NCBI RefSeq assembly: GCF_000969885.1
Contig: NZ_CP009501.1
Coordinates: 2,618,908-2,682,907, forward strand
Direction of reading: 5' to 3'
Source of the DNA: Methanosarcina thermophila TM-1
Lineage (GTDB): Archaea; Halobacteriota; Methanosarcinia; Methanosarcinales; Methanosarcinaceae
Length of the DNA stretch: 64,000 nucleotides
The translations under genes and the position numbers were made by a program. This document shows positions 1-64,000 of this stretch, piece by piece. A model generated the notes under the pieces. It made no database searches. It was not told where the DNA came from and saw only the letters and a program-made list of their open reading frames with translations. The stretch's first letter is position 1; each line of letters opens with the position of its first letter.

Positions 1-2
1 AT

Positions 3-44
3 GAGGGCGTGAGCGTGGAGGAGTTATCGAAATCAGGCAGGTAA
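3..44 (+). CDS. C-terminal tail of an upstream gene (partial)
   Basis: The first 44 bases stay open in one plus-strand frame, reading EGVSVEELSKSGR and then TAA. The composition is gene-like and the stop is followed directly by non-coding, repeat-rich DNA, so this is probably the end of a gene starting left of the window. With 13 residues no family can be named, and chance openness cannot be excluded. Confidence 0.3.
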   Translation, partial: EGVSVEELSKSGR

Positions 45-80
45 ATCTGAAGGTTAAAAGCCTGATTTAAATTACAATCT

Positions 81-210
81 TCTTTATTCCTCTTTATTCC
101 TCTTTATTCCTCTTTATTCCTCTTTATTCCTCTTTATTCCTCTTTATTTCTCTTTATCCTCTTTATCCTCTTTACCTTCTTTACTCTTCTTTATTCCTCT
201 TTTATCTTCA
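81..210. repeat. 10-bp pyrimidine tandem repeat
   Basis: The unit TCTTTATTCC occurs six times without change at 81-140 and once with one mismatch at 141-150. It then decays into 9- to 11-bp variants (TCTTTATCC, TCTTTACCT and similar) up to about 210. All purines lie on the other strand. The period is close to one helical turn. It sits just downstream of the partial upstream gene. Confidence 0.85.
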
Positions 211-270
211 TTAATTTTTTAGGAAAGATTCCCCCAGAACAAATCACTCAGGCATGATATCCAGAATAGG

Positions 271-378
271 GAGAACAACTGAGAAGAGTGAAAGAAAACA
301 AAGATGAGTGAAAGAAAACCACTTAGAAGAGTAAAAGAGAACAAAGATGAATGAAAGAGAACAACTGAGGAGAGTTAA
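271..378. repeat. 43-bp imperfect tandem repeat, purine-rich
   Basis: Copies begin at 271, 314 and 357 (GAGAACAACT, GAAAACCACT, GAGAACAACT), giving a 43-bp period over two full copies and one partial copy. Each full copy carries an ACAAAGATGA block in the same place. The stretch from 45 to 883 has no credible gene and consists of this repeat, the pyrimidine repeat before it and A-rich sequence. Confidence 0.75.
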
Positions 379-438
379 GCCGGAAATCATGTATATAACT
401 CAATATATTTTATTGAAAACAGGTTGTTAACCTGTAGA

Positions 439-748
439 TTCCAGTGGAAATAAGGGGGTACTGAAGCTCTCAGGAAAGTTGATAAAAAGATAAGAATGAA
501 TGCACTCAAGAGAATAAATATTTACAGACCCTCAAGCGAACTTTAAGAGATAAAATTGCAGAAAAAGTGCCTGAGGGTCTTCAACAATCAAACCAAAACG
601 GAGAAGAGAAACTCTCTAGAATGAAAAATGAAAATATTAGAGATAAATTGAGGAGTATATAGAAAAGAAACAAAAAAGAGAGAAACGAAAGAAATACAGA
701 TAGTAAAGAAAATTAACCCGCAGAAGTTTCCAGTGGAAATAAAGGGGT
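439..748. repeat. dispersed 21-bp direct repeat pair
   Basis: TTCCAGTGGAAATAAGGGGG at 439-458 and TTCCAGTGGAAATAAAGGGG at 728-747, each followed by T, differ at one base. The core TTCCAGTGGAA is almost self-complementary. Both copies follow a similar CC(T/C)GYAG stretch, so the similarity extends to about 30 bp. The function is unknown; a protein-binding site or a remnant of duplicated DNA is possible. Confidence 0.6.
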
Positions 749-883
749 CCCTCTTTACAACAGAGATTAAATAAAGTCAAAAGTCTCAAAAAACAGAGCA
801 TAGATAGCGGAGAATTGAAGTAAAAAAATAAAAAAATCTGGAAAATTAAAAGTAAATATGAAAAATTGGAGGAAAGTTAGGAA

Positions 884-1879
884 TTAGAGATCAACAAGGG
901 GAACAAGATCACAGCCTGTACATTTCAAGCACATGGTCTTTGCAAGCCTCGGATCGAGTCCATACTTCTTAAGGATTTCGGCTTCAAGTTTTGCGAGTTT
1001 TAATATGCGTTCAGGGGACGGTCGCTCAGTAAAACAGTCTCCAGCCCTCAGAGGATGCGGGTTTACCGGCCGCAGAATAGGGATTACTCCCATTTTTGCA
1101 AGTGTATTGACTCCTTCCCTTACAGAATCGTCACTTTCTCCAAGCCCGATTATAAAATTACTGAAAACCCGGTTTTTTCCGAAAATGCTTACAGCTTCCT
1201 TCAGTCTATCCAGAATATAGTCAATAGATAGGTCTTCACAAACTTTTTTGAAGACATCCCTATCCATAGTCTCAACATTATATTTGACTTCAGAAACCCC
1301 TGCCTCATAGAATTTTCTGGAACAACCTTCTGTAGGATACACCGAGACTCCGATAGGAACGTTGTATTTTTTGAGAGCAGGAAGCAATTTGAGCACACGC
1401 TCCACCTCTCCTTCAAGAGAGGTTTCAACCCCAGAGGTAAGGGAAATGGCTTTAAGATCTCCAGCCTGTAAAACCTCATCAATTATGCTCAGAACTTCCT
1501 CCTCACTTTTAACATTTCCCTTCAATTTGGGCACAGGGCAGTATTTGCAGTCAAATATGCACTTCTCACAAAGGGTTATATAAGCCTGATTAGGACAGTG
1601 GGCAAGCGCAGGCTCAAGTTTTCCCTCTACAAGTTTTTTTCCCATATAGAAAAGCGCAACACTTCCTTCGTCCTCATCTTTCTGAATAGAAAGTGGAGAA
1701 TCTTCTCTTATGTTCAGCCTTACTCGTGTTTCTCCCGATCTGAAGAATACTGATCTTGTACCCGCCCCGGGACCCGCAGTTGACCCCCGAGCTCGTGGAA
1801 TAAGTGAAGGATCTATGGAAACTGAGCCTATTGAAATAAGGAAAGCTTTCATTTCTGGTGTAATTGACCTGCTTTGCAT
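884..1879 (-). CDS. radical SAM protein with a C-terminal cysteine cluster
   Basis: A 331-residue protein with the radical-SAM motif CxxxCxxC at C107, C111 and C114 (CIFDCKYC), which would bind the [4Fe-4S] cluster that cleaves S-adenosylmethionine. Extra cysteines are at C95 and C104. A C-terminal CLKCTGC (C317, C320, C323) could bind an auxiliary cluster. The middle resembles the biotin synthase/lipoyl synthase-like radical SAM barrel (SLTSGVETS, YNVETM, IIGLGESDD). The ATG at 1879 has an AGGAG 8 bases upstream. The gene stands alone, so the substrate cannot be inferred from neighbours. The radical SAM assignment is firm, the exact reaction unknown. Confidence 0.85.
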   Translation of the reverse strand: MQSRSITPEMKAFLISIGSVSIDPSLIPRARGSTAGPGAGTRSVFFRSGETRVRLNIREDSPLSIQKDEDEGSVALFYMGKKLVEGKLEPALAHCPNQAYITLCEKCIFDCKYCPVPKLKGNVKSEEEVLSIIDEVLQAGDLKAISLTSGVETSLEGEVERVLKLLPALKKYNVPIGVSVYPTEGCSRKFYEAGVSEVKYNVETMDRDVFKKVCEDLSIDYILDRLKEAVSIFGKNRVFSNFIIGLGESDDSVREGVNTLAKMGVIPILRPVNPHPLRAGDCFTERPSPERILKLAKLEAEILKKYGLDPRLAKTMCLKCTGCDLVPLVDL

Positions 1880-2769
1880 TCAAATGCTCCTTAGAGTAAT
1901 TACAAGACGCCGTTAATATAATTATAGAACGATTATAGAGTGATAATAAACAGTCACAAATGATCACAATGTTAACACAAAGGAATTCAAGTTAATTATT
2001 TTTGTAGTTCCGATATTCTCTCATCTTTACCAGTAAATATAATTATTCTTTTGATACAATTTAGATTATTTCCGATCAGACCAGAACCGAGAAAAATTAC
2101 TTGTTTTGCTTTGAATTCATCCTCTCAAACCTGAAATATCTCGAGTTTAACGGGATAAAAAAGCAAAAATTCAGCTAATACAGACTAAATATGTTATAAC
2201 AGAAGTATAATATTAGGATAACAGGCTAATGTTATAGTTATGTAGTGATTTATAGAGGTAAAATAACAATATATGTTAAAAATTTTAAATATAGTTAATG
2301 CATAGTATAAATTGCGTTCTCATCCTTCAACACCCCACTATTTAAATAACTACTCAGCAAGAAAGTGGATAAATCGAAAAGAGAATCAATCAAAACTCGC
2401 AACCCATGAACCCTGTACCTCAGTATCTCTTCTCAGCGAATAAATCCCTAAAAGCCGTTCGGAACTTCCAGGTTCTTGGATGAGAACGCAATTTATTTTT
2501 CAACAAAATTAAATTATATCGTCGCTCTTTCCCTAAAAGTACCTTATTTCTCGGACTGACTATTTTTTCTAAAAAATTTATGCCTGAGGAATGAAGTGAG
2601 CGAAACGGACTGTGCTGCTGCACTTGCAGTGCAACTCCCAGAAAATCTTCGATTTTTCTGTGATTCCGAAGCGAAACTAGGGGGGACTACCAATTTTATA
2701 TATTAAACAGATTATATTTCTCAGACCGCCTATAAAACAGAATTACTGCACGAAAAAGAGGAAAAAGGC
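1880..2769. other. 890-bp intergenic region, mostly AT-rich
   Basis: No gene is supported here. It contains the inverted-repeat element at 2307-2496. Between about 2620 and 2665 there are two small hairpins: TGCACT/AGTGCA around a three-base loop, and CAGAAAATC opposite GATTTTTCTG. The second half (2500-2700) is less AT-rich than the first and may be a remnant of a mobile or repeated sequence. Confidence 0.5.
2307..2496. repeat. 190-bp element bounded by 19-bp perfect inverted repeats
   Basis: ATAAATTGCGTTCTCATCC at 2307-2325 is exactly matched by its reverse complement at 2478-2496. The arms enclose 152 bases with no long open frame. No target-site duplication is visible outside the arms. 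Size and symmetry fit a MITE-like element or an inverted duplication of a short segment; a very long RNA hairpin is also possible. Confidence 0.7.
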
Positions 2770-3867
2770 ATGAAAGTCATGATCATAGGAGGTTTTCTCG
2801 GAAGCGGGAAAACAACCACTATACTGAGAATCAGCAGGCAGCTCAGCAATGCAGGAAAGAAGACTGCAATCATTGTAAACGAGATTGGGGAGATCGGACT
2901 TGATGGGGATATTCTTACAAGCCCTGGAATTGTAACCGAAGAACTCACAAGCGGCTGTATCTGCTGCACACTCAGGATAAGCATGCAGTATACCCTTCAG
3001 ACCCTTGAAGAAGAATACGCGCCTGACATTGTTATCATCGAACCGACAGGTATTGCCTTCCCGGGGCAGATTAGGGAGGAAATAGAAACGATGGGACTCT
3101 CCGAGCTTTCCTTTGCCCCGGTAGTGACTCTTGTAGATCCCGGCCGTTTCGGGACAGAAGCAAAAGAGATCCCAAAGTTTATCGAAAATCAGATAAGGGA
3201 AGCTGAGATTCTCTGCATAAACAAGATTGATATAACCCCTACCGAAACTGTCCTTGCAGTTGAGAAAATGCTCCATGAGATAAATCCTGCAGCCAGAATC
3301 CTGAAATTCTCGGCAAAACATGAAGATGAGAATTTTGAAAAGCTGTTTCAGCAGCTCGCTGTACCTGGGTTTAAAAAACCTTCCGAAGAAACGAAAAACT
3401 CTGTTGAACTTTCCGAAGTTTCGGCTTATTCAGTTCTCTATACCCTTGAACCACAGTATCTAAGTCCTGAAGAAAGCAAACAATTTATAGAAGAAAATCT
3501 CCGGAAAATTCAGAATGAAATTCAGGAAATTAATCCTGAGTTTGTAGGGCATGTGAAGCTTTCCATGAAACTCTATGAATCTATAGTCAAGGGCAGTGTA
3601 ACCTCTTCTACAGAAGTACCTCAGATAGAACTTATTCAGACCGGAGAAAGTGAGAAAGCAGAACTCAGGCTTCTTTCCGCTGTTACAAAGGTCCCGAAAA
3701 ATAAGCTTATAGAGATTGTGGAGAGTACTCTTGAAGAAAATCTTGGGAAATCAGGAATAGTTTTTGAGAAAGAAATTCAGGAGCATGAGCATAATATTGG
3801 AAATCATATCGAGCATGAAAAGGAGCAAATATGCAGGATTAATATATTGAAAGATATGAAAACTTGA
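2770..3867 (+). CDS. CobW/P47K-family (COG0523) GTPase
   Basis: A 365-residue G3E-family GTPase. The P-loop GGFLGSGKTT is at residues 7-16, the family's metal-binding CxCC motif (GCICC) at 62-66, and the guanine-specificity NKID at 151-154. The C-terminal tail is rich in His and Glu (around 337-356), as in metallochaperone members. COG0523 proteins deliver or insert metals such as Zn, Co, Ni or Fe using GTP. Here the substrate is open; corrinoid, nickel or zinc enzymes are plausible clients in a methanogen. A small winged-helix gene follows 89 bases downstream on the same strand. An AGAGG precedes the ATG. Family certain, client unknown. Confidence 0.88.
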   Translation: MKVMIIGGFLGSGKTTTILRISRQLSNAGKKTAIIVNEIGEIGLDGDILTSPGIVTEELTSGCICCTLRISMQYTLQTLEEEYAPDIVIIEPTGIAFPGQIREEIETMGLSELSFAPVVTLVDPGRFGTEAKEIPKFIENQIREAEILCINKIDITPTETVLAVEKMLHEINPAARILKFSAKHEDENFEKLFQQLAVPGFKKPSEETKNSVELSEVSAYSVLYTLEPQYLSPEESKQFIEENLRKIQNEIQEINPEFVGHVKLSMKLYESIVKGSVTSSTEVPQIELIQTGESEKAELRLLSAVTKVPKNKLIEIVESTLEENLGKSGIVFEKEIQEHEHNIGNHIEHEKEQICRINILKDMKT

Positions 3868-3956
3868 GGCTTAATTAAGAAAGTTGCAATTACACTTATC
3901 CTTTTCGGAACTTTTTAAAAGAAATGGCTTTAATAGAAAAATAGTGGTGTTTCTGC

Positions 3957-4265
3957 ATGAGTGAAGAGATCGATGAACTTGATGTGTATTTCGATAAAAT
4001 AGGTGAGCCTACTGAAGGCGAAGCTGTCAAACTGGAACATATAATGATGGAAAAAGTTGCCATAAATCCTGCAAGAAGAAAGCTTCTCCGGATAGTTGGA
4101 ATCTTCGGAAAGACTGAAAAACAATTAAAGGAAAAATCAGGATTAAACGATTTCCTCTTTAAGTTCAATATGGACTTTCTGCTAAAAGAAGGCTTTCTTA
4201 AATATGAAGAAGGAATGTATCGCCTGACTGACGCCGGAATTGCTATGCACGATTCAGTATGTTGA
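3957..4265 (+). CDS. small winged-helix-like protein
   Basis: A 102-residue cytoplasmic protein. The N-terminal 40 residues are acidic. Residues 40-100 look like a winged helix: PARRKLLRIVGIFG, then EKQLKEKSGLN, a recognition-helix-like FKFNMDFLLKEGFL, and a short wing ending in YRLTDAGI. Such domains often regulate transcription in archaea. It lies downstream of the CobW-type GTPase on the same strand, so the two may be co-transcribed. No effector domain is visible, and a specific function is not recognised. Confidence 0.7.
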   Translation: MSEEIDELDVYFDKIGEPTEGEAVKLEHIMMEKVAINPARRKLLRIVGIFGKTEKQLKEKSGLNDFLFKFNMDFLLKEGFLKYEEGMYRLTDAGIAMHDSVC

Positions 4266-4498
4266 ATTCGATTTTTTACTTCTTCTTTTATTTATAAATT
4301 AAATGATATATTTTAATCCCCGGCTAGTTGACTCCATCCTGATTTTGAAGGCTGCATTTTGTTAAAAAGCGATAAGTTTTTATGTTTATCCTGTCAATGG
4401 CGTTATGACCAAACTTTTCGATAACCTATGGAAGTTTTAAAAACGAGCTGTACAATTTCCAGGTATATATCGAGTAACAAAAAGGAGTGTGAAAAAAT

Positions 4499-4681
4499 AT
4501 GCCAGCATTAGTTAATGCAGATGAATGTTCTGGATGCGGAAGCTGTGTCGATGAATGCCCCTCTGAAGCAATCACCCTTGATGAAGAGAAAGGAATCGCA
4601 GTTGTCGACCAGGACGAATGCGTAGAGTGCGGCGCATGTGAAGAAGCATGCCCGAACCAGGCAATTAAAGTAGAAGAGTAA
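4499..4681 (+). CDS. 2[4Fe-4S] ferredoxin
   Basis: A 60-residue clostridial-type ferredoxin with two complete CxxCxxCxxxCP motifs: [12 protein letters not shown] near the N-terminus and [12 protein letters not shown] in the second half. It would carry two low-potential [4Fe-4S] clusters in the cytoplasm. In Methanosarcina such ferredoxins link CO-dehydrogenase/acetyl-CoA synthase or formylmethanofuran dehydrogenase to membrane oxidoreductases; which partner this one serves cannot be read from the sequence. AAAGGAG lies at 4481-4487 ahead of the ATG, and a hairpin with a T-rich tail follows, suggesting a short single-gene transcript. Confidence 0.96.
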
Positions 4682-4694
4682 AACGGCAATTAGT

Positions 4695-4735
4695 TGGAAT
4701 AAGCTCTTTATTCCACTTTTCTTTTTCCTTTTTAT
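4695..4735 (+). terminator. terminator-like hairpin after ferredoxin
   Basis: TGGAATAA at 4695-4702 pairs with TTATTCCA at 4708-4715 around a five-base loop, followed by CTTTTCTTTTTCCTTTTT. It lies 14 bases past the ferredoxin stop. Confidence 0.7.
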
Positions 4736-4770
4736 CAATCATTTTTTCTTTTTCGGAGGTAGCTTTTTAG

Positions 4771-5799
4771 ATGGCAGCAATTAAAGCGGGTATTTTAGGC
4801 GCCACGGGCGCTGTCGGGCAGAGATTTGTAGAAGCACTTGCAAACCATCCCTGGTTTGAGATTACAGCCCTTGCAGCATCCGAGAGAAGCGCCGGCAAAA
4901 CATATAAAGAAGCCGCAGGCTGGAGGTTAGACACAGCTATGCCGGAAAGCGTCGAAAACATCGAAGTTGTCCCGGTAGACCCAAAAGCCGTAGACGCAGA
5001 TGTTGTTTTCTCGGCACTTCCTGCAGATCTTGCCCTGACAGTAGAACCCGAATTTGCAAAAGCCGGTTTTGCAGTCGCAAGTAATGCCTCCTCTCACAGA
5101 ATGGAAAAGGATATTCCTCTCGTAATTCCCGAAGTAAATTCAGAACATCTCAGGCTTATCGAAGTCCAGCAGGACGCAAGGGGATGGGACGGATATATCA
5201 TTACAAACCCCAATTGCTCCACAATTGTCATGACCCTTACCTTAAAGCCTCTTATGCAGTTTGGGCTCGAAACCGTACAGGTGGCTACAATGCAGGCTAT
5301 CTCAGGCGCAGGGTTTTCCGGAGTTGCCGCAATGGCAATCTATGACAATGTAATTCCGTACATAGGAAGCGAAGAAAAAAAGATGGAGACCGAAACTTTA
5401 AAACTCCTTGGAGAGTTCAACGGCTCTGAAATAATACCTGCGGATATAAGTGTCAGTGCTTCCTGTCACAGAGTTCCTGTTGTCGACGGGCATACCGAGG
5501 CTATCTGGGCTGGAATGAGAGACAAACCAGCGCCTGAAGAAGTAAGGGAAGCCTTTCTAAGATTCGATCCAAAGCTTGGAGAACTTCCTTCCGAACCTGA
5601 GAGACCCCTGATAGTAAGGGACGAAGTCGACAGACCCCAACCGCGCCTTGACCGCAACATGGGAAAAGGCATGAGCGTCTCAGTAGGCCGTATAAGAGAA
5701 GGAATCCGTTATATCGCAATGGGACATAATACCATCCGCGGCGCAGCAGGAGCAAGTGTGCTGAATGCGGAACTCCTGCATTCCATGGGCAAACTCTGA
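4771..5799 (+). CDS. asd: aspartate-semialdehyde dehydrogenase
   Basis: A 342-residue enzyme reducing aspartyl phosphate to aspartate semialdehyde with NADPH, the branch point to lysine/diaminopimelate, threonine and methionine (in methanogens the semialdehyde is also a precursor for the archaeal aromatic amino acid route). The nucleotide-binding [10 protein letters not shown] starts at residue 10. The catalytic cysteine is C149 in TNPNCST. The catalytic histidine is about H241 in RVPVVDGHT. Length fits the archaeal/fungal-type Asd. GGAGGT at 4755-4760 precedes the ATG. No other amino-acid gene is adjacent. Confidence 0.96.
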
Positions 5800-5831
5800 C
5801 TGGATAGAGGGGAATAACAAAAATTGAAGTG

Positions 5832-5862
5832 AAAGCCTTGAAGTTTCAGGCTTTTGCTCTAG
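5832..5862 (+). terminator. terminator-like hairpin after asd
   Basis: AAAGCCT at 5832-5838 pairs with AGGCTTT at 5848-5854, followed by TGCTCT. It lies in the short gap between the convergent asd and larC genes, so it could serve either strand. Confidence 0.5.
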
Positions 5863-5909
5863 AATTATATTCTTATTTCTACATCTCAGCACCCTTTCGT
5901 GAGTGAATC

Positions 5910-7100
5910 TCAGGAGAAAAGCTTTCTTGCAGTCTCCTCTAACTTTCTCATAACCTCTTTAACAGGAACTCCACTTGCTTTTGCGATCTTTTTGCAGTCC
6001 TCAAACTCAGCAGAGATATTCAGCAGGACACCCTCAGAATCTCTGGCGACCTTGACCGCAGCTTCATATATCTGCCCACCAACCTCAAATTTAACCTTTT
6101 CTATCCACCTCGCAGCCATCAATCTGTGCCGGGTAGGGATAACCCTCACTCCCAGTGACCCTGTCTCGATAATTATTTTCCGGGCAAGCTTTGCAGTGTC
6201 CTCTGGTTTTGCAATAACTTTGATAACATGAGCCGGACGGCCTTTCTTCATTGTTGCCGGGAGAATTGCAACATCCTTTGCCCCCATAGCAAGCAATTCT
6301 TCAAACAGGTTGCCCAGGATTTCTCCGCTCACATCGTCAGCATTTGTTTCAAGCACTTCAATAATGTCAGGGATAAGACAGGAATCAAGTTCAGACAGCA
6401 CCCCCTGAAGCACATTGGGTCCTGCAAGTTCAGAATCCCCGGCGCCGTAACCTATTGAAATCACCCTGCCCTGAGGAAAAGTTTCGACGGGTCTTGCAAA
6501 ATGGGAAAGAATAGCAGCTCCTGTAGGAGTAAGAAGCTCTTTTTGCTCGGTTCCTCCCCTAAAATAAAATTTTCCTCTCCTGAGAATCTCAAGGGTTGCA
6601 GGAGCCGGCACAGGCAGAATACCATGTGCGCATGTTATTGTTCCACTGCCCACGTTTATAGGAGTACAGTAGATGGAATCACAGTTAAGGGAATGGATAG
6701 CTGCAGACGAGCCAATTATATCGGCAAGGGCATCACTCTGACCAACCTCATGGAAATGGAGGTTTTCAAGGTCAGGCTGTCCATGAACAGAAGCTTCGGC
6801 TTCAGCCAGCTTCATGAGGGTATCAAGAGCACTTGCTTCCACTTTGGGGGGCAGTCCTGCAGCTTTTATCGCGTCCACAAGTTCAGGATATGTGCGGACT
6901 GGCTCTTTGTCAGGCACGTTTATCCGGACATCCAGGGCTTTTATTCCTTTTTTCACAACTTCTTTTATATCCACGGATACGTTGACAGAGGCTTCTATCA
7001 GTTCTTTAACCGTATTTCGATCCGCTCCGAGGTCAAGAGTGCATCCGAGGATCATATCTCCTGCTGCCCCAGAAAAAGGGTTGAATACAAGAGCTTTCAT
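5910..7100 (-). CDS. larC: LarC-type nickel-insertion protein
   Basis: A 396-residue LarC-family (former DUF111) protein. The N-terminus FNPFSGAAGDMILG and the histidine motif LHFHEVGQSDALADIIG are diagnostic. LarC is a CTP-dependent cyclometallase that inserts nickel into the pincer pyridinium ring in the last step of NPN cofactor synthesis. In Lactobacillus the gene is split by a programmed frameshift; here it is one continuous frame. It lies 34 bases downstream of larB on the same strand, so the two form an operon. LarE (sulfur transfer) and LarA (racemase) are not in the window, so the enzyme served is unknown. Confidence 0.92.
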   Translation of the reverse strand: MKALVFNPFSGAAGDMILGCTLDLGADRNTVKELIEASVNVSVDIKEVVKKGIKALDVRINVPDKEPVRTYPELVDAIKAAGLPPKVEASALDTLMKLAEAEASVHGQPDLENLHFHEVGQSDALADIIGSSAAIHSLNCDSIYCTPINVGSGTITCAHGILPVPAPATLEILRRGKFYFRGGTEQKELLTPTGAAILSHFARPVETFPQGRVISIGYGAGDSELAGPNVLQGVLSELDSCLIPDIIEVLETNADDVSGEILGNLFEELLAMGAKDVAILPATMKKGRPAHVIKVIAKPEDTAKLARKIIIETGSLGVRVIPTRHRLMAARWIEKVKFEVGGQIYEAAVKVARDSEGVLLNISAEFEDCKKIAKASGVPVKEVMRKLEETARKLFS

Positions 7101-7134
7101 AAGACCCCTACCTGCATTTCAGTTCACTCCGCTA

Positions 7135-7941
7135 TTACTTTCCTTCCTGTTCAACTCTCTCTTCCCTGCCGCGGGTGTAGGCAGCCGCGATCATATTTGC
7201 GATTCTGGCAGCGTATGCTCCCGCAACAAATCCTGCATCAATATTTACAACTGCAAGGGTGGAACAGGACTGGAGCATGGCAAGCAGGGCAGCTTTTCCT
7301 CCGCCCCCCGCTCCATAACCTGTCGAAACCGGAAGCCCGATTACAGGTACATCAACCAATCCCGAGACTATAGTGGGAAGCGTCCCTTCTCTTCCTGCCG
7401 CAACCACGATTGCTCCAGGTTTTATTTCTTTCAATTTATGCAGTGCCGGGATCAGCCTGTGAATCCCTGCAACCCCCACATCGTAAACCGTAACCGTTTC
7501 GCAGCCCATTTCCGAGGCTACAACCCTGGCTTCTTCCGCAGCCGGGATATCGGCTGTGCCTGCTGAAACAATCCCTACGATCCCACCTGTCCTGGGGGCA
7601 GGCGTACCGTCATGGATAACAACTGTGCGAGCCCTGCTGTTCCATTCGAGCTTATCCTCGCCAAAAGCTTGCTTTAGGACTTCAACATGTTGTGGCGTAA
7701 CCCGCGTAATAAGGGCTCTTTTGCTCTCTGCAACCATGATCTTGGCAATCTCCACAACATCGTCAGGGCTCTTACAATCAGCCAGGATGGCTTCGATCAC
7801 TCCTGTCCGATTTTTCCTGTGAGAGTCAAGCTTTGCTATATCAGTATAGGAAACAAAACCAAGACCGCGTACTTGCTGCTCTGCAGTTTCAAGATCCATT
7901 TTTCCGTCTTTGACAGCCCTAAGTATATCAGTAAGATCCAT
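7135..7941 (-). CDS. larB: LarB-type pyridinium biscarboxylic acid synthase (PurE-like)
   Basis: A 268-residue protein whose C-terminal half is a PurE-like (AIR carboxylase-like) domain: GIVSAGTADIPAAEEA, AGREGTLPTIVSGL and the glycine-rich PVSTGYGAGGGGKAAL. LarB carboxylates and hydrolyses nicotinic acid adenine dinucleotide in the first step of nickel-pincer cofactor synthesis. The N-terminal ~110 residues form the LarB-specific extension. It is the promoter-proximal gene of a larB-larC pair. Older annotations call this family NCAIR mutase-like, but the adjacent larC argues for LarB rather than a purine enzyme. Confidence 0.92.
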   Translation of the reverse strand: MDLTDILRAVKDGKMDLETAEQQVRGLGFVSYTDIAKLDSHRKNRTGVIEAILADCKSPDDVVEIAKIMVAESKRALITRVTPQHVEVLKQAFGEDKLEWNSRARTVVIHDGTPAPRTGGIVGIVSAGTADIPAAEEARVVASEMGCETVTVYDVGVAGIHRLIPALHKLKEIKPGAIVVAAGREGTLPTIVSGLVDVPVIGLPVSTGYGAGGGGKAALLAMLQSCSTLAVVNIDAGFVAGAYAARIANMIAAAYTRGREERVEQEGK

Positions 7942-8128
7942 GTACCACCTGCACTGAAAAAATTTACCTGATTTAAAGAATCATAAGCTTAAACAATAAG
8001 TGGTCAAGCAAGAATTTATGGTTTAGGGGTCTTTAGGGCTTCTCGTTATATGGGGCTTTTGGTAACTTGCTGAAAAAATACTCAGCGAAATATTTAAAAA
8101 TCCGAATTGTTAATGTGTAGAGATCATC

Positions 8129-8830
8129 ATGCTCATAGTACTTTCATTAGGCGGTTCAATTCTCGCAAAAAACCTTGATCCTGATCGTTTTTTAAAATAT
8201 GCGGAAGTCCTCCGGAAAGTCTCCAAAAAACATACTCTGCTTGTGGTAGCCGGGGGAGGAGAAGCGGCACGGAGCTATATTGATACTGCAAGGGCAGTTG
8301 GTGCCGATGAAGTAACCTGCGACTATATAGGCATTGAAATTACTCGCCTGAACGCACGATTGCTTGCCGCAGCCCTAGGGTCCGATGCTTCTCCAGAAAT
8401 CCCGACGAATTACCTTGAAGCTGCAAAGGCTATTCGTCCCGGGAGAGTAGTTGTAATGGGCGGGGTTACCCCTGGTCAAACTACAGACGCTGTTGCTGCA
8501 ATTCTTGCGGAGTTCCTGCGGGCAGACTTGTTGATTATTGCAACATCGATTGATGGGGTTTATTCTGCAGACCCCAATTGTGACCCTTCGGCAGTAAAAT
8601 ATGACCGGATCTCTCCTGAGAAACTCATAAACATAGTCATGTCAATCGAAATGAAGGCAGGCTCCAAATCTCCTGTTGACCCTGTAGCCGCAAAAATTAT
8701 CGAACGTTGCAAACTCGATGCCCTTGTTATGGATGCCCGGAACCCTGACACGCTCGGTCAAATTCTCGACAGAGAAGCCGCAGAAAAATCTCCCATATCC
8801 TGCGGAACCTGGATCACAGCAAAAATGTAA
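8129..8830 (+). CDS. pyrH: uridylate kinase (archaeal type)
   Basis: A 233-residue amino-acid-kinase-fold UMP kinase, forming UDP from UMP with ATP. Visible motifs are the N-terminal LSLGGSILAK, the phosphate loop VVAGGGEAARSYI, GGVTPGQTTDAVAAILAE in the UMP region, and ATSIDGVYSADP for ATP binding. The short length and GG-containing start fit the archaeal subgroup rather than the bacterial one. The ATG at 8129 is preceded by AATATTTAAAAAT about 30-40 bases upstream, so the mRNA probably has a very short leader. A terminator-like structure follows. Confidence 0.94.
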   Translation: MLIVLSLGGSILAKNLDPDRFLKYAEVLRKVSKKHTLLVVAGGGEAARSYIDTARAVGADEVTCDYIGIEITRLNARLLAAALGSDASPEIPTNYLEAAKAIRPGRVVVMGGVTPGQTTDAVAAILAEFLRADLLIIATSIDGVYSADPNCDPSAVKYDRISPEKLINIVMSIEMKAGSKSPVDPVAAKIIERCKLDALVMDARNPDTLGQILDREAAEKSPISCGTWITAKM

Positions 8831-8890
8831 GGTTAAACAGGACTCAGACAAAGCTCAGCCCAGTTTTTGTTCAAACACAAGCGTTGCGCC

Positions 8891-8966
8891 GCTTGACCAC
8901 GCAGTCATGCTGATTTTTGATCAAACTTTTTTCCAAAAAGTTTGTGGTCAAGCAGTTTTTTGAAAA
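8891..8966 (+). terminator. nested inverted repeats after pyrH
   Basis: GCTTGACCAC at 8891-8900 is a perfect inverted repeat of GTGGTCAAGC at 8944-8953. Inside it, CAAACTTTTT at 8922-8931 pairs perfectly with AAAAAGTTTG at 8935-8944 around three bases. A T6 run follows. The alternative pairings share G8944. A terminator is likely. Confidence 0.65.
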
Positions 8967-9004
8967 GGCTTGCAGAAGACGAAAAGTTAAACATAGGGGT
9001 TCCG

Positions 9005-9111
9005 ACATACATTCCAATTAGATTCAGATAATGTACACTTCAATTAGCTTCTAACATACACTCCAATTAGATTCAGATATTTCAGATATACATCTCAATT
9101 AAGTTCTGATA
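9005..9111. repeat. four imperfect copies of a ~26-bp motif
   Basis: Copies start near 9005, 9031, 9054 and 9087. The common core is ACATACA(T/C)(T/C)(T/C)CAATTAG(A/C)TTC(A/T)GATA. They lie directly upstream of the secreted-protein gene, within its likely promoter or 5' leader, so they could be repeated binding sites. Confidence 0.65.
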
Positions 9112-9201
9112 ATTCCATGAATGGAAAACAGACCAGAATGCTGGTTTCGGTTTCCTGAGGTTTCTATCCTGAAGTTCCTTAAAAAAAGGAGGATTGGGGT
9201 C

Positions 9202-10374
9202 TTGAACCGGCTTGAAAAAAATAGTTTTTTTAAACAAAAAGATATTGTCCGCTTTTTCTCCGCGCTTTTATTTATGATCATTGTCTGCTCATGGATCAAT
9301 CCTGCTTTTGCAGCGGCAGGTGAGAAAGCCATTGGAGAGGAAAAGCAGGGAGGTGCAGTTATTACAGATTTTTTTTCGGATCATGAACTTGCGGATGCCA
9401 CAGTCCAGTTTGAAAAACCTCTTGAAAATGCCTCTCTTGTTTTTACTTTGAATTCGGGAAAGAAACTGCTTAAATCGGAAACTTTCCTCTTAGGTTCCGT
9501 GGAAAAAGGTCAGAAAGTTACGAAAGTCCTGTTTTGGGGAGTTGAGGAGGATTTTAGAGAAGACAGAGATTCTTATAAAGCACAGGTTTTTGTGAAAAAT
9601 GGTAGTGAAAACATGGATTCAAAAGAGCTCTCATTTTCCTACCGGAACCCAGCGCTCTTAAAGCTTAAGCTTGTGGATTTCTCGGCAGATTCCGAGAAGG
9701 CGTCCGTTTTGATGAGTCTTACCAATCCTGCCGGTTTTGGAAGTGTACAGCTACCTGAACCCGGTGTGGTAGATCTTGATCTGAAACTGCTTTCGGGAAC
9801 AGATGTGATATACTCTGAAAAACAGAAAAATATCCCTGTTATAAACACCTATTATAATGCAAGTTACTGGCCTTTCCTGCTGGAGAAAGGTAAAAACTAT
9901 ACTGCTCTTTTGAAAGTTCATTCCCACTCTCCTGACATTACCACAGCCTATAGATCAGATTTCATAGCCCAGGAAAAGGTAGAAATTCTTGATTTTGATA
10001 TCGATGTGGATGAATACGGAGCAAGTGTCACTATTGTCGGAAGATCCCAGGTGCCTTTTGACGGCATTGTAAGGTTCGTGCTGACATCTGAGAATGGAGA
10101 AGCGCAAGTTTTTGAAGAGACTGCAGATATCCTGACTGCGGGGAAGGAAGATACTATAGGAATAATCTGGCAGGGAATCCCGAAGGGGGATTATAATGTG
10201 AAGATTTATGTGCTCAACCTCGAAGGAGAAATTCTGGACAGCCATGAGACGGTTCTCAGGGTTTTTGAGTCCGTCCCCGAAGCAAACCCAGTCGAGGAAT
10301 CCCCAGGTACTGGCTTTCTCGCAGCCATGGGAATTATCCTCTGCGCTGGAGTTCTTTCTGGTAGGAAAAAGTAA
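9202..10374 (+). CDS. secreted, C-terminally anchored protein of unknown function
   Basis: The start is placed at TTG 9202 because GGAGG lies at 9188-9192, nine bases upstream. An in-frame ATG at 9121 (27 codons earlier) has no ribosome site. From the TTG the product is about 390 residues. A signal peptide hydrophobic core (FFSALLFMIIVCSWINPAFA) precedes an extracellular part of about 330 residues with Ig-like beta-strand character (repeated 'F.L...G..V' and 'Y.V.IYV.N..G'). The C-terminus is TGFLAAMGIILCAGVLSG followed by RKK, a membrane anchor that could be processed by an archaeosortase-type enzyme. An ABC transporter pair of the MacB/FtsX type follows on the same strand 160 bases later, suggesting a functional link. 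No family recognised. Confidence 0.8.
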   Translation: MNRLEKNSFFKQKDIVRFFSALLFMIIVCSWINPAFAAAGEKAIGEEKQGGAVITDFFSDHELADATVQFEKPLENASLVFTLNSGKKLLKSETFLLGSVEKGQKVTKVLFWGVEEDFREDRDSYKAQVFVKNGSENMDSKELSFSYRNPALLKLKLVDFSADSEKASVLMSLTNPAGFGSVQLPEPGVVDLDLKLLSGTDVIYSEKQKNIPVINTYYNASYWPFLLEKGKNYTALLKVHSHSPDITTAYRSDFIAQEKVEILDFDIDVDEYGASVTIVGRSQVPFDGIVRFVLTSENGEAQVFEETADILTAGKEDTIGIIWQGIPKGDYNVKIYVLNLEGEILDSHETVLRVFESVPEANPVEESPGTGFLAAMGIILCAGVLSGRKK

Positions 10375-10533
10375 GCAAGAAATTTTAAAAAAGAGAGAAA
10401 AAGCTTGAGAGTTTTAGAAATTATTGGGACCCTGAAAACCTCGTAAACACTGGAAATTCTGAGAATTTTAAGAATTTAAGAAATTTAAAAGCTATGAAAG
10501 TTTAAAACTGTAAAACTCAAACACAGGATCATC

Positions 10534-11649
10534 ATGTTTGACCTCATTATTCGAAATATAATGAACAGGAAGGTCAGGAGCGGGCTGACAGTTTGCGGGA
10601 TTGCCCTCGGGATATTTGCAGTTATCGTTATGGGGGCAATGTCCGAAAATTTCCACCAGACCTTTGAGCGTTCCATGAGTGTGACTAGCGATAAAATCCG
10701 CGTCTTTGCCGAAAGCGGAGTCTTCGGAGGCGGACTTACGGATGATAAAGTAAGCGATGTACTCCGGGTTGCAGGTGTAAAAGATGCTTATGGGCTTTTA
10801 ATGACCACTTTCGATGAGGATAAAATGGGAATGACCGGAAAGCAGATCCTGGGTATACCTCCAGAGAAATCCAGTGTTGCCCTTTATCCCGTAGAATTGA
10901 AGGCGGGACGTTTCCTCAATCCCGGGGATTCATACAATGTTGTTGTCGGAAACAACATACAGAGGGAATATAAGCTCCAGATAGGGAGCAAGTTTGAGAT
11001 CCATGATAAATATTTTACGGTTGTAGGAATCCTGGATTACACTGGCTCGATTTTTGACAATGCGGTAATTATACCCCTCGAGACTGCGCAGGACCTCTAT
11101 AATGTAGGCGATTCGGTTTCCTATATCTTCGCAGTGCCTGATGAACGGGTAGATGCCGAAATACTCTCCAAGCGCATAGAATTTAGCGTTAAAGGCACAA
11201 GCACCCTTTCTCCGGGCGAACTTGAAGTGCAGGCAAGGGAATCTTTTATGATTTTTAGCGTAATCACTATCAGCTCAGGTCTCCTTGCAGCAATCATAGG
11301 CGGGCTTTGTGTAATGAATACAATGCTCATGTCCGTTGCCGAAAGGACAAGGGAATTCGGGATTTTGAAAGCCATTGGAGCCGAGACCAGGGATATTTTG
11401 CTTCTTACCCTCGGGGAAGCCTCTGTTATGGGTCTCCTCGGCGGAATCCTTGGAATTCTTGTAGGCACAGGGGCTGTTTATCTCATGAATTCCTGGCTTG
11501 CAAATACAAGGATTGTACTCTTCCTGATAACGCCCAGGCTTCTTATAATTGCCATGCTGTTTGCCTTGCTAATAGGGGCTCTTTCAGGGCTTTATCCTGC
11601 ATACAGGGCTTCAAAAATGAGTCCTATGGAGGCTTTGAAGCATGCTTGA
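10534..11649 (+). CDS. MacB/FtsX-type ABC transporter permease
   Basis: A 371-residue membrane protein with the four-helix MacB/FtsX layout: one N-terminal TM (VRSGLTVCGIALGIFAVIVM, about 15-35), a large extracytoplasmic domain of about 190 residues, and three C-terminal TMs (about 235-260, 290-320, 330-355). The conserved cytoplasmic loop AERTREFGILKAIGA, which contacts the ATPase, is intact. Members use ATP hydrolysis for mechanical work on extracytoplasmic substrates such as lipoproteins, peptides or hydrolases. The ATPase gene overlaps its 3' end by 8 bases. The upstream secreted protein may be the substrate or an accessory. Confidence 0.92.
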   Translation: MFDLIIRNIMNRKVRSGLTVCGIALGIFAVIVMGAMSENFHQTFERSMSVTSDKIRVFAESGVFGGGLTDDKVSDVLRVAGVKDAYGLLMTTFDEDKMGMTGKQILGIPPEKSSVALYPVELKAGRFLNPGDSYNVVVGNNIQREYKLQIGSKFEIHDKYFTVVGILDYTGSIFDNAVIIPLETAQDLYNVGDSVSYIFAVPDERVDAEILSKRIEFSVKGTSTLSPGELEVQARESFMIFSVITISSGLLAAIIGGLCVMNTMLMSVAERTREFGILKAIGAETRDILLLTLGEASVMGLLGGILGILVGTGAVYLMNSWLANTRIVLFLITPRLLIIAMLFALLIGALSGLYPAYRASKMSPMEALKHA

Positions 11650-12406
11650 AGTGGTAACTGAATTAAAAAGGTTTAAAGTTCCAAAAGAGCCAGGGAAAGA
11701 GGTTGATAAGAAAGATTGGATAAATAAAGATCAGAGAGTCATACTGCAGGTTGAAAACCTTTCCAAAACCTATTATCAGGGCAAAATCCCTGTCAACGCC
11801 CTTCGCTGCGCCAGTATAACCGTGAGAAAAGGAGAATTGCTTGCGATAATGGGTCCCTCGGGCTCCGGAAAATCCACTCTTCTTGCCCTTATAGGCACAC
11901 TTGAAAAAGCTACTGAAGGCAGAGTTATTCTTGATGGCATAGACCTCACAGCTGTGCCTGAAAAACTGCTTCCCCGCGTGAGAAGGGAAAAAATAGGTTT
12001 TGTCTTCCAGCACTATAACCTCATTCCAACCCTTTCTGCGCTTGAAAATGTTGAACTCTCCCTGCGCTTTTCCAGAGTGCCGAAAAAAGAAAGGGAAGAA
12101 AGAGCAAAGGCGCTTCTTGAAGAGCTTGGTCTTGGAGACCGCCTTTCCCATAAGCCATCGGAATTATCTGGAGGAGAACAGCAGAGAGTTTCTATTGCCA
12201 GGGCACTTGCGAATAAGCCTGCTGTCATCCTGGCTGATGAACCTACAGGTGAAGTGGACAGCAAGACCAGGGACTCGATTGTGCGGATCTTTAAAGAATT
12301 GAGCGAAAAAGGGCAGACAATTCTTGTTGTGACACATGACCCAGAGGTAGCAAAAGAATGTTCGAGAGTGCTAAAGATTACGGATGGGATTATTAAAGAT
12401 AATTAA
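11642..12406 (+). CDS. MacB/LolD-type ABC transporter ATPase
   Basis: A 254-residue ATPase of the LolD/MacB subfamily. Walker A GPSGSGKST is at 71-79, the signature LSGGEQQ at 175-181, Walker B with its glutamate (VILADE) at 195-200, and the H-loop VVTHDPE near 228-234. The first 35 residues form a lysine-rich extension before the usual start of the fold. Its start lies inside the end of the permease gene, so translation is probably coupled, and the two would form the working transporter at the membrane. Confidence 0.95.
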   Translation: MLEVVTELKRFKVPKEPGKEVDKKDWINKDQRVILQVENLSKTYYQGKIPVNALRCASITVRKGELLAIMGPSGSGKSTLLALIGTLEKATEGRVILDGIDLTAVPEKLLPRVRREKIGFVFQHYNLIPTLSALENVELSLRFSRVPKKEREERAKALLEELGLGDRLSHKPSELSGGEQQRVSIARALANKPAVILADEPTGEVDSKTRDSIVRIFKELSEKGQTILVVTHDPEVAKECSRVLKITDGIIKDN

Positions 12407-12493
12407 AGTCATTGAAAAAGTGGCTGGATACTGAAAAAGTGACCGAAAAATGGAATAAAAATAAAAGAAATGTGTAAAAACCAAAATTTTTTC

Positions 12494-13417
12494 TCAAATT
12501 TCTCCAAGCTCCCAGCCAAGATGCTCTTTTATAACAGTATATGCCATTGCAGGCGGGATGATTCCTATATCGGTTACGATCATATCTATATATTCGGCAG
12601 GTGTGAAGTCAAAAGCCGGATTTCTTACCTGCACGTGAGGCAGCTCTTTCAGGATTGCCGGGTCTATGATCTCTTCTGCGTCCCTTTCTTCGATCTCTAT
12701 GGGGTTTCCGACAATAGTGCTCGGGCTAAACTTGAAGGTCTCGGCAGCGACCATAAAACTTTTCCGGGCTTCATGGGCGGCAAGGGCAAGCTGGGAAGTT
12801 CCGATCTTATTTACCAGGGCGCCGTTAGCTGCAATGGCGTCAGCCCCGACAATGACTTTATCCACGTCTTTCATGTAGTAGCGCACTGCGGAATCTACAA
12901 TCAGGGTTGTAGGAATTCCGAAATCGTTGAGATGCCGGATTGTCAGTATGCCCTGGCATCTGGGACGGCTTTCTGTGGAATATACCGAGATGTCTTTTCC
13001 GCTTTCAAAGGCTGTCGTGATAATAGAAAGAGCAGCATGGGAGTTACAATGGGTCATGATAACGTCCCCGTCCTGGATTCTTCTTGACCCGATTTTCCCA
13101 ATTTTTTCAAGAGCCCTGTCAGCTCTTTCAATAAAAAGGTTTGCATTTTTAATGATTTCCTGCCTTGCGTCCTCCACATTATCCGAAGAGTACTTTGAAG
13201 CGAGTTTTACGGCATTGGGAAGGGAGACAGCGGTCGGGCGGGTACTTATTAGAAGATCCGAAACCTCCTTTATTTTGGCACTGAATTCTTCCATTGAGGT
13301 TACTTCCAGCTCTGCGGCATAGTCCCTTATAGCCTCAGCAGCAGCCTTCGCAATCCTGCCTGCACCCCGGATTTCCATTGTCCGGATTTTTTCTGCGGTT
13401 TCCTTAACTTTCTGCAT
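12494..13417 (-). CDS. ribose-1,5-bisphosphate isomerase
   Basis: A 307-residue member of the eIF2B-alpha-like isomerase family. It converts ribose 1,5-bisphosphate to ribulose 1,5-bisphosphate in the archaeal AMP pathway that feeds type III RuBisCO. The catalytic pair is visible as C124 in THCNSHA and D193 in VGADAIAANG; both are nine residues earlier than the published C133/D202 of the Thermococcus enzyme. RGAGRIA near the N-terminus and TRPTAVSLPN are also typical, and separate it from methylthioribose-1-phosphate isomerase. It is convergent with the ABC ATPase gene, with 87 bases between, and no other AMP-pathway gene is nearby. Confidence 0.9.
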   Translation of the reverse strand: MQKVKETAEKIRTMEIRGAGRIAKAAAEAIRDYAAELEVTSMEEFSAKIKEVSDLLISTRPTAVSLPNAVKLASKYSSDNVEDARQEIIKNANLFIERADRALEKIGKIGSRRIQDGDVIMTHCNSHAALSIITTAFESGKDISVYSTESRPRCQGILTIRHLNDFGIPTTLIVDSAVRYYMKDVDKVIVGADAIAANGALVNKIGTSQLALAAHEARKSFMVAAETFKFSPSTIVGNPIEIEERDAEEIIDPAILKELPHVQVRNPAFDFTPAEYIDMIVTDIGIIPPAMAYTVIKEHLGWELGEI

Positions 13418-13488
13418 GGTATAAAGGATAGCGAGAGTGCAATTTATAACTATCTTCTACCTGTTCTGTACCCTGCCCTGATAGAAGT

Positions 13489-14277
13489 TCAAATTTCGGT
13501 TATTCTCTGAGAGATGTTTTTGTAGTAAGCAAAAAGGTCTTCTCCCCATTGGAGGGCAACCGGGTCGAAGCACAGGACATCTTCTTTATGGTCGAAAGTG
13601 CCGTCAGAAAAAGGCAGGGTAAGAGAAAGAAACCTGTCAGTAACTACATAGGAGAGTTCTATTTTGCCATCACAGACGTAAAAACTCGCGTTTTCGAACT
13701 TAAGGAACTCACTTAGCTCGGTCCCGTACTCCATTTTTGTTCTTTCATAGACCGGGCGGGTTACAAGGATGGAAATCTCAGCTCCCCTCTTTGCGAAAGT
13801 AAGGAAAAGAGATGGATAAAGAGGATGAAAAATAGAGGCAATGCCTTTTATTTTTTTTGATTTCCTAAGGTTTTCTACAAATTCCCTGTGAGGCTCAAAC
13901 AGGCGTGTCCTGTCAGGAGGTTCGGAAAATGTGCAGTTAGCCAGTTCTCCTATCCGTTTCCGCAAAGGATCGGGTATGGACTCAACTGCATGATTTGCCC
14001 AGTATTCATATTTACTTCCGAAAACGGTCAGGACATCAATCATTGGTTGCATTTTGCCAGCTACCGCTATCCCTAGAGGAGACAGGCTGTAAACATCGCC
14101 TGACTTTAAAACCAGAGAGTTTTCCCTCAGTTTTTTCAATTGAGGAAGAATTGCCACCAGACCCACATTCAAGCTTTCTTTGATCTCTGAGATTGATTTT
14201 GGTCCATCCTTCAAAAATAAAATAAGATTTTTCCTTTTTTCGGAGAGAAAAATCAATTCCAGGAGCTGGCTGTTCAT
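13489..14277 (-). CDS. FilR1/DUF1724-type winged-helix regulator
   Basis: A 262-residue transcriptional regulator. The N-terminal winged helix (about 8-70: KRKNLILFLKDGPKSISEI, then a recognition helix and LSPLGIAVAG) is of the ArsR-like type. Residues 110-260 form the FilR1/DUF1724 effector domain (IFHPLYPSLFLTFAKRGAEI, LSLTLPFSDGTFD). Methanosarcina uses this family, including the Msr regulators of methyltransferase genes, to control methylotrophic and methanogenic functions. The target here is unknown. A long upstream intergenic region with a candidate small RNA separates it from the plus-strand FmdE-like gene. Confidence 0.85.
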   Translation of the reverse strand: MNSQLLELIFLSEKRKNLILFLKDGPKSISEIKESLNVGLVAILPQLKKLRENSLVLKSGDVYSLSPLGIAVAGKMQPMIDVLTVFGSKYEYWANHAVESIPDPLRKRIGELANCTFSEPPDRTRLFEPHREFVENLRKSKKIKGIASIFHPLYPSLFLTFAKRGAEISILVTRPVYERTKMEYGTELSEFLKFENASFYVCDGKIELSYVVTDRFLSLTLPFSDGTFDHKEDVLCFDPVALQWGEDLFAYYKNISQRITEI

Positions 14278-14556
14278 GTTTTTGTTATATATGAGCTACT
14301 TAATAAATATCTTCCTCATTATGTAGATGTAATTATATTGAAAACTGAACTATTAACAGCCTGCCAAAGGCTTAAAATAAACGTTTGATTAATGCCAAAT
14401 TCTCAATTTTTTTGTACTGAATTAAATATATTAGAGATTATTAAAAATGTTGAGTATAGAAAATACATAATGTACAAATTATACTCTCATTCCAATAAAT
14501 TGAGTTTTGAGACGGCTAAATAATTTAATGCGAGGCAAATTTCAAAGTCGTATAGG

Positions 14557-14563
14557 TTATATA
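14557..14563 (+). promoter_or_regulatory. TATA box for the candidate small RNA
   Basis: TTATATA lies 26-32 bases upstream of the first stem of the structured region, the usual archaeal TATA-to-start distance. It sits inside a short dyad, TATAG at 14551 and CTATA about 11 bases on. Confidence 0.5.
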
Positions 14564-14584
14564 CGTCTATAACATAAAGAGGAA

Positions 14585-14700
14585 GTCAACGATTAAGAGT
14601 TAAGGGGTTTTTCTCTTAGTCGTAGGGGTTGAATCACGCGATTGGGAGCCTATCAGAGGTGGCAAAAAGGCTCCCAATTATCACAACTATTTTTGAAGAA
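14585..14700 (+). ncRNA. candidate small RNA with two strong hairpins
   Basis: Stem 1 pairs ACGATTAAGAG (14589-14599) with CTCTTAGTCGT (14613-14623), 11 pairs with one G-U; the loop contains GGGG. Stem 2 pairs ATTGGGAGCCT (14641-14651) with AGGCTCCCAAT (14668-14678), 11 perfect pairs, with an AGAGGTGG stretch in the loop. A T5 run follows at about 14690, and a T7 run near 14736 offers an alternative 3' end. No open frame covers the stems. It could be an independent regulatory RNA or, less likely, the leader of a gene starting several hundred bases downstream. Confidence 0.6.
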
Positions 14701-14786
14701 TCACATGTACAGGTAAGCTATTGTTCTTAAGGACTTTTTTTCACTTATATACTGGACAGGACAGATTATTGATTATTTTACTATAT

Positions 14787-14826
14787 AAAGTAAACTGAAT
14801 CACGTTAAAGTAAACTGACTCACGTA
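14787..14826. repeat. 20-bp tandem duplication
   Basis: AAAGTAAACTGAATCACGTT and AAAGTAAACTGACTCACGTA are adjacent and differ at two positions. They lie between the candidate small RNA and the FmdE-like gene. Confidence 0.7.
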
Positions 14827-14905
14827 CGTCGCTCATAACTGAAAAAGTTAAGTTTTACCTGCATTTCTCTATAAATAAGTATCCAGGCACATTGGAAAAT
14901 TCTGA

Positions 14906-14947
14906 GATAAGGTTAATTAAATCTGAGTTGAGGTTAACTAAATCTGA
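14906..14947. repeat. 21-bp tandem duplication
   Basis: Two adjacent copies of G(A/T)T(A/G)AGGTTAA(T/C)TAAATCTGA with three differences. Together with the 20-bp duplication upstream they fill much of the intergenic region before the FmdE-like gene; the remainder up to 15122 shows nothing recognisable. Confidence 0.6.
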
Positions 14948-15122
14948 GCCTCGAAGACAAGTTTTTCTTATTACGAGAAAATGTTTTTGTAACATTAATT
15001 GAATAAAAAATCTATAAATAGTATCTGGATTATATGAAATTATTTAACCAAAGTTAATCACTTCCGTATGAGTCTAAATGAAAATTTAATGGAATAGGAA
15101 CAAAGAATCAGGAGTCAAAAAG

Positions 15123-15707
15123 TTGAATTTCGATACCGCAGTACAATTTCATGGACATGTTTGCCCCGGGCTCTCCATTGGCTACAGGGTAGCAGTACTT
15201 GCCGCTGAACGCTTCAAAGATCGAAGCAAAGATGAAGAGCTTGTCGCAATTGTAGAAAACCGGTCCTGTGCCGTGGATGCGATTCAGGCAATTAACGGCT
15301 GCACCTGTGGGAAAGGGAACCTTATTTTCAAGGATCACGGGAAACATGTTTACACGTACTTCAAAAGGGGCGATAACAAAGCCCTGAGGATTTCTCTGAA
15401 ACCCGATGCTCTCCCTCAGGACGAAAAGCATATTGCACTCTTTGCAAAGCTTAGAGCTGGTACTGCCAGCTCTGAGGAGGAAAAAGAGTTTAGAGAATCT
15501 CACAACGCAAAAAGCCAGAGAATCCTGGAAATGCCAGAAGAAGAGCTTTTCTGGGTCAGAGAAGTGGAAATCGAACCGCCTGAAAAAGCTATAATTTACC
15601 CAACCCTTATCTGCAGTAAATGCGGGGAAGGTTTTATGGAACCTCTGGGCAGGATAAGAGATGGGGAAATAGTTTGTATTCCCTGTTTTGAGGCAAAAGA
15701 TGAGTGA
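15123..15707 (+). CDS. FmdE-family protein with C-terminal zinc ribbon
   Basis: A 194-residue FmdE-family protein. The N-terminal domain has the family signature FHGHVCPGLSIGYR (His and Cys near residues 9-14) and the second conserved block AINGCTCGKGNL. The C-terminal 35 residues are a zinc ribbon, CSKCGEGF and later CIPC. FmdE was found in tungsten/molybdenum formylmethanofuran dehydrogenase operons; many homologues lie elsewhere and are thought to handle metals or metal cofactors. The start is TTG at 15123, supported by GGAG ending nine bases upstream. The last 8 bases overlap the TrmO gene, so they are probably co-translated. Confidence 0.88.
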   Translation: MNFDTAVQFHGHVCPGLSIGYRVAVLAAERFKDRSKDEELVAIVENRSCAVDAIQAINGCTCGKGNLIFKDHGKHVYTYFKRGDNKALRISLKPDALPQDEKHIALFAKLRAGTASSEEEKEFRESHNAKSQRILEMPEEELFWVREVEIEPPEKAIIYPTLICSKCGEGFMEPLGRIRDGEIVCIPCFEAKDE

Positions 15708-16164
15708 AAATCCAGAAGCATCAGAAGTAATTGAAATGATGCCTATAGGCTATGTAGAAAACGACTACCTTGAACCTGTATACAATGAAGAGGTTTACAA
15801 TAAAGTCTCAAAGGTAATCCTCAGGGAGAAATTTACAGATGGGCTTTACAGGATTGAGGACTTTGAAAAACTGTACATCCTCTTCTACTTCAGTAAATCG
15901 AAAGGATACAAACTCATCCACCGCCGCCGTTACGACGGGGAGATTTCAGGAGTTTTTGCCAGCCGAAGCCCCTACCGCCCTAACGGCATAGGGCTTACGC
16001 TGGTAGAGCTTTTGAAGGTGGAAGGTAACGTTATACATGTAAAAGGGCTTGATGCAATTAACGGGACACCTGTGCTTGACATCAAGCCTTACATAAAAGA
16101 AACTGAAGAAGATGAGGAAGAAAAGACTGAAAAAGAGCCGAGAATTAGTACAGAAAATCAATAA
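15700..16164 (+). CDS. trmO: TrmO-type tRNA (t6A37) N6-methyltransferase
   Basis: A 154-residue UPF0066/TrmO protein, which methylates N6-threonylcarbamoyladenosine at position 37 of some tRNAs using S-adenosylmethionine. The family core is clear: MPIGYVEN at the start of the fold, GVFASRSPYRPNGIGLTLVEL in the middle, and GLDAINGTPVLDIKPYI near the C-terminus, followed by an acidic tail (EETEEDEEEK). A longer frame begins at TTG 15688, but ATG 15700 overlaps the preceding stop in the usual coupled arrangement. The pairing with an FmdE-like gene gives no clear functional hint. Confidence 0.9.
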   Translation: MSENPEASEVIEMMPIGYVENDYLEPVYNEEVYNKVSKVILREKFTDGLYRIEDFEKLYILFYFSKSKGYKLIHRRRYDGEISGVFASRSPYRPNGIGLTLVELLKVEGNVIHVKGLDAINGTPVLDIKPYIKETEEDEEEKTEKEPRISTENQ

Positions 16165-16230
16165 AATTGGAAAATAAAAGGTTTTTTTCTAAATAAAAAA
16201 GAAAAGAGGATTGCCCCCTTTCCAAATTCA

Positions 16231-19200
16231 TTACATCCTCTTTTTCCTGAATCCCATATAAATTCCTCCAACTGCCACAACAACGAAGAAAATTCCAACT
16301 ATATCAGAGCCTGAGAAAGAGAGACCTCCACTTTCCTCTTCCTTTACAGTTTCTTCTTTCTGCATCTCGTAGCCTTCCACGTAATCGGATTTGGAATTCT
16401 GCCGAACTTCAGGAGCGGATTCTGGAGAATCCATTCCATAGCCTGTATTGGAGTCCTTTGCGGTCTGATTGCTCTCCTGGGATTCCGAACTTGATCTAGC
16501 TGTCTGGTTAAGTTTTTCAGCAACGCTAGTCTGGCGACCTTTGCTGCTGTGGCTGCTGCTCTGAGTATCCGTTGTATCCTTATCGATCTTAGTTGCGGCT
16601 TCTATTTGCTCAGCGTAACCAGGAACAGATACTATTCCACTTACGAACTCGTGGAGCAGAGGATTTCCGCAGGTGTGGTGACAACATGCAGCTCCGTTCT
16701 CAGCCACAGATTCTTCGTATGCTGTTGCAAGGCTTTCAATAACCTCTTCTGAAGGGGTCCAGTAATCATGCCTGATAGTCTCAAGCATCCTGGCAGTAAT
16801 TGACTGGTAAGCGTCCGGGTTATTCTGTTTGAACCATTCTCTCATAGCGGGATCATTGGCATAGGTTTCATACACCTGCTGCCAGACAGTGTCATCTACA
16901 AGATCAGGATCACTTACCTCCCAACCAAAGAGATTATCCACAAATTCGGACATCATGCTACCGCCCGAATATCCGGAGTTTTGCATACCTTCAATCCATT
17001 TGTCATTGAAATATCTGGCTCTAAGATCCTTGCTGAGGTACTCCTGCATTCCTACCATTTCAGCTCTGTCCAGGTCACTTGTATCTGAAATATACATCTC
17101 CGGAGTACTGCCGCTAAGATACCTTGTTGCCAGGTTCATGCCGCCAAAATACTGGAAAAGGTCATCGTTATCAAGGGAGTCGTAAAGGTTTGAAGATGAA
17201 GAATGTACAGAGGCATCAACGCTTTTCAAGTTACCTTCAAGGAGTTCTCTAGACTTTATGCCCCAGAAGTCCTCTCCATAAGCATATCCCATTTTGTCCA
17301 GGTATACATTTGCAATGGCTGCTTCGTTTTCCCATGTACCACTTGCACTGACTGCATCTGCGACTCCTATCTCATAAGTACCATCCATTACTGCAAAGCA
17401 GCGCATTGTGGAGAGTTTTGCTGCCGTCTCACTGTCATATCCTGCAGAAACCAGGGAATCGTATAGCGTAACTGAACTCTGGTTAACATAGTTGGGATAG
17501 TTTACCCCGGGAAGAGAACTCGCAAGTTTTACAGCGCCGTCTACCATTTTTATTTTATCCGGGAAAGCGTCTCTCATTCCTGCAGTAGTGTAAGTGACGT
17601 CAATACGCGGCCTTCCGGGTCTCGAAAGATCATAATTCGGCAATAACTCTTCTTCAGGAATAGCCTCAACTCCGGTTACATACCCGTACTCATCCCAGAC
17701 AGGCTTCATTCCGAGCAGGTAAAGAATTTCGGCTTCCAGGGTTCCGTGGTCTGCAATAAACTCAACTCCAAACCTTGAGAATGAGACCTTTTCAGGATAT
17801 GTTCCATGCTCACTATAGTAGTCCTCAAGTAACTGGATTGCAAGAGATTTTCCAATTTCCCAGGTCGCCTCCGAAGGATAGAGCTTTGAGTTTACACTGT
17901 AATAGTTTCGTCCTGTAGGCACAGCTTCCGGATTCATAATTGGATCTAATCCTGACGCTGGTGGGATGAAGCCCCCGTTAAGGGCTGAAAGTATCCTGTC
18001 AATTTCTACATCACAATCAAGAAGCTGGTCCCTGTATTCCAGACCAAGCTCAAGGTCAAGTGTGACAGAATTGTTGGTCTGCCCGTAGACTTCAAGCTGT
18101 GCAGTGGTAACATTTGTATTATTGGTTACAACTTCCCATACAAGCTGTGTAACTTTTGTGTCATTTAATGGAATTCCGAGAGGATAAGCAGATTCGGGAT
18201 AGAAAGCTGCGGTGATGTTATCCTCAAAGCTTCTTCCGAGCATAGCCCTTACCATTGCAGAGAGCTCATCTTTCTCAGGATCTGTCATGTTCGTTCCTGG
18301 AACACGACTGAGAGTATGCATTCCGTATGGGATATTTTCACCCTCTAAATCTTCCAGATACTCGTGAAGGACATTCTTTACAAAATTATCAAATTCTTCT
18401 TCACTGTAGTTCTGGAGATCAGTTGCGTTTTCCATTCCCAGATCGACACTGAGGTTGAGCGCCGATATCTCGTCGATAATAGCTTGCCTGTATCCTGTCC
18501 TGGTATGAGAAGTAATGCCGGGTTCATAGTACTGCTGGATATTAATTGAAAGGTTCAGCAAGCCTCCGTATAGCCCGCTTCGCTTGAGAGTAGGAGTCAG
18601 GTGATCGATAATAAGGGCGTTACCCCTATACTCAGCGGTTATTCCTTCTCCCACGTTGGCAACTATGTAAGGATATATGTTCGGCAGATCCTGAAGAAGC
18701 AGAGGGGACCAGTCAGAAGTCCTATTCATACCGTAAGTGGGTCCTGGAAGCCATTCATGCGTACCATGAGTCCCCAGGTGAATAATCGCATCGGGCTGCA
18801 ATTCATGGTTTAACCAGAGGTAGAAGGCTATGTACTGGTGTGTAGGAGGTACAACATTGCTGTGATATAGGGTATCATTGTTTTGCCCTGTTCCTCTAGC
18901 AGGTTGAGGCATGAGCCAGACATTCCCGAAGCGCACCGTGGGTATTACGATATATTTTCCGGCTTCATTCTCATAGATCATAACACTCTTCTCTTGAGGC
19001 AGATCTTCAGACCAGGGCTCTCCCCATTCAGCTGTTACATTAGCTCTCAGGTCTTCCGGAATTTCAGACTCAAACCACTCTCTGTAAGTCTCCATGGGTA
19101 TGAGATGCACCCCCCATTCAGTCCTGTTTTCTACCATTTCGTTAAGAACACCCGGAGCCCAGGAGCCTACATTGATACCCTGAGTCTGGAGCATCTCCAG

Positions 19201-20571
19201 AAGAGCGCTGTTATTTTCTGGAATTCCGGAAACTTCATACCCGCTTTCATTCATTGCATTGAGAAGGTCAAACATGCTCTTAGTTGTGTTAAGGTAATTT
19301 GCTACTATGTTGTCCTTTCCTGAAGGATAATTGTAGTAGATGACAGCTACTTTCTTGTTCTGATTATCTTTTAACTTAAGCTCTGCCCAGTTGATAGACC
19401 TGTTTGACATCCAATCAATCTGAGCAGGCAGGGGTTCGTAGTTGCTTTCACCGGTTTCGGAATCATAATTGTCGATTCCTATTACAATATATTCGAAAAT
19501 CCCGTCAATACTCGGGAGCAGGGTTTTGTACACAACCTCATTATTCGGTATGCCCCTGTTGCTATCAGCAACATCAGTAGAATTAGCAGGGTTGTTAACA
19601 ACAAGTCCAGTAAGGACTGGAACATCTAGGTCTGTAAGCTCCTGTACCCCTTTATCAGGGGTTTCGTAATTCAAACGGAAACTCTTAAGAGAAATTACAC
19701 ACTGGACAAGAGGCTCCCCGTTTTCATCAAAGTAAAATTTGTGGATATCGTTGAAAGTATCAAAACCCGCGATTACATTGCAGCCCTTTCCTTCCAGGTC
19801 GCGGATAAGGGCATCTACGACTTCAAGATTGTCTCCGGTATAATCCGAAGCATGGAACCATATCCCGATAGTGGGCTTACTTTTATCATAAACATGTTTT
19901 GATTCATTGAAGTTAGTTAAGTTAGTTGAGTTAGAATACCATTCAAGGTAATCGGTGGTGTTCTCGAACCAGTCAGGCTGGGATTCGTCAGTTGGAGAAC
20001 GGGCGTCAGGATGGTAAAGACCTGCTTCCGGGAAGTCTACTGGATCTTCATAAACCCAGCTGCCTGTAAGTTCAGGTTTGCCTCCGTACGTTTTTGCAAG
20101 ATAAATAAGGAAGTTTTCAGCATTTTTCTTCAGAACTCCCCTTGTACCCATATTGTAAAAGAATTTCTCCTCAGTAGAATTGTATGGTTCGGTTCCGGAA
20201 AAAATTCGGTCATAATTTGAAGTGTTTATATATGTCGTATCTATTGCAGAAGAGATGTCTATGAGAACGGTTCCATTTTCATGAGCTCTTTTAAGGTCGT
20301 CCCCAATTTCTTTGAACTGAGACCAGAGCATGTAGGTAAATATTACATCCTGGTTCTCGAAAGTGACATTACTTAAGTCCGAGTAACCCGAGATATACGT
20401 TACATTTATACTTGCATTGTATGGATTGGACTGCTCTGCCGCAGCAAGAGCGCTCCCATCATAACAGATGAAAGTAATATTTACCTGATTTTCATCAGCC
20501 GATACATTCTGTGCTAGCAGTAAAAAAATCACTGCACATAAAACCAATAATCTACCTTTTTCTGTAAGCAT
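16231..20571 (-). CDS. surface-anchored CobN-like chelatase (HmuS-like)
   Basis: A 1446-residue CobN/ChlH-family protein. The family hallmark HLGTHGTHEWLPG is near residue 597, and the long CobN core continues with SRPGRPRIDVTYTTAGMRDAFPDKI. The N-terminus is a signal peptide (LLVLCAVIFLLLAQNVSA, residues 8-25). The C-terminus has a Ser/Gln/Asn-rich linker (about 1330-1410), one TM (IVGIFFVVVAVGGIYMGF) and RKKRM. Many NxT/NxS sites suit an extracellular glycoprotein. Cytoplasmic CobN inserts cobalt with AAA+ partners CobS/CobT, but none is here and ATP is absent outside the cell. The neighbouring ExbB-, DUF2149- and DUF2162-like genes recall the Bacteroidetes hmu locus, where the CobN-like HmuS acts on haem. 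It probably removes or inserts a metal in a tetrapyrrole at the cell surface; substrate unknown. Confidence 0.88.
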   Translation of the reverse strand: MLTEKGRLLVLCAVIFLLLAQNVSADENQVNITFICYDGSALAAAEQSNPYNASINVTYISGYSDLSNVTFENQDVIFTYMLWSQFKEIGDDLKRAHENGTVLIDISSAIDTTYINTSNYDRIFSGTEPYNSTEEKFFYNMGTRGVLKKNAENFLIYLAKTYGGKPELTGSWVYEDPVDFPEAGLYHPDARSPTDESQPDWFENTTDYLEWYSNSTNLTNFNESKHVYDKSKPTIGIWFHASDYTGDNLEVVDALIRDLEGKGCNVIAGFDTFNDIHKFYFDENGEPLVQCVISLKSFRLNYETPDKGVQELTDLDVPVLTGLVVNNPANSTDVADSNRGIPNNEVVYKTLLPSIDGIFEYIVIGIDNYDSETGESNYEPLPAQIDWMSNRSINWAELKLKDNQNKKVAVIYYNYPSGKDNIVANYLNTTKSMFDLLNAMNESGYEVSGIPENNSALLEMLQTQGINVGSWAPGVLNEMVENRTEWGVHLIPMETYREWFESEIPEDLRANVTAEWGEPWSEDLPQEKSVMIYENEAGKYIVIPTVRFGNVWLMPQPARGTGQNNDTLYHSNVVPPTHQYIAFYLWLNHELQPDAIIHLGTHGTHEWLPGPTYGMNRTSDWSPLLLQDLPNIYPYIVANVGEGITAEYRGNALIIDHLTPTLKRSGLYGGLLNLSINIQQYYEPGITSHTRTGYRQAIIDEISALNLSVDLGMENATDLQNYSEEEFDNFVKNVLHEYLEDLEGENIPYGMHTLSRVPGTNMTDPEKDELSAMVRAMLGRSFEDNITAAFYPESAYPLGIPLNDTKVTQLVWEVVTNNTNVTTAQLEVYGQTNNSVTLDLELGLEYRDQLLDCDVEIDRILSALNGGFIPPASGLDPIMNPEAVPTGRNYYSVNSKLYPSEATWEIGKSLAIQLLEDYYSEHGTYPEKVSFSRFGVEFIADHGTLEAEILYLLGMKPVWDEYGYVTGVEAIPEEELLPNYDLSRPGRPRIDVTYTTAGMRDAFPDKIKMVDGAVKLASSLPGVNYPNYVNQSSVTLYDSLVSAGYDSETAAKLSTMRCFAVMDGTYEIGVADAVSASGTWENEAAIANVYLDKMGYAYGEDFWGIKSRELLEGNLKSVDASVHSSSSNLYDSLDNDDLFQYFGGMNLATRYLSGSTPEMYISDTSDLDRAEMVGMQEYLSKDLRARYFNDKWIEGMQNSGYSGGSMMSEFVDNLFGWEVSDPDLVDDTVWQQVYETYANDPAMREWFKQNNPDAYQSITARMLETIRHDYWTPSEEVIESLATAYEESVAENGAACCHHTCGNPLLHEFVSGIVSVPGYAEQIEAATKIDKDTTDTQSSSHSSKGRQTSVAEKLNQTARSSSESQESNQTAKDSNTGYGMDSPESAPEVRQNSKSDYVEGYEMQKEETVKEEESGGLSFSGSDIVGIFFVVVAVGGIYMGFRKKRM

Positions 20572-20888
20572 CTTATCCCCAGAATAATGTCTAATAAACT
20601 CAGGAGCACCCTGTAAGGAAAATAACTAGGATGCTTAGTCTACTGATGAATTTTTGTTAAAAGTTTGCGAATTTTAGACGCTGACTGCTCTCGATTTTGG
20701 CTTGCAGTTCAAGCCCGGGACTTCCAAAAACTAATAGGCAGCCGATTTTGTATTTCAGACTCAATATTCCGAGCATTGGGGGATAAAATACATAAAACAA
20801 AGTTTTTAGATTATGATTATTAGCCGTTTGGATAAAGAGGTCAGCAAATGGCGTTTTTATTCTATATTATAAATTTTCATATCTCTGA

Positions 20889-20954
20889 AACTCGAAAACA
20901 ATTTCTCAATTGAAAAGTAAAAACTCGAAAACAATCACTCAATTAAAAAGTAAA
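20889..20954. repeat. 33-bp tandem duplication
   Basis: AACTCGAAAACAAT..CTCAATT.AAAAGTAAA occurs at 20889-20921 and 20922-20954 with three differences. It lies about 320 bases upstream of the chelatase start. Confidence 0.7.
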
Positions 20955-21134
20955 AAAGGTAATTCTCAATTTTGAATGTGGCTTCCCACAGGAAATCATC
21001 TCAAAATTTACATGTTAGATCAAACTTAGGAAGCCATTTAACCCTGCTATTGAACTCTGAGTATAGGGCTCTGTGGAGAAGTTCTACCAGTAAAACCTGG
21101 AATAGTGAAAGCAAGAATCAGTAAATATTGGCTC

Positions 21135-21176
21135 CAGGACAGTATAACCACAGTTCAGGACGGTATAACCACAGTT
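21135..21176. repeat. 21-bp tandem duplication downstream of the DUF2149 gene
   Basis: CAGGAC(A/G)GTATAACCACAGTT occurs twice in direct succession with one mismatch. The core GTATAACCACAGTT could be a repeated operator. It ends 22 bases before the stop codon side of the DUF2149 gene. Confidence 0.75.
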
Positions 21177-21198
21177 AAAATACTGTATATATACCAAT

Positions 21199-21603
21199 CT
21201 ACTGGCGGGAACTGTCACTTGAAGAGGACTCCGTTGAAGTAGATATGTTGCCCTCAGAGTCCTCAGGCACATAAATTACTCTGCCGTCGGCAAGCCTATA
21301 AGCCGTTCCAAGAGCTTCTCCAGTCCCCCCTCCTATATTATCGGTCATGTTCATGACCTCAATTGGTTTCCCTTCTTCTTTGATGATGATTTTCATATTC
21401 TGAGCTCCAGGATTTTTGACAATGGTGAAATTCTCGCTGGAACTCAGAAGTTCAGGGAGGTGATATGACATAACAAGCGCAACCAATAGGGCTACAGAAA
21501 AGACCATTGCAACATCAAAAACATTGGCAATGTTGGTCATAGGGTTTTGCTCATCCTCATCTTTTAAAAGCCCTGTCCACCTGTATCTTCTGGATTTTCT
21601 CAT
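21199..21603 (-). CDS. DUF2149-type ExbD/MotB-like membrane protein (HmuV-like)
   Basis: A 134-residue protein with a basic N-terminus, one TM at about 28-45 (VFDVAMVFSVALLVALVM) preceded by NPMTNIAN, and an extracytoplasmic C-terminal domain with a Ser/Thr-rich tail. The layout is that of ExbD/TolR/MotB-type stator partners and matches the DUF2149 family. An aspartate (D30) at the start of the TM could be the proton-binding residue. It lies 33 bases downstream of the ExbB-like gene, which supports a joint proton channel. In the hmu locus of Bacteroidetes a DUF2149 protein has the same neighbours. Confidence 0.82.
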   Translation of the reverse strand: MRKSRRYRWTGLLKDEDEQNPMTNIANVFDVAMVFSVALLVALVMSYHLPELLSSSENFTIVKNPGAQNMKIIIKEEGKPIEVMNMTDNIGGGTGEALGTAYRLADGRVIYVPEDSEGNISTSTESSSSDSSRQ

Positions 21604-21636
21604 GATTTATTCCTCCTTATTAAGAGATGCTGAACT

Positions 21637-22260
21637 TCAGTTTTTCTCCTCAATTGTATCCAGGATATAATCTATGTCTGACATATCTTCCCAATACCAG
21701 CGCCGTCTGACCTGCGTAAGTACATAGCCTATTACAGCCACGAAAAGCCCTACTACGGTTGTCGCAAAGGCAATCATCAGGTTTTGCGCAAGGGTTCCGA
21801 TATCTCCTTTGGAAAGCCCTATCAGGGCAGGACCTAATGGGATAAGCGTTCCCATAAGCCCAAGCATAGGACCGACTGTTGAGGTTATCTTTGTATGCTC
21901 AAGGCGTTTTGCCATTCTGATCTCGTATTCCTGAGAGAGCTTTTCAATTGCTGGAAAATGCCGCTCTTCCAAATATTTTGCAGCATCTCGTGCAAAAGAA
22001 GTGACTATGTAATTTTGTTTGATATTTTTAAGGGCTTTAGACGCCTTCGAAAAATCCGATTTTTTTAGCTCACACTCGATTTTTTTACAATTGGATTCCA
22101 GATTATTCCAGTCCCTGTGCCTTTTTGTATACTCTGAAAGAAATTCTCCTAATTGTACCAAGGAAAGAAATACAAGAAGAGTGAGAAGGAACATTACAGG
22201 GATTAGCAAAGCCGATGAGAGGACATTCATCATAATAGATAATAAACTCATCAGGCTCAC
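21637..22260 (-). CDS. MotA/TolQ/ExbB-type proton channel protein (HmuU-like)
   Basis: A 207-residue member of the MotA/TolQ/ExbB family. TM1 is at about 10-38, a long cytoplasmic loop follows, and TM2 and TM3 are at about 122-150 and 165-190. The family's conserved stretch is visible: VGPMLGLMGTLIPLGPAL, then NLMIAFATTVVGLFVAVIGYVL. Such proteins form ion channels that turn the membrane potential into mechanical force for a partner. The start GTG overlaps the stop of the DUF2162-like gene by four bases; an ATG three codons in is an alternative. Methanosarcina has no outer membrane, so a Ton-type role must differ from that in bacteria. Confidence 0.9.
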   Translation of the reverse strand: MSLMSLLSIMMNVLSSALLIPVMFLLTLLVFLSLVQLGEFLSEYTKRHRDWNNLESNCKKIECELKKSDFSKASKALKNIKQNYIVTSFARDAAKYLEERHFPAIEKLSQEYEIRMAKRLEHTKITSTVGPMLGLMGTLIPLGPALIGLSKGDIGTLAQNLMIAFATTVVGLFVAVIGYVLTQVRRRWYWEDMSDIDYILDTIEEKN

Positions 22261-22949
22261 AGGTCATGCCCCCTTATACGCTCCAGGAAAAAACCTGCAA
22301 AGACAATGACTCCAATAGCCATAAGAGATACAATTTCTGTTTCTACTACTGCAGTTGAAACAAGATTCATACTTTTTGTCTGTATATACGCTGGGATAAG
22401 TAGAGCCCCTAAAAGATAGTAAAACCCTATCAGCATCATTGCACTGCCCATGGTCTCAGGGGTTTTTCCAAATCGAACCTTTCCAAACCTGAAAACAAAA
22501 GAAGAAGCCACTACTGATATAAAAAAAGCAAACCCAATAAGAAATCCTACTTTAATCCCGGAAAGGTTAAGACTTTCTGAAAGCAACAGGCAGGATGCAG
22601 CAAGGGCTGCTAGACAGACCGGGCAGGGTATGGATATAGCGAGGAAAGTGTGCCTGGAAACATCTTTTCCTGAATTCCACTTTTTCTGGGTGTAAATCCC
22701 GGTCATTATAAGAAGCAGAGAAACAAATATATGGATTCCCATGCCCATAGAGTAGAACTTCTCAAAAGCTTCGAGGTTTATTTTATCAATGACGCTTCCG
22801 AATAAAAGGGCTAGAAGAAAATAGCTGCCTCCAACTGCTAAAATTACTCTTGTACTTATGTTTGAAAATCCACATCCTATTCCAGATTTAATTCCAAAAA
22901 CAAGGATACCTACTAAAATACCAATTACAGTTAACATTACAGAGTCCAT
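22257..22949 (-). CDS. DUF2162-type polytopic membrane protein (HmuT-like)
   Basis: About 230 residues with seven probable TMs spread over the whole length, for example TVIGILVGILVFGIKSGIG at the start. A cysteine-containing loop, SIPCPVCLAALAASC, sits between TM3 and TM4. It fits the DUF2162 'predicted transporter' family. The start at ATG 22949 is preferred over TTG 22976, because AAAGGT lies just upstream and the longer form adds a polar stretch before the first helix. It is the first gene of the minus-strand set leading to the ExbB-, DUF2149- and CobN-like genes. A transport role for metal or tetrapyrrole is inferred from context only. Confidence 0.75.
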   Translation of the reverse strand: MDSVMLTVIGILVGILVFGIKSGIGCGFSNISTRVILAVGGSYFLLALLFGSVIDKINLEAFEKFYSMGMGIHIFVSLLLIMTGIYTQKKWNSGKDVSRHTFLAISIPCPVCLAALAASCLLLSESLNLSGIKVGFLIGFAFFISVVASSFVFRFGKVRFGKTPETMGSAMMLIGFYYLLGALLIPAYIQTKSMNLVSTAVVETEIVSLMAIGVIVFAGFFLERIRGHDL

Positions 22950-23410
22950 AATACCTTTTGAGCATCTATAGTGCAATTAAATAAAAATTGGTTTCTGGGT
23001 AATATTTGTTATCTTTCAGGATAACAAGGGCATATGCAGTACACATTTTTAGAATAGACTTTAGCTCGATCCTGTTTTTCTACCTGAGAAAGAGAAGCGG
23101 GTTTAATTAGTTAAACCAGGCACGTGTAAAAGTTAAGTTAGTAAGGTAATAAAATATTTATTCAGTATTTTTTCCTGAACGACATCAGTCGACAATAGTA
23201 ATAAAAATGAATTGTAATTTAGCAAATATTATGCAAGATTTAATTCTGCTTATAGGAGATGATGTAGAAAAAACGAAAAGAAAAATTCATAACTAAAGTA
23301 AATTTGTTAATATTGAGAATAAAAAAAGCAATGAAAAGATCTAATAGTTTACTTTACTTGTTTTAACAAAGGCAATAATTATAAATATTTGAGATTGAAT
23401 AGAGCTCATT
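22950..23410. promoter_or_regulatory. divergent promoter region between the chelatase system and its putative regulator
   Basis: This AT-rich region separates the minus-strand membrane genes from the plus-strand ArsR-type gene. ATTATAAATATTT at 23378-23390 is a TATA box for the regulator, so near that its mRNA would be nearly leaderless. AGTTTACTTTACTTG just upstream and AAAGTAAATTTG about 50 bases further up share an AAAGTAAA core in opposite orientation, a possible operator. Confidence 0.4.
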
Positions 23411-23956
23411 ATGGTAGTAAATGCTATGCGGGATTCTGGAATGAACAGCGACAAAGAAAACCTTTTCAAGGCAGTTTCAAGTAGCACACGCCTCTCAATT
23501 CTCGAACACCTGAGTGAAGGGGATAAGCATATATCCGGTCTGGCAAGAGAGATAGGGATTTCCGTGCCTGTTGCTGCAAAACATGTGAGAATATTGGAAA
23601 AAGCCGAACTTGTAGAAAGAAAAAAAATCGGGAATACACATATGATAGGCATCAAACTGAACAATGTCTATTCTTTTATAGATCACTTTGCAGAAAACAG
23701 GAGGCTTGAGGTTGAGCGTGGTACAACTCTACTTGAAGCTCTGAAAAGCGTGGCTGCAGTAGAAATTAAGAAAATGGGGAATAGAGTCAAGGTTGTCTCT
23801 ATGGATGGAGATGAGGGATTTTATGTATATGAAGTGGATGGCAAATTCTCGAATAAGACGGTAGATGAATATGAATTTCACGAAGATGCCGTAGTAGAGT
23901 GGAAAAAGCTAGTGCCCATAACGAAAAAAAGACTGCTGGTAAGCATCAGAAGGTAA
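23411..23956 (+). CDS. ArsR-type regulator with a DUF4430/transcobalamin-like C-terminus
   Basis: A 181-residue protein. Residues 15-95 form an ArsR-like winged helix (SSSTRLSILEHLSEGDKHI, the recognition helix VPVAAKHVRILEKAELV, then a wing). Residues 125-181 read as a small beta domain: VKVVSMDGDEGFYVYEVDGK, then a VDEYEFHEDAVVEWKKL block. That pattern (YEVDGK, then a polar loop, then D.VEW) is the one I know from DUF4430 domains, found in transcobalamin-type cobalamin-binding and related surface proteins. It is divergent from the CobN-like cluster and is its most likely regulator, possibly sensing the cofactor or metal handled there. The DNA-binding part is firm, the ligand domain assignment tentative. 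Confidence 0.75.
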   Translation: MVVNAMRDSGMNSDKENLFKAVSSSTRLSILEHLSEGDKHISGLAREIGISVPVAAKHVRILEKAELVERKKIGNTHMIGIKLNNVYSFIDHFAENRRLEVERGTTLLEALKSVAAVEIKKMGNRVKVVSMDGDEGFYVYEVDGKFSNKTVDEYEFHEDAVVEWKKLVPITKKRLLVSIRR

Positions 23957-24035
23957 TCTTTAAAAAATGTAATGAGTTTGCTGAACATGAAAACTCTCCC
24001 CTGAAAAACCGGATAATTCCTGAAAAGCAGGTATT

Positions 24036-24716
24036 TCACTTTAACTTCGCCAGGATTCCAAGGTGGTCTTCATGATAGGGCTTCAGGTCCTTTGCATTAA
24101 GAATCTCAAATTTGGGCTCAAAAGCTTGTTTGAGTTTCTTCACCTCTGCCTTAAAAACCTCTTTTGGATTTGCTGCAGTATCGATACTCCGGGCTTTGAT
24201 GGAAAGCATGAGGTTTCCATCCTTTTTCAAAAAGCGAGCAGCGTTTCTTGCAGCTATTTCAGCCTGGTTAGGCTGTGCAACATCCTGAAATATAAGGTCG
24301 ACGGGCTCAACGAGATGAGAGTAACTCTCGGGTTTTCCCGCATCAGCCAGAATCGGGTAGATATTTTTCCTTCTTGATGCGAGCCTTATTAAATCTCTCA
24401 TACTTCTCGGGGCAAATTCAACAGCATAAACTGCACCTTCCGAGACGATATCAGAAACATGGCTGACCGTTGTACCTGAAGCTGCTCCGAGGTAAAGCAC
24501 CTTCGAATCTGCCTTGAGAGGGATATTGAACTTTTTAAGGATCATGGCTCCGAGCTTACTCCTGCGAGGGTCCCATGTTCTGTATTCAATTCCTTCTACC
24601 GGGATTAGTTTTTCCCCATAAACTATTCTGCCGGGGTCAAGGTTTTTTGTAGCAAGCTGTTTCTTGTCTTTTATGACTTCAAAGATTCCATCAGAAAGTT
24701 TTTTGACTTTAATCAT
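24036..24716 (-). CDS. flpA: fibrillarin-like rRNA/tRNA 2'-O-methyltransferase
   Basis: A 226-residue archaeal fibrillarin, the methyltransferase of box C/D RNPs that methylates ribose 2'-OH groups of rRNA and tRNA. The SAM-binding motif VLYLGAASGTTVSHVSDI and downstream AVEFAPRSMRDL, VDLIFQDVAQPNQAEI and LMLSIKARSID are all characteristic. It begins right where the Nop5 gene ends, with no spacer, so the two are one transcriptional unit making the two halves of the C/D RNP. Confidence 0.97.
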   Translation of the reverse strand: MIKVKKLSDGIFEVIKDKKQLATKNLDPGRIVYGEKLIPVEGIEYRTWDPRRSKLGAMILKKFNIPLKADSKVLYLGAASGTTVSHVSDIVSEGAVYAVEFAPRSMRDLIRLASRRKNIYPILADAGKPESYSHLVEPVDLIFQDVAQPNQAEIAARNAARFLKKDGNLMLSIKARSIDTAANPKEVFKAEVKKLKQAFEPKFEILNAKDLKPYHEDHLGILAKLK

Positions 24717-25727
24717 TTACCTTCTCCTCCTTTTCTTTGGCTTTGCCTCGATTTCCTGCCTTTTGAGAGAAGGTGTGGGATTTAGAGCTCTGATCTGCGA
24801 AACCTTTGCTTCAAGTTTTTCCGCAATAGAAGGATCTATTCCTCTTGAATAAAAATCCATTCGCGCAGCAAGGGAAATTTTTGATGCAACAGCCCGCGCT
24901 ATTTTTCCCCTTACCCACCAGGGCGCAGTATTTATCAGAGGATGATTGTAAATTATCCCGTGTTTAGGAGAGGGAGCCCGAGCCCTGAGATGTTTGAAAA
25001 GCGCTTTGTTGGCACCTATAACCTGTATGGTGCTGGAAGGAAACTCAGCAAGTTTTTCGAGGCTTCCTGCCAGACTTATCAATCTCGCCCCAAGCATTGG
25101 ACCTGCAATAAGTTTAAGGTTGGGTGCGACCAGCTCCATGCTATTTTCAATATAAGCCTCAAGCTGTCGCCTTCGTTCATAGAGACCGCGCACATTTTCT
25201 GCGAAACCTTTAAGGAGTGCTTCGTCTGCAGGCTCAAGTTTTGCACCCATCGAAGTACTTGCTTTCGAATATAATGGGTCTTCCGGGCCAACATTTTCGC
25301 GAGAACCATATTTTATGATAAAAAGCGCAAGGTCTTCCCCACTTAGCCCAATTTCCGGGAAATAACCTCCATACCATTCAGAAAGCCTTTCAGAAAGGGC
25401 ATTTGACGTTTCATTAATATCGTCTAGCGCTTCCACAGCCTGAATAATTCGCTGGTCAGGAGTAAGAGCACCTGAAACCTGGAGTTTTGCAGCTTCAAGA
25501 GCAACTTCGTGTAAAATAGAGTAGTATTCAGCCGGAGATTCTACAAACCCGCTCTTAAGAGCTGCAGCTTTAAGATCAAAGCCTTCAGGAGGAAGATTCA
25601 ACCTGCTGTCCCTTAGAGAAAGAGAATTAAGGGCAATTTCCCGGATGTTTTTTGGGAGAAGTCTGGATTCCAGAATTTCTCCAGCCGTGTTTGTCTCAAG
25701 AACTCCAAACCAGGTATTGATCTTCAA
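24717..25727 (-). CDS. Nop5/Nop56-58-type C/D RNP core protein
   Basis: A 336-residue Nop5 protein. The N-terminal ~115 residues are the fibrillarin-binding domain, followed by a coiled-coil (about 115-190). The Nop domain holds the signature GPMLGARLISLAGSLEKL, FPSSTIQVIGANKALFKHL and PKHGIIYNHPLI. The basic tail ends in KKRRRR. It bridges L7Ae-bound guide RNA and fibrillarin. Its ATG overlaps the stop of the beta-RFAP synthase gene by four bases, an unusual coupling of RNA modification to cofactor synthesis. Confidence 0.97.
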   Translation of the reverse strand: MKINTWFGVLETNTAGEILESRLLPKNIREIALNSLSLRDSRLNLPPEGFDLKAAALKSGFVESPAEYYSILHEVALEAAKLQVSGALTPDQRIIQAVEALDDINETSNALSERLSEWYGGYFPEIGLSGEDLALFIIKYGSRENVGPEDPLYSKASTSMGAKLEPADEALLKGFAENVRGLYERRRQLEAYIENSMELVAPNLKLIAGPMLGARLISLAGSLEKLAEFPSSTIQVIGANKALFKHLRARAPSPKHGIIYNHPLINTAPWWVRGKIARAVASKISLAARMDFYSRGIDPSIAEKLEAKVSQIRALNPTPSLKRQEIEAKPKKRRRR

Positions 25728-26707
25728 TCCAGGCCCCCGAAAATGTCTGCACCTCGGTTTCTTGCCTTTGTGAGCAGAACTCTTCCGCCAATGGATTCGT
25801 CAAGCATGCGCTGGACTTCTTGCTGTAGCCTTTTGCCTTCCCCTTCACTTCCGACAATTCCGTAAACCACCGGACCGAAAGAACTGACGCCTGAGCCGCT
25901 TGCACCATTATCACGCATATATCTCATAATATCCAGAACAGACTGAGGTTGGAGTTCGACTTCCCTTCTCTTAAAGCCTACAGTCTGGAAGTGGTTAACT
26001 GCCCTGCCGAAATTTTCCAGGTCTTCCTCTACAAGTGCAGGAAGCATCAGCATTAGAATTACATGGCAGACTTCCTGAACTTCGGCAAGGGGAATTGGGC
26101 AGAACTTTTTAAAAATATCTACCTCTTCAGCATCATGAGCCCCTTTGCCGTTAGGAATTGCAAGGACAATAGGCCAATCCGGAAAGTCTCTTCTAAAGAG
26201 GACAGGTCCTGGAGGCACATGGCTGGCTGCAGAAGGGGAAAATGCACGTTTATCTTTGAATTTGTGTCCCCCATCCAGAATAAAACCGCCGTTCTCAAAA
26301 GCTGCGACTCCGATTCCAGAAGTGCCGCCCCTACCTACTGCAACTGCAAGTTCCCGAACGCTTTTTCCAAGTCCATATATTCTATTTACGGCTGCTGCTG
26401 CTGATAGGGCAGCCTGAGTCCCTGAACCGAGCCCTACATGATCGGGAAAACCATCATCAATTTGGATCCTTATTCCTTTTCCTGCTGGGAGAAGAGCCTG
26501 TGCGGCTTTTCGCATTTTGCCTGCGAGAAGAGAATCACCTGTAACCTCGATAGTATCAGCTTCAACCGCAGAAATTTCCAGGCCAGGAGATTGCAGGGTG
26601 ATTCCTGCTCCTCCATCAATCCTGCCTATCTCTGCATTGAGGTCTATTAGGGTAAGATGTAGTCTGGCCGGAGACACTACTTTAATCATATCTATCTGTA
26701 TCCTCAT
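25724..26707 (-). CDS. beta-ribofuranosylaminobenzene 5'-phosphate synthase
   Basis: A 327-residue GHMP-kinase-fold enzyme condensing 4-hydroxybenzoate or 4-aminobenzoate with PRPP, the first committed step towards the arylamine part of tetrahydromethanopterin. VSPARLHLTLIDLNAEIGRIDGGAGI at the N-terminus and the glycine-rich DHVGLGSGTQAALSAAAAV are typical of beta-RFAP synthases. The ATG at 26707 gives six residues before an equally usable internal ATG (M7). Its end overlaps the Nop5 start. The upstream gene (DUF2953-like) is 16 bases away on the same strand, so this is part of a longer minus-strand operon. Confidence 0.93.
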   Translation of the reverse strand: MRIQIDMIKVVSPARLHLTLIDLNAEIGRIDGGAGITLQSPGLEISAVEADTIEVTGDSLLAGKMRKAAQALLPAGKGIRIQIDDGFPDHVGLGSGTQAALSAAAAVNRIYGLGKSVRELAVAVGRGGTSGIGVAAFENGGFILDGGHKFKDKRAFSPSAASHVPPGPVLFRRDFPDWPIVLAIPNGKGAHDAEEVDIFKKFCPIPLAEVQEVCHVILMLMLPALVEEDLENFGRAVNHFQTVGFKRREVELQPQSVLDIMRYMRDNGASGSGVSSFGPVVYGIVGSEGEGKRLQQEVQRMLDESIGGRVLLTKARNRGADIFGGLD

Positions 26708-26723
26708 TACCTATTCTTAAAGC

Positions 26724-27602
26724 TTAGGAGTGGGACTTCCATCTTCCCCAAACTTTTTCCTTAATAATCAAATAGGTAAAAGATAAAGTTTTCCGGTTTA
26801 GCATAAATTTTAACATTGGGAAAATCAGAGAATATATTCTTACACGAATCTCTATATTCCCCCGGAAATCCATCATCGGATTCATAAACACAGGATTGAT
26901 GGAAAAACTGCAACGCCTGCATCGGCTGTAGATCAATCCCGCAATAGAATGTATGAATCCACAAAGTATGCCCGTGTCTGCCGGATCATCAAGACCAAAA
27001 GCCATGTAAGAATCCAGACGCTTAATTTTTATCCCTTTCAGCAAATCAGAAAATAGACGAAGCATAGGTTTTTTCAAGGATTTATATGCTTCAAAGCCCC
27101 AATGAAGTTTTTCCCTGGTGGTCATTCTTTTTTGTGGGGCTTTTTCCTCTTCAGGCTCCTTTTCTCTCCTTATCCTTGCAATTATACCTCTTTTACGTTT
27201 ATGCTCGTGTACTTTCTCCCTTTTATCTTCATATACTTCTATTCTTTCCTCTTTCAGCCTTTTTTCTTCAATCTCCCTTCTTTCCCCTGTTTCAACCTTA
27301 TTCTTTGTTTCTGTAACGGCTCGCACCCTTTCAGGTTCCTGTGGATCAGCTTCCCTTTGTTCCCCTGTTATTATTCCGCCCTCTATCGGTATTTCGGGCT
27401 CTTCAAGAGGTCTCTCTCTTTCTCCAGGTGCCTCAACTGAGAAAGTATGGGAAAAGAGCAGCCATTTTACAGTAAATATGCCTCTAAGTTCTTTCTTTTC
27501 TTCCAGACTGAGAACATTAAGCTTGAAGGTGAAACCTATTGCTGTAATAAGTATGAATAAAATCAATAGGAGAATAAGCAGGAGAAGATAGATTGCCAGC
27601 AT
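26724..27602 (-). CDS. DUF2953-type membrane protein (YtfI-like)
   Basis: A 292-residue protein starting with one strong TM (LLLLILLLILFILITAIGF, about 5-25), then a 'LRGIFTVKWLLFSHTF' strand. A highly charged Glu/Arg/Lys region of roughly 100 residues (about 60-160) precedes the conserved C-terminal half (FGLDDPADTGILCGFIHSI, NPVFMNPMMDFRGNIEIRV). The C-terminal pattern is that of DUF2953. In Bacillus the DUF2953 gene ytfI is the direct neighbour of ytfJ/gerW, and here too a GerW-like gene lies 108 bases upstream on the same strand. Biochemical role unknown. Confidence 0.8.
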   Translation of the reverse strand: MLAIYLLLLILLLILFILITAIGFTFKLNVLSLEEKKELRGIFTVKWLLFSHTFSVEAPGERERPLEEPEIPIEGGIITGEQREADPQEPERVRAVTETKNKVETGERREIEEKRLKEERIEVYEDKREKVHEHKRKRGIIARIRREKEPEEEKAPQKRMTTREKLHWGFEAYKSLKKPMLRLFSDLLKGIKIKRLDSYMAFGLDDPADTGILCGFIHSIAGLIYSRCRRCSFSINPVFMNPMMDFRGNIEIRVRIYSLIFPMLKFMLNRKTLSFTYLIIKEKVWGRWKSHS

Positions 27603-27710
27603 ACTAAGCAGGTTAGGGAGATGGGGATAGTCCTGACTATCCCGAAACCCGGATCTTTAAATTCCTATTCCTGGAAAAAATTCCTTTAAAAGGTTTTAAA
27701 TTCCAGAAAT

Positions 27711-28187
27711 TCAGTGGACACATCCTTCTTCAATCTTAATCTCTGTTTCCTCTACGGTTTCCTTTTTCGGAAATTCTTTCTCCGAAACTTCTCTTTCTTT
27801 AATTATTGTTTCCTCGGTTTTTTCTTCTTTTTTCTTGCCTCTCATGCTTTTAAGCTTGTCCATAATCTCAGGCACAAGTTCAGGAAGCGTACTAATAAGC
27901 GACCCAGTATCACCTCTTTCCGAGATTCGGAAGATTCTAGCTTCTTCTTCAGAAAGCATAATGAATGCTACAGGCTCAATCTTCGCGCCTGCCCCGCCGC
28001 CTCCTCCGTATCCGGATTCAGAGTCCCTCTTTCCCTCTCCTCCGCCTGCTCCGAAACCCATACTAATTTTTGAAATCGGAATAATTGTTTTCCCGGCAGC
28101 AGTAATAGGGTCTCCTACTACAGTTTTGGTAGTCGCGATTTTCTCAAGTTCGCTTGCAATTTCTTTAATAGTGTCTTCTACACCCAA
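27711..28187 (-). CDS. GerW/YtfJ-family protein
   Basis: A 158-residue protein. Residues 1-110 match the GerW/YtfJ family: KTVVGDPITAAGKTIIPIS, then KISMGFGAGGGEG, a glycine-rich GYGGGGGAGAKIEPVAFIM block and a C-terminal amphipathic helix. The last 45 residues are a Lys/Glu-rich tail. In Bacillus the family is known from spore germination, but homologues occur in non-sporulating bacteria and archaea and the activity is unknown. It is the first gene of a minus-strand set that continues with the DUF2953, beta-RFAP synthase, Nop5 and fibrillarin genes. Confidence 0.85.
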   Translation of the reverse strand: MGVEDTIKEIASELEKIATTKTVVGDPITAAGKTIIPISKISMGFGAGGGEGKRDSESGYGGGGGAGAKIEPVAFIMLSEEEARIFRISERGDTGSLISTLPELVPEIMDKLKSMRGKKKEEKTEETIIKEREVSEKEFPKKETVEETEIKIEEGCVH

Positions 28188-28744
28188 CTTTCCATCCCCT
28201 TTTTTTGTATATTGTTTCGTCTATAAGGATAAATAAAGATTTTCCATAATTTTTTGCTTTTAATCTAATTTAATCAAAATTCTTAGAAATTATATTCGAA
28301 TTTAATGCTAATTAAATAATCTACGTCCACCAATTTAAAGCTGCTTTAAATTTCAGAAAAAAATTTATTAATTTTAAATGCAATCTTTTTACATTATTTG
28401 TAAAAGAGATCTGCATAAATTTATATGTAATGATCTGTATGAATTTGTTGTAAAAATATGTGCGAAAACTCTATTTTCCATTCTGGTTTTTATTGAGCTT
28501 GTTCCAAAATTGCTGCTGTATCTTTTCCTAATAAATAGTGCTGTAATTAGCACTAAGGATAGTATTCCGCTCCTGAACCAATGAGCTGGTTTCAAAATTC
28601 TGACTACTTATATTTTTGACTAAAAGCAGGTATTCTGTTTAGTTCTGCTGATCTTAATTTACCTGCTCCGAAATTTGAACAACTATAATGAGCAGTTATC
28701 TTTACCAAAACCACATGATTTTAAATTTCTCTGTTCAAAGAGTT
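28188..28744. other. 557-bp AT-rich intergenic region
   Basis: No credible gene, repeat or strong hairpin was seen. Small open frames on both strands between 28378 and 28595 are mirror images of each other and have no ribosome site. Confidence 0.5.
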
Positions 28745-31069
28745 TCAAAGCTTCTCTGCAAGGCTTCTAAAATCCAGCCGACTAGAAGCCTGGGATTCCA
28801 GCTCCTCTTTTTTGGGATTATCTGCTGTTATATGGGCAAAAAAATCTTCCACGAGACTGCCCGCATCTTTTGGCGCGACATCAATGAATTCTTTCCTTTC
28901 TTCAGGCGGGAAATAATCAAAAACCGAAAATTTCCCGAGTTTACGTGCCTGGGAGCCCTGATAGCGGGAATCGAGAAGAATCCTTACTCCATAATCTTCC
29001 GGGGAGCGTACTACTCTTCCCATTGCCTGTCTGACTTTCCTGATTGTCGGCACCTGGACTGCAAATTCCCAGCCTTCCCCACAACCAAAAACTGTGTCAT
29101 AGGCAGATTCGACAGCTTTGATACGGTCGTTTAAAGCCGGATATCCCACTCCAACCACAATTACTGTCCTGCCTCTTGAATCCCTGAAATCAACACCTTC
29201 GCTTAGTGTTCCCCAGAGATAGGTTACAAGTAAGGCTTTTCCTCCCTGCTCCCCTATTCTAAAGAACTTTTCGCGGATTTCTTTAGCTGAAACCCCTGTC
29301 TCGTCAAGGAAAATAGGAATAGAAAGTTCAGGCTCCAGGAGTTTAGTATAACGGAGCGCTTCAGCATAGCTCTGGAAATAAATAATTACGTTTCCGGGTG
29401 ATGCAGTAATAGCTGCAAGCAAAGCTTCTTTAAGGCTCTCAAGTGTTTTTGGACTGTCTCGGTTCTTTGCAAAAAGAGGAGGAACTGAAACCGCAAGTGT
29501 GAGCCTTCTTTCACTGGGAAAGGTAGTGCCGTAAGAAATTTCTTCCACTTCCCTTGTGATGCCAAGTGTAGATTTGATCATTTCAAAGGGGCGGAGTGTA
29601 GCCGACATGAGCACTGCTGCATAAACGGAATCCAGCAAAGGCTGAGTTACATTTTTAGGGATGCATGTAAAAAGCTCTATCCTGCCAACTATCCTGTCAC
29701 TTTTGAAATCTTTTCGCACGTTCAGGATAGGATAATAGTTCTGTCTGTCTGAAAGCACAAGATAAGAAGATAGAAAATCCGCAACATAGCGTATGTGGGA
29801 ACGTTTCAGGACGGAAAGCAGCCCTTTTTTGTAATTTTCAGCATATATTTCTTCCAGCCTTCCACCGAGTTCACCAATTTCGCGTAACCGAATAAGCACC
29901 TTTTCTTCATCCTCAAACCCTTCTTTTACTGCACTACGCAAAAAGCGGGCTTTCAGGATGTCAAAACGTTCATAAGGGTCACTTATCTGAATGTCCTGCC
30001 AGTTCTTACCAAGCCTGTTTCTTTCCCCGAATTTCAATTTCGAGTCATATGTATCTCTGAGGGCGGTTAGAAAACAGGTAAACAGCTTTTTCGCATATAA
30101 TCGAGCTTCATAGTCCTGATCAAGAGGAATGCCGATGCTCGAATCAGCTCCTGCCCTGAAAAAAGGAGAATTGTCCTGCTCGGGAGTCTCACCTACTTCA
30201 GAAAGGGCTTTTTCAATAGTCAGTTCTGAGAGTGTTATTGAAGAATGGGAGCGAGCAGACGCTTCAATATTATGTGCCTCATCAAAAATCAGGATAATAT
30301 CCTCAGGGTCGCGTTCAAGCCATTTAAGTAGAGTCATAAAGATTTCGGCATTGAGCACATGATGGAAATTGCAGATTAGAAGTTCGGTATTTTTAAGTTC
30401 CTTTTTAAGCAACTCGTACCCGCACATGTCGCGGTCTTCTGCATATTCAAGCACTTCTTCCGGACTTCTTACATCGGAAAAAAGCCAGGTGGAGAATTCG
30501 TTTCCTTCAAATCTCAGCACTTCATAAAGCTTTGGACAGGAGTTGTTCCTTAAAGCCTGAGCTTTTGTCCTTGCCTCTTCCAGTTCTTTTTCAAGCTCAT
30601 TTCGCAGGGCGTAAAGGGCGGGGTCTTTTGTTCGTTTGTGCTTCTCATAAACGTCCTTTAGCTCTTTTTCCTTTGAGGAAATTTCCCTCTCAAGGTCAAG
30701 GAGATCATATGTATTTTCCCCTTTAAGCCTGCATTCTTCATAATCAAGATTCTCAGGGCACATAGAAGTCTTGCCCTTAAAAACAATTGTTTTTATATCG
30801 TTAACCCGGGAGATCTCTCTTGCCTCATTTATAAACTGAACCATCTGCTGATGGACATTTGTGACTATAATAACGACCTTATTGAGTTTTTTTCCCACAC
30901 TCAAAGAAGGAGCAAGTGCACTCAAAGTTTTACCTGTCCCGCAGGCTCCTTCAAAAAGCACGATTTTCTCCTGCAGGATAGCTGAATGAATTCTCTCCAT
31001 GGCTTCTGCCTGGTTGGGGTAGCAACTTTCTTTTGTAAAATACCGCATATATCCGTTCTTCTGCGTCAT
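28745..31069 (-). CDS. XPD/DinG-type Fe-S DNA helicase
   Basis: A 774-residue superfamily 2 helicase of the Rad3/XPD-DinG group. Walker A GACGTGKT is at 41-48 and the DEAH box (IFDEAHNIEAS) at 263-266. The C-terminal motifs AVLMSATLRPFEM, VTYLWGTLSEGVDF and VRQAMGRVVRS are present. Likely Fe-S cluster cysteines are C104, C113, C178 and C216, with a charged coiled-coil insertion (about 125-172) between the second and third. This spacing is unlike classical XPD. Such 5'-3' helicases act in nucleotide excision repair or in clearing R-loops and G4 structures. It is a single gene with long gaps on both sides. Confidence 0.9.
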   Translation of the reverse strand: MTQKNGYMRYFTKESCYPNQAEAMERIHSAILQEKIVLFEGACGTGKTLSALAPSLSVGKKLNKVVIIVTNVHQQMVQFINEAREISRVNDIKTIVFKGKTSMCPENLDYEECRLKGENTYDLLDLEREISSKEKELKDVYEKHKRTKDPALYALRNELEKELEEARTKAQALRNNSCPKLYEVLRFEGNEFSTWLFSDVRSPEEVLEYAEDRDMCGYELLKKELKNTELLICNFHHVLNAEIFMTLLKWLERDPEDIILIFDEAHNIEASARSHSSITLSELTIEKALSEVGETPEQDNSPFFRAGADSSIGIPLDQDYEARLYAKKLFTCFLTALRDTYDSKLKFGERNRLGKNWQDIQISDPYERFDILKARFLRSAVKEGFEDEEKVLIRLREIGELGGRLEEIYAENYKKGLLSVLKRSHIRYVADFLSSYLVLSDRQNYYPILNVRKDFKSDRIVGRIELFTCIPKNVTQPLLDSVYAAVLMSATLRPFEMIKSTLGITREVEEISYGTTFPSERRLTLAVSVPPLFAKNRDSPKTLESLKEALLAAITASPGNVIIYFQSYAEALRYTKLLEPELSIPIFLDETGVSAKEIREKFFRIGEQGGKALLVTYLWGTLSEGVDFRDSRGRTVIVVGVGYPALNDRIKAVESAYDTVFGCGEGWEFAVQVPTIRKVRQAMGRVVRSPEDYGVRILLDSRYQGSQARKLGKFSVFDYFPPEERKEFIDVAPKDAGSLVEDFFAHITADNPKKEELESQASSRLDFRSLAEKL

Positions 31070-31601
31070 ACATTTAACCTGGTATCTCTAGGATTTCCGA
31101 TGTCTAAATATCTTCCCTCTCTGCCGACAATCAGAAATTATGTTTTCAAATTTTAAAATTTTTCTAAAAATATTATTAAAGAGATATTGTTACTATTATA
31201 GCTGACTGGTGCAAGTTCTCTTAATTTGCCATCTAGTTCTCTAATTTGCTATATCAATAAAAGCAGAACCCAATATTAAGATACAAATAGGATTTACTTT
31301 TACTTGTTGTGTGGTGTCTGTTATTTTAAAACCTTTTTTAGATTAATTTTAAAACCTTTCTGAAATTACCTGGAAAACTCACAAAAAGGTAGGAATGCTA
31401 AAATTGCTGGTTAAAATCGATATTTATGAGGTATGTTCTCTGTACTATTAATCCATTTTCTCTGTACTATTAAACCATTCTCTAATTTATACTGACCCAC
31501 GGAAACAGCAATTAAATAGCAAGCTGCTCCATGATACTACAGGAACCAAAGAAATATATTTTTTGAGCTGAGCCTCTTAAATTCAGCTCCATTAATAAAT
31601 C
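31070..31601. other. 532-bp intergenic region with 22-bp tandem duplications
   Basis: TTCTCTGTACTATTAA(T/A)CCATT occurs twice in succession at 31436-31457 and 31458-31479, with a partial third start. A second, looser duplication (AGTTCTCTTAATTTGCCATC then AGTTCTCTAATTTGCTATAT) lies near 31213-31255. No gene is supported. Confidence 0.6.
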
Positions 31602-32941
31602 TCATTTAACCGTGATGCTTCCGGAGTAGATTAAGGATTTACTTGGGACATCCACTATTTTGATTAATAATTGATCCCCTTGACTAATTGGTAAGTTAGT
31701 GTAGTTAAGATCAACAATTGCTGAGTCCCCTGCTTTAAAGTTCCCAAGCTCCGTGAAATTGAGGTAATGTTGTTTATCCCCTATATAAAGTATAACTTTG
31801 GTCTCTTCAGGGGATTTAAAATTAATTGGATCTCCTCCGCGGTGCTCGATTACAAGCTTGGTAACTGTTTTATGCGGGACCTCATTTGAGGATTCATCGT
31901 GTTCATCGGGGGGAAACTGCGTCCTGAGATTCATCTTCAGACTGTGACGTATCTACTCCGTTTATTGAAACCAAAATGACAAGGTCCTGAAAATCAGCAG
32001 CAGGGTCGTCCGGATCTTCAGCAGATACTTCAGTGCCCAACTCAAAAAGATATATTACTTCATTCTCCTTGAGCTTGATATCACCGTTCTCGATATAGTC
32101 TGTCACGATATCTTTAATCGAGACCTGATTGTTAAATCCAGGGATATTTGGAACAGAGTCCCCGTTCTTAAGCACCATCAGATTGGATGAGTTGTTCGAG
32201 GTGTCAACTGTTATGCGTTTAGACCATCTATAGTTTTTTGAGGATCCTTCCCATTTTTTAACCAGGAGCAAGCTTCAATCCTTACAGGTGTACCTGCCTT
32301 AAAAGAGATTGTAGATTCCCAGAAGCGAGGATTTTTTCCGTCATTGAGGTTTCCATCCAGTGCCTTTGTGTAATCTCCCCAGGGGGTATAAGTATGATTC
32401 CCTATCTTAAGGCGGCAAGTAACCGGTAAGTTATAACCATTTGGACCATTAGTAATAGCAGAACCAAGCACAGTTGCATTGACCGTGAAATTGTTTTCAG
32501 GTACTACAGTATTGTCCTGTACATCGAAATCCACGGTAAAACTCGCCTTAATACGGTGGTTGGAAGATACATTATTGAAGGTATAGGCGGAAACCGGCCC
32601 AACGAACTCCCCATCCACCAGCACATCAAAAATTTTATAATTATCTGCAGGCACTATATCGAAGTTGCGTTGCTGTCGGCGAGCACAAATATTCTTCCAG
32701 AAGGAGAAATACTGCCTCCAGAACTTGAAGAAGATTCAATTAAATAACCTGACTCTGTCGCATATTGAGTAAAACTACGAGCTTCGATAAAGAGATTTGC
32801 AATGGGAGGGTTTTGAGGGATAAAGGGATACATTATTGATGAAGCAAGTATGAAAGCCATCAAAACCATTAAAATCAGCGCATATATTTCTGAAACTGCC
32901 TGGCATTTATTGTCAAGTTGTTTAGACTTTTTACCCTCCGC
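31602..32941 (-). pseudogene. decayed long pilin-like surface protein
   Basis: Four minus-strand frame segments join into one protein. Segment 1 starts with a prepilin-type motif (CQAVSEIYALILMVLMAFI), but the GTG start of its paralogue at 39865 reads GCG here (32941-32939) and no other start lies before the motif. A frame change near 32666 restores NATFDIVPADNYKIFDVLVDG, a known extracellular repeat pattern. A second change lies in an A6 run (about 32228), restoring DPQKNYRWSK. A third lies in a C6 run (about 31907), restoring QFPPDEH. The last segment carries IEHRGGDPINF, as in the intact pilins at 40.2 and 41.0 kb. The full product would have been about 445 residues. Homopolymer errors in assembly could explain two lesions but not the start loss. 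Confidence 0.75.
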
Positions 32942-32945
32942 TATA

Positions 32946-33374
32946 AAAAATCACCTTGAAAAATTTAACTTTAAATACTAAATTGTAAATCTTTTATATT
33001 ACTTTAACTGTTCGAGAAAACTATTAACTTTGGTTTTTGCAAATAATTGCTCCAGCTGCATCGTGAATTTGTTTTAGATTTGAGATCAAGTTTTTCTGTG
33101 TTGGGGAAAATTAATCTCCAGGCACAAAATTTACTAAGTAAAAAATTTCTTGAATCTTTTGTATTCTGTATCATAGTTTTACCTTATGCGTTCATAGTAT
33201 CCATTTTGTGTTATCATTCGGATTCTAGGTATAGAATATAAGTATAGTTGCTGCAAATTAGATATTGAATAAATATGTTTTATTAAAGAAAGAAGGAGCC
33301 GGAATAAACCCAAAATTTATTCCGGTATAAATTCAAAGAAAGCGGAATTCAGAAGTGTTTTAAAAATAAGAGAG
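32946..33374. other. intergenic region with a leader hairpin
   Basis: The region is AT-rich up to about 33290. CCGGAATAAA at 33299-33308 pairs perfectly with TTTATTCCGG at 33316-33325 around a 7-base loop. It lies 50 bases upstream of the flavoprotein start, so it would be in that gene's leader or act as a terminator for upstream transcription. Nothing else is recognised. Confidence 0.55.
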
Positions 33375-33941
33375 ATGAAGAAAATGAAAGTCATAGGTAT
33401 TGTAGGCAGTCCCCGAAAGAACGGAAACACGAATATTCTTGTCCAGCAGGTCCTGGAAGGCGCAGCAGAAGCAGGTGCCGAAACCCGGACATTTATTCTC
33501 AATGAGATGAACTACAAAGGTTGCCAGGCCTGTGATTACTGCAAAAGCCATGATAAGTGCAAGCTTGAAGACGATCTTGCAGGGCTGTTCGAGGAAATGA
33601 AAACAGCTGATGGCATTGTTTTTGGGGCTCCGATTTATTTTGGCCAGTTTTCAGGTCAGATGCGGCTCTTCCTTGACCGCTGTTATTCCCTTATAAATGC
33701 TGATTTTTCTCCACGTCTTCCTGCCGGGAAAAAAGCCATAATTATAGGAACTCAGGGAGCTCCTGATCCGGCAGCTTTTCAAGGGGTCTATGAGGAGTTC
33801 AAAGGGCAGATTTCCAATTTCATGCGCATGGACGTAAAAGACACGCTTGTAGGAGTTGGCTATCACGCTCCGGGAGAAATAAAAAATAATATAGAGCTTA
33901 TGGAAAAAGCGAAGAACACAGGCTTGAATCTGTTCAAATAA
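33375..33941 (+). CDS. iron-sulfur flavoprotein (Isf family)
   Basis: A 188-residue flavodoxin-fold protein of the NADPH-dependent FMN reductase/Isf group. The FMN phosphate loop is GSPRKNGNTNILV near residues 11-23. The compact cysteine motif C-x2-C-x2-C-x4-C (CQACDYCKSHDKC, about 49-61) is the one that binds the [4Fe-4S] cluster in Methanosarcina Isf. APIYFGQFSGQM and GTQGAPDP form the flavin site. Isf accepts electrons from ferredoxin and is linked to reduction of O2 and peroxide. A nitroreductase follows on the same strand and a second Isf-like gene comes after it. ATG 33384 is an alternative start. Confidence 0.9.
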   Translation: MKKMKVIGIVGSPRKNGNTNILVQQVLEGAAEAGAETRTFILNEMNYKGCQACDYCKSHDKCKLEDDLAGLFEEMKTADGIVFGAPIYFGQFSGQMRLFLDRCYSLINADFSPRLPAGKKAIIIGTQGAPDPAAFQGVYEEFKGQISNFMRMDVKDTLVGVGYHAPGEIKNNIELMEKAKNTGLNLFK

Positions 33942-34038
33942 AGTGAAATAAAGTGGGAAATCCGGAAAGAAATCCTGAAAAGGAAATTTACGGATTTCTA
34001 CATACATTTTTTCTGCAAAGAAGAAAGGAGGGGTTTGC

Positions 34039-34569
34039 ATGGATGTTTTTGAAGCAATTCACACTCGGAGAAGTATTCGAAAATACAAGGATAGACCGGT
34101 TCCCCAGGAGCTTGTTACCAAAATTCTCAGGGCTGCTATGAGTGCCCCATCCGCTGTTAATGCCCAGCCCTGGGTTTTTATAGTTATCGATGACAGGAAG
34201 CTCCTTGATGAAATCCCAACTTTCAGTCCCTATGCGGGCATGTGCAGGGAAGCCCCTCTTGCAATCCTTGTCTGCGGAGATATTACGCTCGAAAAAGCTC
34301 CTGGATACTGGGTTCAGGACTGCTCGGCAGCAACCCAGAACCTCCTGCTTGCAGCTCATGCTGCCGGTCTTGGAGCAGTCTGGACAGGGATCTACCCTAT
34401 GAAGGATCGGATTGAAGGTTTCCGGAAAGCCTTTGAACTGCCTGAACATGTAATTCCTCTGGCTCTTGTACCGATAGGTTATCCTAACCAGAGACCAGAG
34501 CATGAGGATCGGTACAGAGAGGAGAAAGTTTACCATAACAAATACGGCAGAAAAAGAATGAATTTGTAA
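34039..34569 (+). CDS. nitroreductase-family FMN oxidoreductase
   Basis: A 176-residue nitroreductase-fold protein. The FMN-binding start FEAIHTRRSIRKYKDRPV, the middle SAPSAVNAQPWVFIVI, and the C-terminal AAGLGAVWTGIYP and ALVPIGYPNQRPEHEDR are typical. Such proteins reduce flavins, quinones or nitro compounds with NAD(P)H, usually as dimers; in methanogens the real substrate is generally unknown. GGAGG lies just upstream of the ATG (AAGAAAGGAGGGGTTTGC). It sits between two Isf-type flavoproteins, which suggests a redox or stress-response cluster. Confidence 0.92.
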   Translation: MDVFEAIHTRRSIRKYKDRPVPQELVTKILRAAMSAPSAVNAQPWVFIVIDDRKLLDEIPTFSPYAGMCREAPLAILVCGDITLEKAPGYWVQDCSAATQNLLLAAHAAGLGAVWTGIYPMKDRIEGFRKAFELPEHVIPLALVPIGYPNQRPEHEDRYREEKVYHNKYGRKRMNL

Positions 34570-34786
34570 AATCAGTCGAATATAATTTTTCATATTTTTG
34601 CAGATAAATTGTAACAGGATAAAACGGTCACTCTTGGAATATTGTAAAAAAGAAGTCAAGTTAACATATATAAAAAAATGTTGTGACTTATTGATAATTT
34701 AGTGATAGCTACCTGGAAAACCGGAAAAAGCCTGAAAAGAAATATGGGTGGGAAGAAATAAATGACAGTACAGGAGGAACGAAAAA

Positions 34787-35362
34787 ATGAAAGTTGTCGC
34801 ATTTAACGGAAGCCCGAGAAAGGAAGGGAATACGGCTGCTCTTATAAAATACGTACTTGCAGAACTTGAGGGAGAAGGGATAGAGACCGAAATCATACAG
34901 GTTGGAGGAAAGCCTATTCACGGTTGCATCGCCTGTATGAAATGTTTTGAGAACGCAGACAAAAGATGCGCAATTGACAATGATATAGTCAACGAATGCA
35001 TTGAGAAAATGCTCGAAGCTGACGGGATAATTCTGGCGTCACCCACCTATTTTGCAGACCTGACTCCTGAACTTAAAGCCCTTATTGACAGAGCAGGCTT
35101 CGTTGCTAAAGCTAACAACGAGATGTTCAGGCGTAAAGTAGGAGCAGCAGTCGTTGCAGTGCGAAGGGCAGGATCGATCCACGTTTTTGATTCCATCAAC
35201 CATTTCTTTACAATCTCCCAGATGATAATCCCTGGATCAAGCTACTGGAATGTGGGGATGGGGCTTGCCGAAGGGGACGTCGAAAAAGATGAAGAAGGCA
35301 TTCGGACTATGCAAATTTTAGGTCAGAACATGGCGTGGCTTTTAAAGAAACTCAATGCGTGA
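34787..35362 (+). CDS. second Isf-type flavoprotein
   Basis: A 191-residue paralogue of the Isf-type protein upstream. The phosphate loop [14 protein letters not shown] is at residues 5-18 and the cysteine motif C-x2-C-x2-C-x6-C ([15 protein letters not shown]) at about 47-61; the last spacing is two residues longer than in the first copy but within the range known for the family. [19 protein letters not shown] follows. A TATA-like ACATATATAAAA near 34664 suggests a separate promoter, and AGGAGG lies upstream of the ATG. The FdhD-like gene is convergent and abuts its stop codon. Confidence 0.88.
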
Positions 35363-36130
35363 TCACAAGCTTTTTGAAAATGGTTGGAGTTTGACCCGCC
35401 ATTCGTTGGAAAAAATAAGCATTGATTCTTTTCTTAGCTGACCTACAAGGCATATGTTTGTTTTTTTTGCGGCTTCGACGCCTGAGTCGAAGGGCATGGC
35501 TTTGGTTGCGATAAGGGGAATTCCTGCCCTTGCGGCTTTTGTGACCATATAAGCAGGCTGCCTGCCCGTGGAAAGCAGATAATGCTGCGAAAGGTCAAAA
35601 CCCCTGAGAAAGGCGGCTCCTACTGCTTTATCTAGGGCATTATGCCTTCCTACATCAACAATCTGGATTGCGAGCTTTCCTTTTCTGTCGATCAGGGCTG
35701 CCAGATGGGTTCCTCTAGTAAGTCTATAGATAGCGGATTCAAGGTGCTCTGTGCCTGCAAAAAGGGCTTCTGGGTCAAAGACAGAGTCCGATTCGACAAT
35801 GGTTTCTTTGCTAACCTGTACTTTTTTTCTGGCTTCTCCGGCTGCTTCGGTACTGGGGGTCTGTTTTTCCTTCCGGGTGAGGATACGAACCTCACTTCCT
35901 TCCACCTCAATATTTTCAATTTCCCTGAAACTGAGAATTCCTTCTGTAATCAGGTGCCCAACTGCAAGCTCTTTTAGTTCGAGTGGGGAGGCAAAAAGGG
36001 TTGTAAAAAGATTACCATCAAGAATGATCTTAACGGCGCATTCCCTGGCAAGCAGTACTTCCGAATTTTCAACCCTGCCGTCGGAATGAACTCTTTTCGC
36101 AGGGTAAGAAATTGTGTATTTTTCAGGCAT
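35363..36130 (-). CDS. FdhD-family protein lacking the CxxC motif
   Basis: A 255-residue FdhD/NarQ-family protein. In bacteria FdhD passes sulfur from IscS to the molybdenum or tungsten cofactor of formate dehydrogenase. The family core is recognisable: SPLELKELAVGHLITEGIL, VDVGRHNALDKAVGAAFLRG, LLSTGRQPAYMVTKAARAGI and SGVEAAKKTNICLVG. The loop that normally carries the sulfur-transferring CxxC (around residues 110-125) reads EARKKVQVSKETIV and has no cysteine. It may act as a cofactor chaperone by another mechanism, perhaps for formylmethanofuran dehydrogenase. It abuts the Isf-type gene tail to tail. Confidence 0.85.
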   Translation of the reverse strand: MPEKYTISYPAKRVHSDGRVENSEVLLARECAVKIILDGNLFTTLFASPLELKELAVGHLITEGILSFREIENIEVEGSEVRILTRKEKQTPSTEAAGEARKKVQVSKETIVESDSVFDPEALFAGTEHLESAIYRLTRGTHLAALIDRKGKLAIQIVDVGRHNALDKAVGAAFLRGFDLSQHYLLSTGRQPAYMVTKAARAGIPLIATKAMPFDSGVEAAKKTNICLVGQLRKESMLIFSNEWRVKLQPFSKSL

Positions 36131-36216
36131 GTTTATCTATTTTTTTCCAGCTTATCCGAGTTTTCGGTGCAAACGGGTATGGGACTTATACGCCTTATAT
36201 ACCTTTTTCTTTTCCG

Positions 36217-36576
36217 TCAGTTAGGGCGGACTGCAAGATAGTTGATGTTTATATACTTCTTATCCCCATTTTGCTTGTCAATATTTAAATAAAATTTTAG
36301 ATCTGAAGGATCATTTATTGATGTTTCATTGATATCTTGTTTATATAAATACCACTTTTTCCCACTCCCATCGCTTTGATGTAACGTTCTATCAAGTTCA
36401 TTGCCTGCTAAAGTAATGTAATAATTACTATTAAGATTACACTGGTACACCATTAAGATTGTAACTGAATTGGGTTGAGATTCAAACTCTGTAAAACTAT
36501 TAAACCCAAATGTCGATTCTAGCTGATTATTTAAATCATGCTCAAATGCATTATTGCTTGAGTAATCCTTTAACAT
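36217..36576 (-). CDS. small protein of the pilin-like operon
   Basis: A 119-residue protein, last gene of a four-gene minus-strand set, 17 bases after the stop of the preceding pilin-like gene. It has no signal peptide or TM. The C-terminal KKYININYLAVRPN resembles the end of the first gene of the operon (FSVDYVGIHIE), where it closes a beta-sandwich, so this may be a detached C-terminal domain of a surface protein. An AGGAG lies two bases before the ATG, which is unusually close. No family recognised; a remnant of a longer gene is possible. Confidence 0.6.
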   Translation of the reverse strand: MLKDYSSNNAFEHDLNNQLESTFGFNSFTEFESQPNSVTILMVYQCNLNSNYYITLAGNELDRTLHQSDGSGKKWYLYKQDINETSINDPSDLKFYLNIDKQNGDKKYININYLAVRPN

Positions 36577-36593
36577 TGCTCCTGTGCTCTGTG

Positions 36594-37748
36594 TTAAAAA
36601 ATCACTTTCTGGATCATAGTCCTCAGCTTAGATAGATCTACATTGGTACCGGAAACGGTTTCAAAACAATACCACTGGTTTAATTTCATTGTATTTTCAT
36701 TTTCTGATGTATCCTCTTCACTTTCAGATGTGTCATCACCTTCTCCAGACTCTTGAGAACCGAAATCTTCACTGCTCAAGCTGCTTCCAACTCTCAGAGC
36801 TGCCTCGATAACAGATTCATTTATACAGAGTCTATCGAGATTTTTGTTATCGGTGTGTATAAATTTAAAATATACACAATCGGGGTTTCGTTTTTCAATT
36901 TCATAGTCCCTGCCATACTCAAGTCCTGCGTTTTTTGCAGTTTCGCTGAGATAAGAGGTCCAGGCATCGGGATATTTTGTGGCAATTGTCAAACTAAAGG
37001 CTTTGAGATTCGTGTTTTCATTTTCACTGCTATCGTATACTTGCTTGCTACTCAGTCCCGTTAATTCAAGGGGAGTAATGGTATTTGAGGAAACAGAATC
37101 GACTTTACCTGAAAGCTGAATTGCACGAATATTGACGGTATAACTATTACTGCCTTTTATTGTTTCATTTATAGTGAATACCGGCGGCTGTCTCATTACA
37201 GAACCTGTACCATCTGAAAGAATCAGGGCTCCGTTTTCATACCTGAAAAACTGGTCAGGATACTGCTTATTCTGCAAATAGCAGGTAATTCCACCGCAGC
37301 TGAAGTTATAAAATTTCATTACCTCATTAGCGGAATTGTACAGGGTTATACTCATTACACACCTTTCTTTATTTACCTCAAGTTTGCCATCTGACCTCGA
37401 AGGCTCGAAAACAGGGATATCCCCTTTCCCCATACGGAAAGGCACAGTTATTGAGAAATCGTTTGCAGGATAGCTGTCTGATTCCATAAGCCTGGAAAGC
37501 ATATCGATCCTTATTTTTAATTCCTGAAAGTCATTCCAAATCTCATACATATGATCCTGCTCTGCTTCATATTTCCATTCAGGAACATATTCAAGCCTGA
37601 CTACTGAAACCATTGCAAATATGAGCCCTAAAAGCAGTACTGCCAGGATAATTGTTGCAGCAGCTGACTCAGACTTTGAAAAGCGGGAGAACATCCCCTG
37701 ATTGGTTTCTCTGGTCTCTTTTCCTATAAAGGAGGCATTCGGAATCAT
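36594..37748 (-). CDS. pilin-like surface protein, paralogue B
   Basis: A 384-residue protein with a short basic N-terminus and one hydrophobic helix at about 30-50 (AAATIILAVLLLGLIFAMVS) preceded by SKSES, resembling a class III prepilin signal. Shared with the next gene upstream are VPEWK..AE..HM, the MM/ML-rich helix after it, the TVPF(H/R)MG.G(E/D)IP motif and a central 'F.YE.GALIL..G..SVM' block. The C-terminus is acidic (SGEGDDTSESEEDTSENEN). It is probably exported and assembled with, or anchored like, pilins. No enzymatic motif is visible. Confidence 0.75.
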   Translation of the reverse strand: MIPNASFIGKETRETNQGMFSRFSKSESAAATIILAVLLLGLIFAMVSVVRLEYVPEWKYEAEQDHMYEIWNDFQELKIRIDMLSRLMESDSYPANDFSITVPFRMGKGDIPVFEPSRSDGKLEVNKERCVMSITLYNSANEVMKFYNFSCGGITCYLQNKQYPDQFFRYENGALILSDGTGSVMRQPPVFTINETIKGSNSYTVNIRAIQLSGKVDSVSSNTITPLELTGLSSKQVYDSSENENTNLKAFSLTIATKYPDAWTSYLSETAKNAGLEYGRDYEIEKRNPDCVYFKFIHTDNKNLDRLCINESVIEAALRVGSSLSSEDFGSQESGEGDDTSESEEDTSENENTMKLNQWYCFETVSGTNVDLSKLRTMIQKVIF

Positions 37749-37815
37749 TATCGAACCTTTTTATCTGATTTACTACTCTATCCTTAGATTTCCCTTGTCT
37801 TCTCATTTGTCCATT

Positions 37816-38844
37816 TTAACGCAAGCCAATTCCAGGTTCAGCTTTAATTACAGTTTCACTCAGGCGCACCCTGTTCAAGCGCGTTGAGCTTGATTCTGAA
37901 GGTGGTTTTGAAGGGAATGTCAAGCTTACGAAATTCTCGCCATTCTTTTCAGATAATGTTAGGCAATAATCCTCTGATTCTATATCTGCATCGTCGAGCA
38001 AACCTTTAAAATATTGTTCCCAGGCTTCGGGATGAGTTGTGCTGATAGTCAGCACGAATTGGTTTACATCTCCAACCTTATCGCTGTCGTAGAGGGATCT
38101 GTAATCGAGACCTGTAAGGCGTAGAGAACATTCCTTGTTTGAGGAAATTACCTGGGGAGGGACGTAAGGCTTCTGAAATATTCTTATAGCATTTATTGAA
38201 ACGTCATACTCATTGGTTGGGGTTCTCGAAAATCGTATAGAAGGGTAGAGCGTCATAACTGACTGCTTTCCCTGATCAAGGATCAAGGCTCCACATTCAT
38301 AACTGAAATTCTGATTAACGTAATATCTGTTTTGAGAATTGTAAGTGATGGTGCCACAATTAAGAGATTTGATATATGCTTCAGTGCCTGAAGGTTCTTT
38401 TACTACTATACCCATTGTGCAGCTGTCTTTGTTTACAGCAAGACTTCCGCTAGATTTTATGGGACCTACAAATGGGATCTCTCCCCCACCCATATGGAAA
38501 GGTACAGTCATAATAGGCTGAAGAGCAGAGGAGCCCGGATTCGAAGAACTAATATATGAGGAATCTGGATTTAAAGCCAGGACGACTGTCATCATATCGA
38601 TTTTCGATTTGAGGTCTGCCATGTCCTCGTATACATTGTTCATATGAGAGTACTCAGCATCATTTTTCCACTCCGGGACGTACCCTATTCGTATAATGGC
38701 GAATACTGAAAATATAATCCCCAGAAGTAATACTACCCCAATAACAGTTGATGTTGCAGTTTCTGAATGGGAAAAAGACTTCTTTTCGGGTTTTTCCTTA
38801 CTTCGATTATTTTTCTTCACCTTTTGTCCCCCTTGCTTCAGCAT
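37816..38844 (-). CDS. pilin-like surface protein, paralogue A
   Basis: A 342-residue protein with 25 basic residues' worth of N-terminal tail (KKNNRSKEKPEKK), then SETATSTVIGVVLLLGIIFSVFAII, a prepilin-like TM. It is clearly homologous to the 384-residue protein that follows 67 bases downstream: both share VPEWK, TVPF, a block ending GALIL.., and a conserved CTMGI/CVMSI strand. The duplication is old, as identity is low outside these blocks. It starts 16 bases after the end of the upstream gene, so all four genes are one operon. A minor pilin or pilus-associated role is inferred. Confidence 0.75.
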   Translation of the reverse strand: MLKQGGQKVKKNNRSKEKPEKKSFSHSETATSTVIGVVLLLGIIFSVFAIIRIGYVPEWKNDAEYSHMNNVYEDMADLKSKIDMMTVVLALNPDSSYISSSNPGSSALQPIMTVPFHMGGGEIPFVGPIKSSGSLAVNKDSCTMGIVVKEPSGTEAYIKSLNCGTITYNSQNRYYVNQNFSYECGALILDQGKQSVMTLYPSIRFSRTPTNEYDVSINAIRIFQKPYVPPQVISSNKECSLRLTGLDYRSLYDSDKVGDVNQFVLTISTTHPEAWEQYFKGLLDDADIESEDYCLTLSEKNGENFVSLTFPSKPPSESSSTRLNRVRLSETVIKAEPGIGLR

Positions 38845-38860
38845 CCAGGCCTGTAATGAG

Positions 38861-39865
38861 TTACTCTATATGGATTCCTACGTAATCAACCGAGAACTCT
38901 TTTCCACTTTCTGCAGCTGCATTTCCACGAACTGAAAACCTGACCATAAGTTTCTCAAGTTCGTCGGTATTTTTTATGTAAGCTATATTTTTAGTCGGGT
39001 CATAGAGAGTATAAATTTTGTTCTCTGCTTCACAAACCTCAAAATTATGATGTTCTTTCAGGTTACCTTCTTTCTTGGAAGCTATTTGTTGCCAGTTATA
39101 TCCGTCAGTAGATATTTCCAGTTTTAAATCTTCAAAGCTGCTTACTTCCAGTTTTAAATCTTCAAAGCTGCTGTCCCCTGTCTCGTAGATTATTTTTAAC
39201 TGAATTTTCGAAAAATTTGGAATCCCCATCTCATCCGCATCTACCCCAAATGAATAAGTTTGAGAAGTCCATCCTGAGTCTGTAACCGCAGTGCTTATAG
39301 AATGTCCATCAATTTCGCTAACAAGCTCCATGGATGACCAGCCTGAGGTACTGTCATACACACTTCCATATGGATAAGGAGTTATCCAGTCTGGGATTTT
39401 TCCCGGGACTCGCTGGAGCGCTGTTCGCTGGAGCACCTGCTGGGAGGGCGTGTGCACAAGAAGCATGTCTATATAGACCCCTCTCTTGATGTTTTCATCA
39501 TTAATCACTATGCAGTCCCCGAGCGTGAAAATATCATCGGGTTCATTTCCCTCTGGATCTTCAAAGTCGGACTTGCTGAATTCATACTGCTGCCCGTCAG
39601 CAACCACGATTATCTTGATCTCATCAAGATCAATAGCTTCTCCTCCGCAGTGTGTGATGTATAGTTTATTGTTACCCGTATCGATTTCCTCGAGCAGATC
39701 CGTTCTTGGAGTATGTGGGGGGTCTACAGCTCCCCCGTCAGAAAACACAGTCAGGGCTATTGTGGAAAAGGATAGAACGATTATACCTATCATAAGCAGT
39801 TGCCCATACACTTCTGAAACTGCCTGGCAGTTCTTGCCAATTGCCCTGCATTTTTTACCCTCCAC
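38861..39865 (-). CDS. pilin-N-terminus surface protein with beta-sandwich domain
   Basis: About 334 residues from GTG 39865, chosen because AAGGTGAT lies 7-14 bases upstream; the ATG at 39889 would place the Shine-Dalgarno inside the gene. The N-terminus GKKCRAIGKNCQAVSEVYGQ followed by LLMIGIIVLSFSTIALTVF is an archaeal prepilin signal. A central THCGGEAIDLDEIKIIV block is related to IEHLGGDPINF of the two type IV pilins nearby. The C-terminal half resembles a carbohydrate-binding-type sandwich (DGYNWQQIASKKEG, YIKNTDELEKLMVRF). A 10-residue direct repeat, LEVSSFEDLK/LEISTDGYN region, comes from a short DNA duplication near 39120-39165. First gene of the operon. Confidence 0.78.
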   Translation of the reverse strand: MEGKKCRAIGKNCQAVSEVYGQLLMIGIIVLSFSTIALTVFSDGGAVDPPHTPRTDLLEEIDTGNNKLYITHCGGEAIDLDEIKIIVVADGQQYEFSKSDFEDPEGNEPDDIFTLGDCIVINDENIKRGVYIDMLLVHTPSQQVLQRTALQRVPGKIPDWITPYPYGSVYDSTSGWSSMELVSEIDGHSISTAVTDSGWTSQTYSFGVDADEMGIPNFSKIQLKIIYETGDSSFEDLKLEVSSFEDLKLEISTDGYNWQQIASKKEGNLKEHHNFEVCEAENKIYTLYDPTKNIAYIKNTDELEKLMVRFSVRGNAAAESGKEFSVDYVGIHIE

Positions 39866-40029
39866 TATGAGATCACCTTCTAAATTCAAGAATAACTTCT
39901 CAAAATGTTTCTAATAGATTATTAACCTGACTGTTAGAAAATTTTCTATACAATTCAAGTGCAAATAAATTTTTTGATTGAAAAAGGAGTAAGTTAACAG
40001 AAATTACCTTTCAGTACTTAATAAGAAAA

Positions 40030-40037
40030 TTTATATA
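40030..40037 (+). promoter_or_regulatory. TATA box of the first type IV pilin gene
   Basis: TTTATATA preceded by AGAAAA, 130 bases before the ATG, leaving a leader of roughly 100 bases. The second pilin gene has the same box at the same distance. Confidence 0.65.
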
Positions 40038-40103
40038 GATAGTGAGAATAAGAATATTTGAAGTTACAAAATTTGAAAAAAGTTCAATTACATTTCAAGT
40101 TTT

Positions 40104-40153
40104 AAAAGTATCCGGCAGGTTTTCCTGTCCGAATAACTTTAACCAGGAGGGAG
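40104..40153 (+). promoter_or_regulatory. 5' leader stem-loop and strong ribosome site, pilin 1
   Basis: AAAAGTATCCGGCAGG and CCTGTCCGAATAACTTT form a stem around TTTT (CAGG with CCTG, CGG with CCG), followed by AGGAGGGAG seven bases before the ATG. The element recurs upstream of the second pilin gene. Confidence 0.6.
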
Positions 40154-40159
40154 AAACAT

Positions 40160-40645
40160 ATGGATTTCAAGAAATTGTTTATGAATAACAAAGCAGTTTC
40201 CCCTGTTATTGGCGTCATCCTGATGGTTGCAATAACCGTCATCCTTGCCGCCGCTATAGGATCTTCAGTGTTTGGACAGGGAACTGCACAACCCGCACCG
40301 CAGGCGAACCTCAATATTGAAGCAGATGGCATTACTGATGGACTTGCAACTATAAAAATTGAGCATCTTGGCGGAGACCCGATTAATTTTAGTAAATCAA
40401 AAGTTGTAGCATCTGTTAATGGTGGGAACTCTCAAACGGTTGCAGCTGATCTTGGCACAATTAGTATCGGTGATATCAAGAAACTTGCACTGAGAAATGC
40501 TGAATCAACTGCTGATCCAAAAGCGCCGATTGTAGATAACTCTGTTAATCCTGCTGATGCTGTGGCTTATGGTGATATTATCAATATCAAAGTTATTGAT
40601 GAGGCAACTAACCAGCTAATTTGTGATAGAGACATAAGATTCTAA
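40160..40645 (+). CDS. archaeal type IV pilin 1
   Basis: A 161-residue pilin with the archaeal type IV pilin N-terminal domain. A short basic leader (MDFKKLFMNNK) is followed by AVSPVIGVILMVAITVILAAAIG, the class III prepilin-peptidase site and the filament-forming helix. The remaining ~120 residues form the exposed beta domain, with IEHLGGDPINFSKSK and a C-terminal INIKVIDEATNQLICDRDIRF. It is a likely major subunit of an adhesive pilus or fibre. The second pilin downstream is nearly identical over the first 45 residues but diverges in the exposed part. No assembly ATPase or prepilin peptidase is in the window. Confidence 0.93.
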   Translation: MDFKKLFMNNKAVSPVIGVILMVAITVILAAAIGSSVFGQGTAQPAPQANLNIEADGITDGLATIKIEHLGGDPINFSKSKVVASVNGGNSQTVAADLGTISIGDIKKLALRNAESTADPKAPIVDNSVNPADAVAYGDIINIKVIDEATNQLICDRDIRF

Positions 40646-40652
40646 AATTTAG

Positions 40653-40680
40653 GCACCTGACATGGTGCTTTTTTTCTTTC
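40653..40680 (+). terminator. terminator after pilin 1
   Basis: GCACC at 40653-40657 pairs with GGTGC at 40664-40668, followed by T7 and more pyrimidines. Confidence 0.8.
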
Positions 40681-40856
40681 TTTATTCAACTTGTCTTCTT
40701 CCGGATTTACTTCATTGTCTCCATAAATATTTTTTAGAGCAGTTTCTAATTTTCGAAGGCTTATGAAGCCATCAACAATCAGGTTTCTGTCTATACCATG
40801 TCCTCTAAGAAGGTTTACTGAGAATTAAAATTATCTTAGAATACATCTTAAAAAAA

Positions 40857-40864
40857 TTTATATA
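40857..40864 (+). promoter_or_regulatory. TATA box of the second type IV pilin gene
   Basis: TTTATATA, preceded by AAAAAA, exactly 130 bases upstream of the ATG as in pilin 1. Confidence 0.65.
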
Positions 40865-40930
40865 GCAAAGAGGAATAAGATGGTATGAAGTTAAAAAATT
40901 GAGGGTTGCTTAACTATCATTTAAAGTGTT

Positions 40931-40980
40931 AAAAGTATCCGGCAGGCTTTCTTGCCCGAATACTTTTAGCCCGGAGGGAG
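40931..40980 (+). promoter_or_regulatory. 5' leader stem-loop and strong ribosome site, pilin 2
   Basis: AAAAGTAT (40931-40938) pairs perfectly with ATACTTTT (40960-40967), with an inner CGGCAGG/CTTGCCCG stem that differs from the pilin 1 copy by changes that keep pairing. GGAGGGAG follows, six bases before the ATG. Confidence 0.65.
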
Positions 40981-40986
40981 TAACAT

Positions 40987-41496
40987 ATGGATTTCAAGAA
41001 ATTGTTTATGAACGATAAAGCAGTTTCCCCGGTTATCGGCGTCATCCTGATGGTCGCAATAACTGTCATCCTTGCCGCCGCTATAGGGTCTTCTGTATTT
41101 GGACAGGGAACTGCACAGTCCGCACCGCAAGCAAATCTCGACATTCGAGCAGGTGATATCTACGTTAATGGTGGTAATGGGGCAGATACAGCAGCAAGTG
41201 TAAAAATCGAACACCTTGGTGGAGACTCGATTAACTTCGAAACCGCTGGAACCACAAAAATTATGGTATCTGTTGATGGTGATAACTCTAAAACACTTGA
41301 TTCCAGTTCCATTAAGAAAGATCTTGGCGTTTTAAGTGTTGGTGATGTCAAGACCCTTAGATTAATTGAAGAGGACAATGATGCGGGTAAAGATGGACCT
41401 TATATCGAGGATGTTGTACGCGGTAGCATTGTCAATATAAAAATTATCGATCTAAAAACTAATCAGCTTATTTGCGACAAGACTGTACGGTTCTAA
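40987..41496 (+). CDS. archaeal type IV pilin 2
   Basis: A 169-residue paralogue of pilin 1. The N-terminal signal and helix (MDFKKLFMNDK, then AVSPVIGVILMVAITVILAA) are almost unchanged. The exposed domain keeps IEHLGGDSINFETA and the terminal strand VNIKIIDLKTNQLICDKTVRF but has a different middle, including extra residues around YVNGGNGADTAAS. Conserved assembly helix with divergent surface is expected for alternative pilus subunits. It has its own TATA box, leader and terminator, so it is a separately controlled copy. Confidence 0.93.
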   Translation: MDFKKLFMNDKAVSPVIGVILMVAITVILAAAIGSSVFGQGTAQSAPQANLDIRAGDIYVNGGNGADTAASVKIEHLGGDSINFETAGTTKIMVSVDGDNSKTLDSSSIKKDLGVLSVGDVKTLRLIEEDNDAGKDGPYIEDVVRGSIVNIKIIDLKTNQLICDKTVRF

Positions 41497-41507
41497 GTAA
41501 GGAAACA

Positions 41508-41535
41508 AGCACCTTTTATGGTGCTTATTTTCTAT
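41508..41535 (+). terminator. terminator after pilin 2
   Basis: AGCACC at 41508-41513 pairs with GGTGCT at 41520-41525, followed by TATTTTCTATTTC. The stem is the same GCACC/GGTGC as after pilin 1. Confidence 0.75.
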
Positions 41536-41981
41536 TTCTTCCATTCAATCGATTTTAACTGGAATTTTCTCGCTGTCTCTTGAGCAAGTACTTTTTACAG
41601 AACTACTTATACCTCTCGAAAGTTTAAATGTAACTTTTTGAAAATCGATTTTTCACTTATACTAAGTCTGCTGAAAAAAGAATTCAGCCAGATAATGCTA
41701 AAAAGTCATTTATTAAAAAATTAACAGTTCGAAAAGGAATTTATTAAATCAATGTAGTGGAGTTCTCTTAAATCTACTATTTAATCAAGAACTATTTTTT
41801 CATTTTTCTACTAATTAAACCAGAAATATGAGGTGTTCTATCTAAAAGTACTGTTCTCTAAGCTGTACTTTTAGCGGGGATAATTTAAACTACGGGATTA
41901 AGGAAAGAAAGGAATTACAAGCCTTCTCGGAATAAGGGGATGAAGAAGGGATTAATAAAGTAATTTTAAAAATAGCACAAT
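41536..41981. other. 446-bp AT-rich intergenic region
   Basis: No gene or clear structure is visible. A palindromic-looking AAAAGTAC/GTACTTTT pair occurs at about 41845-41875 (AAAAGTACTG and TGTACTTTT), possibly a weak hairpin. Confidence 0.45.
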
Positions 41982-44831
41982 TTATTCTCTTTTTTCTGCT
42001 ACTGTGAACCTTATGGTGAATTCAGTCCCATTATTCCTTTTCAGTTTAAGTTCACCATCTAACTGCTCTACAAGGGAAGTTACCAGCTGTATGCCAAGAC
42101 TATCAAGGTCTTCAATATCGAGATTTTCAGGAATTCCAACCCCGTTGTCGGAAATAGTTAGAATGAAACTACTGCCTGTACTCTGGCAGCTTTCATTTTC
42201 AGGTTCTATGGATTCTTCCCTGCGTAGCTTGATTCTAATTTCTCCTCTATCTCTGTCTATAAATGCATGTTTGAGGGAGTTGGAAACAAGCTCATTAATT
42301 ATTATCCCCAGCGGGATTGCAGTATCCATATCAAATAAAATTTTCTCTTCCAGATCCATGTTTAAGCTTATGTCCGTATTCCCAAGCCTGTAGGTTTGAA
42401 AAAGAGTATCAGCGAGTTCCTGAATATATGGAGAAAAGTTTAGTGTTTCAAATCCTCCACCTTTATACAACTCTTCATGAATAAGAGCCATAGATATAAC
42501 TCTATTCTGGCTTTCTCTAAAGGCTTCGAGAACTTCGAAATCCTTAATATTTTTCCGGTTTTTAAACTGTTCAGCCTGAAGGTCGAGCAGAGAGGAAATT
42601 ACTTGAAGATTATTCTTAATGCGGTGATGGATTTCTTTCTTACGGGCAGTTTCGATATTAATAAGAGATTCTTCAGCTTCTTTTCGCTTGGTAATGTCAG
42701 TTAACATGCTCATAGCGCCTACATACTTGCTTTCCTTATCAAAAAGAGGTTTAGCGCTCAGAAGTACCCAGAGAGGGGAGCCATCTTTACGTATTAATTC
42801 CAATTCATAGCTCTCAATTATTCCCTGCCTCCTTTTTTCCAGATTTCTTTTGACGACAGGTCTACATTCTTCGCTGATAAAACCCCATATTTGTTTGCCA
42901 ATAAAATCTTGCAAAGTGTATCCGAGCATGTCTGTCATTTTCTCATTAGCGTAAATGATTGTATTTTCGCTATTAGTTATGACTATACCTTCGCTCGCTG
43001 TCTCTACGATATTTCGGTACTTTTCTTCGCTTTCTTTAAGTTTTTCTGCTGCAATCTTGCTTTCGGTTATATCTCTGGCAATTATCAAGATTGCTGCAAG
43101 CTTTCCAGATAGGTCAAAAACCGGGGAAAGGGTTATTGAAACATTTATTATCGTACCATCCTTTCTTAACCTTGAAGTCTCATAATTGCGGATATTTTCT
43201 CCCCGTTTAATCCTTTCACTTAATTTTTCGGTTTCTCCAGTTAATATGGATGGTTCCAGGATGGTTATGGCTTTCCCCAGTACTTCTTCGGGTGAGTAAC
43301 CATAAACTTGCTCTGCTCCTTTATTCCAGCTTGTAATAGTACCATCAAGGGACTTAGTTATGATAGCATCATTTGACGATTCCACAGCATTTGCCAGTAT
43401 TCGAATTTTCTCCTCAGCTTTCCTATGCTCTGTTATATCCTGAGTTGTCCCTATAGCCCGGACAGGATTATTTTCCTCATCGAAAATAATTTCAAATTTT
43501 ACATTGACTATGCGCTCTTTTCCATTAGCTAGAATTATCCTTAAATTAATGTCAGAAGGTTTTCCTTTTAATGCCTCTTTAGCAGCATTATCTATTTGTT
43601 TTCGATCTTCGGGATGCACATAATTTAAAAACATATCATAATTTACTTTCAATTCTTGAGGTTTAAGTCCAAAAATACGATATGTTTCATCAGACCAATG
43701 GAATTCCTTGCTTGCAAAATCCAGTTCCCAACTTCCAAGGTGAGCTATTTCTTGAGCCTCAGCAAGATTTTTTTCACTCTTTTTCAATGAATCATAAGCC
43801 TTCTGAAGCTCTTCTGTACGTTCTTTAACTAACTTATCTAAATTTCCTAGAATCTTTTTCCGTTCAGCTTCAACTTTTTTGCGCTCTGTAATGTCACTGG
43901 CAGTACCGAGCCATTCAATAATTTCTCTATTTTCATCCAGAATGGGAACAGCACGTGAAATTATCCATCCTATGTTGCCATCGGCTAACCAAACCAGATG
44001 TTCAAGTTCGTAAATACTCTTCGTCCTGATAGCCTCGTTAATGGCGGCAATTACATGCGACCGATCTTCAGGAGGGACATATTCCTGAAGCCAGGTATGG
44101 CTTGGGCTCTCTGTATTTGCAAGAAGACCTTGACCATAGAGATAATACATCTCACTCCAATCCGGGCTCATACGATATACCGCTTCCGAACTAGCCGTTA
44201 TCAAAGCACGAATGCGCTTCTCACTTACACTCTGTGCCTCCTCAGCCTGCTTGCGTTCCATGAAACTTTTCTGGCAGGAACTTTCTATTATTTCCCATTT
44301 GCCTTCTCTTTTTATCAAAGCAAGCTGGTGATTCGAAACGATATCAAAAATTGTAGTGACATTACATATGTCAAGGAAATAAGTGCAAAGGGCAATTACC
44401 GGGTGTTTACCAGTGACAGATTCCAGTATTCCCTCTTGACCGCAGAAATCGCTTCCACTATACCTCAAGCCGTCATATCCGCTGGCAAGTGCCTTACTGA
44501 TTTTTTCAATCAAATGCTTTAATGCCATCTGCGGATCTAAAGCATCCTCTTCTACTTGCTTGCAAGTATATGGGATAATCTCTATTTGCCCTTTCTCTAG
44601 ATAAACATGAATGTCTGGAATAGCCACTTTTAAGGCTTCTTTTGCCTTTTCTTCGTCTAACTCAACTGGCAAAGCCCACAGGCAAAATTCGTTATTTTCC
44701 AGTCCTGCCTTGAAGTAGGGAATAAGTATATCCGTTAAATCTTCTTTTGTCCGGTAGAACTGGCAGAAATGTATCCCCCACGGTACATTCCCAATAATAT
44801 CAATGCCCGAAATTCTGTTATTGTTTTTCAT
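41982..44831 (-). CDS. MEDS-domain multi-PAS histidine kinase
   Basis: A 949-residue cytoplasmic sensor kinase without TMs. The N-terminal MEDS domain (about 12-180: PWGIHFCQFYRTKEDL, IPYFKAGLENNEFCLWALP) is typical of methanogens and methylotrophs and is thought to sense methyl compounds or redox state. Four PAS domains follow (about 205-325, 360-470, 478-600, 605-725), each with PAC-type ends such as ARDITE and LTDITKRKEA. The kinase core is HisKA_2 type (EIHHRIKNNLQVISSLLDLQ, phospho-acceptor His near 733), then HATPase with N-box IINELVSNSLKHAF and G-box DNGVGIPENL. No receiver domain or response regulator is adjacent. Confidence 0.93.
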   Translation of the reverse strand: MKNNNRISGIDIIGNVPWGIHFCQFYRTKEDLTDILIPYFKAGLENNEFCLWALPVELDEEKAKEALKVAIPDIHVYLEKGQIEIIPYTCKQVEEDALDPQMALKHLIEKISKALASGYDGLRYSGSDFCGQEGILESVTGKHPVIALCTYFLDICNVTTIFDIVSNHQLALIKREGKWEIIESSCQKSFMERKQAEEAQSVSEKRIRALITASSEAVYRMSPDWSEMYYLYGQGLLANTESPSHTWLQEYVPPEDRSHVIAAINEAIRTKSIYELEHLVWLADGNIGWIISRAVPILDENREIIEWLGTASDITERKKVEAERKKILGNLDKLVKERTEELQKAYDSLKKSEKNLAEAQEIAHLGSWELDFASKEFHWSDETYRIFGLKPQELKVNYDMFLNYVHPEDRKQIDNAAKEALKGKPSDINLRIILANGKERIVNVKFEIIFDEENNPVRAIGTTQDITEHRKAEEKIRILANAVESSNDAIITKSLDGTITSWNKGAEQVYGYSPEEVLGKAITILEPSILTGETEKLSERIKRGENIRNYETSRLRKDGTIINVSITLSPVFDLSGKLAAILIIARDITESKIAAEKLKESEEKYRNIVETASEGIVITNSENTIIYANEKMTDMLGYTLQDFIGKQIWGFISEECRPVVKRNLEKRRQGIIESYELELIRKDGSPLWVLLSAKPLFDKESKYVGAMSMLTDITKRKEAEESLINIETARKKEIHHRIKNNLQVISSLLDLQAEQFKNRKNIKDFEVLEAFRESQNRVISMALIHEELYKGGGFETLNFSPYIQELADTLFQTYRLGNTDISLNMDLEEKILFDMDTAIPLGIIINELVSNSLKHAFIDRDRGEIRIKLRREESIEPENESCQSTGSSFILTISDNGVGIPENLDIEDLDSLGIQLVTSLVEQLDGELKLKRNNGTEFTIRFTVAEKRE

Positions 44832-45170
44832 AAATATTCTCTTATCAGATGAAAGTCAAACTATCTTTTCCAGCATCATTTCTGTATCTAATGTTTTATT
44901 TATTCTATTGTATTTAATTACTTTTATAGGGAGTATTTTTATAATTTAGATATATAAGAGTTGTTTATGCGAATATAGTTACAATAAATAACTGTTCTTC
45001 GTGTCTATCTCAAAAAGTTTTTACTTTAATTTTGGATAATTTATGCATTATCTTTAACAAGGTATAGTTCCATACAGCATACTTTTTATATCGTCTCAAA
45101 AGAGTATATTTTATGTCATCCAGCCGTAAAAGCAAGATGATGATTTCTCAATCTCAATGATTTGATAATT
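44832..45170. other. 339-bp AT-rich intergenic region
   Basis: No gene, repeat or clear hairpin is seen. It is expected to hold the promoter of the MEDS kinase. Confidence 0.45.
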
Positions 45171-45671
45171 TCATTGTTTTTTTTGTTCAATATAACGGGC
45201 TTTAGCTTCCTTGAGTGTTTCAACGGCTGTTTCGAGACCTCTCCAGCCGAAAACAGTCACTTGTTTGCCCTCTAATTTTTTGTAATTCTGGAAGAAATGA
45301 GTAATCTCTTTAAATAGATGAGGTGGAACCTGGTCCGTTGTTTCAATATAATTCCACATAGGATCATTCTTCGGAACACAGAGGATTTTTTCATCTCTTC
45401 CTTTATCGTCTTCCATATCAAACAGTGCTACGAGATGTACATCTATTACACAACCCGGAAAGGTAGGTTCCCAGGTTAAAACCATAGCATCTAATGGGTC
45501 ACCGTCAAGAGCCAGGGTATCAGGGAAAAAACCATAATCTGAAGGATATACCATTGACGAAGAAAGCATTCTGTCGTATTTAATTACTTTTTTTTCTTTA
45601 TCGTACTCGTATTTGTTTCGGCTTCCTTTCGGGATTTCGATAATTACACTTTCGACCGGTCGTTCAGTCAT
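45171..45671 (-). CDS. ppa: inorganic pyrophosphatase (family I)
   Basis: A 166-residue family I pyrophosphatase, hydrolysing pyrophosphate to two phosphates with Mg2+ in the cytoplasm and so pulling biosynthetic reactions forward. The metal site LDGDPLDAMVL (the D-x-D-P-x-D signature), the N-terminal IEIPKGSRNKYEYDKEKKVI and the later CVPKNDPMW are all present. Length is normal. It is a single gene with no linked partners. Confidence 0.96.
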   Translation of the reverse strand: MTERPVESVIIEIPKGSRNKYEYDKEKKVIKYDRMLSSSMVYPSDYGFFPDTLALDGDPLDAMVLTWEPTFPGCVIDVHLVALFDMEDDKGRDEKILCVPKNDPMWNYIETTDQVPPHLFKEITHFFQNYKKLEGKQVTVFGWRGLETAVETLKEAKARYIEQKKQ

Positions 45672-46077
45672 GTAAGCACTTCCTGCTTATTACTGGTTGT
45701 TAAATCTTGCTTCAAAATATTTGCAATTATTAATGTGCTCATAGATCATGTGTCCTGATAAAGTCATAATATTAAAAGATGACTTATGCGGATTAATTTC
45801 TTTATATGAACAAATAAATAAAAAGGAAAAAACACAGATTTAAAGTTATACTGGTAGCAAATACAGATTTAAAGTTATACTGGTAGCTATTTAAAAATGA
45901 AATAGAGTAATGCGTAAACTCTGTATCTTCAATCACTTCTGCTTATAGGGGCATAAATACTGCATAGATATGAGAAACATAGATAAGGGAAAGGTTATCT
46001 CGAAATCACGTTAAAATACTGCTTCTACAGAATAATACAAAGCAAAAAGCTTCGGTAAAAGTTCTGTTAATCCCCTA
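45672..46077. other. 406-bp intergenic region with a 25-bp direct repeat
   Basis: ACAGATTTAAAGTTATACTG, continuing GTAGC, occurs exactly twice at 45834-45858 and 45863-45887, giving a 29-bp period. No gene is supported. The repeat lies upstream of pyrophosphatase on its strand and downstream of the pentapeptide gene. Confidence 0.7.
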
Positions 46078-46665
46078 TTATTTTTTATAATTATGTCTTT
46101 TAAAAAGGGCGGGACATTTTTCTTTCAACGATATTAGCAGTTTTTCATCTAATTTTGCGTTATAAAGGGTTCTAACCTTCGAAAGCTGCTCAATTGACAG
46201 ACTGTATGCTTCTTCAAGGATAGCAGCTTTAAGGGTTGCTCCCTCAAGGCTAATGCCTTCAAGATTTGCCCCTCTAAAGTTAGCTCCTTCGAGACTTGTT
46301 CCTCTAAGGTTAGCATTTTTAAGATTTGCCCCTTCAAGGTTAGCCTCTTTAAGATCTGCTCTCTCAAGGTTTGCTCCTTCAAGTTTACTCCCTTCAAGAT
46401 GAGCTTTTTCAAGGTTAGCCGCTTCAAGCTGAACCCATCTGAGGTCAGCCCATATAAGATAAGCTCCCTCAAGGTTAGCTTCTTTAAGGTTCGCCTCAAA
46501 AAGATCAGCCCCTTTAAGGTTAGCATTTGTGAGGTTAGCTTTCCTGAGGTCAGCCTCTATGAGGTTAGCTTTTTCGAGGTCAGCCCCTTGAAAGTTTGTT
46601 CCTCGAAGGTCAACTCCCTTAAGATTAGCTTCTCGCAGATTTTTCTTTCCCGCAATACCCACCAT
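46078..46665 (-). CDS. pentapeptide-repeat protein
   Basis: A 195-residue protein built almost wholly from about 28 tandem pentapeptides of the A(N/D)Lxx type, for example ANLEGANLKNANLRG, between residues 10 and 155. It would fold as a right-handed quadrilateral beta-helix. The last 40 residues (SLSIEQLSKVRTLYNAKLDE) are a non-repeat cap also seen in other members. Functions vary widely (DNA mimicry, gyrase protection, scaffolding), so none can be given. The 15-bp DNA period makes alternative frames look open, but only this one carries the family pattern. AAGAAAAATC precedes the start region; no clear partner gene. Confidence 0.92.
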   Translation of the reverse strand: MVGIAGKKNLREANLKGVDLRGTNFQGADLEKANLIEADLRKANLTNANLKGADLFEANLKEANLEGAYLIWADLRWVQLEAANLEKAHLEGSKLEGANLERADLKEANLEGANLKNANLRGTSLEGANFRGANLEGISLEGATLKAAILEEAYSLSIEQLSKVRTLYNAKLDEKLLISLKEKCPALFKRHNYKK

Positions 46666-46838
46666 GTACGATTAATCGGATCAGAATTAAAATAAAAGTT
46701 GCCATGCCATGAAAATATTTTCCTTTCATCAGGCTTCAGTCCTGAAAGCTATACTGATTTCAATCTGAATTTATTGTGCCTGCTTTTTAGGCATAATCAT
46801 TTACTCTCAGACCTGATCTTTTTGGTTTAAGGCACTGC

Positions 46839-47930
46839 TTACTTTACACTGATATAATTATAAGTGGTCTTGTTACTGCCTTTCTTATTCTTAACTTCTA
46901 AGCTAACGGTGTATTTTCCGGCTTTGCCGTACTTATGCACAGGATTTTTGGCGGTTGAATAATATCCGTCTCCAAAACTCCATTTCCATGAGGTAGGTAA
47001 GCTTGTACTTCTGTCAGTAAACTTAACCTTCAATGGGGCTTTTCCTGAGGTAGGAGATGCTGAAAAAGCAGCAACCGGGGGTTTCAAAGATATAAGAGGG
47101 AGATAATCAATGGAATTGCCCAGTATATATGGCTCATCTGCAAAACCGTCTCCGTTCTTATCAGAATGGGTCTGTGAAAAGCTCCTGCCTGAGGGGGTTG
47201 CCCAGTAGTTGCCTCCTCGATACGGGCCGCCTACAATGTTTTTCCCGGCTGTTTTCGTAGTGTTAAATATGCATTCAACCCCTTCAGGAGCATTTATATT
47301 TACGGTATTATTAAAATAATTATTTGTAACAATACACGGGGCATCAATAAGATATAATCCATTATCACAGTTTGTAATACGATTTCCACTAACTGTCAGG
47401 GTTTCGAACATAAGATCAAAGGCATATATTCCTGTCTGGCAATTAAAAATATCATTATTGAGAATGTGTTCGCTTCCACTATTCATATAAAATCCAACAT
47501 CTGCACCTATACTAAAATTAGATATTTTGTTATTTTGAACTGTGCAGTAAAAAGCTCCATTGGTAGATTCGATGCGGCTAAACAAAAAACAAACGCCTGA
47601 GTATTTACCCGGACCTCTTATATCAAAATTTTTTATTACAACATTACTTTCGTAAATGTTAAAGGCGTTATTCTTAGCTTTAATTATTGCTTTATGCGGA
47701 CTGCTTGATACTAGAGTCAGATTTGCGGTTGAAATCTCTATATCTCCGTTATATGTCCCCGGTTTTACAATTATTGTATCGCCCGGTTGCGCATTATTTA
47801 CTGCCCTTTGAATCGAGTCTCCAGGCTCTACATAAATAGTTGCAGCAGAAGCACTGCCAGCAGCAGCTCGAAGTGTAAAAAGTACTGTTAATACCACTAG
47901 GATAACTATTTTTGTTTTCTGCAAGACCAT
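46839..47930 (-). CDS. secreted beta-helix (NosD-like) protein with PKD domain
   Basis: About 363 residues from ATG 47930, which gives a better signal peptide than the GTG eight codons earlier. After the signal (KIVILVVLTVLFTLRAAAGSASA), IYVEPGDSIQRAVNNAQPGD and a series of short parallel-beta-helix rungs (about 40-240, for example NNIF..QTGIYAF) resemble NosD/CASH and pectate-lyase-like folds. A PKD domain closes the protein (KFTDRSTSLPTSWKWSFGDG, HKYGKAGKYTVSLEVKN). Methanosarcina has many such S-layer-associated proteins; they probably bind or modify surface sugars. No membrane anchor is seen, so retention may be by the S-layer. Confidence 0.9.
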   Translation of the reverse strand: MVLQKTKIVILVVLTVLFTLRAAAGSASAATIYVEPGDSIQRAVNNAQPGDTIIVKPGTYNGDIEISTANLTLVSSSPHKAIIKAKNNAFNIYESNVVIKNFDIRGPGKYSGVCFLFSRIESTNGAFYCTVQNNKISNFSIGADVGFYMNSGSEHILNNDIFNCQTGIYAFDLMFETLTVSGNRITNCDNGLYLIDAPCIVTNNYFNNTVNINAPEGVECIFNTTKTAGKNIVGGPYRGGNYWATPSGRSFSQTHSDKNGDGFADEPYILGNSIDYLPLISLKPPVAAFSASPTSGKAPLKVKFTDRSTSLPTSWKWSFGDGYYSTAKNPVHKYGKAGKYTVSLEVKNKKGSNKTTYNYISVK

Positions 47931-48612
47931 AACCCCGATAAATTTACTTAACACCAGTAAAGTCCTTAGTATTCTCGTCTTAACTGACCGCGAGAAGCCT
48001 GATTGTCATCAAAATTTAATTAACTCTTTGATGACTAATTCTCCAGATAATATCTAATTATTCAGAACTTGATTAATTGTAAAGCAATTAATAATCAAAA
48101 ACTCCCGCTTTTTTAACTTATTGATTAATTAGTAAATTTTTAACACTCTGTTTTGAGAAGATGAACACTCTGTTTTGAGAAGATGAACACTCTGTTTTGA
48201 GAAGATGAACACTCTGTTTTGAGAAGATGAGATCCTTGGGCAATTTAAGCCGACAATGACCTTAATCTCCGAGACTTACATTATCATATAATTTTACTTA
48301 TATTTATATATATTTACTAATCCGTTCTCAAATACCTTAAGCTTCCATTTAATTAACAGAGCTTGATAGTAAATATCTTATAGGACTGTGTAAACTGGTC
48401 AAGCTACTTTTTATTTGATAACCTTAATTTTTGTACTCCAGATAAACTCCTGAATTCCAATAGCTTTCAGCTAGCTTGTCCTTTTAGTTAACTGGGAAAT
48501 TAATGGAAGCAAGAAGGCAGGAAACTATGTAAAAATTAATAGAACAGTAGGATAAATATTTATAGTCAGTGTAAGTAGCTTATTATCGATATAAAACGTA
48601 AAAAACTTTGTA
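47931..48612. other. intergenic region holding a 22-bp repeat array
   Basis: No gene is supported. Apart from the array at 48142-48229 the stretch is AT-rich, with probable promoters for the beta-helix protein (leftwards) and the DUF1699-like gene (rightwards). Confidence 0.5.
48142..48229. repeat. four perfect 22-bp tandem repeats
   Basis: AACACTCTGTTTTGAGAAGA, continuing TG, is repeated four times without any change at 48142, 48164, 48186 and 48208. There are no spacers, so it is not CRISPR. Perfect identity implies recent expansion or active maintenance. Confidence 0.9.
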
Positions 48613-48627
48613 GTGGGGAAAAAAACA

Positions 48628-49035
48628 ATGAAAATTAGAGTTGTTAGCTCAAGAGACGAAATTTTTACACTGAATCCAAATGAAAGAATAGTGCATCTGG
48701 CTTTCAGACCTTCGAACAAGGATATTTTTGGACTGGTTGAAACCTGTCCGAAGATTGAGGCTATTCAGCTGCCTAAATCATACAAGGGCACAATTTCAAA
48801 ATCTATAGAAATGTTCCTTGAGATGCAAAAAATCCAGCTTATTGAGGGTGATGTATGGGGTCACAGGAAGGATATTAACGAATACTACACCATTCCATCC
48901 TCAGTTATTGAGAAAATAAAGGAAATGAAAATCGAAGGTAAATCCAGTGAGGATATTGAAGCAAAGGTCTCAAGGGAGAGCAAAATCAACCGTGAAATGG
49001 TTGCCTATATCATGAACAAAGATGCTCTTGCCTGA
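48628..49035 (+). CDS. DUF1699-like methanogen protein
   Basis: About 135 residues starting MKIRVVSSRDEIFTLNPNE. The highly conserved core IVHLAFRPSNKDIFGLV, CPKIEAIQLPKSYKGTISKS and EGDVWGHRKDINEYY matches what I know of DUF1699, a family confined to methanogenic archaea. A C-terminal helix-turn-helix-like part (EDIEAKVSRESKINREMVAYI) could bind nucleic acid. The ATG at 48628 is preferred over GTG 48613, which would use the ribosome site itself. It stands alone and no function is established. Confidence 0.82.
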   Translation: MKIRVVSSRDEIFTLNPNERIVHLAFRPSNKDIFGLVETCPKIEAIQLPKSYKGTISKSIEMFLEMQKIQLIEGDVWGHRKDINEYYTIPSSVIEKIKEMKIEGKSSEDIEAKVSRESKINREMVAYIMNKDALA

Positions 49036-49269
49036 ACCCGCAAAACAAAATTGTCTTTAAACTCTTTAGAGGAGATTAGGTAGTATCCAGAGATAGTCCA
49101 AAGGTTTCAGCCCTCTCAAAAACTCACATTCTCAGGTTTACTTCCTGATCTCCAGCTTAGAATTTTCATTTACAGAAACTTTGAACACTTCCATGGGTTA
49201 AAATTTAGTTTATTTTTATTTCAGGGGATTTTTGAAGAATTTTTTTCTTTTTGTCACTATATTTTATAC

Positions 49270-50451
49270 CTATTTTTTGATTTCCTGGCTGCGAAAATCT
49301 TCTCTGTCAAGAATGACGATTCTAAGGGAACTTTCTTCAGGGCACAAATTGAACGTTCTTCCGTTTTCAATGGGGAGATTTTCAGGATTCCTGTGCCCGT
49401 GAACCTGATAAGTATTTTCATCTGTGTTTCTATTGAAACTCGCAGCAACCAGATATGCATCTTCGGGTTCCCCCATGCCGTTAATCATCTGATTGGCTCC
49501 TATAAGAATCAGGTTTTCAGGAAGGTTACTCAGCCCTCCATGAGTTACGAGCAAGCATTTGTTATGGAATTTATAGTAAGCACATAATCTCAATTTCTTA
49601 CATAAGATGGAAATATCGTTATTTGTAACGCCTGCCTGCTTCATTTCTAGAATATTATGCACTCTGTTCTCTAGCCCGGAGGTCTGGGTTTGTTCTCCGC
49701 CTTCTGCCAGGATGCAAAAACATGCTTCCTGTTCTCCTTCGAGCAGGATAACGTTATTCCTGTCCATTATGGAGGTAAGAAATTTAACAACTTCAGTGTT
49801 CTCAGAGATTTCAGCTCTACTGCCTGTGTAATCTCCCAGAAAAATATACAGGTCATTCTCATTTATCCCGCATGTAAGGTACTCCTTAAGAGCCCTATAA
49901 TTCCCGTTTATGTCCCCTATGTGATGGATTCTTTTATAATGGGAGAAGTCATCAGCCTTATACAGGAATTTTTCATTGAATTCTTGCGGCTTTATTACTG
50001 TAACGAACGAAGGTACCTTTTGTCTGTTTATTGTGGAGTACATCTCATCAATTACAGCCTCGGGCACAATCTCATACTCAGGTCTTTTCCTGTTTCTTTC
50101 CTTTGCAATCTCAAGAGAAATGTCCGAGAAATCAATACAGATGGCTTTATACCTGTAGGTTTTGGCAAGCTTCCTGTACTTTGCAATATCTGCATTTCCC
50201 GCATTCGTTGCGTCAAGGACTATGAAATCTCCTTCTTCCATATGGCTTTTTATAAGCGAGTAAATGAGCCCCCATGCCCGGCGATTGATCTTTTGAGAAA
50301 TAACTGGTCTTCCGGTGACAGACAATACAGGAGGCTTAAGGAGCAGCCGGATGCTGTCTGAAGAAATTGTATAAGGTTCAAGGTTATTTTCCCTGACAAA
50401 AGCTGATTTGCCGGAGCCGGGCACTCCTCTCAAGAACACTATATATCTCAT
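49270..50451 (-). CDS. Pnkp-like kinase fused to a degenerate metallophosphatase
   Basis: A 393-residue two-domain protein. Residues 1-150 are a P-loop polynucleotide-kinase-like domain: Walker A GVPGSGKS at 9-16, SSDSIR with D32, and LDATNAG at 79-85. Residues 172-360 resemble the calcineurin-type phosphatase of bacterial Pnkp RNA-repair enzymes. The expected GDxHG reads GDING (179-183), GDxxDRG is reduced to GDYTGSR (206-212), and GNHE reads GEQE (239-242), while H304 (VTHGG) and H351/H353 (VHGHRN) remain. The kinase looks active, the phosphatase probably not in the usual way. There is no ligase domain and no hen1 neighbour. Confidence 0.82.
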   Translation of the reverse strand: MRYIVFLRGVPGSGKSAFVRENNLEPYTISSDSIRLLLKPPVLSVTGRPVISQKINRRAWGLIYSLIKSHMEEGDFIVLDATNAGNADIAKYRKLAKTYRYKAICIDFSDISLEIAKERNRKRPEYEIVPEAVIDEMYSTINRQKVPSFVTVIKPQEFNEKFLYKADDFSHYKRIHHIGDINGNYRALKEYLTCGINENDLYIFLGDYTGSRAEISENTEVVKFLTSIMDRNNVILLEGEQEACFCILAEGGEQTQTSGLENRVHNILEMKQAGVTNNDISILCKKLRLCAYYKFHNKCLLVTHGGLSNLPENLILIGANQMINGMGEPEDAYLVAASFNRNTDENTYQVHGHRNPENLPIENGRTFNLCPEESSLRIVILDREDFRSQEIKK

Positions 50452-50766
50452 GTCATACCCCGATACCTCTTATAGACCCCAAATAGACAGATAGTTTTCA
50501 TCTCTGTTTTAATTTCTGATTTTCCAGGTTCTTATTTGTGTTTTAGTTCTGCCTATTACAGTAATACCTGAGTTAATGTTACTATTGATTTTTAATATTT
50601 GATTAGATAATTTTATGGTATCCGTTTGAGAACTGATACAGGGGAGAACCGTGAATAAAGGGGGTTTACACAGCTTGAGCCAGTTTTTGGGCTTTGCTGC
50701 TTAGAGTGCATGACTATCAGAGAGCTTAGGTGCGCGGGTTTCCTCAAGATCTTTATGGTGGAAGAT

Positions 50767-52308
50767 ATGGCAGACAACAAGAAAGCTGACTATATCCTGC
50801 CTGGAAGGGCAGAGTCTTACTGGCTGGCAACCACACCTGAATCCAGCTATCCTCCTCTTTCCGGAGATATTCATATAGATGTGGCAATTCTGGGAGGCGG
50901 GATAGTGGGTATTACAACTGCTTTCCTTTTAAAGGAAGCAGGGCTATCATCCGTGGCAGTGATCGAAGCGGATCGGATTATCAAAGGGGTAACAGGGCAC
51001 ACAACTGCGAAAGTTACATCCCAGCACGGTCTGATCTATGACCGCCTGATCTCAAAATTCGGAAAAGAACAGGCTCAGCAGTATGCAGACTCCAATCAGG
51101 CAGCCATAGAGAAGATAGCTTCCATAATAAGTTCAAAAGGCATAGATTGTGATTTTGTCCGCATGCCGGCTTACGTTTATGCCAGTTCAGAAGAGTCGAT
51201 TGTAAATATCCGGAACGAGGTAGATGCAGCTCAAAGCCTCGGGCTCCCGGCTTCATTTGAATCTGACCTTCCGCTGCCTTTTAAAACGTATGGTGCAGTC
51301 CTTTTCGGCAATCAGGCTCAGTTTCATCCCAGAAAATATCTCTGTGCCCTGGCAAAGGAGATTGAGGGTGATGGATGCCATATCTTTGAAAAGACGAGGG
51401 CATTGAAGCTCGAAGGAGATGGCCCTATAAAAATAATAACGAATAAAGGGATCATCAAAGCAAACAAAGTTATCCAGGCAACACATTTTCCGATTCATGA
51501 CAAACCCGGGTTGCTTTTCCAGCGCCTGTATCAGTCCCGCTCATATGCGCTGGGGGTTCGTATTGAAGAGCCTTTCCCACAGGGAATGTTTATCAGTGCC
51601 GAAGAACCCATCAGATCTCTGCGTTCCCAACCTGCAAGGGAGAGCGAACTGATAATTGTATCAGGAGATGGGCACAGGACTGGGGAGGGGAATGAAATCG
51701 ACCACTATCAAAATCTCGAGAAATGGATAAGATCGATCTACCCAGTCAACTCCATCGATTATCACTGGTCAACTCAGGATGTCATATCTGTTGACCATGT
51801 TCCCTATATTGGTCAGATTACCTCTGGTAACGAGAACCTGTATATCGCAACAGGGTTCCGGAAATGGGGTATGACCACAGGCACTGCTGCAGCGATGATT
51901 CTTACAGATATGATTCTCGGAAAGTCTAACCCCTGGGAAGAGGTATATAATCCTTCACGATTCAAACCTCTTGAATCGGCTAAAACTTTTTTCTCACAGG
52001 TTGCCGAAGCAACCAAAGGCCTTGTGGGAGAACGGATAATTCCTACTCATGAGAACGCCTCACAGATCTTGCCTGGAGAAGGTGCAATTGTCAAGATCGA
52101 AGGAGAAAGAGTTGCAGCATACAGGGACGAGGCAGGGGTGCTCCATACTCTTGACCCTTCCTGCAAGCACATGGGATGCATTGTCTCCTGGAACAGTGCG
52201 GAAAAAACCTGGGACTGCCCGTGTCATGGTTCCCGCTACAGCGCAACTGGAAAGGTAATCAAAAGTCCTGCAGTATATAGCCTTTCGGAAAAGAAAGTCA
52301 GGGAGTAA
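50767..52308 (+). CDS. FAD-dependent oxidoreductase with C-terminal Rieske domain, copy 1
   Basis: About 513 residues from ATG 50767 (an upstream ATG at 50710 would add 19 residues not present in the tandem copy). The N-terminus LPGRAESYWLATTPESSYP leads into a DAO-type FAD fold with ILGGGIVGITTAFLL and, later, FRKWGMTTGTAAAMILTD. The last 90 residues form a Rieske [2Fe-2S] domain with C-K-H-M-G-C and C-P-C-H-G; the extra cysteines in both motifs are those that form the disulfide in bc1-type Rieske proteins. It is cytoplasmic, without signal or TM. Substrate unknown; amine or aldehyde oxidation is typical of the flavin part. Confidence 0.9.
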   Translation: MADNKKADYILPGRAESYWLATTPESSYPPLSGDIHIDVAILGGGIVGITTAFLLKEAGLSSVAVIEADRIIKGVTGHTTAKVTSQHGLIYDRLISKFGKEQAQQYADSNQAAIEKIASIISSKGIDCDFVRMPAYVYASSEESIVNIRNEVDAAQSLGLPASFESDLPLPFKTYGAVLFGNQAQFHPRKYLCALAKEIEGDGCHIFEKTRALKLEGDGPIKIITNKGIIKANKVIQATHFPIHDKPGLLFQRLYQSRSYALGVRIEEPFPQGMFISAEEPIRSLRSQPARESELIIVSGDGHRTGEGNEIDHYQNLEKWIRSIYPVNSIDYHWSTQDVISVDHVPYIGQITSGNENLYIATGFRKWGMTTGTAAAMILTDMILGKSNPWEEVYNPSRFKPLESAKTFFSQVAEATKGLVGERIIPTHENASQILPGEGAIVKIEGERVAAYRDEAGVLHTLDPSCKHMGCIVSWNSAEKTWDCPCHGSRYSATGKVIKSPAVYSLSEKKVRE

Positions 52309-52435
52309 GATTCCAGTATCTTTTCAGGGCTGCGTGATTGCATCGGGCGAGGTCATTATCCTATAAGCGTTTGCCCTTTATCGATGAGAGAAGTGTTCGA
52401 TCTAGATAAACTAGAACAAAGGTTAAGTGAAAAGT

Positions 52436-53944
52436 ATGACACATGGGGAAAATACGGGTTATACTCTGCCTGGCAGGGCAGAATCATACTGGCTGGCAAC
52501 TACCCCTGAATCCAACTATCCTGCTCTTTCAGGGGATATTAATGTTGACGTAGCGATAATCGGGGGAGGGACAGTCGGAATTACTTCGGCTTTTCTTTTG
52601 AAAGAAGTGGGAATGTCTGTCGCAATTATTGAGGCAGACAGGATAATAAAAGGAGCTACAGGCTATACAACAGCAAAAATCACATCCCAGCACAACCTGA
52701 TTTATGACAGACTGATCTCAAAATTTGGAAGGGCAAAGGCGAAACAGTACGCTGAGGCTAATCAGGCAGCAATCGATAGAATAGAGTATATAGTTCGTTC
52801 ATGGGACATATCCTGTGACTTTGCTCACAAACCGGCGTATGTCTATGCAGGTTCTGAAGAATCTGCACAGAAAATTCTGGATGAGGTCCGAGCAGCCAGG
52901 AGCCTGGGACTTCCAGCCTCATTTGAAAGTAGTCTACCATTGCCTTTTGAGACCTACGGAGCAGTCCGCTTTAACAGACAGGCGCAGTTTCATCCTCGAA
53001 AATACCTCTGTGCCCTTGCCAGAGAGATTGAGGGAGATAATTGCTATATTTTTGAGAAAACTCGGGCACTCGGGATAGAAGGAGGAGAGCCCGTAGTAAT
53101 AAAAACCGATAGGGGAACAATAAGAGCTGATGATGTAATTCAGGCAACGCATTACCCGATCCTTGACAAACCAGGAGAACTGTTCAAAAAATTATCTCAA
53201 TCAATGTCATATGTACTTGGACTACGCATTCAAGAAACATTTCCGGATGGAATGTTTATAAATGCCGAGGAGCCTACCCGATCCCTACGCTCCCAGCCTG
53301 CTGAGGGAGGTGAACTTGTGCTTGCAGTTGGCGACGGGCATCCTACAGGGAGTGGAAATCCAACACATCAGCACTACAAGCAGCTCGAGGATTGGGTAAG
53401 GGCGATCTATAATGTAAGGTCTATTGACTATCACTGGTTAACTGAGGATGTAGTATCTGAAGATGGTGTGCCGCTTATAGGAAGGCTTACTCCGGACAGC
53501 GAACATTTCTATCTGGCTACCGGATTCGGAAAGTGGGGCATGACAACTGGCACTGCGGCAGCAGTGATAATCACGGATATGATTCTTGGCAGGGATAATC
53601 CATGGGTTGAGGTATACGATCCATCAAGGTTCAGAGAAATATCCGAACTCATTGCCCAGGAAGATCTCCCAGAAGTCGAACCAGGTCAGGGCGTACTTGT
53701 TGAAAAAGGAGAGGACAAAATGGCTGTATACAGGGACCCTCAGGGCATACTTTATACTCTCAATCCTGCCTGCAGGCACATGGGATGCACGGTATCCTGG
53801 AACGATGCTGATAGAACCTGGGACTGCCATTGCCACGGTTCTCGTTATAATGCCAGGGGAGAAGTAATTCAGAGTCCTGCCGTTTATGGGCTTCTGGAGA
53901 AGAAAGTAAAGGAACAGAACCAGTATGGTGATTTCGAGGAATAA
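52436..53944 (+). CDS. FAD-dependent oxidoreductase with C-terminal Rieske domain, copy 2
   Basis: About 502 residues, a tandem paralogue of the preceding gene with the same domain order. FAD-binding IIGGGTVGITSAFLLKE is near residue 37; the Rieske motifs are C-R-H-M-G-C and C-H-C-H-G. Most blocks are identical to copy 1 (LPGRAESYWLATTPES, PFETYGAV, QFHPRKYLCALA), but copy 2 lacks about 25 residues before the Rieske domain and has a longer acidic tail. GTG 52427 is an alternative start closer to AAAGGT. The 127-bp spacer has no promoter-like TATA, so both may be on one transcript. Confidence 0.9.
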   Translation: MTHGENTGYTLPGRAESYWLATTPESNYPALSGDINVDVAIIGGGTVGITSAFLLKEVGMSVAIIEADRIIKGATGYTTAKITSQHNLIYDRLISKFGRAKAKQYAEANQAAIDRIEYIVRSWDISCDFAHKPAYVYAGSEESAQKILDEVRAARSLGLPASFESSLPLPFETYGAVRFNRQAQFHPRKYLCALAREIEGDNCYIFEKTRALGIEGGEPVVIKTDRGTIRADDVIQATHYPILDKPGELFKKLSQSMSYVLGLRIQETFPDGMFINAEEPTRSLRSQPAEGGELVLAVGDGHPTGSGNPTHQHYKQLEDWVRAIYNVRSIDYHWLTEDVVSEDGVPLIGRLTPDSEHFYLATGFGKWGMTTGTAAAVIITDMILGRDNPWVEVYDPSRFREISELIAQEDLPEVEPGQGVLVEKGEDKMAVYRDPQGILYTLNPACRHMGCTVSWNDADRTWDCHCHGSRYNARGEVIQSPAVYGLLEKKVKEQNQYGDFEE

Positions 53945-54270
53945 CCTATCTGTCTGAATACATCCTAAGCGGCATAGTTCCCAAAGTTTTTTTAACCTAT
54001 TGAGCTTGACTCTTAATTTTTTTCATTTATAATATATTCTTACCATACGATGAACTCTATTGAATATATTTCTATGTATATCCCTGTGTATTAAGATTAA
54101 ATTTTGAGAACAATTTCCTACATTATTCTCTCTGTAGCTGCAAACAATTTGAAAACTCGAGAAAAGTATTCTTTTCTTTAAATTTATCTCATATTTATCC
54201 TAAATTTTATATACTGTTCTCCCCTTTATACATTAATACATTTTATTTTTTCTTATTTATAGGCTGTGGG
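53945..54270. other. 326-bp AT-rich intergenic region
   Basis: No gene or clear structure is seen. It should hold the promoter of the CHASE4-type kinase; TTTATATACTG near 54205 is a TATA candidate. Confidence 0.45.
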
Positions 54271-56364
54271 GTGTCCATAATAGATATTAGCAAAAAAGTT
54301 TTTATAATAACTATTTTGATTTTTTCAATCTTTGTTGCGGCATTTACATTAACTCATAACATGCAGCTCTCGAACTTTCTGGAGCTTGAACATAATGATA
54401 CATTGGAGAATGTAGAAAGAGTGCAGAATGTCGTTTCAGCTGAACAGGAATACCTGGATTCCATTGTGCAGGATTGGGCATGTTGGGATGATACTTATGA
54501 ATTTATTGAGAATGGAAACCCGCAATATATCGATGTAAATCTTCAGAATCAGACCCTTGCAGGAATCAAGATTAATGTGATGATTTTTGTAAATGAATCC
54601 GGAGACGTGGTCTATGCAAAATCAATAGATATTGATACCGCAGAAGAGGTATCGGTCCCTCAGGAGTTACTTCAACTGATAAAAGACGGAACTCTTCTTA
54701 CAAAAGCAGAAAATGATACTATAAGCGGTTTTGTTTTGCTTCATGAAAACCCTATGTTTATTTCCTGCCATCCTATTCTTACAACAAAGCACCAGGGGCC
54801 TGTGAGAGGCACTTTGATTTTCGGAAAGCTCTTTGATAATACCTATCTTGACTACTTTGAAGAAGTGACCCTTTCTTCCCTTTCGATGTACAGGGTTGAT
54901 AAGGATTTGCCTCCTGATTTCCAGACCAAACTCAAATTTTTTTCGGAAAATCTTGACAAAACTATTGTTGAGCCCCTTAGTGAGGAGAGAGTAGCTGGCT
55001 ATTTTGGATTACAGGATATCTCAGGCAAGCCTGCAATTATTATGAGAACGGATTCTCCAAGAGAACTTTACTCACACGGCGAAAAAACCCTGAATAACGT
55101 GTACCTTTTCCTTCTGCTAACCGGACTTGTGACCGGAGCAGGAATCAAGTTTGCATTTGACAGATTATTCATCTCAAGATTAACAGGAATTGATAATTTC
55201 GTTACCCGGATCAGATCAGAGAGGGATCTTTCCCAAAGGTTGTCCCTTGATAATAATGATGAACTCTATTGCCTTTCAAGAGAGATTAATGGAATGCTAA
55301 ATGAGATTTACCTTGCAGAACAGGAATTAAAGGCACAGGAACGAGAAAAGAAAGTCCTGCTCGATTCCCTGAATGAGCTGGTTATTTTCGTAAGCTCTGA
55401 GCTTAAAATTATCTGGGTAAACAGGGCTGCCCTTGAATGTATGAACATAGAGCTTCAAAAAGCAGTTGGAATGTCCATTAAAGATATTCCTGGTACAGTT
55501 GGTCTTCTGTCCAGCTACCTGAATTTTGAGCGGATCTTTGCAACAGGCAATAAAAAATCAGGGGAATTTACTACAGATGATGGCAGAACCTGGTATATTC
55601 AAGCAATTCCTGTAACCGGAGAGGATGGAAAAGTTATAGGCATCCTTGAGATGTGCAGGGACATTACGGAAAATAAAAAAGCTGAGCAGCTGCGGAAGAA
55701 AGAGGTCAACCATAGAATTAAAAACAACCTGCAGATTGTTTCGTCTCTGCTTGATCTTCAGGCTGAAAAGTTCAGTGACAGAAAAGTCATTGAAGCTTTT
55801 AAGGAAAGCGAAAGCCGTATTCTATCGATGTCTCTTATTCACCAGGAACTCTACGAATCTGGAAAACTGGATTCTCTTGATTTTTCGTCCTATCTCCATA
55901 AACTTATAACCGATCTTATCAAATCATACAACACCAAAACCGGCGAAATTCGCGTAAAGCTTGATCTCAGTACTGTTTTCTTCGAAGTTGATACTGCAGT
56001 TTCCCTGGGCATTATAATAAATGAAATGTTTACAAATTCTATTAAGTACGCTTTTCCAGCAGGAGCAGGTGGGGAAATCTCGATTTCTCTGGTCAGAGAA
56101 GAATCTATAGAAGAAATAACAGGGAATAATTCCACTGACACAGTTCTCTCTGAGAGCCCAGAAAAGCTTTCCGGAACGAGTAAAAATTATAAGCTTATTT
56201 ATGCAGACAATGGAAAAGGGTTTCCGGAAGAATTCGATTTCAGGAACCCTGAAACTCTGGGGTTGCAGCTAGTAAACGCTCTTATAAGCCAGATAGAGGG
56301 CAGTTTAGATCTGGAAAGGGGAAACGGAACAAAGTTTATTATACATTTTAAAAGTGAGCTTTAG
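54271..56364 (+). CDS. membrane histidine kinase (CHASE4-like, HAMP, PAS)
   Basis: A 697-residue sensor kinase starting at GTG. TM1 is at about 8-30 and TM2 at about 272-295; between them lies an extracellular domain of about 240 residues with the CHASE4-like pattern DWACWDDTYEFI and NLQNQTLAGI. HAMP (about 297-350), PAS (about 360-468, ending CRDITENKKA), HisKA_2 (EVNHRIKNNLQIVSSLLDLQ, His near 481) and HATPase (GIIINEMFTNSIKYAF, DNGKGFPEEF) follow. It would sense an extracellular or membrane signal. No response regulator is next to it. Confidence 0.93.
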   Translation: MSIIDISKKVFIITILIFSIFVAAFTLTHNMQLSNFLELEHNDTLENVERVQNVVSAEQEYLDSIVQDWACWDDTYEFIENGNPQYIDVNLQNQTLAGIKINVMIFVNESGDVVYAKSIDIDTAEEVSVPQELLQLIKDGTLLTKAENDTISGFVLLHENPMFISCHPILTTKHQGPVRGTLIFGKLFDNTYLDYFEEVTLSSLSMYRVDKDLPPDFQTKLKFFSENLDKTIVEPLSEERVAGYFGLQDISGKPAIIMRTDSPRELYSHGEKTLNNVYLFLLLTGLVTGAGIKFAFDRLFISRLTGIDNFVTRIRSERDLSQRLSLDNNDELYCLSREINGMLNEIYLAEQELKAQEREKKVLLDSLNELVIFVSSELKIIWVNRAALECMNIELQKAVGMSIKDIPGTVGLLSSYLNFERIFATGNKKSGEFTTDDGRTWYIQAIPVTGEDGKVIGILEMCRDITENKKAEQLRKKEVNHRIKNNLQIVSSLLDLQAEKFSDRKVIEAFKESESRILSMSLIHQELYESGKLDSLDFSSYLHKLITDLIKSYNTKTGEIRVKLDLSTVFFEVDTAVSLGIIINEMFTNSIKYAFPAGAGGEISISLVREESIEEITGNNSTDTVLSESPEKLSGTSKNYKLIYADNGKGFPEEFDFRNPETLGLQLVNALISQIEGSLDLERGNGTKFIIHFKSEL

Positions 56365-56680
56365 GTCTGCAGCAGATAACAGGATTGAAACAGGGGCGAA
56401 GATATAAACGGCTTTACAGGAAATCATTAACCACGAAAAGCACGGAAAACGCAAAATAGAGAAAATATGGGTACAACCCGTCATGCTTTCCGTGTATTCC
56501 GCAGTTATCCGCAGTTATGAAGTAAGCGAAAATATCTTAGAAGGTATTTTTAAACTATTTTACCTTAGAAACTTTATTTTTAATCTGTTTAAGCTTATTT
56601 AGAGGTTCTCTACAGAACCGAATAAACTAAAACAAGCAAATCGTTATTTTTTACCCATTCAACAATTCGCCACTTACCTG
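56365..56680. other. 316-bp intergenic region with inverted and direct repeats
   Basis: CACGGAAA near 56440 and TTTCCGTG near 56486 are inverted copies flanking a short loop. CCGCAGTTAT occurs twice in a row at about 56498-56518. The text ACCACGAAAAGCACGGAAAA resembles a repeat seen between genes in many unrelated genomes. No gene is supported; a transcription terminator for the kinase is plausible. Confidence 0.5.
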
Positions 56681-57361
56681 TTATTTCTCTTCCAGAAGAT
56701 ATTTTTTAAACCATTCTCCAGCCAAATCTGCAACTTCTTCCAGTGCGCCCGGCTCTTCGAAAAGATGAGTTGCTCCGGGAACGATTTTAAGTTCTTTTTG
56801 CTCTGTCTTCAACCGGTCTAACGCCCACTGATTCATCTCGATTACCTGAAAATCCCGCCCGCCCACAATAAGCAGTGTTGGAGCCTTTACATCTGGCAGA
56901 GCTTTTTCAGCAAGATCAGGTCTTCCTCCCCTGGAAACGACTGCTTTTACAACATCTGCATGCTCTTTTGCAGCTATGAGTGCGGCTGCAGCTCCTGTAC
57001 TGGCGCCAAAATAACCTATATTGAGGTTTTTAGTATCAGGATTGCTCAAAAGCCAGTTTGTAACCCCAACAAGCCGGCTTGCAAGCAGGTCAATATCAAA
57101 CCTGAGATGAGCCGTTACCATGTCAATTCTCTCCTCTTCGGCTGTCAACAGGTCGAATAGCAGCGTTCCGAGGCCTTCCTTCTGAAGTTCCTGCGCAACA
57201 AACCTATTCCGCGAGCTAAAACGACTGCTTCCGCTGCCGTGTGCAAAAACAACAATTCCTTTCGCTCCTTCAGGAATAGTGAGATTCCCTTCAAGTGTGA
57301 TAGAATCAATTGGGATTTGAATCTCATTACTGCTCTTACTTTTACTCGATAATTCGCTCAT
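56681..57361 (-). CDS. dienelactone-hydrolase-type alpha/beta hydrolase
   Basis: A 226-residue alpha/beta hydrolase. The nucleophile is S121 in GYFGASTGAAAAL, the acid is in LIVGGRDFQVI and the histidine in PGATHLFEEPG. The oxyanion-side loop is VVFAHGSGSSRFS. Such DLH-like proteins are often encoded next to, or fused with, a phosphoribosyltransferase domain, and here the PRTase gene lies 67 bases upstream on the same strand. The natural substrate is unknown. Confidence 0.9.
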   Translation of the reverse strand: MSELSSKSKSSNEIQIPIDSITLEGNLTIPEGAKGIVVFAHGSGSSRFSSRNRFVAQELQKEGLGTLLFDLLTAEEERIDMVTAHLRFDIDLLASRLVGVTNWLLSNPDTKNLNIGYFGASTGAAAALIAAKEHADVVKAVVSRGGRPDLAEKALPDVKAPTLLIVGGRDFQVIEMNQWALDRLKTEQKELKIVPGATHLFEEPGALEEVADLAGEWFKKYLLEEK

Positions 57362-57428
57362 GCAAATCCCCCCAAAAAGTTCTGCTATTAATCACAGATT
57401 CGGATATAAGCAGATATTAATTCAGTTT

Positions 57429-58082
57429 TCATTTAGCTGGAAGAGCTCTTGCTTTTTCCAGGAGTTCAATTACTTCTTCGTCAGTTGTCTGTCTGAAATC
57501 GACGTACCAGGCTCCAACTCCATAGAAAGGTTCAGGCGTAGTCACACATATTACTTCGTCTACTTCCTTTTTGAAAAACTCGCATGTATCGGGTGCAGCT
57601 GTGGGCACTGCAACAACGATTTTAGCCGGGTTTTTGGTTTTAAGGGCAGCTGCAGCTGCACGCATTGTTGCACCTGTAGCAAGGCCGTCATCTATCAAAA
57701 TTACAGTCGCCCCACTTATATCGGGCTTGGGTCTATCTCCACGATAAAGGCGTTCCCTGCGCTCAAGTTCCCTGAGCTCATTCGCAGCTACGGTAGCAAT
57801 TACTCTATCGGGTACGTGAAACGACCTGACAACATCTTCGTTCAGCACACGGATATCGTTGGAAGCAATAGCTCCCATTGCCAGTTCTTCATTTCCAGGC
57901 ACTCCCAGTTTCCGTACTATAAACACATCCATCTTTACATTCAGTTCCTTTGCAACCTCAAATGCCACTGGGACGCCCCCGCGTGGGAGTGCGAGTATCA
58001 ACACATCCGGACGATTTGCATATTTAGAAAGCTCTTTTGCCAGCCTTCTTCCAGCATCCACTCTATCTTTAAAAATTGACAT
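57429..58082 (-). CDS. phosphoribosyltransferase-family protein
   Basis: About 217 residues from ATG 58082 (M5 of the longest frame). The PRPP-binding motif VILIDDGLATGATM is at about 127-140, and the N-terminal ALPRGGVPVAFEVA and VRKLGVPGNEELAMGAIA are typical of the type I PRTase group paired with DLH hydrolases. It has no hood domain assigning a known base, so nucleobase salvage is only one option. It is upstream of the hydrolase gene in a two-gene operon, a pairing found in many bacteria and archaea. Confidence 0.9.
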   Translation of the reverse strand: MSIFKDRVDAGRRLAKELSKYANRPDVLILALPRGGVPVAFEVAKELNVKMDVFIVRKLGVPGNEELAMGAIASNDIRVLNEDVVRSFHVPDRVIATVAANELRELERRERLYRGDRPKPDISGATVILIDDGLATGATMRAAAAALKTKNPAKIVVAVPTAAPDTCEFFKKEVDEVICVTTPEPFYGVGAWYVDFRQTTDEEVIELLEKARALPAK

Positions 58083-58094
58083 ATTTTCCCTCAA

Positions 58095-58433
58095 CCCTGT
58101 TGACTGAATTAATTGATAAGATAAACTATGATAATTATATTATATGTCCAAACTCTTAAACGTATAAGTATAAAATTAAGCTTAAAATATTATATAATTA
58201 CTTCTTTATATGAAGTGAAAGCCAGAAAAAATTATATTTTAAAAACAATTATTCTTTTTCCCAGATGTGTCGCCCATGTGGAATCAAAAAATTCCATCAG
58301 GGCTTAAAATATTTGATGCCAATATATATTTTGTCTGCATCTTATTTTTTGAATAATTAATTTAAAATAATTCATGTCCTTAATATATTGTGGAGTTAGG
58401 AAGTAAGTCGAGTATGTAATAATTAAAAGAATT
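58095..58433. other. AT-rich stretch upstream of the structured RNA
   Basis: No gene is supported. TTAATATATTG around 58380-58390 is a TATA candidate about 25-30 bases before 58412, which would start a transcript shortly before the structured segment. Confidence 0.45.
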
Positions 58434-58554
58434 GCCTGGAGGCCTATCCTGCTCGGAATCGATATGTCTGGGGGGGAAATATCATCTGGGCTGCTGTATT
58501 GGGGGGATACGGTAAACGGGATAAGAGCCTCCGGGCTTCTCCTTAATCTTTTTT
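58434..58554 (+). ncRNA. candidate multi-branched structured RNA with G-rich loops
   Basis: GCCTGGAGGC (58434-58443) pairs with GCCTCCGGGC (58527-58536), 10 pairs with one G-U. Inside, TATCCTG (58445-58451) pairs with CGGGATA (58517-58523). Two hairpins branch from this: GATAT/ATATC (58461-58465, 58479-58483) with a loop containing G7, and TGCTGTAT/ATACGGTA (58492-58499, 58507-58514) with a loop containing G6. A T6 run at 58549-58554 follows. GC content is far above the flanks and no reading frame is conserved across it. It may be a free regulatory RNA or a riboswitch-like leader of the kinase gene 220 bases downstream. Confidence 0.6.
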
Positions 58555-58775
58555 CTGCATCCGTCCTGCTCTTCCCTCTCCATTCATCCTTGTAAGGCTT
58601 TGCAGGTCTAAAACTATACCAGGTTTTATTATGGGTTTAAAGCTGCTTTGTACGCCTAAAAATTTAGTGTAAACAAACTCAATTATTATAGATACTTATA
58701 GATACTTAACCCTTCAAGGCTTATATATAATGGGGGTAACTGAACATCTTAGACGTCAGGGAAAACACGCTAAAA

Positions 58776-60869
58776 GTGGATTTCTATGAGGTAGTGGTCT
58801 GGGTCACTATACTTATTTTGCTTTACTTAATTAGCCTTAGCAATTATCTCCTGTTTTATACAGTAGTAGAATTGTTCATTGTCTACGTTGCATATGTGAT
58901 ATTTCTCATAGTATGGAAATCAAGATCCCGCCTGGAGAATCGGTATCTTATTATTCTGGGAATTGGATATTTTTTTGTCGGAGGCGTCGACTTTTTGGGC
59001 ACTCTTGCATTCCATGGAATGGGAGTGTTTCCAGGGTTTGACACAAACCTTACCGTTCAACTGCATATAATTGCAAGATTCCTGAGAAGTGCTACTTTCC
59101 TGATAGCTCCGCTGCTTTTAATATACACTGGAGAAAGGCTGGGGAATGTCCAAACTCTAAATAATGCAGCCTTTGCCTGGAAGACCTTTCTCATATATGC
59201 AGTAATTACCATCGCCTGCGTAGTTTCGGTCTTCTTTTTACAGGGTTTCCCGGATTCTTATCTCCTGGATTCAGGGTTCACACAATCCAAAATAATTAGT
59301 GGATACTTTATTTCTTTCATGCTTCTCTTCTCCCTGTTCCCTCTGTATATAATCAGGGATAGATTTGAAGAAGATGTTTTCAACCTGCTCTCAATATCCA
59401 TAATCCTGGCAATTCTTTCAGAATTGTCCTTTATGTTTTACAGTCAAATGGATGAAGCTTCAAACGTTATAGGTCTCATTTTCAAACTCCTGTCCTTTTA
59501 CCTGATTTATAAAGCAATTGTAGACATCGGATTTGAAGAACCCTGCAGTTTGTTCTTCAGGGAGCTTAAACACCGGGAAGAGGATTTAAGGCAGAAAGCA
59601 GCTTTCCTTGGGGATGAGTACAGTCATATTTGCAGGATGATAGGCAAGAGGTACTTTATTGAGCCTCGAAGCATTGAAAAGGGAGACGACAGAAGGAATC
59701 AAGAAGAAGATTCAGGCAGTTACCGCTCTTTCATGCAAAATCTCCAGGGAATTGGTTTCCAAATCAGTAATGACTTTAAGATAACTTTCATGCACGGTCC
59801 TGTTGAGGAAATGACAGGTTATTCCAAGCAGGATCTAGTTTCCGGACAGGTCGATTGGCAGGAAATAGTCGTAGCTGAAGACCGACCTACTATTTTTAAA
59901 GAAAGGAAGAAATTGAGATTAAACCCGAATTCTATTGTTGAAAGCGAATACCGAATACAGAAAAAAGATGGAGAAATAAAATGGGTCAGGGAAATCATCC
60001 AGAAGATTCCGGAAGAACCTGAAAACTCAGGGAAATTTCAGGGTTTGATTTATGATATCACTGAACGCAAGATGGCAGAAGAAGCTCTGGAAAAAATAGA
60101 CAAGATCCGGATAAGAGAGGTTCATCACCGCATAAAGAATAACCTTCAGGTAATTTCATCCCTTCTCAGCCTCCAGGCAGAAAAATTCGATGACAAAGAG
60201 GTAATTGAGGCCTTCAGGGAAAGTCAGAACCGGGTTGCATCCATAGCAATGATTCACGAGAAGCTACATGAGAGTGAAAGCATGGACACTCTCGATTTTT
60301 CAGATTACCTTAGAAATCTAACCGCAGATCTTTTCAGATCTTACAGAGTGGGGAATAACAATATAAACCTCAAGCTGAATCTCGAACCGGTTTATCTGGA
60401 CATGGGCACTGCAATCCCGCTGGGGATTATTGTAAACGAGCTTATCTCAAATGCCTTCAAGCATGCTTTCCCTGAGAAAAAGGAAGGTGAGATTAGCATA
60501 AATCTCTGCAGGATTGAAACTTTTGCTGCAAGATATGGGATTCCGGATCAGGATAAAACCAGTCCGACAGGCAATGATTGCCCAGATGATAACTATCCAA
60601 ATAATAACTATCGGGACGTACAGCAGGACTATCTGGAAAGAGAGGAATATGCAGTTGATGGGTATTCTAAATGTTATAACAATTTCAATTATATACTCAC
60701 TGTAAAAGATAATGGAAAAGGAATCCCCGAAGAGATCGATTTTCAAAATACTGATTCCCTGGGGCTTCAGCTCGTAAACATTCTTGTAGAGCAGATCGAT
60801 GGTTATATCGAGCTTAAAAGGTACCCGGGAACAGAGTATACTATCTGTTTTAACAATAAAGAAAATTAA
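58776..60869 (+). CDS. membrane histidine kinase with MASE3-like sensor and PAS
   Basis: A 697-residue kinase starting at GTG. The first ~260 residues contain seven or eight TMs with the MASE3 pattern (GIGYFFVGGVDFLGTLAFHG, FDTNLTVQLHIIARFLRSAT), an integral-membrane sensor whose ligand is unknown. A linker (about 265-325) leads to one PAS domain (about 328-430, ending IYDITERKMA). HisKA_2 (REVHHRIKNNLQVISSLLSL, His near 449) and HATPase (GIIVNELISNAFKHAF, DNGKGIPEEI) follow; the ATPase has an Asn/Asp-rich insertion (about 595-640). It is the third kinase of this type in 19 kb, again without a response regulator. Confidence 0.93.
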   Translation: MDFYEVVVWVTILILLYLISLSNYLLFYTVVELFIVYVAYVIFLIVWKSRSRLENRYLIILGIGYFFVGGVDFLGTLAFHGMGVFPGFDTNLTVQLHIIARFLRSATFLIAPLLLIYTGERLGNVQTLNNAAFAWKTFLIYAVITIACVVSVFFLQGFPDSYLLDSGFTQSKIISGYFISFMLLFSLFPLYIIRDRFEEDVFNLLSISIILAILSELSFMFYSQMDEASNVIGLIFKLLSFYLIYKAIVDIGFEEPCSLFFRELKHREEDLRQKAAFLGDEYSHICRMIGKRYFIEPRSIEKGDDRRNQEEDSGSYRSFMQNLQGIGFQISNDFKITFMHGPVEEMTGYSKQDLVSGQVDWQEIVVAEDRPTIFKERKKLRLNPNSIVESEYRIQKKDGEIKWVREIIQKIPEEPENSGKFQGLIYDITERKMAEEALEKIDKIRIREVHHRIKNNLQVISSLLSLQAEKFDDKEVIEAFRESQNRVASIAMIHEKLHESESMDTLDFSDYLRNLTADLFRSYRVGNNNINLKLNLEPVYLDMGTAIPLGIIVNELISNAFKHAFPEKKEGEISINLCRIETFAARYGIPDQDKTSPTGNDCPDDNYPNNNYRDVQQDYLEREEYAVDGYSKCYNNFNYILTVKDNGKGIPEEIDFQNTDSLGLQLVNILVEQIDGYIELKRYPGTEYTICFNNKEN

Positions 60870-60897
60870 GGTTGGAATTCAGGGTGAGATTCTCTAC

Positions 60898-60935
60898 TTT
60901 ATCTTGGAAAGGGTCTTCTCGCCTTCCAAGATAAA
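60898..60935. terminator. 12-bp perfect hairpin after the MASE3 kinase
   Basis: TTTATCTTGGAA at 60898-60909 pairs exactly with TTCCAAGATAAA at 60924-60935 around a 14-base loop, 29 bases past the stop codon. There is no long T tail on the plus strand. Confidence 0.6.
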
Positions 60936-61090
60936 ACGAGATCAGCAATTTTACCGATATAGCTGATGATCTTACAATTTGTCAGGTCAAAGAAAATATT
61001 TAGAAACCCGGGGATGGGTCACCGGAACCCTTTAATTTTTCCCCTGGAAATTTTTAATTCAAATACGAAATTAATAAGAAAAATCAGTAC

Positions 61091-61119
61091 TCCCCTGGAA
61101 ACTCAATAACCCCAGGGGA
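61091..61119. terminator. hairpin before the end of the lipoprotein gene
   Basis: TCCCCTGG at 61091-61098 pairs with CCAGGGGA at 61112-61119. It lies 36 bases beyond the minus-strand lipoprotein stop in a convergent gap and may serve as its terminator. Confidence 0.55.
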
Positions 61120-61154
61120 TTGAATAAACTTCAAAATCCAATATTTTCCCGTGT

Positions 61155-62027
61155 TTAAGTAGCGTCAGGGTTTTCAGTTTCTTTCTCGACAGGTTTCTGG
61201 GCAAGTTCGTCCCATTTCCCGTCGATTATGGCAGATGTAACATTCCTGCCTGAGACTGTGATTTCTATTCTATGAGGAGTAAGAGCCTCAGTTACGATCT
61301 GACCTGTCCGATCCCCATAACCTCCGTGCCTGTTTGTAAAAGTATAGGTTAAAATATGCTGTTCTGGAATCGACTCTAGAATCTCATGATTTTCAAGCTT
61401 CAGGTCGAAGCCGTCGAAGCTGTACGTAGGAGCACTCTTTATCCAGTTTTCTGCTATTTCTTCGGCTTCCTCAGGCGAAGTGGATACGGCATAGGCACGA
61501 AGCTCGAGAAGTGCCGAATCGATCTCCTGAAGACCTTCAGGCATATATTCTGAATAGTAAGGATCTACAATTACTGTTTTTGACCTATTTTTCTCAATCA
61601 GGCTTATTTCCACTGTCCCGACATCTGTAACTATGGGTTGTCCTTCCTGTGGGGTGTAACGGTCTTGCATCTCAAAAAATCCATTTCTCTCAAACAGGTT
61701 TACAAGTTCCTCAAAATCAGTCTCATTAAAAGGTTTCTCATATATTTGCTTGGATTCCCCTTCCATGCCCGATGTTATAAATACAACATGCGTATTGTTT
61801 ACAGTCAAGACCTGTAGCTGCATTTCTGGAAGCGTAAAAGCCCCATAGGTCTTGTGGATTATTGTCGTGTTTTCTGGGCTTTCTGTTGTATTTTCTGGGA
61901 TTTCTGTTGTGTTTTCTGGGCTTTCTGTTGTATTCCCTGAGATCCCTGATTGTTCTGGTTGTCCTTCCATACATCCTGCTGAAAAAGTTATCAAAATTAT
62001 GAATAGAATGAAAACTATTTTATTAAT
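61155..62027 (-). CDS. predicted lipoprotein with ATT start
   Basis: The frame can be read from ATT at 62027-62025, giving INKIVFILFIILITFSAGC, a complete lipoprotein signal ending at the acylated cysteine. GGAGG (62040-62036) stands eight bases before this ATT. No ATG, GTG or TTG exists upstream in frame, and the TTG at 61994 leaves only seven residues before the cysteine. So either ATT is the start or an ATG was recently lost. After the cysteine come three to four copies of the heptad ENTTE(S/I)P, encoded by a 21-bp DNA repeat (61867-61940). The remaining 220 residues include FERNGFFEMQDRY and VIVDPYYSEYMPEGL and probably sit on the cell surface. Function unknown. Confidence 0.75.
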   Translation of the reverse strand: MNKIVFILFIILITFSAGCMEGQPEQSGISGNTTESPENTTEIPENTTESPENTTIIHKTYGAFTLPEMQLQVLTVNNTHVVFITSGMEGESKQIYEKPFNETDFEELVNLFERNGFFEMQDRYTPQEGQPIVTDVGTVEISLIEKNRSKTVIVDPYYSEYMPEGLQEIDSALLELRAYAVSTSPEEAEEIAENWIKSAPTYSFDGFDLKLENHEILESIPEQHILTYTFTNRHGGYGDRTGQIVTEALTPHRIEITVSGRNVTSAIIDGKWDELAQKPVEKETENPDAT

Positions 62028-62455
62028 AGAGTCCCCCTCCCTCTTTACACCGTTCGGGTTTACTGCTTTTAACTTCTTATTAAGATCTGAAAATTAATTT
62101 CTTACATTGTATTATTAAGACGGGGAATTAATTTCCTACTTTGTCTTATTAAGACTGAAAATTAATTTCCTACTTTGTCTTATTAAGACTGAAAGTTAAT
62201 TTCCTACTTTGTGAAATTTTGTTTTTTATTCAATTATTGTGTCTTTATACAATTTGTTTTTTTTGTTTGACTGGTATATTAGTTATTAATCCCTTTTGAC
62301 TTTCTCTCTGTGTATATCCTGATCAATTTAAAGAACTTCCTTAATCTGTTAAGTAACATTCTGATTCGCACTCAGAGGCATAATTATTTAATTTCAGGCT
62401 GCCAGTTAGCATTAAGACAATCCTGTTACTTCCTTTTGATGCCCTGATTCTCAAA

Positions 62456-63064
62456 ATGTCCGTTTTAACAGAGGCTTGTGGTTGTTCTATGAAACGCAAT
62501 ACAAAGGAATGGAAAGAAAAAAGAACTGAATTTCTCAAAGGTAAGACCTGTGCATGGTGCGGATCTTCCGATTCCCTGTGTATACATATTCCCAGAGCTT
62601 ATTCTCCGGCTCAGGTCAAATCTGAGATTTACAGTGCTGCATATACAAGGTTCAAGGAGATTTACAGGCAGAAATACCAGAAGTTCGATCGCATCCCAAC
62701 CGGCAAACATCGGCATAAAAGCCACCCTTACTGGCATAAAGCCTCAACTGTACATAAAACCGAGCCTGATCATACTGACCTTGAGGAACAATTTACCGAC
62801 GTTCTTCTTGAGGACACGGAAGAAGGCAACTTTAAAAAGCTGTATCACAAATGGCTTGAAGAATCTGGGATTAATGAATTAATTGAGGAGGAAGTTAAAA
62901 AAGCAGAGGAGGAATGTGAATCTCTGGCAAATGCAATTGTGCTCTGCAAACGCTGCCATTTTGCAAGCCTCAGGGGTATGAATCTCTGTCCTGTATGCAG
63001 GAAAAAATACAAATCCGTAAACTATGAGACCTGTTTTGACTGCTTGCCTGACGAGAAAAAGTGA
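62456..63064 (+). CDS. HNH-like protein with zinc-binding cysteine pairs
   Basis: A 202-residue cytoplasmic protein. CAWCGSSDSLCIHIP near residue 31 and IVLCKRCHFASLRG near 162 are spaced like the two zinc knuckles of HNH endonucleases, with a His-rich stretch between them (GKHRHKSHPYWHKASTVHKT). A C-terminal CPVCRKKY and CFDCLP add a second zinc site. A nuclease role is suggested but the catalytic HNH histidine cannot be assigned with confidence. ATG 62489 (M12) is an alternative start with GAGG upstream. No neighbour hints at a defence or intron context. Confidence 0.65.
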   Translation: MSVLTEACGCSMKRNTKEWKEKRTEFLKGKTCAWCGSSDSLCIHIPRAYSPAQVKSEIYSAAYTRFKEIYRQKYQKFDRIPTGKHRHKSHPYWHKASTVHKTEPDHTDLEEQFTDVLLEDTEEGNFKKLYHKWLEESGINELIEEEVKKAEEECESLANAIVLCKRCHFASLRGMNLCPVCRKKYKSVNYETCFDCLPDEKK

Positions 63065-63156
63065 GATTTCGGGAGAGGCAAAACCGATAGGTCTACGGAA
63101 AATTCAGAATCTCCTTATAAATCGTTTTTTGAGTCTTGCTTCAGGAAAAACTCTTT

Positions 63157-63375
63157 TCAAAAAAGAGCCCAGCCGCTTCCTCCACATGCCTTGCATGTTC
63201 CAATCTCAAGAGTTCCGGATCCGTTACAGACTGGACATGCTATTGCAGGCTGAGCAACAAGTACGTCACCCTGTCCCCCGCAGGCTTCACAAACTCCGCC
63301 ATTGGCATGCCCGGTCCCGTTGCAAAGAGAGCACTTTTCCGGAGCATATTCAGTATCTATATAGGTATGGAGCAT
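63157..63375 (-). CDS. stand-alone DnaJ-type zinc-finger protein
   Basis: A 72-residue protein consisting almost only of four CxxCxGxG-type motifs: CSLCNGTG, CEACGGQG, CPVCNGSG and CKACGGSG. These form the two zinc sites of the DnaJ cysteine-rich domain, here without J-domain or substrate-binding domains. Such small proteins may act as redox-active or holding chaperones. Convergent with the HNH-like gene. The ATG at 63375 has AGG just upstream. Confidence 0.82.
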   Translation of the reverse strand: MLHTYIDTEYAPEKCSLCNGTGHANGGVCEACGGQGDVLVAQPAIACPVCNGSGTLEIGTCKACGGSGWALF

Positions 63376-63860
63376 CCTATCACCTTCGAAGGTAAGATTA
63401 TAGAAGTAATTGTCAAAAAATCCTTTTGATATGTATTTTTGGCTTTCTGGATTAAAAGAGCTTTCAAAAAGATAAAAAGGAAAAAGTTATAACTTATTTA
63501 CCGGCTTTTCCCTTCTTTCAGGATCTGCAGCCTGCCCGGCGCGAATTGTTAAAATATTTTATGAGTGATCTAGAACATCAAAATTATTTGGTTCATGGAA
63601 CTACTCATAAATTCCTCCTTCTAAGTTCTATATTTTTTAATAGCTAGTCTCATCAATATAATTAACCGCAGGAGTATTCTTTCCCGGCATTTTAGACGAT
63701 TTGCCAGCCTAGGGTCCTTAAATTTAATAGATAAATTTTCCAAAAAATCTCTCCATTTCTATTTTTTCTTTATAATTTTTATTCATAAATTTCTACTTAA
63801 TAACATAGTGTATTACTTTTAACCATTCCGGTAGTTTTAAGTAACATCAAAAAAATAATA
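63376..63860. other. 485-bp AT-rich intergenic region
   Basis: No gene or convincing structure was seen between the DnaJ-type zinc-finger gene and the partial gene at the right edge. Confidence 0.45.
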
Positions 63861-63926
63861 TTAGTTAGGGGTAGGTTTCGGAGCTGTGTCTGGGGGCGCA
63901 GGCTCTGGAATGGTGTCTCCTGAAGC

Positions 63927-64000
63927 TTAGGGAGTTTTAACTATGGCAGATAGGGATAATCCAGAGTTTTTGTCAGCTAGCACGATAAAAGGGGATAAGG
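63927..64000 (-). CDS. C-terminal part of a gene cut by the right edge
   Basis: From the right edge one minus-strand frame is open, reading LSPFIVLADKNSGLSLSAIV then KTP and TAA (63929-63927). In the same frame, ASGDTIPEPAPPDTAPKPTP plus N follows before a second TAA at 63863-63861. The proline-rich tail after the first stop looks like a real protein terminus, so the first TAA may be a nonsense mutation (for instance from GAA). The family is not recognisable from this fragment; the LADKNSGLSL stretch suggests a surface protein. Confidence 0.5.
   Translation of the reverse strand, partial: LSPFIVLADKNSGLSLSAIVKTP

Follow-up and report, generated by a model that had tools for sequence, protein, structure and literature searches.

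Among the described relatives of this locus are the hmuYRSTUV genes of Bacteroidota. Known HmuS proteins carry a methionine-rich insertion of at least 22 residues, and the HmuS authors treat Met79, His254, this insertion and His1209 as family-defining (PMC12583661). The same authors considered the role of archaeal CobN/HmuS homologues unclear and reported that complete hmu operons are lacking in archaea (PMC12583661). Exported CobN-like proteins are already known in Methanosarcina. Two such proteins (BtuS) are described in M. barkeri, and the authors report that the operon is lacking (PMC10846266). In the literature searched, no account was found of the archaeal operon described here, of its channel logic or of an operator linking it to nrdDG.

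Gene layout and conservation of the locus

The window is a stretch of 64,000 nt from the genome of Methanosarcina thermophila TM-1 (3.13 Mb, single contig). The initial annotation had placed DUF2162-, ExbB/MotA-, DUF2149- and CobN-like genes on one strand, the first two overlapping, and this was borne out. The minus strand of 16231-23956 carries T, a DUF2162 predicted transporter (22257-22949; PF09930, 4e-67); U, a MotA/TolQ/ExbB-family channel protein with a GTG start (21637-22260; PF01618, 3.3e-12, 46.7 bits against a cut-off of 22.9); V, a DUF2149 protein (21199-21603; PF09919, 4.5e-33); and S, a CobN-like, predicted exported protein of 1446 aa (16231-20571; PF02514, 1023.6 bits). T and U share 4 nt (22257-22260). 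In the HMM search that the annotation had proposed, the curated Pfam cut-offs were passed by all four proteins. The reading frame of T is open to 22976, and its start is better set at the ATG at 22949, where ATGGACTCT is kept in nine aligned loci.

The gap between V and S is 627 nt (20572-21198, minus strand), above the 54-200 nt usual elsewhere, so S is only a putative co-transcript of T-U-V in M. thermophila. An Rfam search of 20500-23500, which includes this gap, gave no match up to E = 1. The interval is closed by a plus-strand gene at 23411-23956 that the initial annotation did not describe; it encodes a divergent ArsR-type regulator (HTH_5, 4.2e-9). FmdE-like and TrmO/TsaA-like genes (15123-16164, plus strand) are convergent with S, and the same pair lies downstream in two other loci (L035 and L037).

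Conserved co-occurrence in archaea had been proposed as a check on the four-gene set. Across Halobacteriota, the genes T-U-V(-S) stay linked, far beyond chance. The survey covered 247 Halobacteriota genomes, with DUF2162 counted by profile matches over the cut-off. DUF2149 was found in 79 genomes and DUF2162 in 69, and all 69 were among those 79 (Fisher p = 7e-51; kin genomes were left uncorrected, so independence is overstated). Sixty fetched loci of approximately 10-20 kb were compared with the window, making 61 loci from several families of the phylum, many of them from kin genomes. U lies next to V in all 61 loci, and T-U-V is intact in 53, with a median gap of -4 nt for both T-U and U-V. 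S directly follows T-U-V in 35 loci and lies at most five genes away in 47.

The predicted surface protein S, the U-V channel and T

S is predicted to be located outside the membrane and anchored in it, because it has a signal-like N-terminal segment, a C-terminal transmembrane helix followed by basic residues, and an excess of N-X-S/T sequons (34 versus 14.0 ± 3.5 in shuffles). The other, cytosolic-type CobN of the genome has 3 sequons versus 5.6 expected. These features support the surface location that had been suggested for S. They also give S the profile of a BtuS-type protein, namely a PF02514 protein that is putatively exported, anchored in the membrane and encoded away from cob gene clusters. 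S did not reach the NCBIfam CobN equivalog cut-offs (best 1208 bits against 1619; the others were below too). It falls outside the cytosolic CobN clade (100/100), with weak branching between groups (71/90). The trees split cytosolic CobN, HmuS, and archaeal plus other bacterial S, and their deep branching is weak.

The best PDB match of S was HmuS (9d26, 456 bits). Residues were compared with a B. theta-type HmuS (L093), which at 1463 aa matches 9d26 in length. The HFG(T/A)HG feature of HmuS, with the catalytic His538, is present in S as HLGTHG (residues 598-603; 18763-18780, minus strand), where H602 corresponds to His538. The equivalents of His538 and Glu577 and several cavity residues are retained in S and in most of its relatives. 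The axial haem ligands Met79 and His254 are Leu and Ser in S, and the methionine-rich insertion is missing (in B. theta it spans 119 residues, 21 of them Met; in S, 23 residues align here and none is Met). Where HmuS has LSLDHxxEFMGG with His1209 and Glu1212, S reads LDNDDLFQYFGG (residues 1133-1144; 17140-17175, minus strand), with Asp and Gln at these positions, and this site has the CobN-type active-site acids (DD..Q). A CCHHTCGN motif (residues 1296-1303; 16663-16686, minus strand) is common in archaeal S and absent from HmuS, and is a candidate metal site. The identity of the window S as an archaeal HmuS was rejected, because the HmuS-defining residues tested are absent.

At the active site, a subset of archaeal S proteins (L043, L050, L053, L084 and L085) carries DH. 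In the AU test, which used three of them (L043, L050 and L085), their union with HmuS was not rejected (p = 0.19), and the archaeal DH..E subtype may be the nearest archaeal kin of HmuS. Two loci with the HmuS-like DH, L050:1974-7412 and L053:11350-16935, have the order S-T-U-V, and their genomes hold other U-V loci too. In four other loci (L074, L075, L076 and L087), the S genes of T-U-V operons have HxGTHG replaced (FSIFS). These S proteins are apparently catalytically dead; since some lineages thus have S without the catalytic His, catalysis is not general.

U and V are homologous to HmuU and HmuV (hhalign 1e-52 and 3.6e-40, respectively) and to their counterparts in 75 hmu loci of Bacteroidota. 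V is approximately 50% identical to Bacteroides HmuV. T138 and T168 of U align with the pore threonines of ExbB. V has one transmembrane helix with a near-invariant acid, D30, near the helix start (D or E in 23 of 23 aligned sequences), placed like Asp25 of ExbD. U is the sole MotA/ExbB-type protein of the genome; ion-driven motors of this kind are usually associated with two-membraned bacteria. The ExbD profile PF02472 had no match anywhere in the genome, V included, and TonB was not found in it, which agrees with the earlier proposal of a channel without an outer-membrane partner.

In the alignment of T, P117-C118-P119-x-C121 in a membrane segment, K30 and H82 are invariant (numbering from the 22976 start), a combination that would suit a soft-metal permease. 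A relationship between T and HmuT was not detectable (hhalign probability 20.6), and the HmuT protein had no DUF2162 match. The initial annotation had called the system HmuSTUV-like. This label holds for the S/U/V-type set, which is homologous to HmuS, HmuU and HmuV, but not for T or for the HmuS markers. PDB profile searches with V and with T gave no meaningful match, and structure predictions were poor (pLDDT 52 for T from a single sequence, and 53 for V with a 40-row alignment).

The U-V pair is also found away from S. In L064:6131-9921, and likewise in L051, L054 and L061, it directly follows the gene of an S-layer-domain protein (PF07752, 7e-196), without T or S. In L079:3-9821, L086:2-13125 and L089:2437-9869, where S is also missing, U-V has large surface proteins of the beta-helix/NosD, CARDB or PQQ-repeat type as neighbours. 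These arrangements suggest that U-V is a wider surface-energising module. The four S-layer loci have a glycogen/amylase-like neighbourhood. In L079 and L086, T is extended at its N-terminus, and in L079 the extension is TPR-like.

A shared candidate operator and the cobalt/corrinoid context

A candidate operator, TTGTTATC-N6-GATAACAA, lies upstream of T at 23006-23027 (no strand). Perfect sites occur exactly twice in the genome, before T and before nrdD. The nrdD site lies between nrdD-nrdG and radB, approximately 730 nt from the nrdD start codon. An operator-like site with at most one mismatch was found in 29 of the 31 genomes of the genus. When the best site of each genome was inspected, one per genome, it lay at T/regulator in 14 of the 29, at nrdD in 14 and at neither in 1. 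In L203 and L215, radB is not close to nrdD, a point in favour of nrdD as the target. A leader of approximately 730 nt runs from the operator to nrdD in L186:7157-7890, and an Rfam search of the nrdD leader gave no match up to E = 1.

The genome encodes the adenosylcobalamin-dependent NrdJ (NrdJ_Z, 605.8 bits against a cut-off of 400), and NrdD and NrdG2 are over their cut-offs. PF08471 matched nowhere, controls included, and NCBIfam TIGR02504 was used instead as the class II reductase marker. A reductase large-subunit family of approximately 560 aa was over the cut-off in 28 of the 31 members of the genus. In bacteria with NrdJ, B12 elements or riboswitches precede nrdDG (PMC545781, PMC3848588). 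The shared operator suggests that the T operon and nrdDG form a B12-type regulon, with a putative sensing of cobalamin or cobalt to which the context points.

The divergent ArsR-type protein is probably the natural reader of the repeat. Its C-terminus resembles DUF4430 (8e-5, just below the cut-off), the domain found at the C-terminus of transcobalamin. In other genera, homologues of the regulator lie beside CbiM-CbiQ-CbiO (L231), a BtuF/BtuC/BtuD-type ABC transporter (L234), or NicO and CbiMNQO (L240). Homologues elsewhere adjoin unrelated genes, and the support from context is partial. For comparison, a predicted cobalamin regulon is known in Pyrococcus furiosus, and its regulator is unknown.

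Relatives of the operon are found in cobalt and corrinoid neighbourhoods. On plasmid pGLOV01 of Trichlorobacter lovleyi, a gene for a TonB-dependent receptor is followed by T, U, V and S in the same order as here (GLOV_RS18170-18155 for T-U-V-S), in an island for corrinoid synthesis that also holds a cobalt ECF (cbi-type) transporter. Two tandem cobalamin riboswitches lie directly ahead of this operon (L173:7005-7471, 65 and 107 bits). Its S shares HxGTHGTHEWL, DNDDFFQY and CC-HTC, and its T shares the PCPVC motif. Separate ExbB-ExbD-TonB genes come after the operon, so U-V cannot simply be the driver of TonB in this bacterium. In Azospirillum, a cobalamin riboswitch lies between an S-U-V set and a downstream ABC transporter. 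In two archaeal families (f7 and f17), the neighbours of the operon are CbiM, CbiQ and ABC genes or genes for corrin methyltransferases. A cobalt/corrinoid reading is better supported than a haem reading by context and regulon.

Proposed role, alternatives and known systems

We believe that the locus serves to acquire cobalt or corrinoids at the archaeal cell surface, and we put the probability of this reading at approximately 0.6. S, anchored outside the membrane, would bind a cobalt-bearing tetrapyrrole or another cobalt complex. In M. thermophila, it would probably strip or transfer the metal at its CobN-type site. The U-V channel would use the ion gradient to drive a conformational cycle of S, with release of metal or ligand, and T would carry the released metal inward. 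The ArsR-type protein would repress the operon and nrdDG when cobalamin or cobalt is plentiful. In a cell that lacks an outer membrane, the target of the channel must lie at the cell surface. The constant neighbours of U-V are S and T, and an action of U-V on S/T would be the simplest reading. Passage through the S-layer, which the initial annotation had also suggested, may be an alternative, as U-V stands beside an S-layer protein in four of the sampled loci. Several points count against the cobalt reading. Cobalt is hard to remove from corrins, S lacks the catalytic His in the four loci named above, the DUF4430 match is below the cut-off, and the nrdD operator is distant from the start codon and is flanked by radB at its opposite end. 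A bolder version is possible but doubtful. In it, U-V would be a general surface motor that here powers extracellular CobN-type metal removal or insertion by an ion gradient, taking the role of ChlID/CobST without ATP, and the operon and nrdDG would be a protein-sensed archaeal B12 regulon with a visible regulator candidate.

S might instead be a non-catalytic surface receptor, comparable to a TonB-dependent receptor that has no barrel. It would capture a corrinoid or metal complex, with U-V driving ligand release or passage through the S-layer and with no chelatase chemistry. The S proteins without the HxGTHG His stand beside T-U-V, one of the genomes that encode them (G131) has just one PF02514 protein, and the surface proteins that U-V pairs with elsewhere (S-layer, beta-helix/CARDB and PQQ-repeat) are no chelatases. 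Against this explanation stand the His538 and Glu577 equivalents and several cavity residues, which the window S and most relatives retain; we consider it a serious rival but rather unlikely. S might also free iron from haem outside the membrane, as the dechelatase of Bacteroides does. This reading draws on HmuS as the closest solved structure and on the homology of U and V to HmuU and HmuV. In M. barkeri, the BtuS copies are up when the iron/sulfur source is changed, which fits iron too (PMC10846266). In iron-starved Prevotella, nrdDG and hmu are up together, and this counts against the cobalt reading (PMC10434189). However, Met79, His254, the methionine-rich insertion and His1209 are missing from S, hmuY and hmuR were not found at the locus, and the cobalt/corrinoid contexts and the nrdDG operator point away from haem, so that this role appears improbable.

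The metal might also be nickel, salvaged for example from F430 or other chelates. A plasmid set in Runella sits in a NiFe-hydrogenase maturation cluster, with a HupE/NicO-like permease in the T slot, and nickel versions of the system may therefore exist. For the archaeal locus, nickel is very improbable: the DUF2162-type set of Trichlorobacter lies in a B12 island under cobalamin riboswitches, and sharing an operator with nrdDG has no nickel logic.

One of the closest counterparts of the locus is the T. lovleyi operon, which shares the gene order, PCPVC in a DUF2162 T, and the DD..QY site and CC-HTC in S. It differs in its bacterial host, which has TonB-dependent receptors and an ExbB-ExbD-TonB set of its own, in cobalamin riboswitch control and in an S of approximately 34% identity. 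The Bacteroidota hmuYRSTUV system has homologous S, U and V and a membrane-bound S outside the cytoplasmic membrane (PMC12583661). Unlike the archaeal locus, it has a T that is unrelated as far as detectable, the order S-T-U-V, an outer-membrane receptor, and HmuS residues absent from archaeal S. The BtuS proteins of B. fragilis (PMC6460266) and M. barkeri (PMC10846266) are likewise exported and CobN-like and are thought to salvage metallotetrapyrroles, whereas a linked channel, T, an operator and an nrdDG link are not described in the accessible parts of these accounts. With the locus described here, the archaeal CobN/HmuS homologues gain a conserved operon, a putative energiser and a testable substrate.

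Cytosolic CobN/CobST and ChlHID share the PF02514 fold and the CobN-type active site with S; they are cytosolic and ATP-driven, whereas S is predicted to be exported and its operon contains no ATPase partner. The ion-driven ExbBD-TonB, TolQR and MotAB motors resemble U-V in the U family, the pore threonines and the transmembrane acid of V, but V escapes the ExbD profile, and here there is neither TonB nor an outer membrane. A cell of this kind separates the role of the channel from TonB-driven transport and could reveal whether the chelatase itself is the target of HmuU/HmuV-type channels. In bacteria with NrdJ, riboswitches place the B12-independent reductase under common control with B12/cobalt genes (PMC545781, PMC3848588). 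In this archaeon, control would lie with a repeat in the DNA and probably with a regulatory protein instead, and the nrdDG link would be the archaeal counterpart of B12 riboswitch control.
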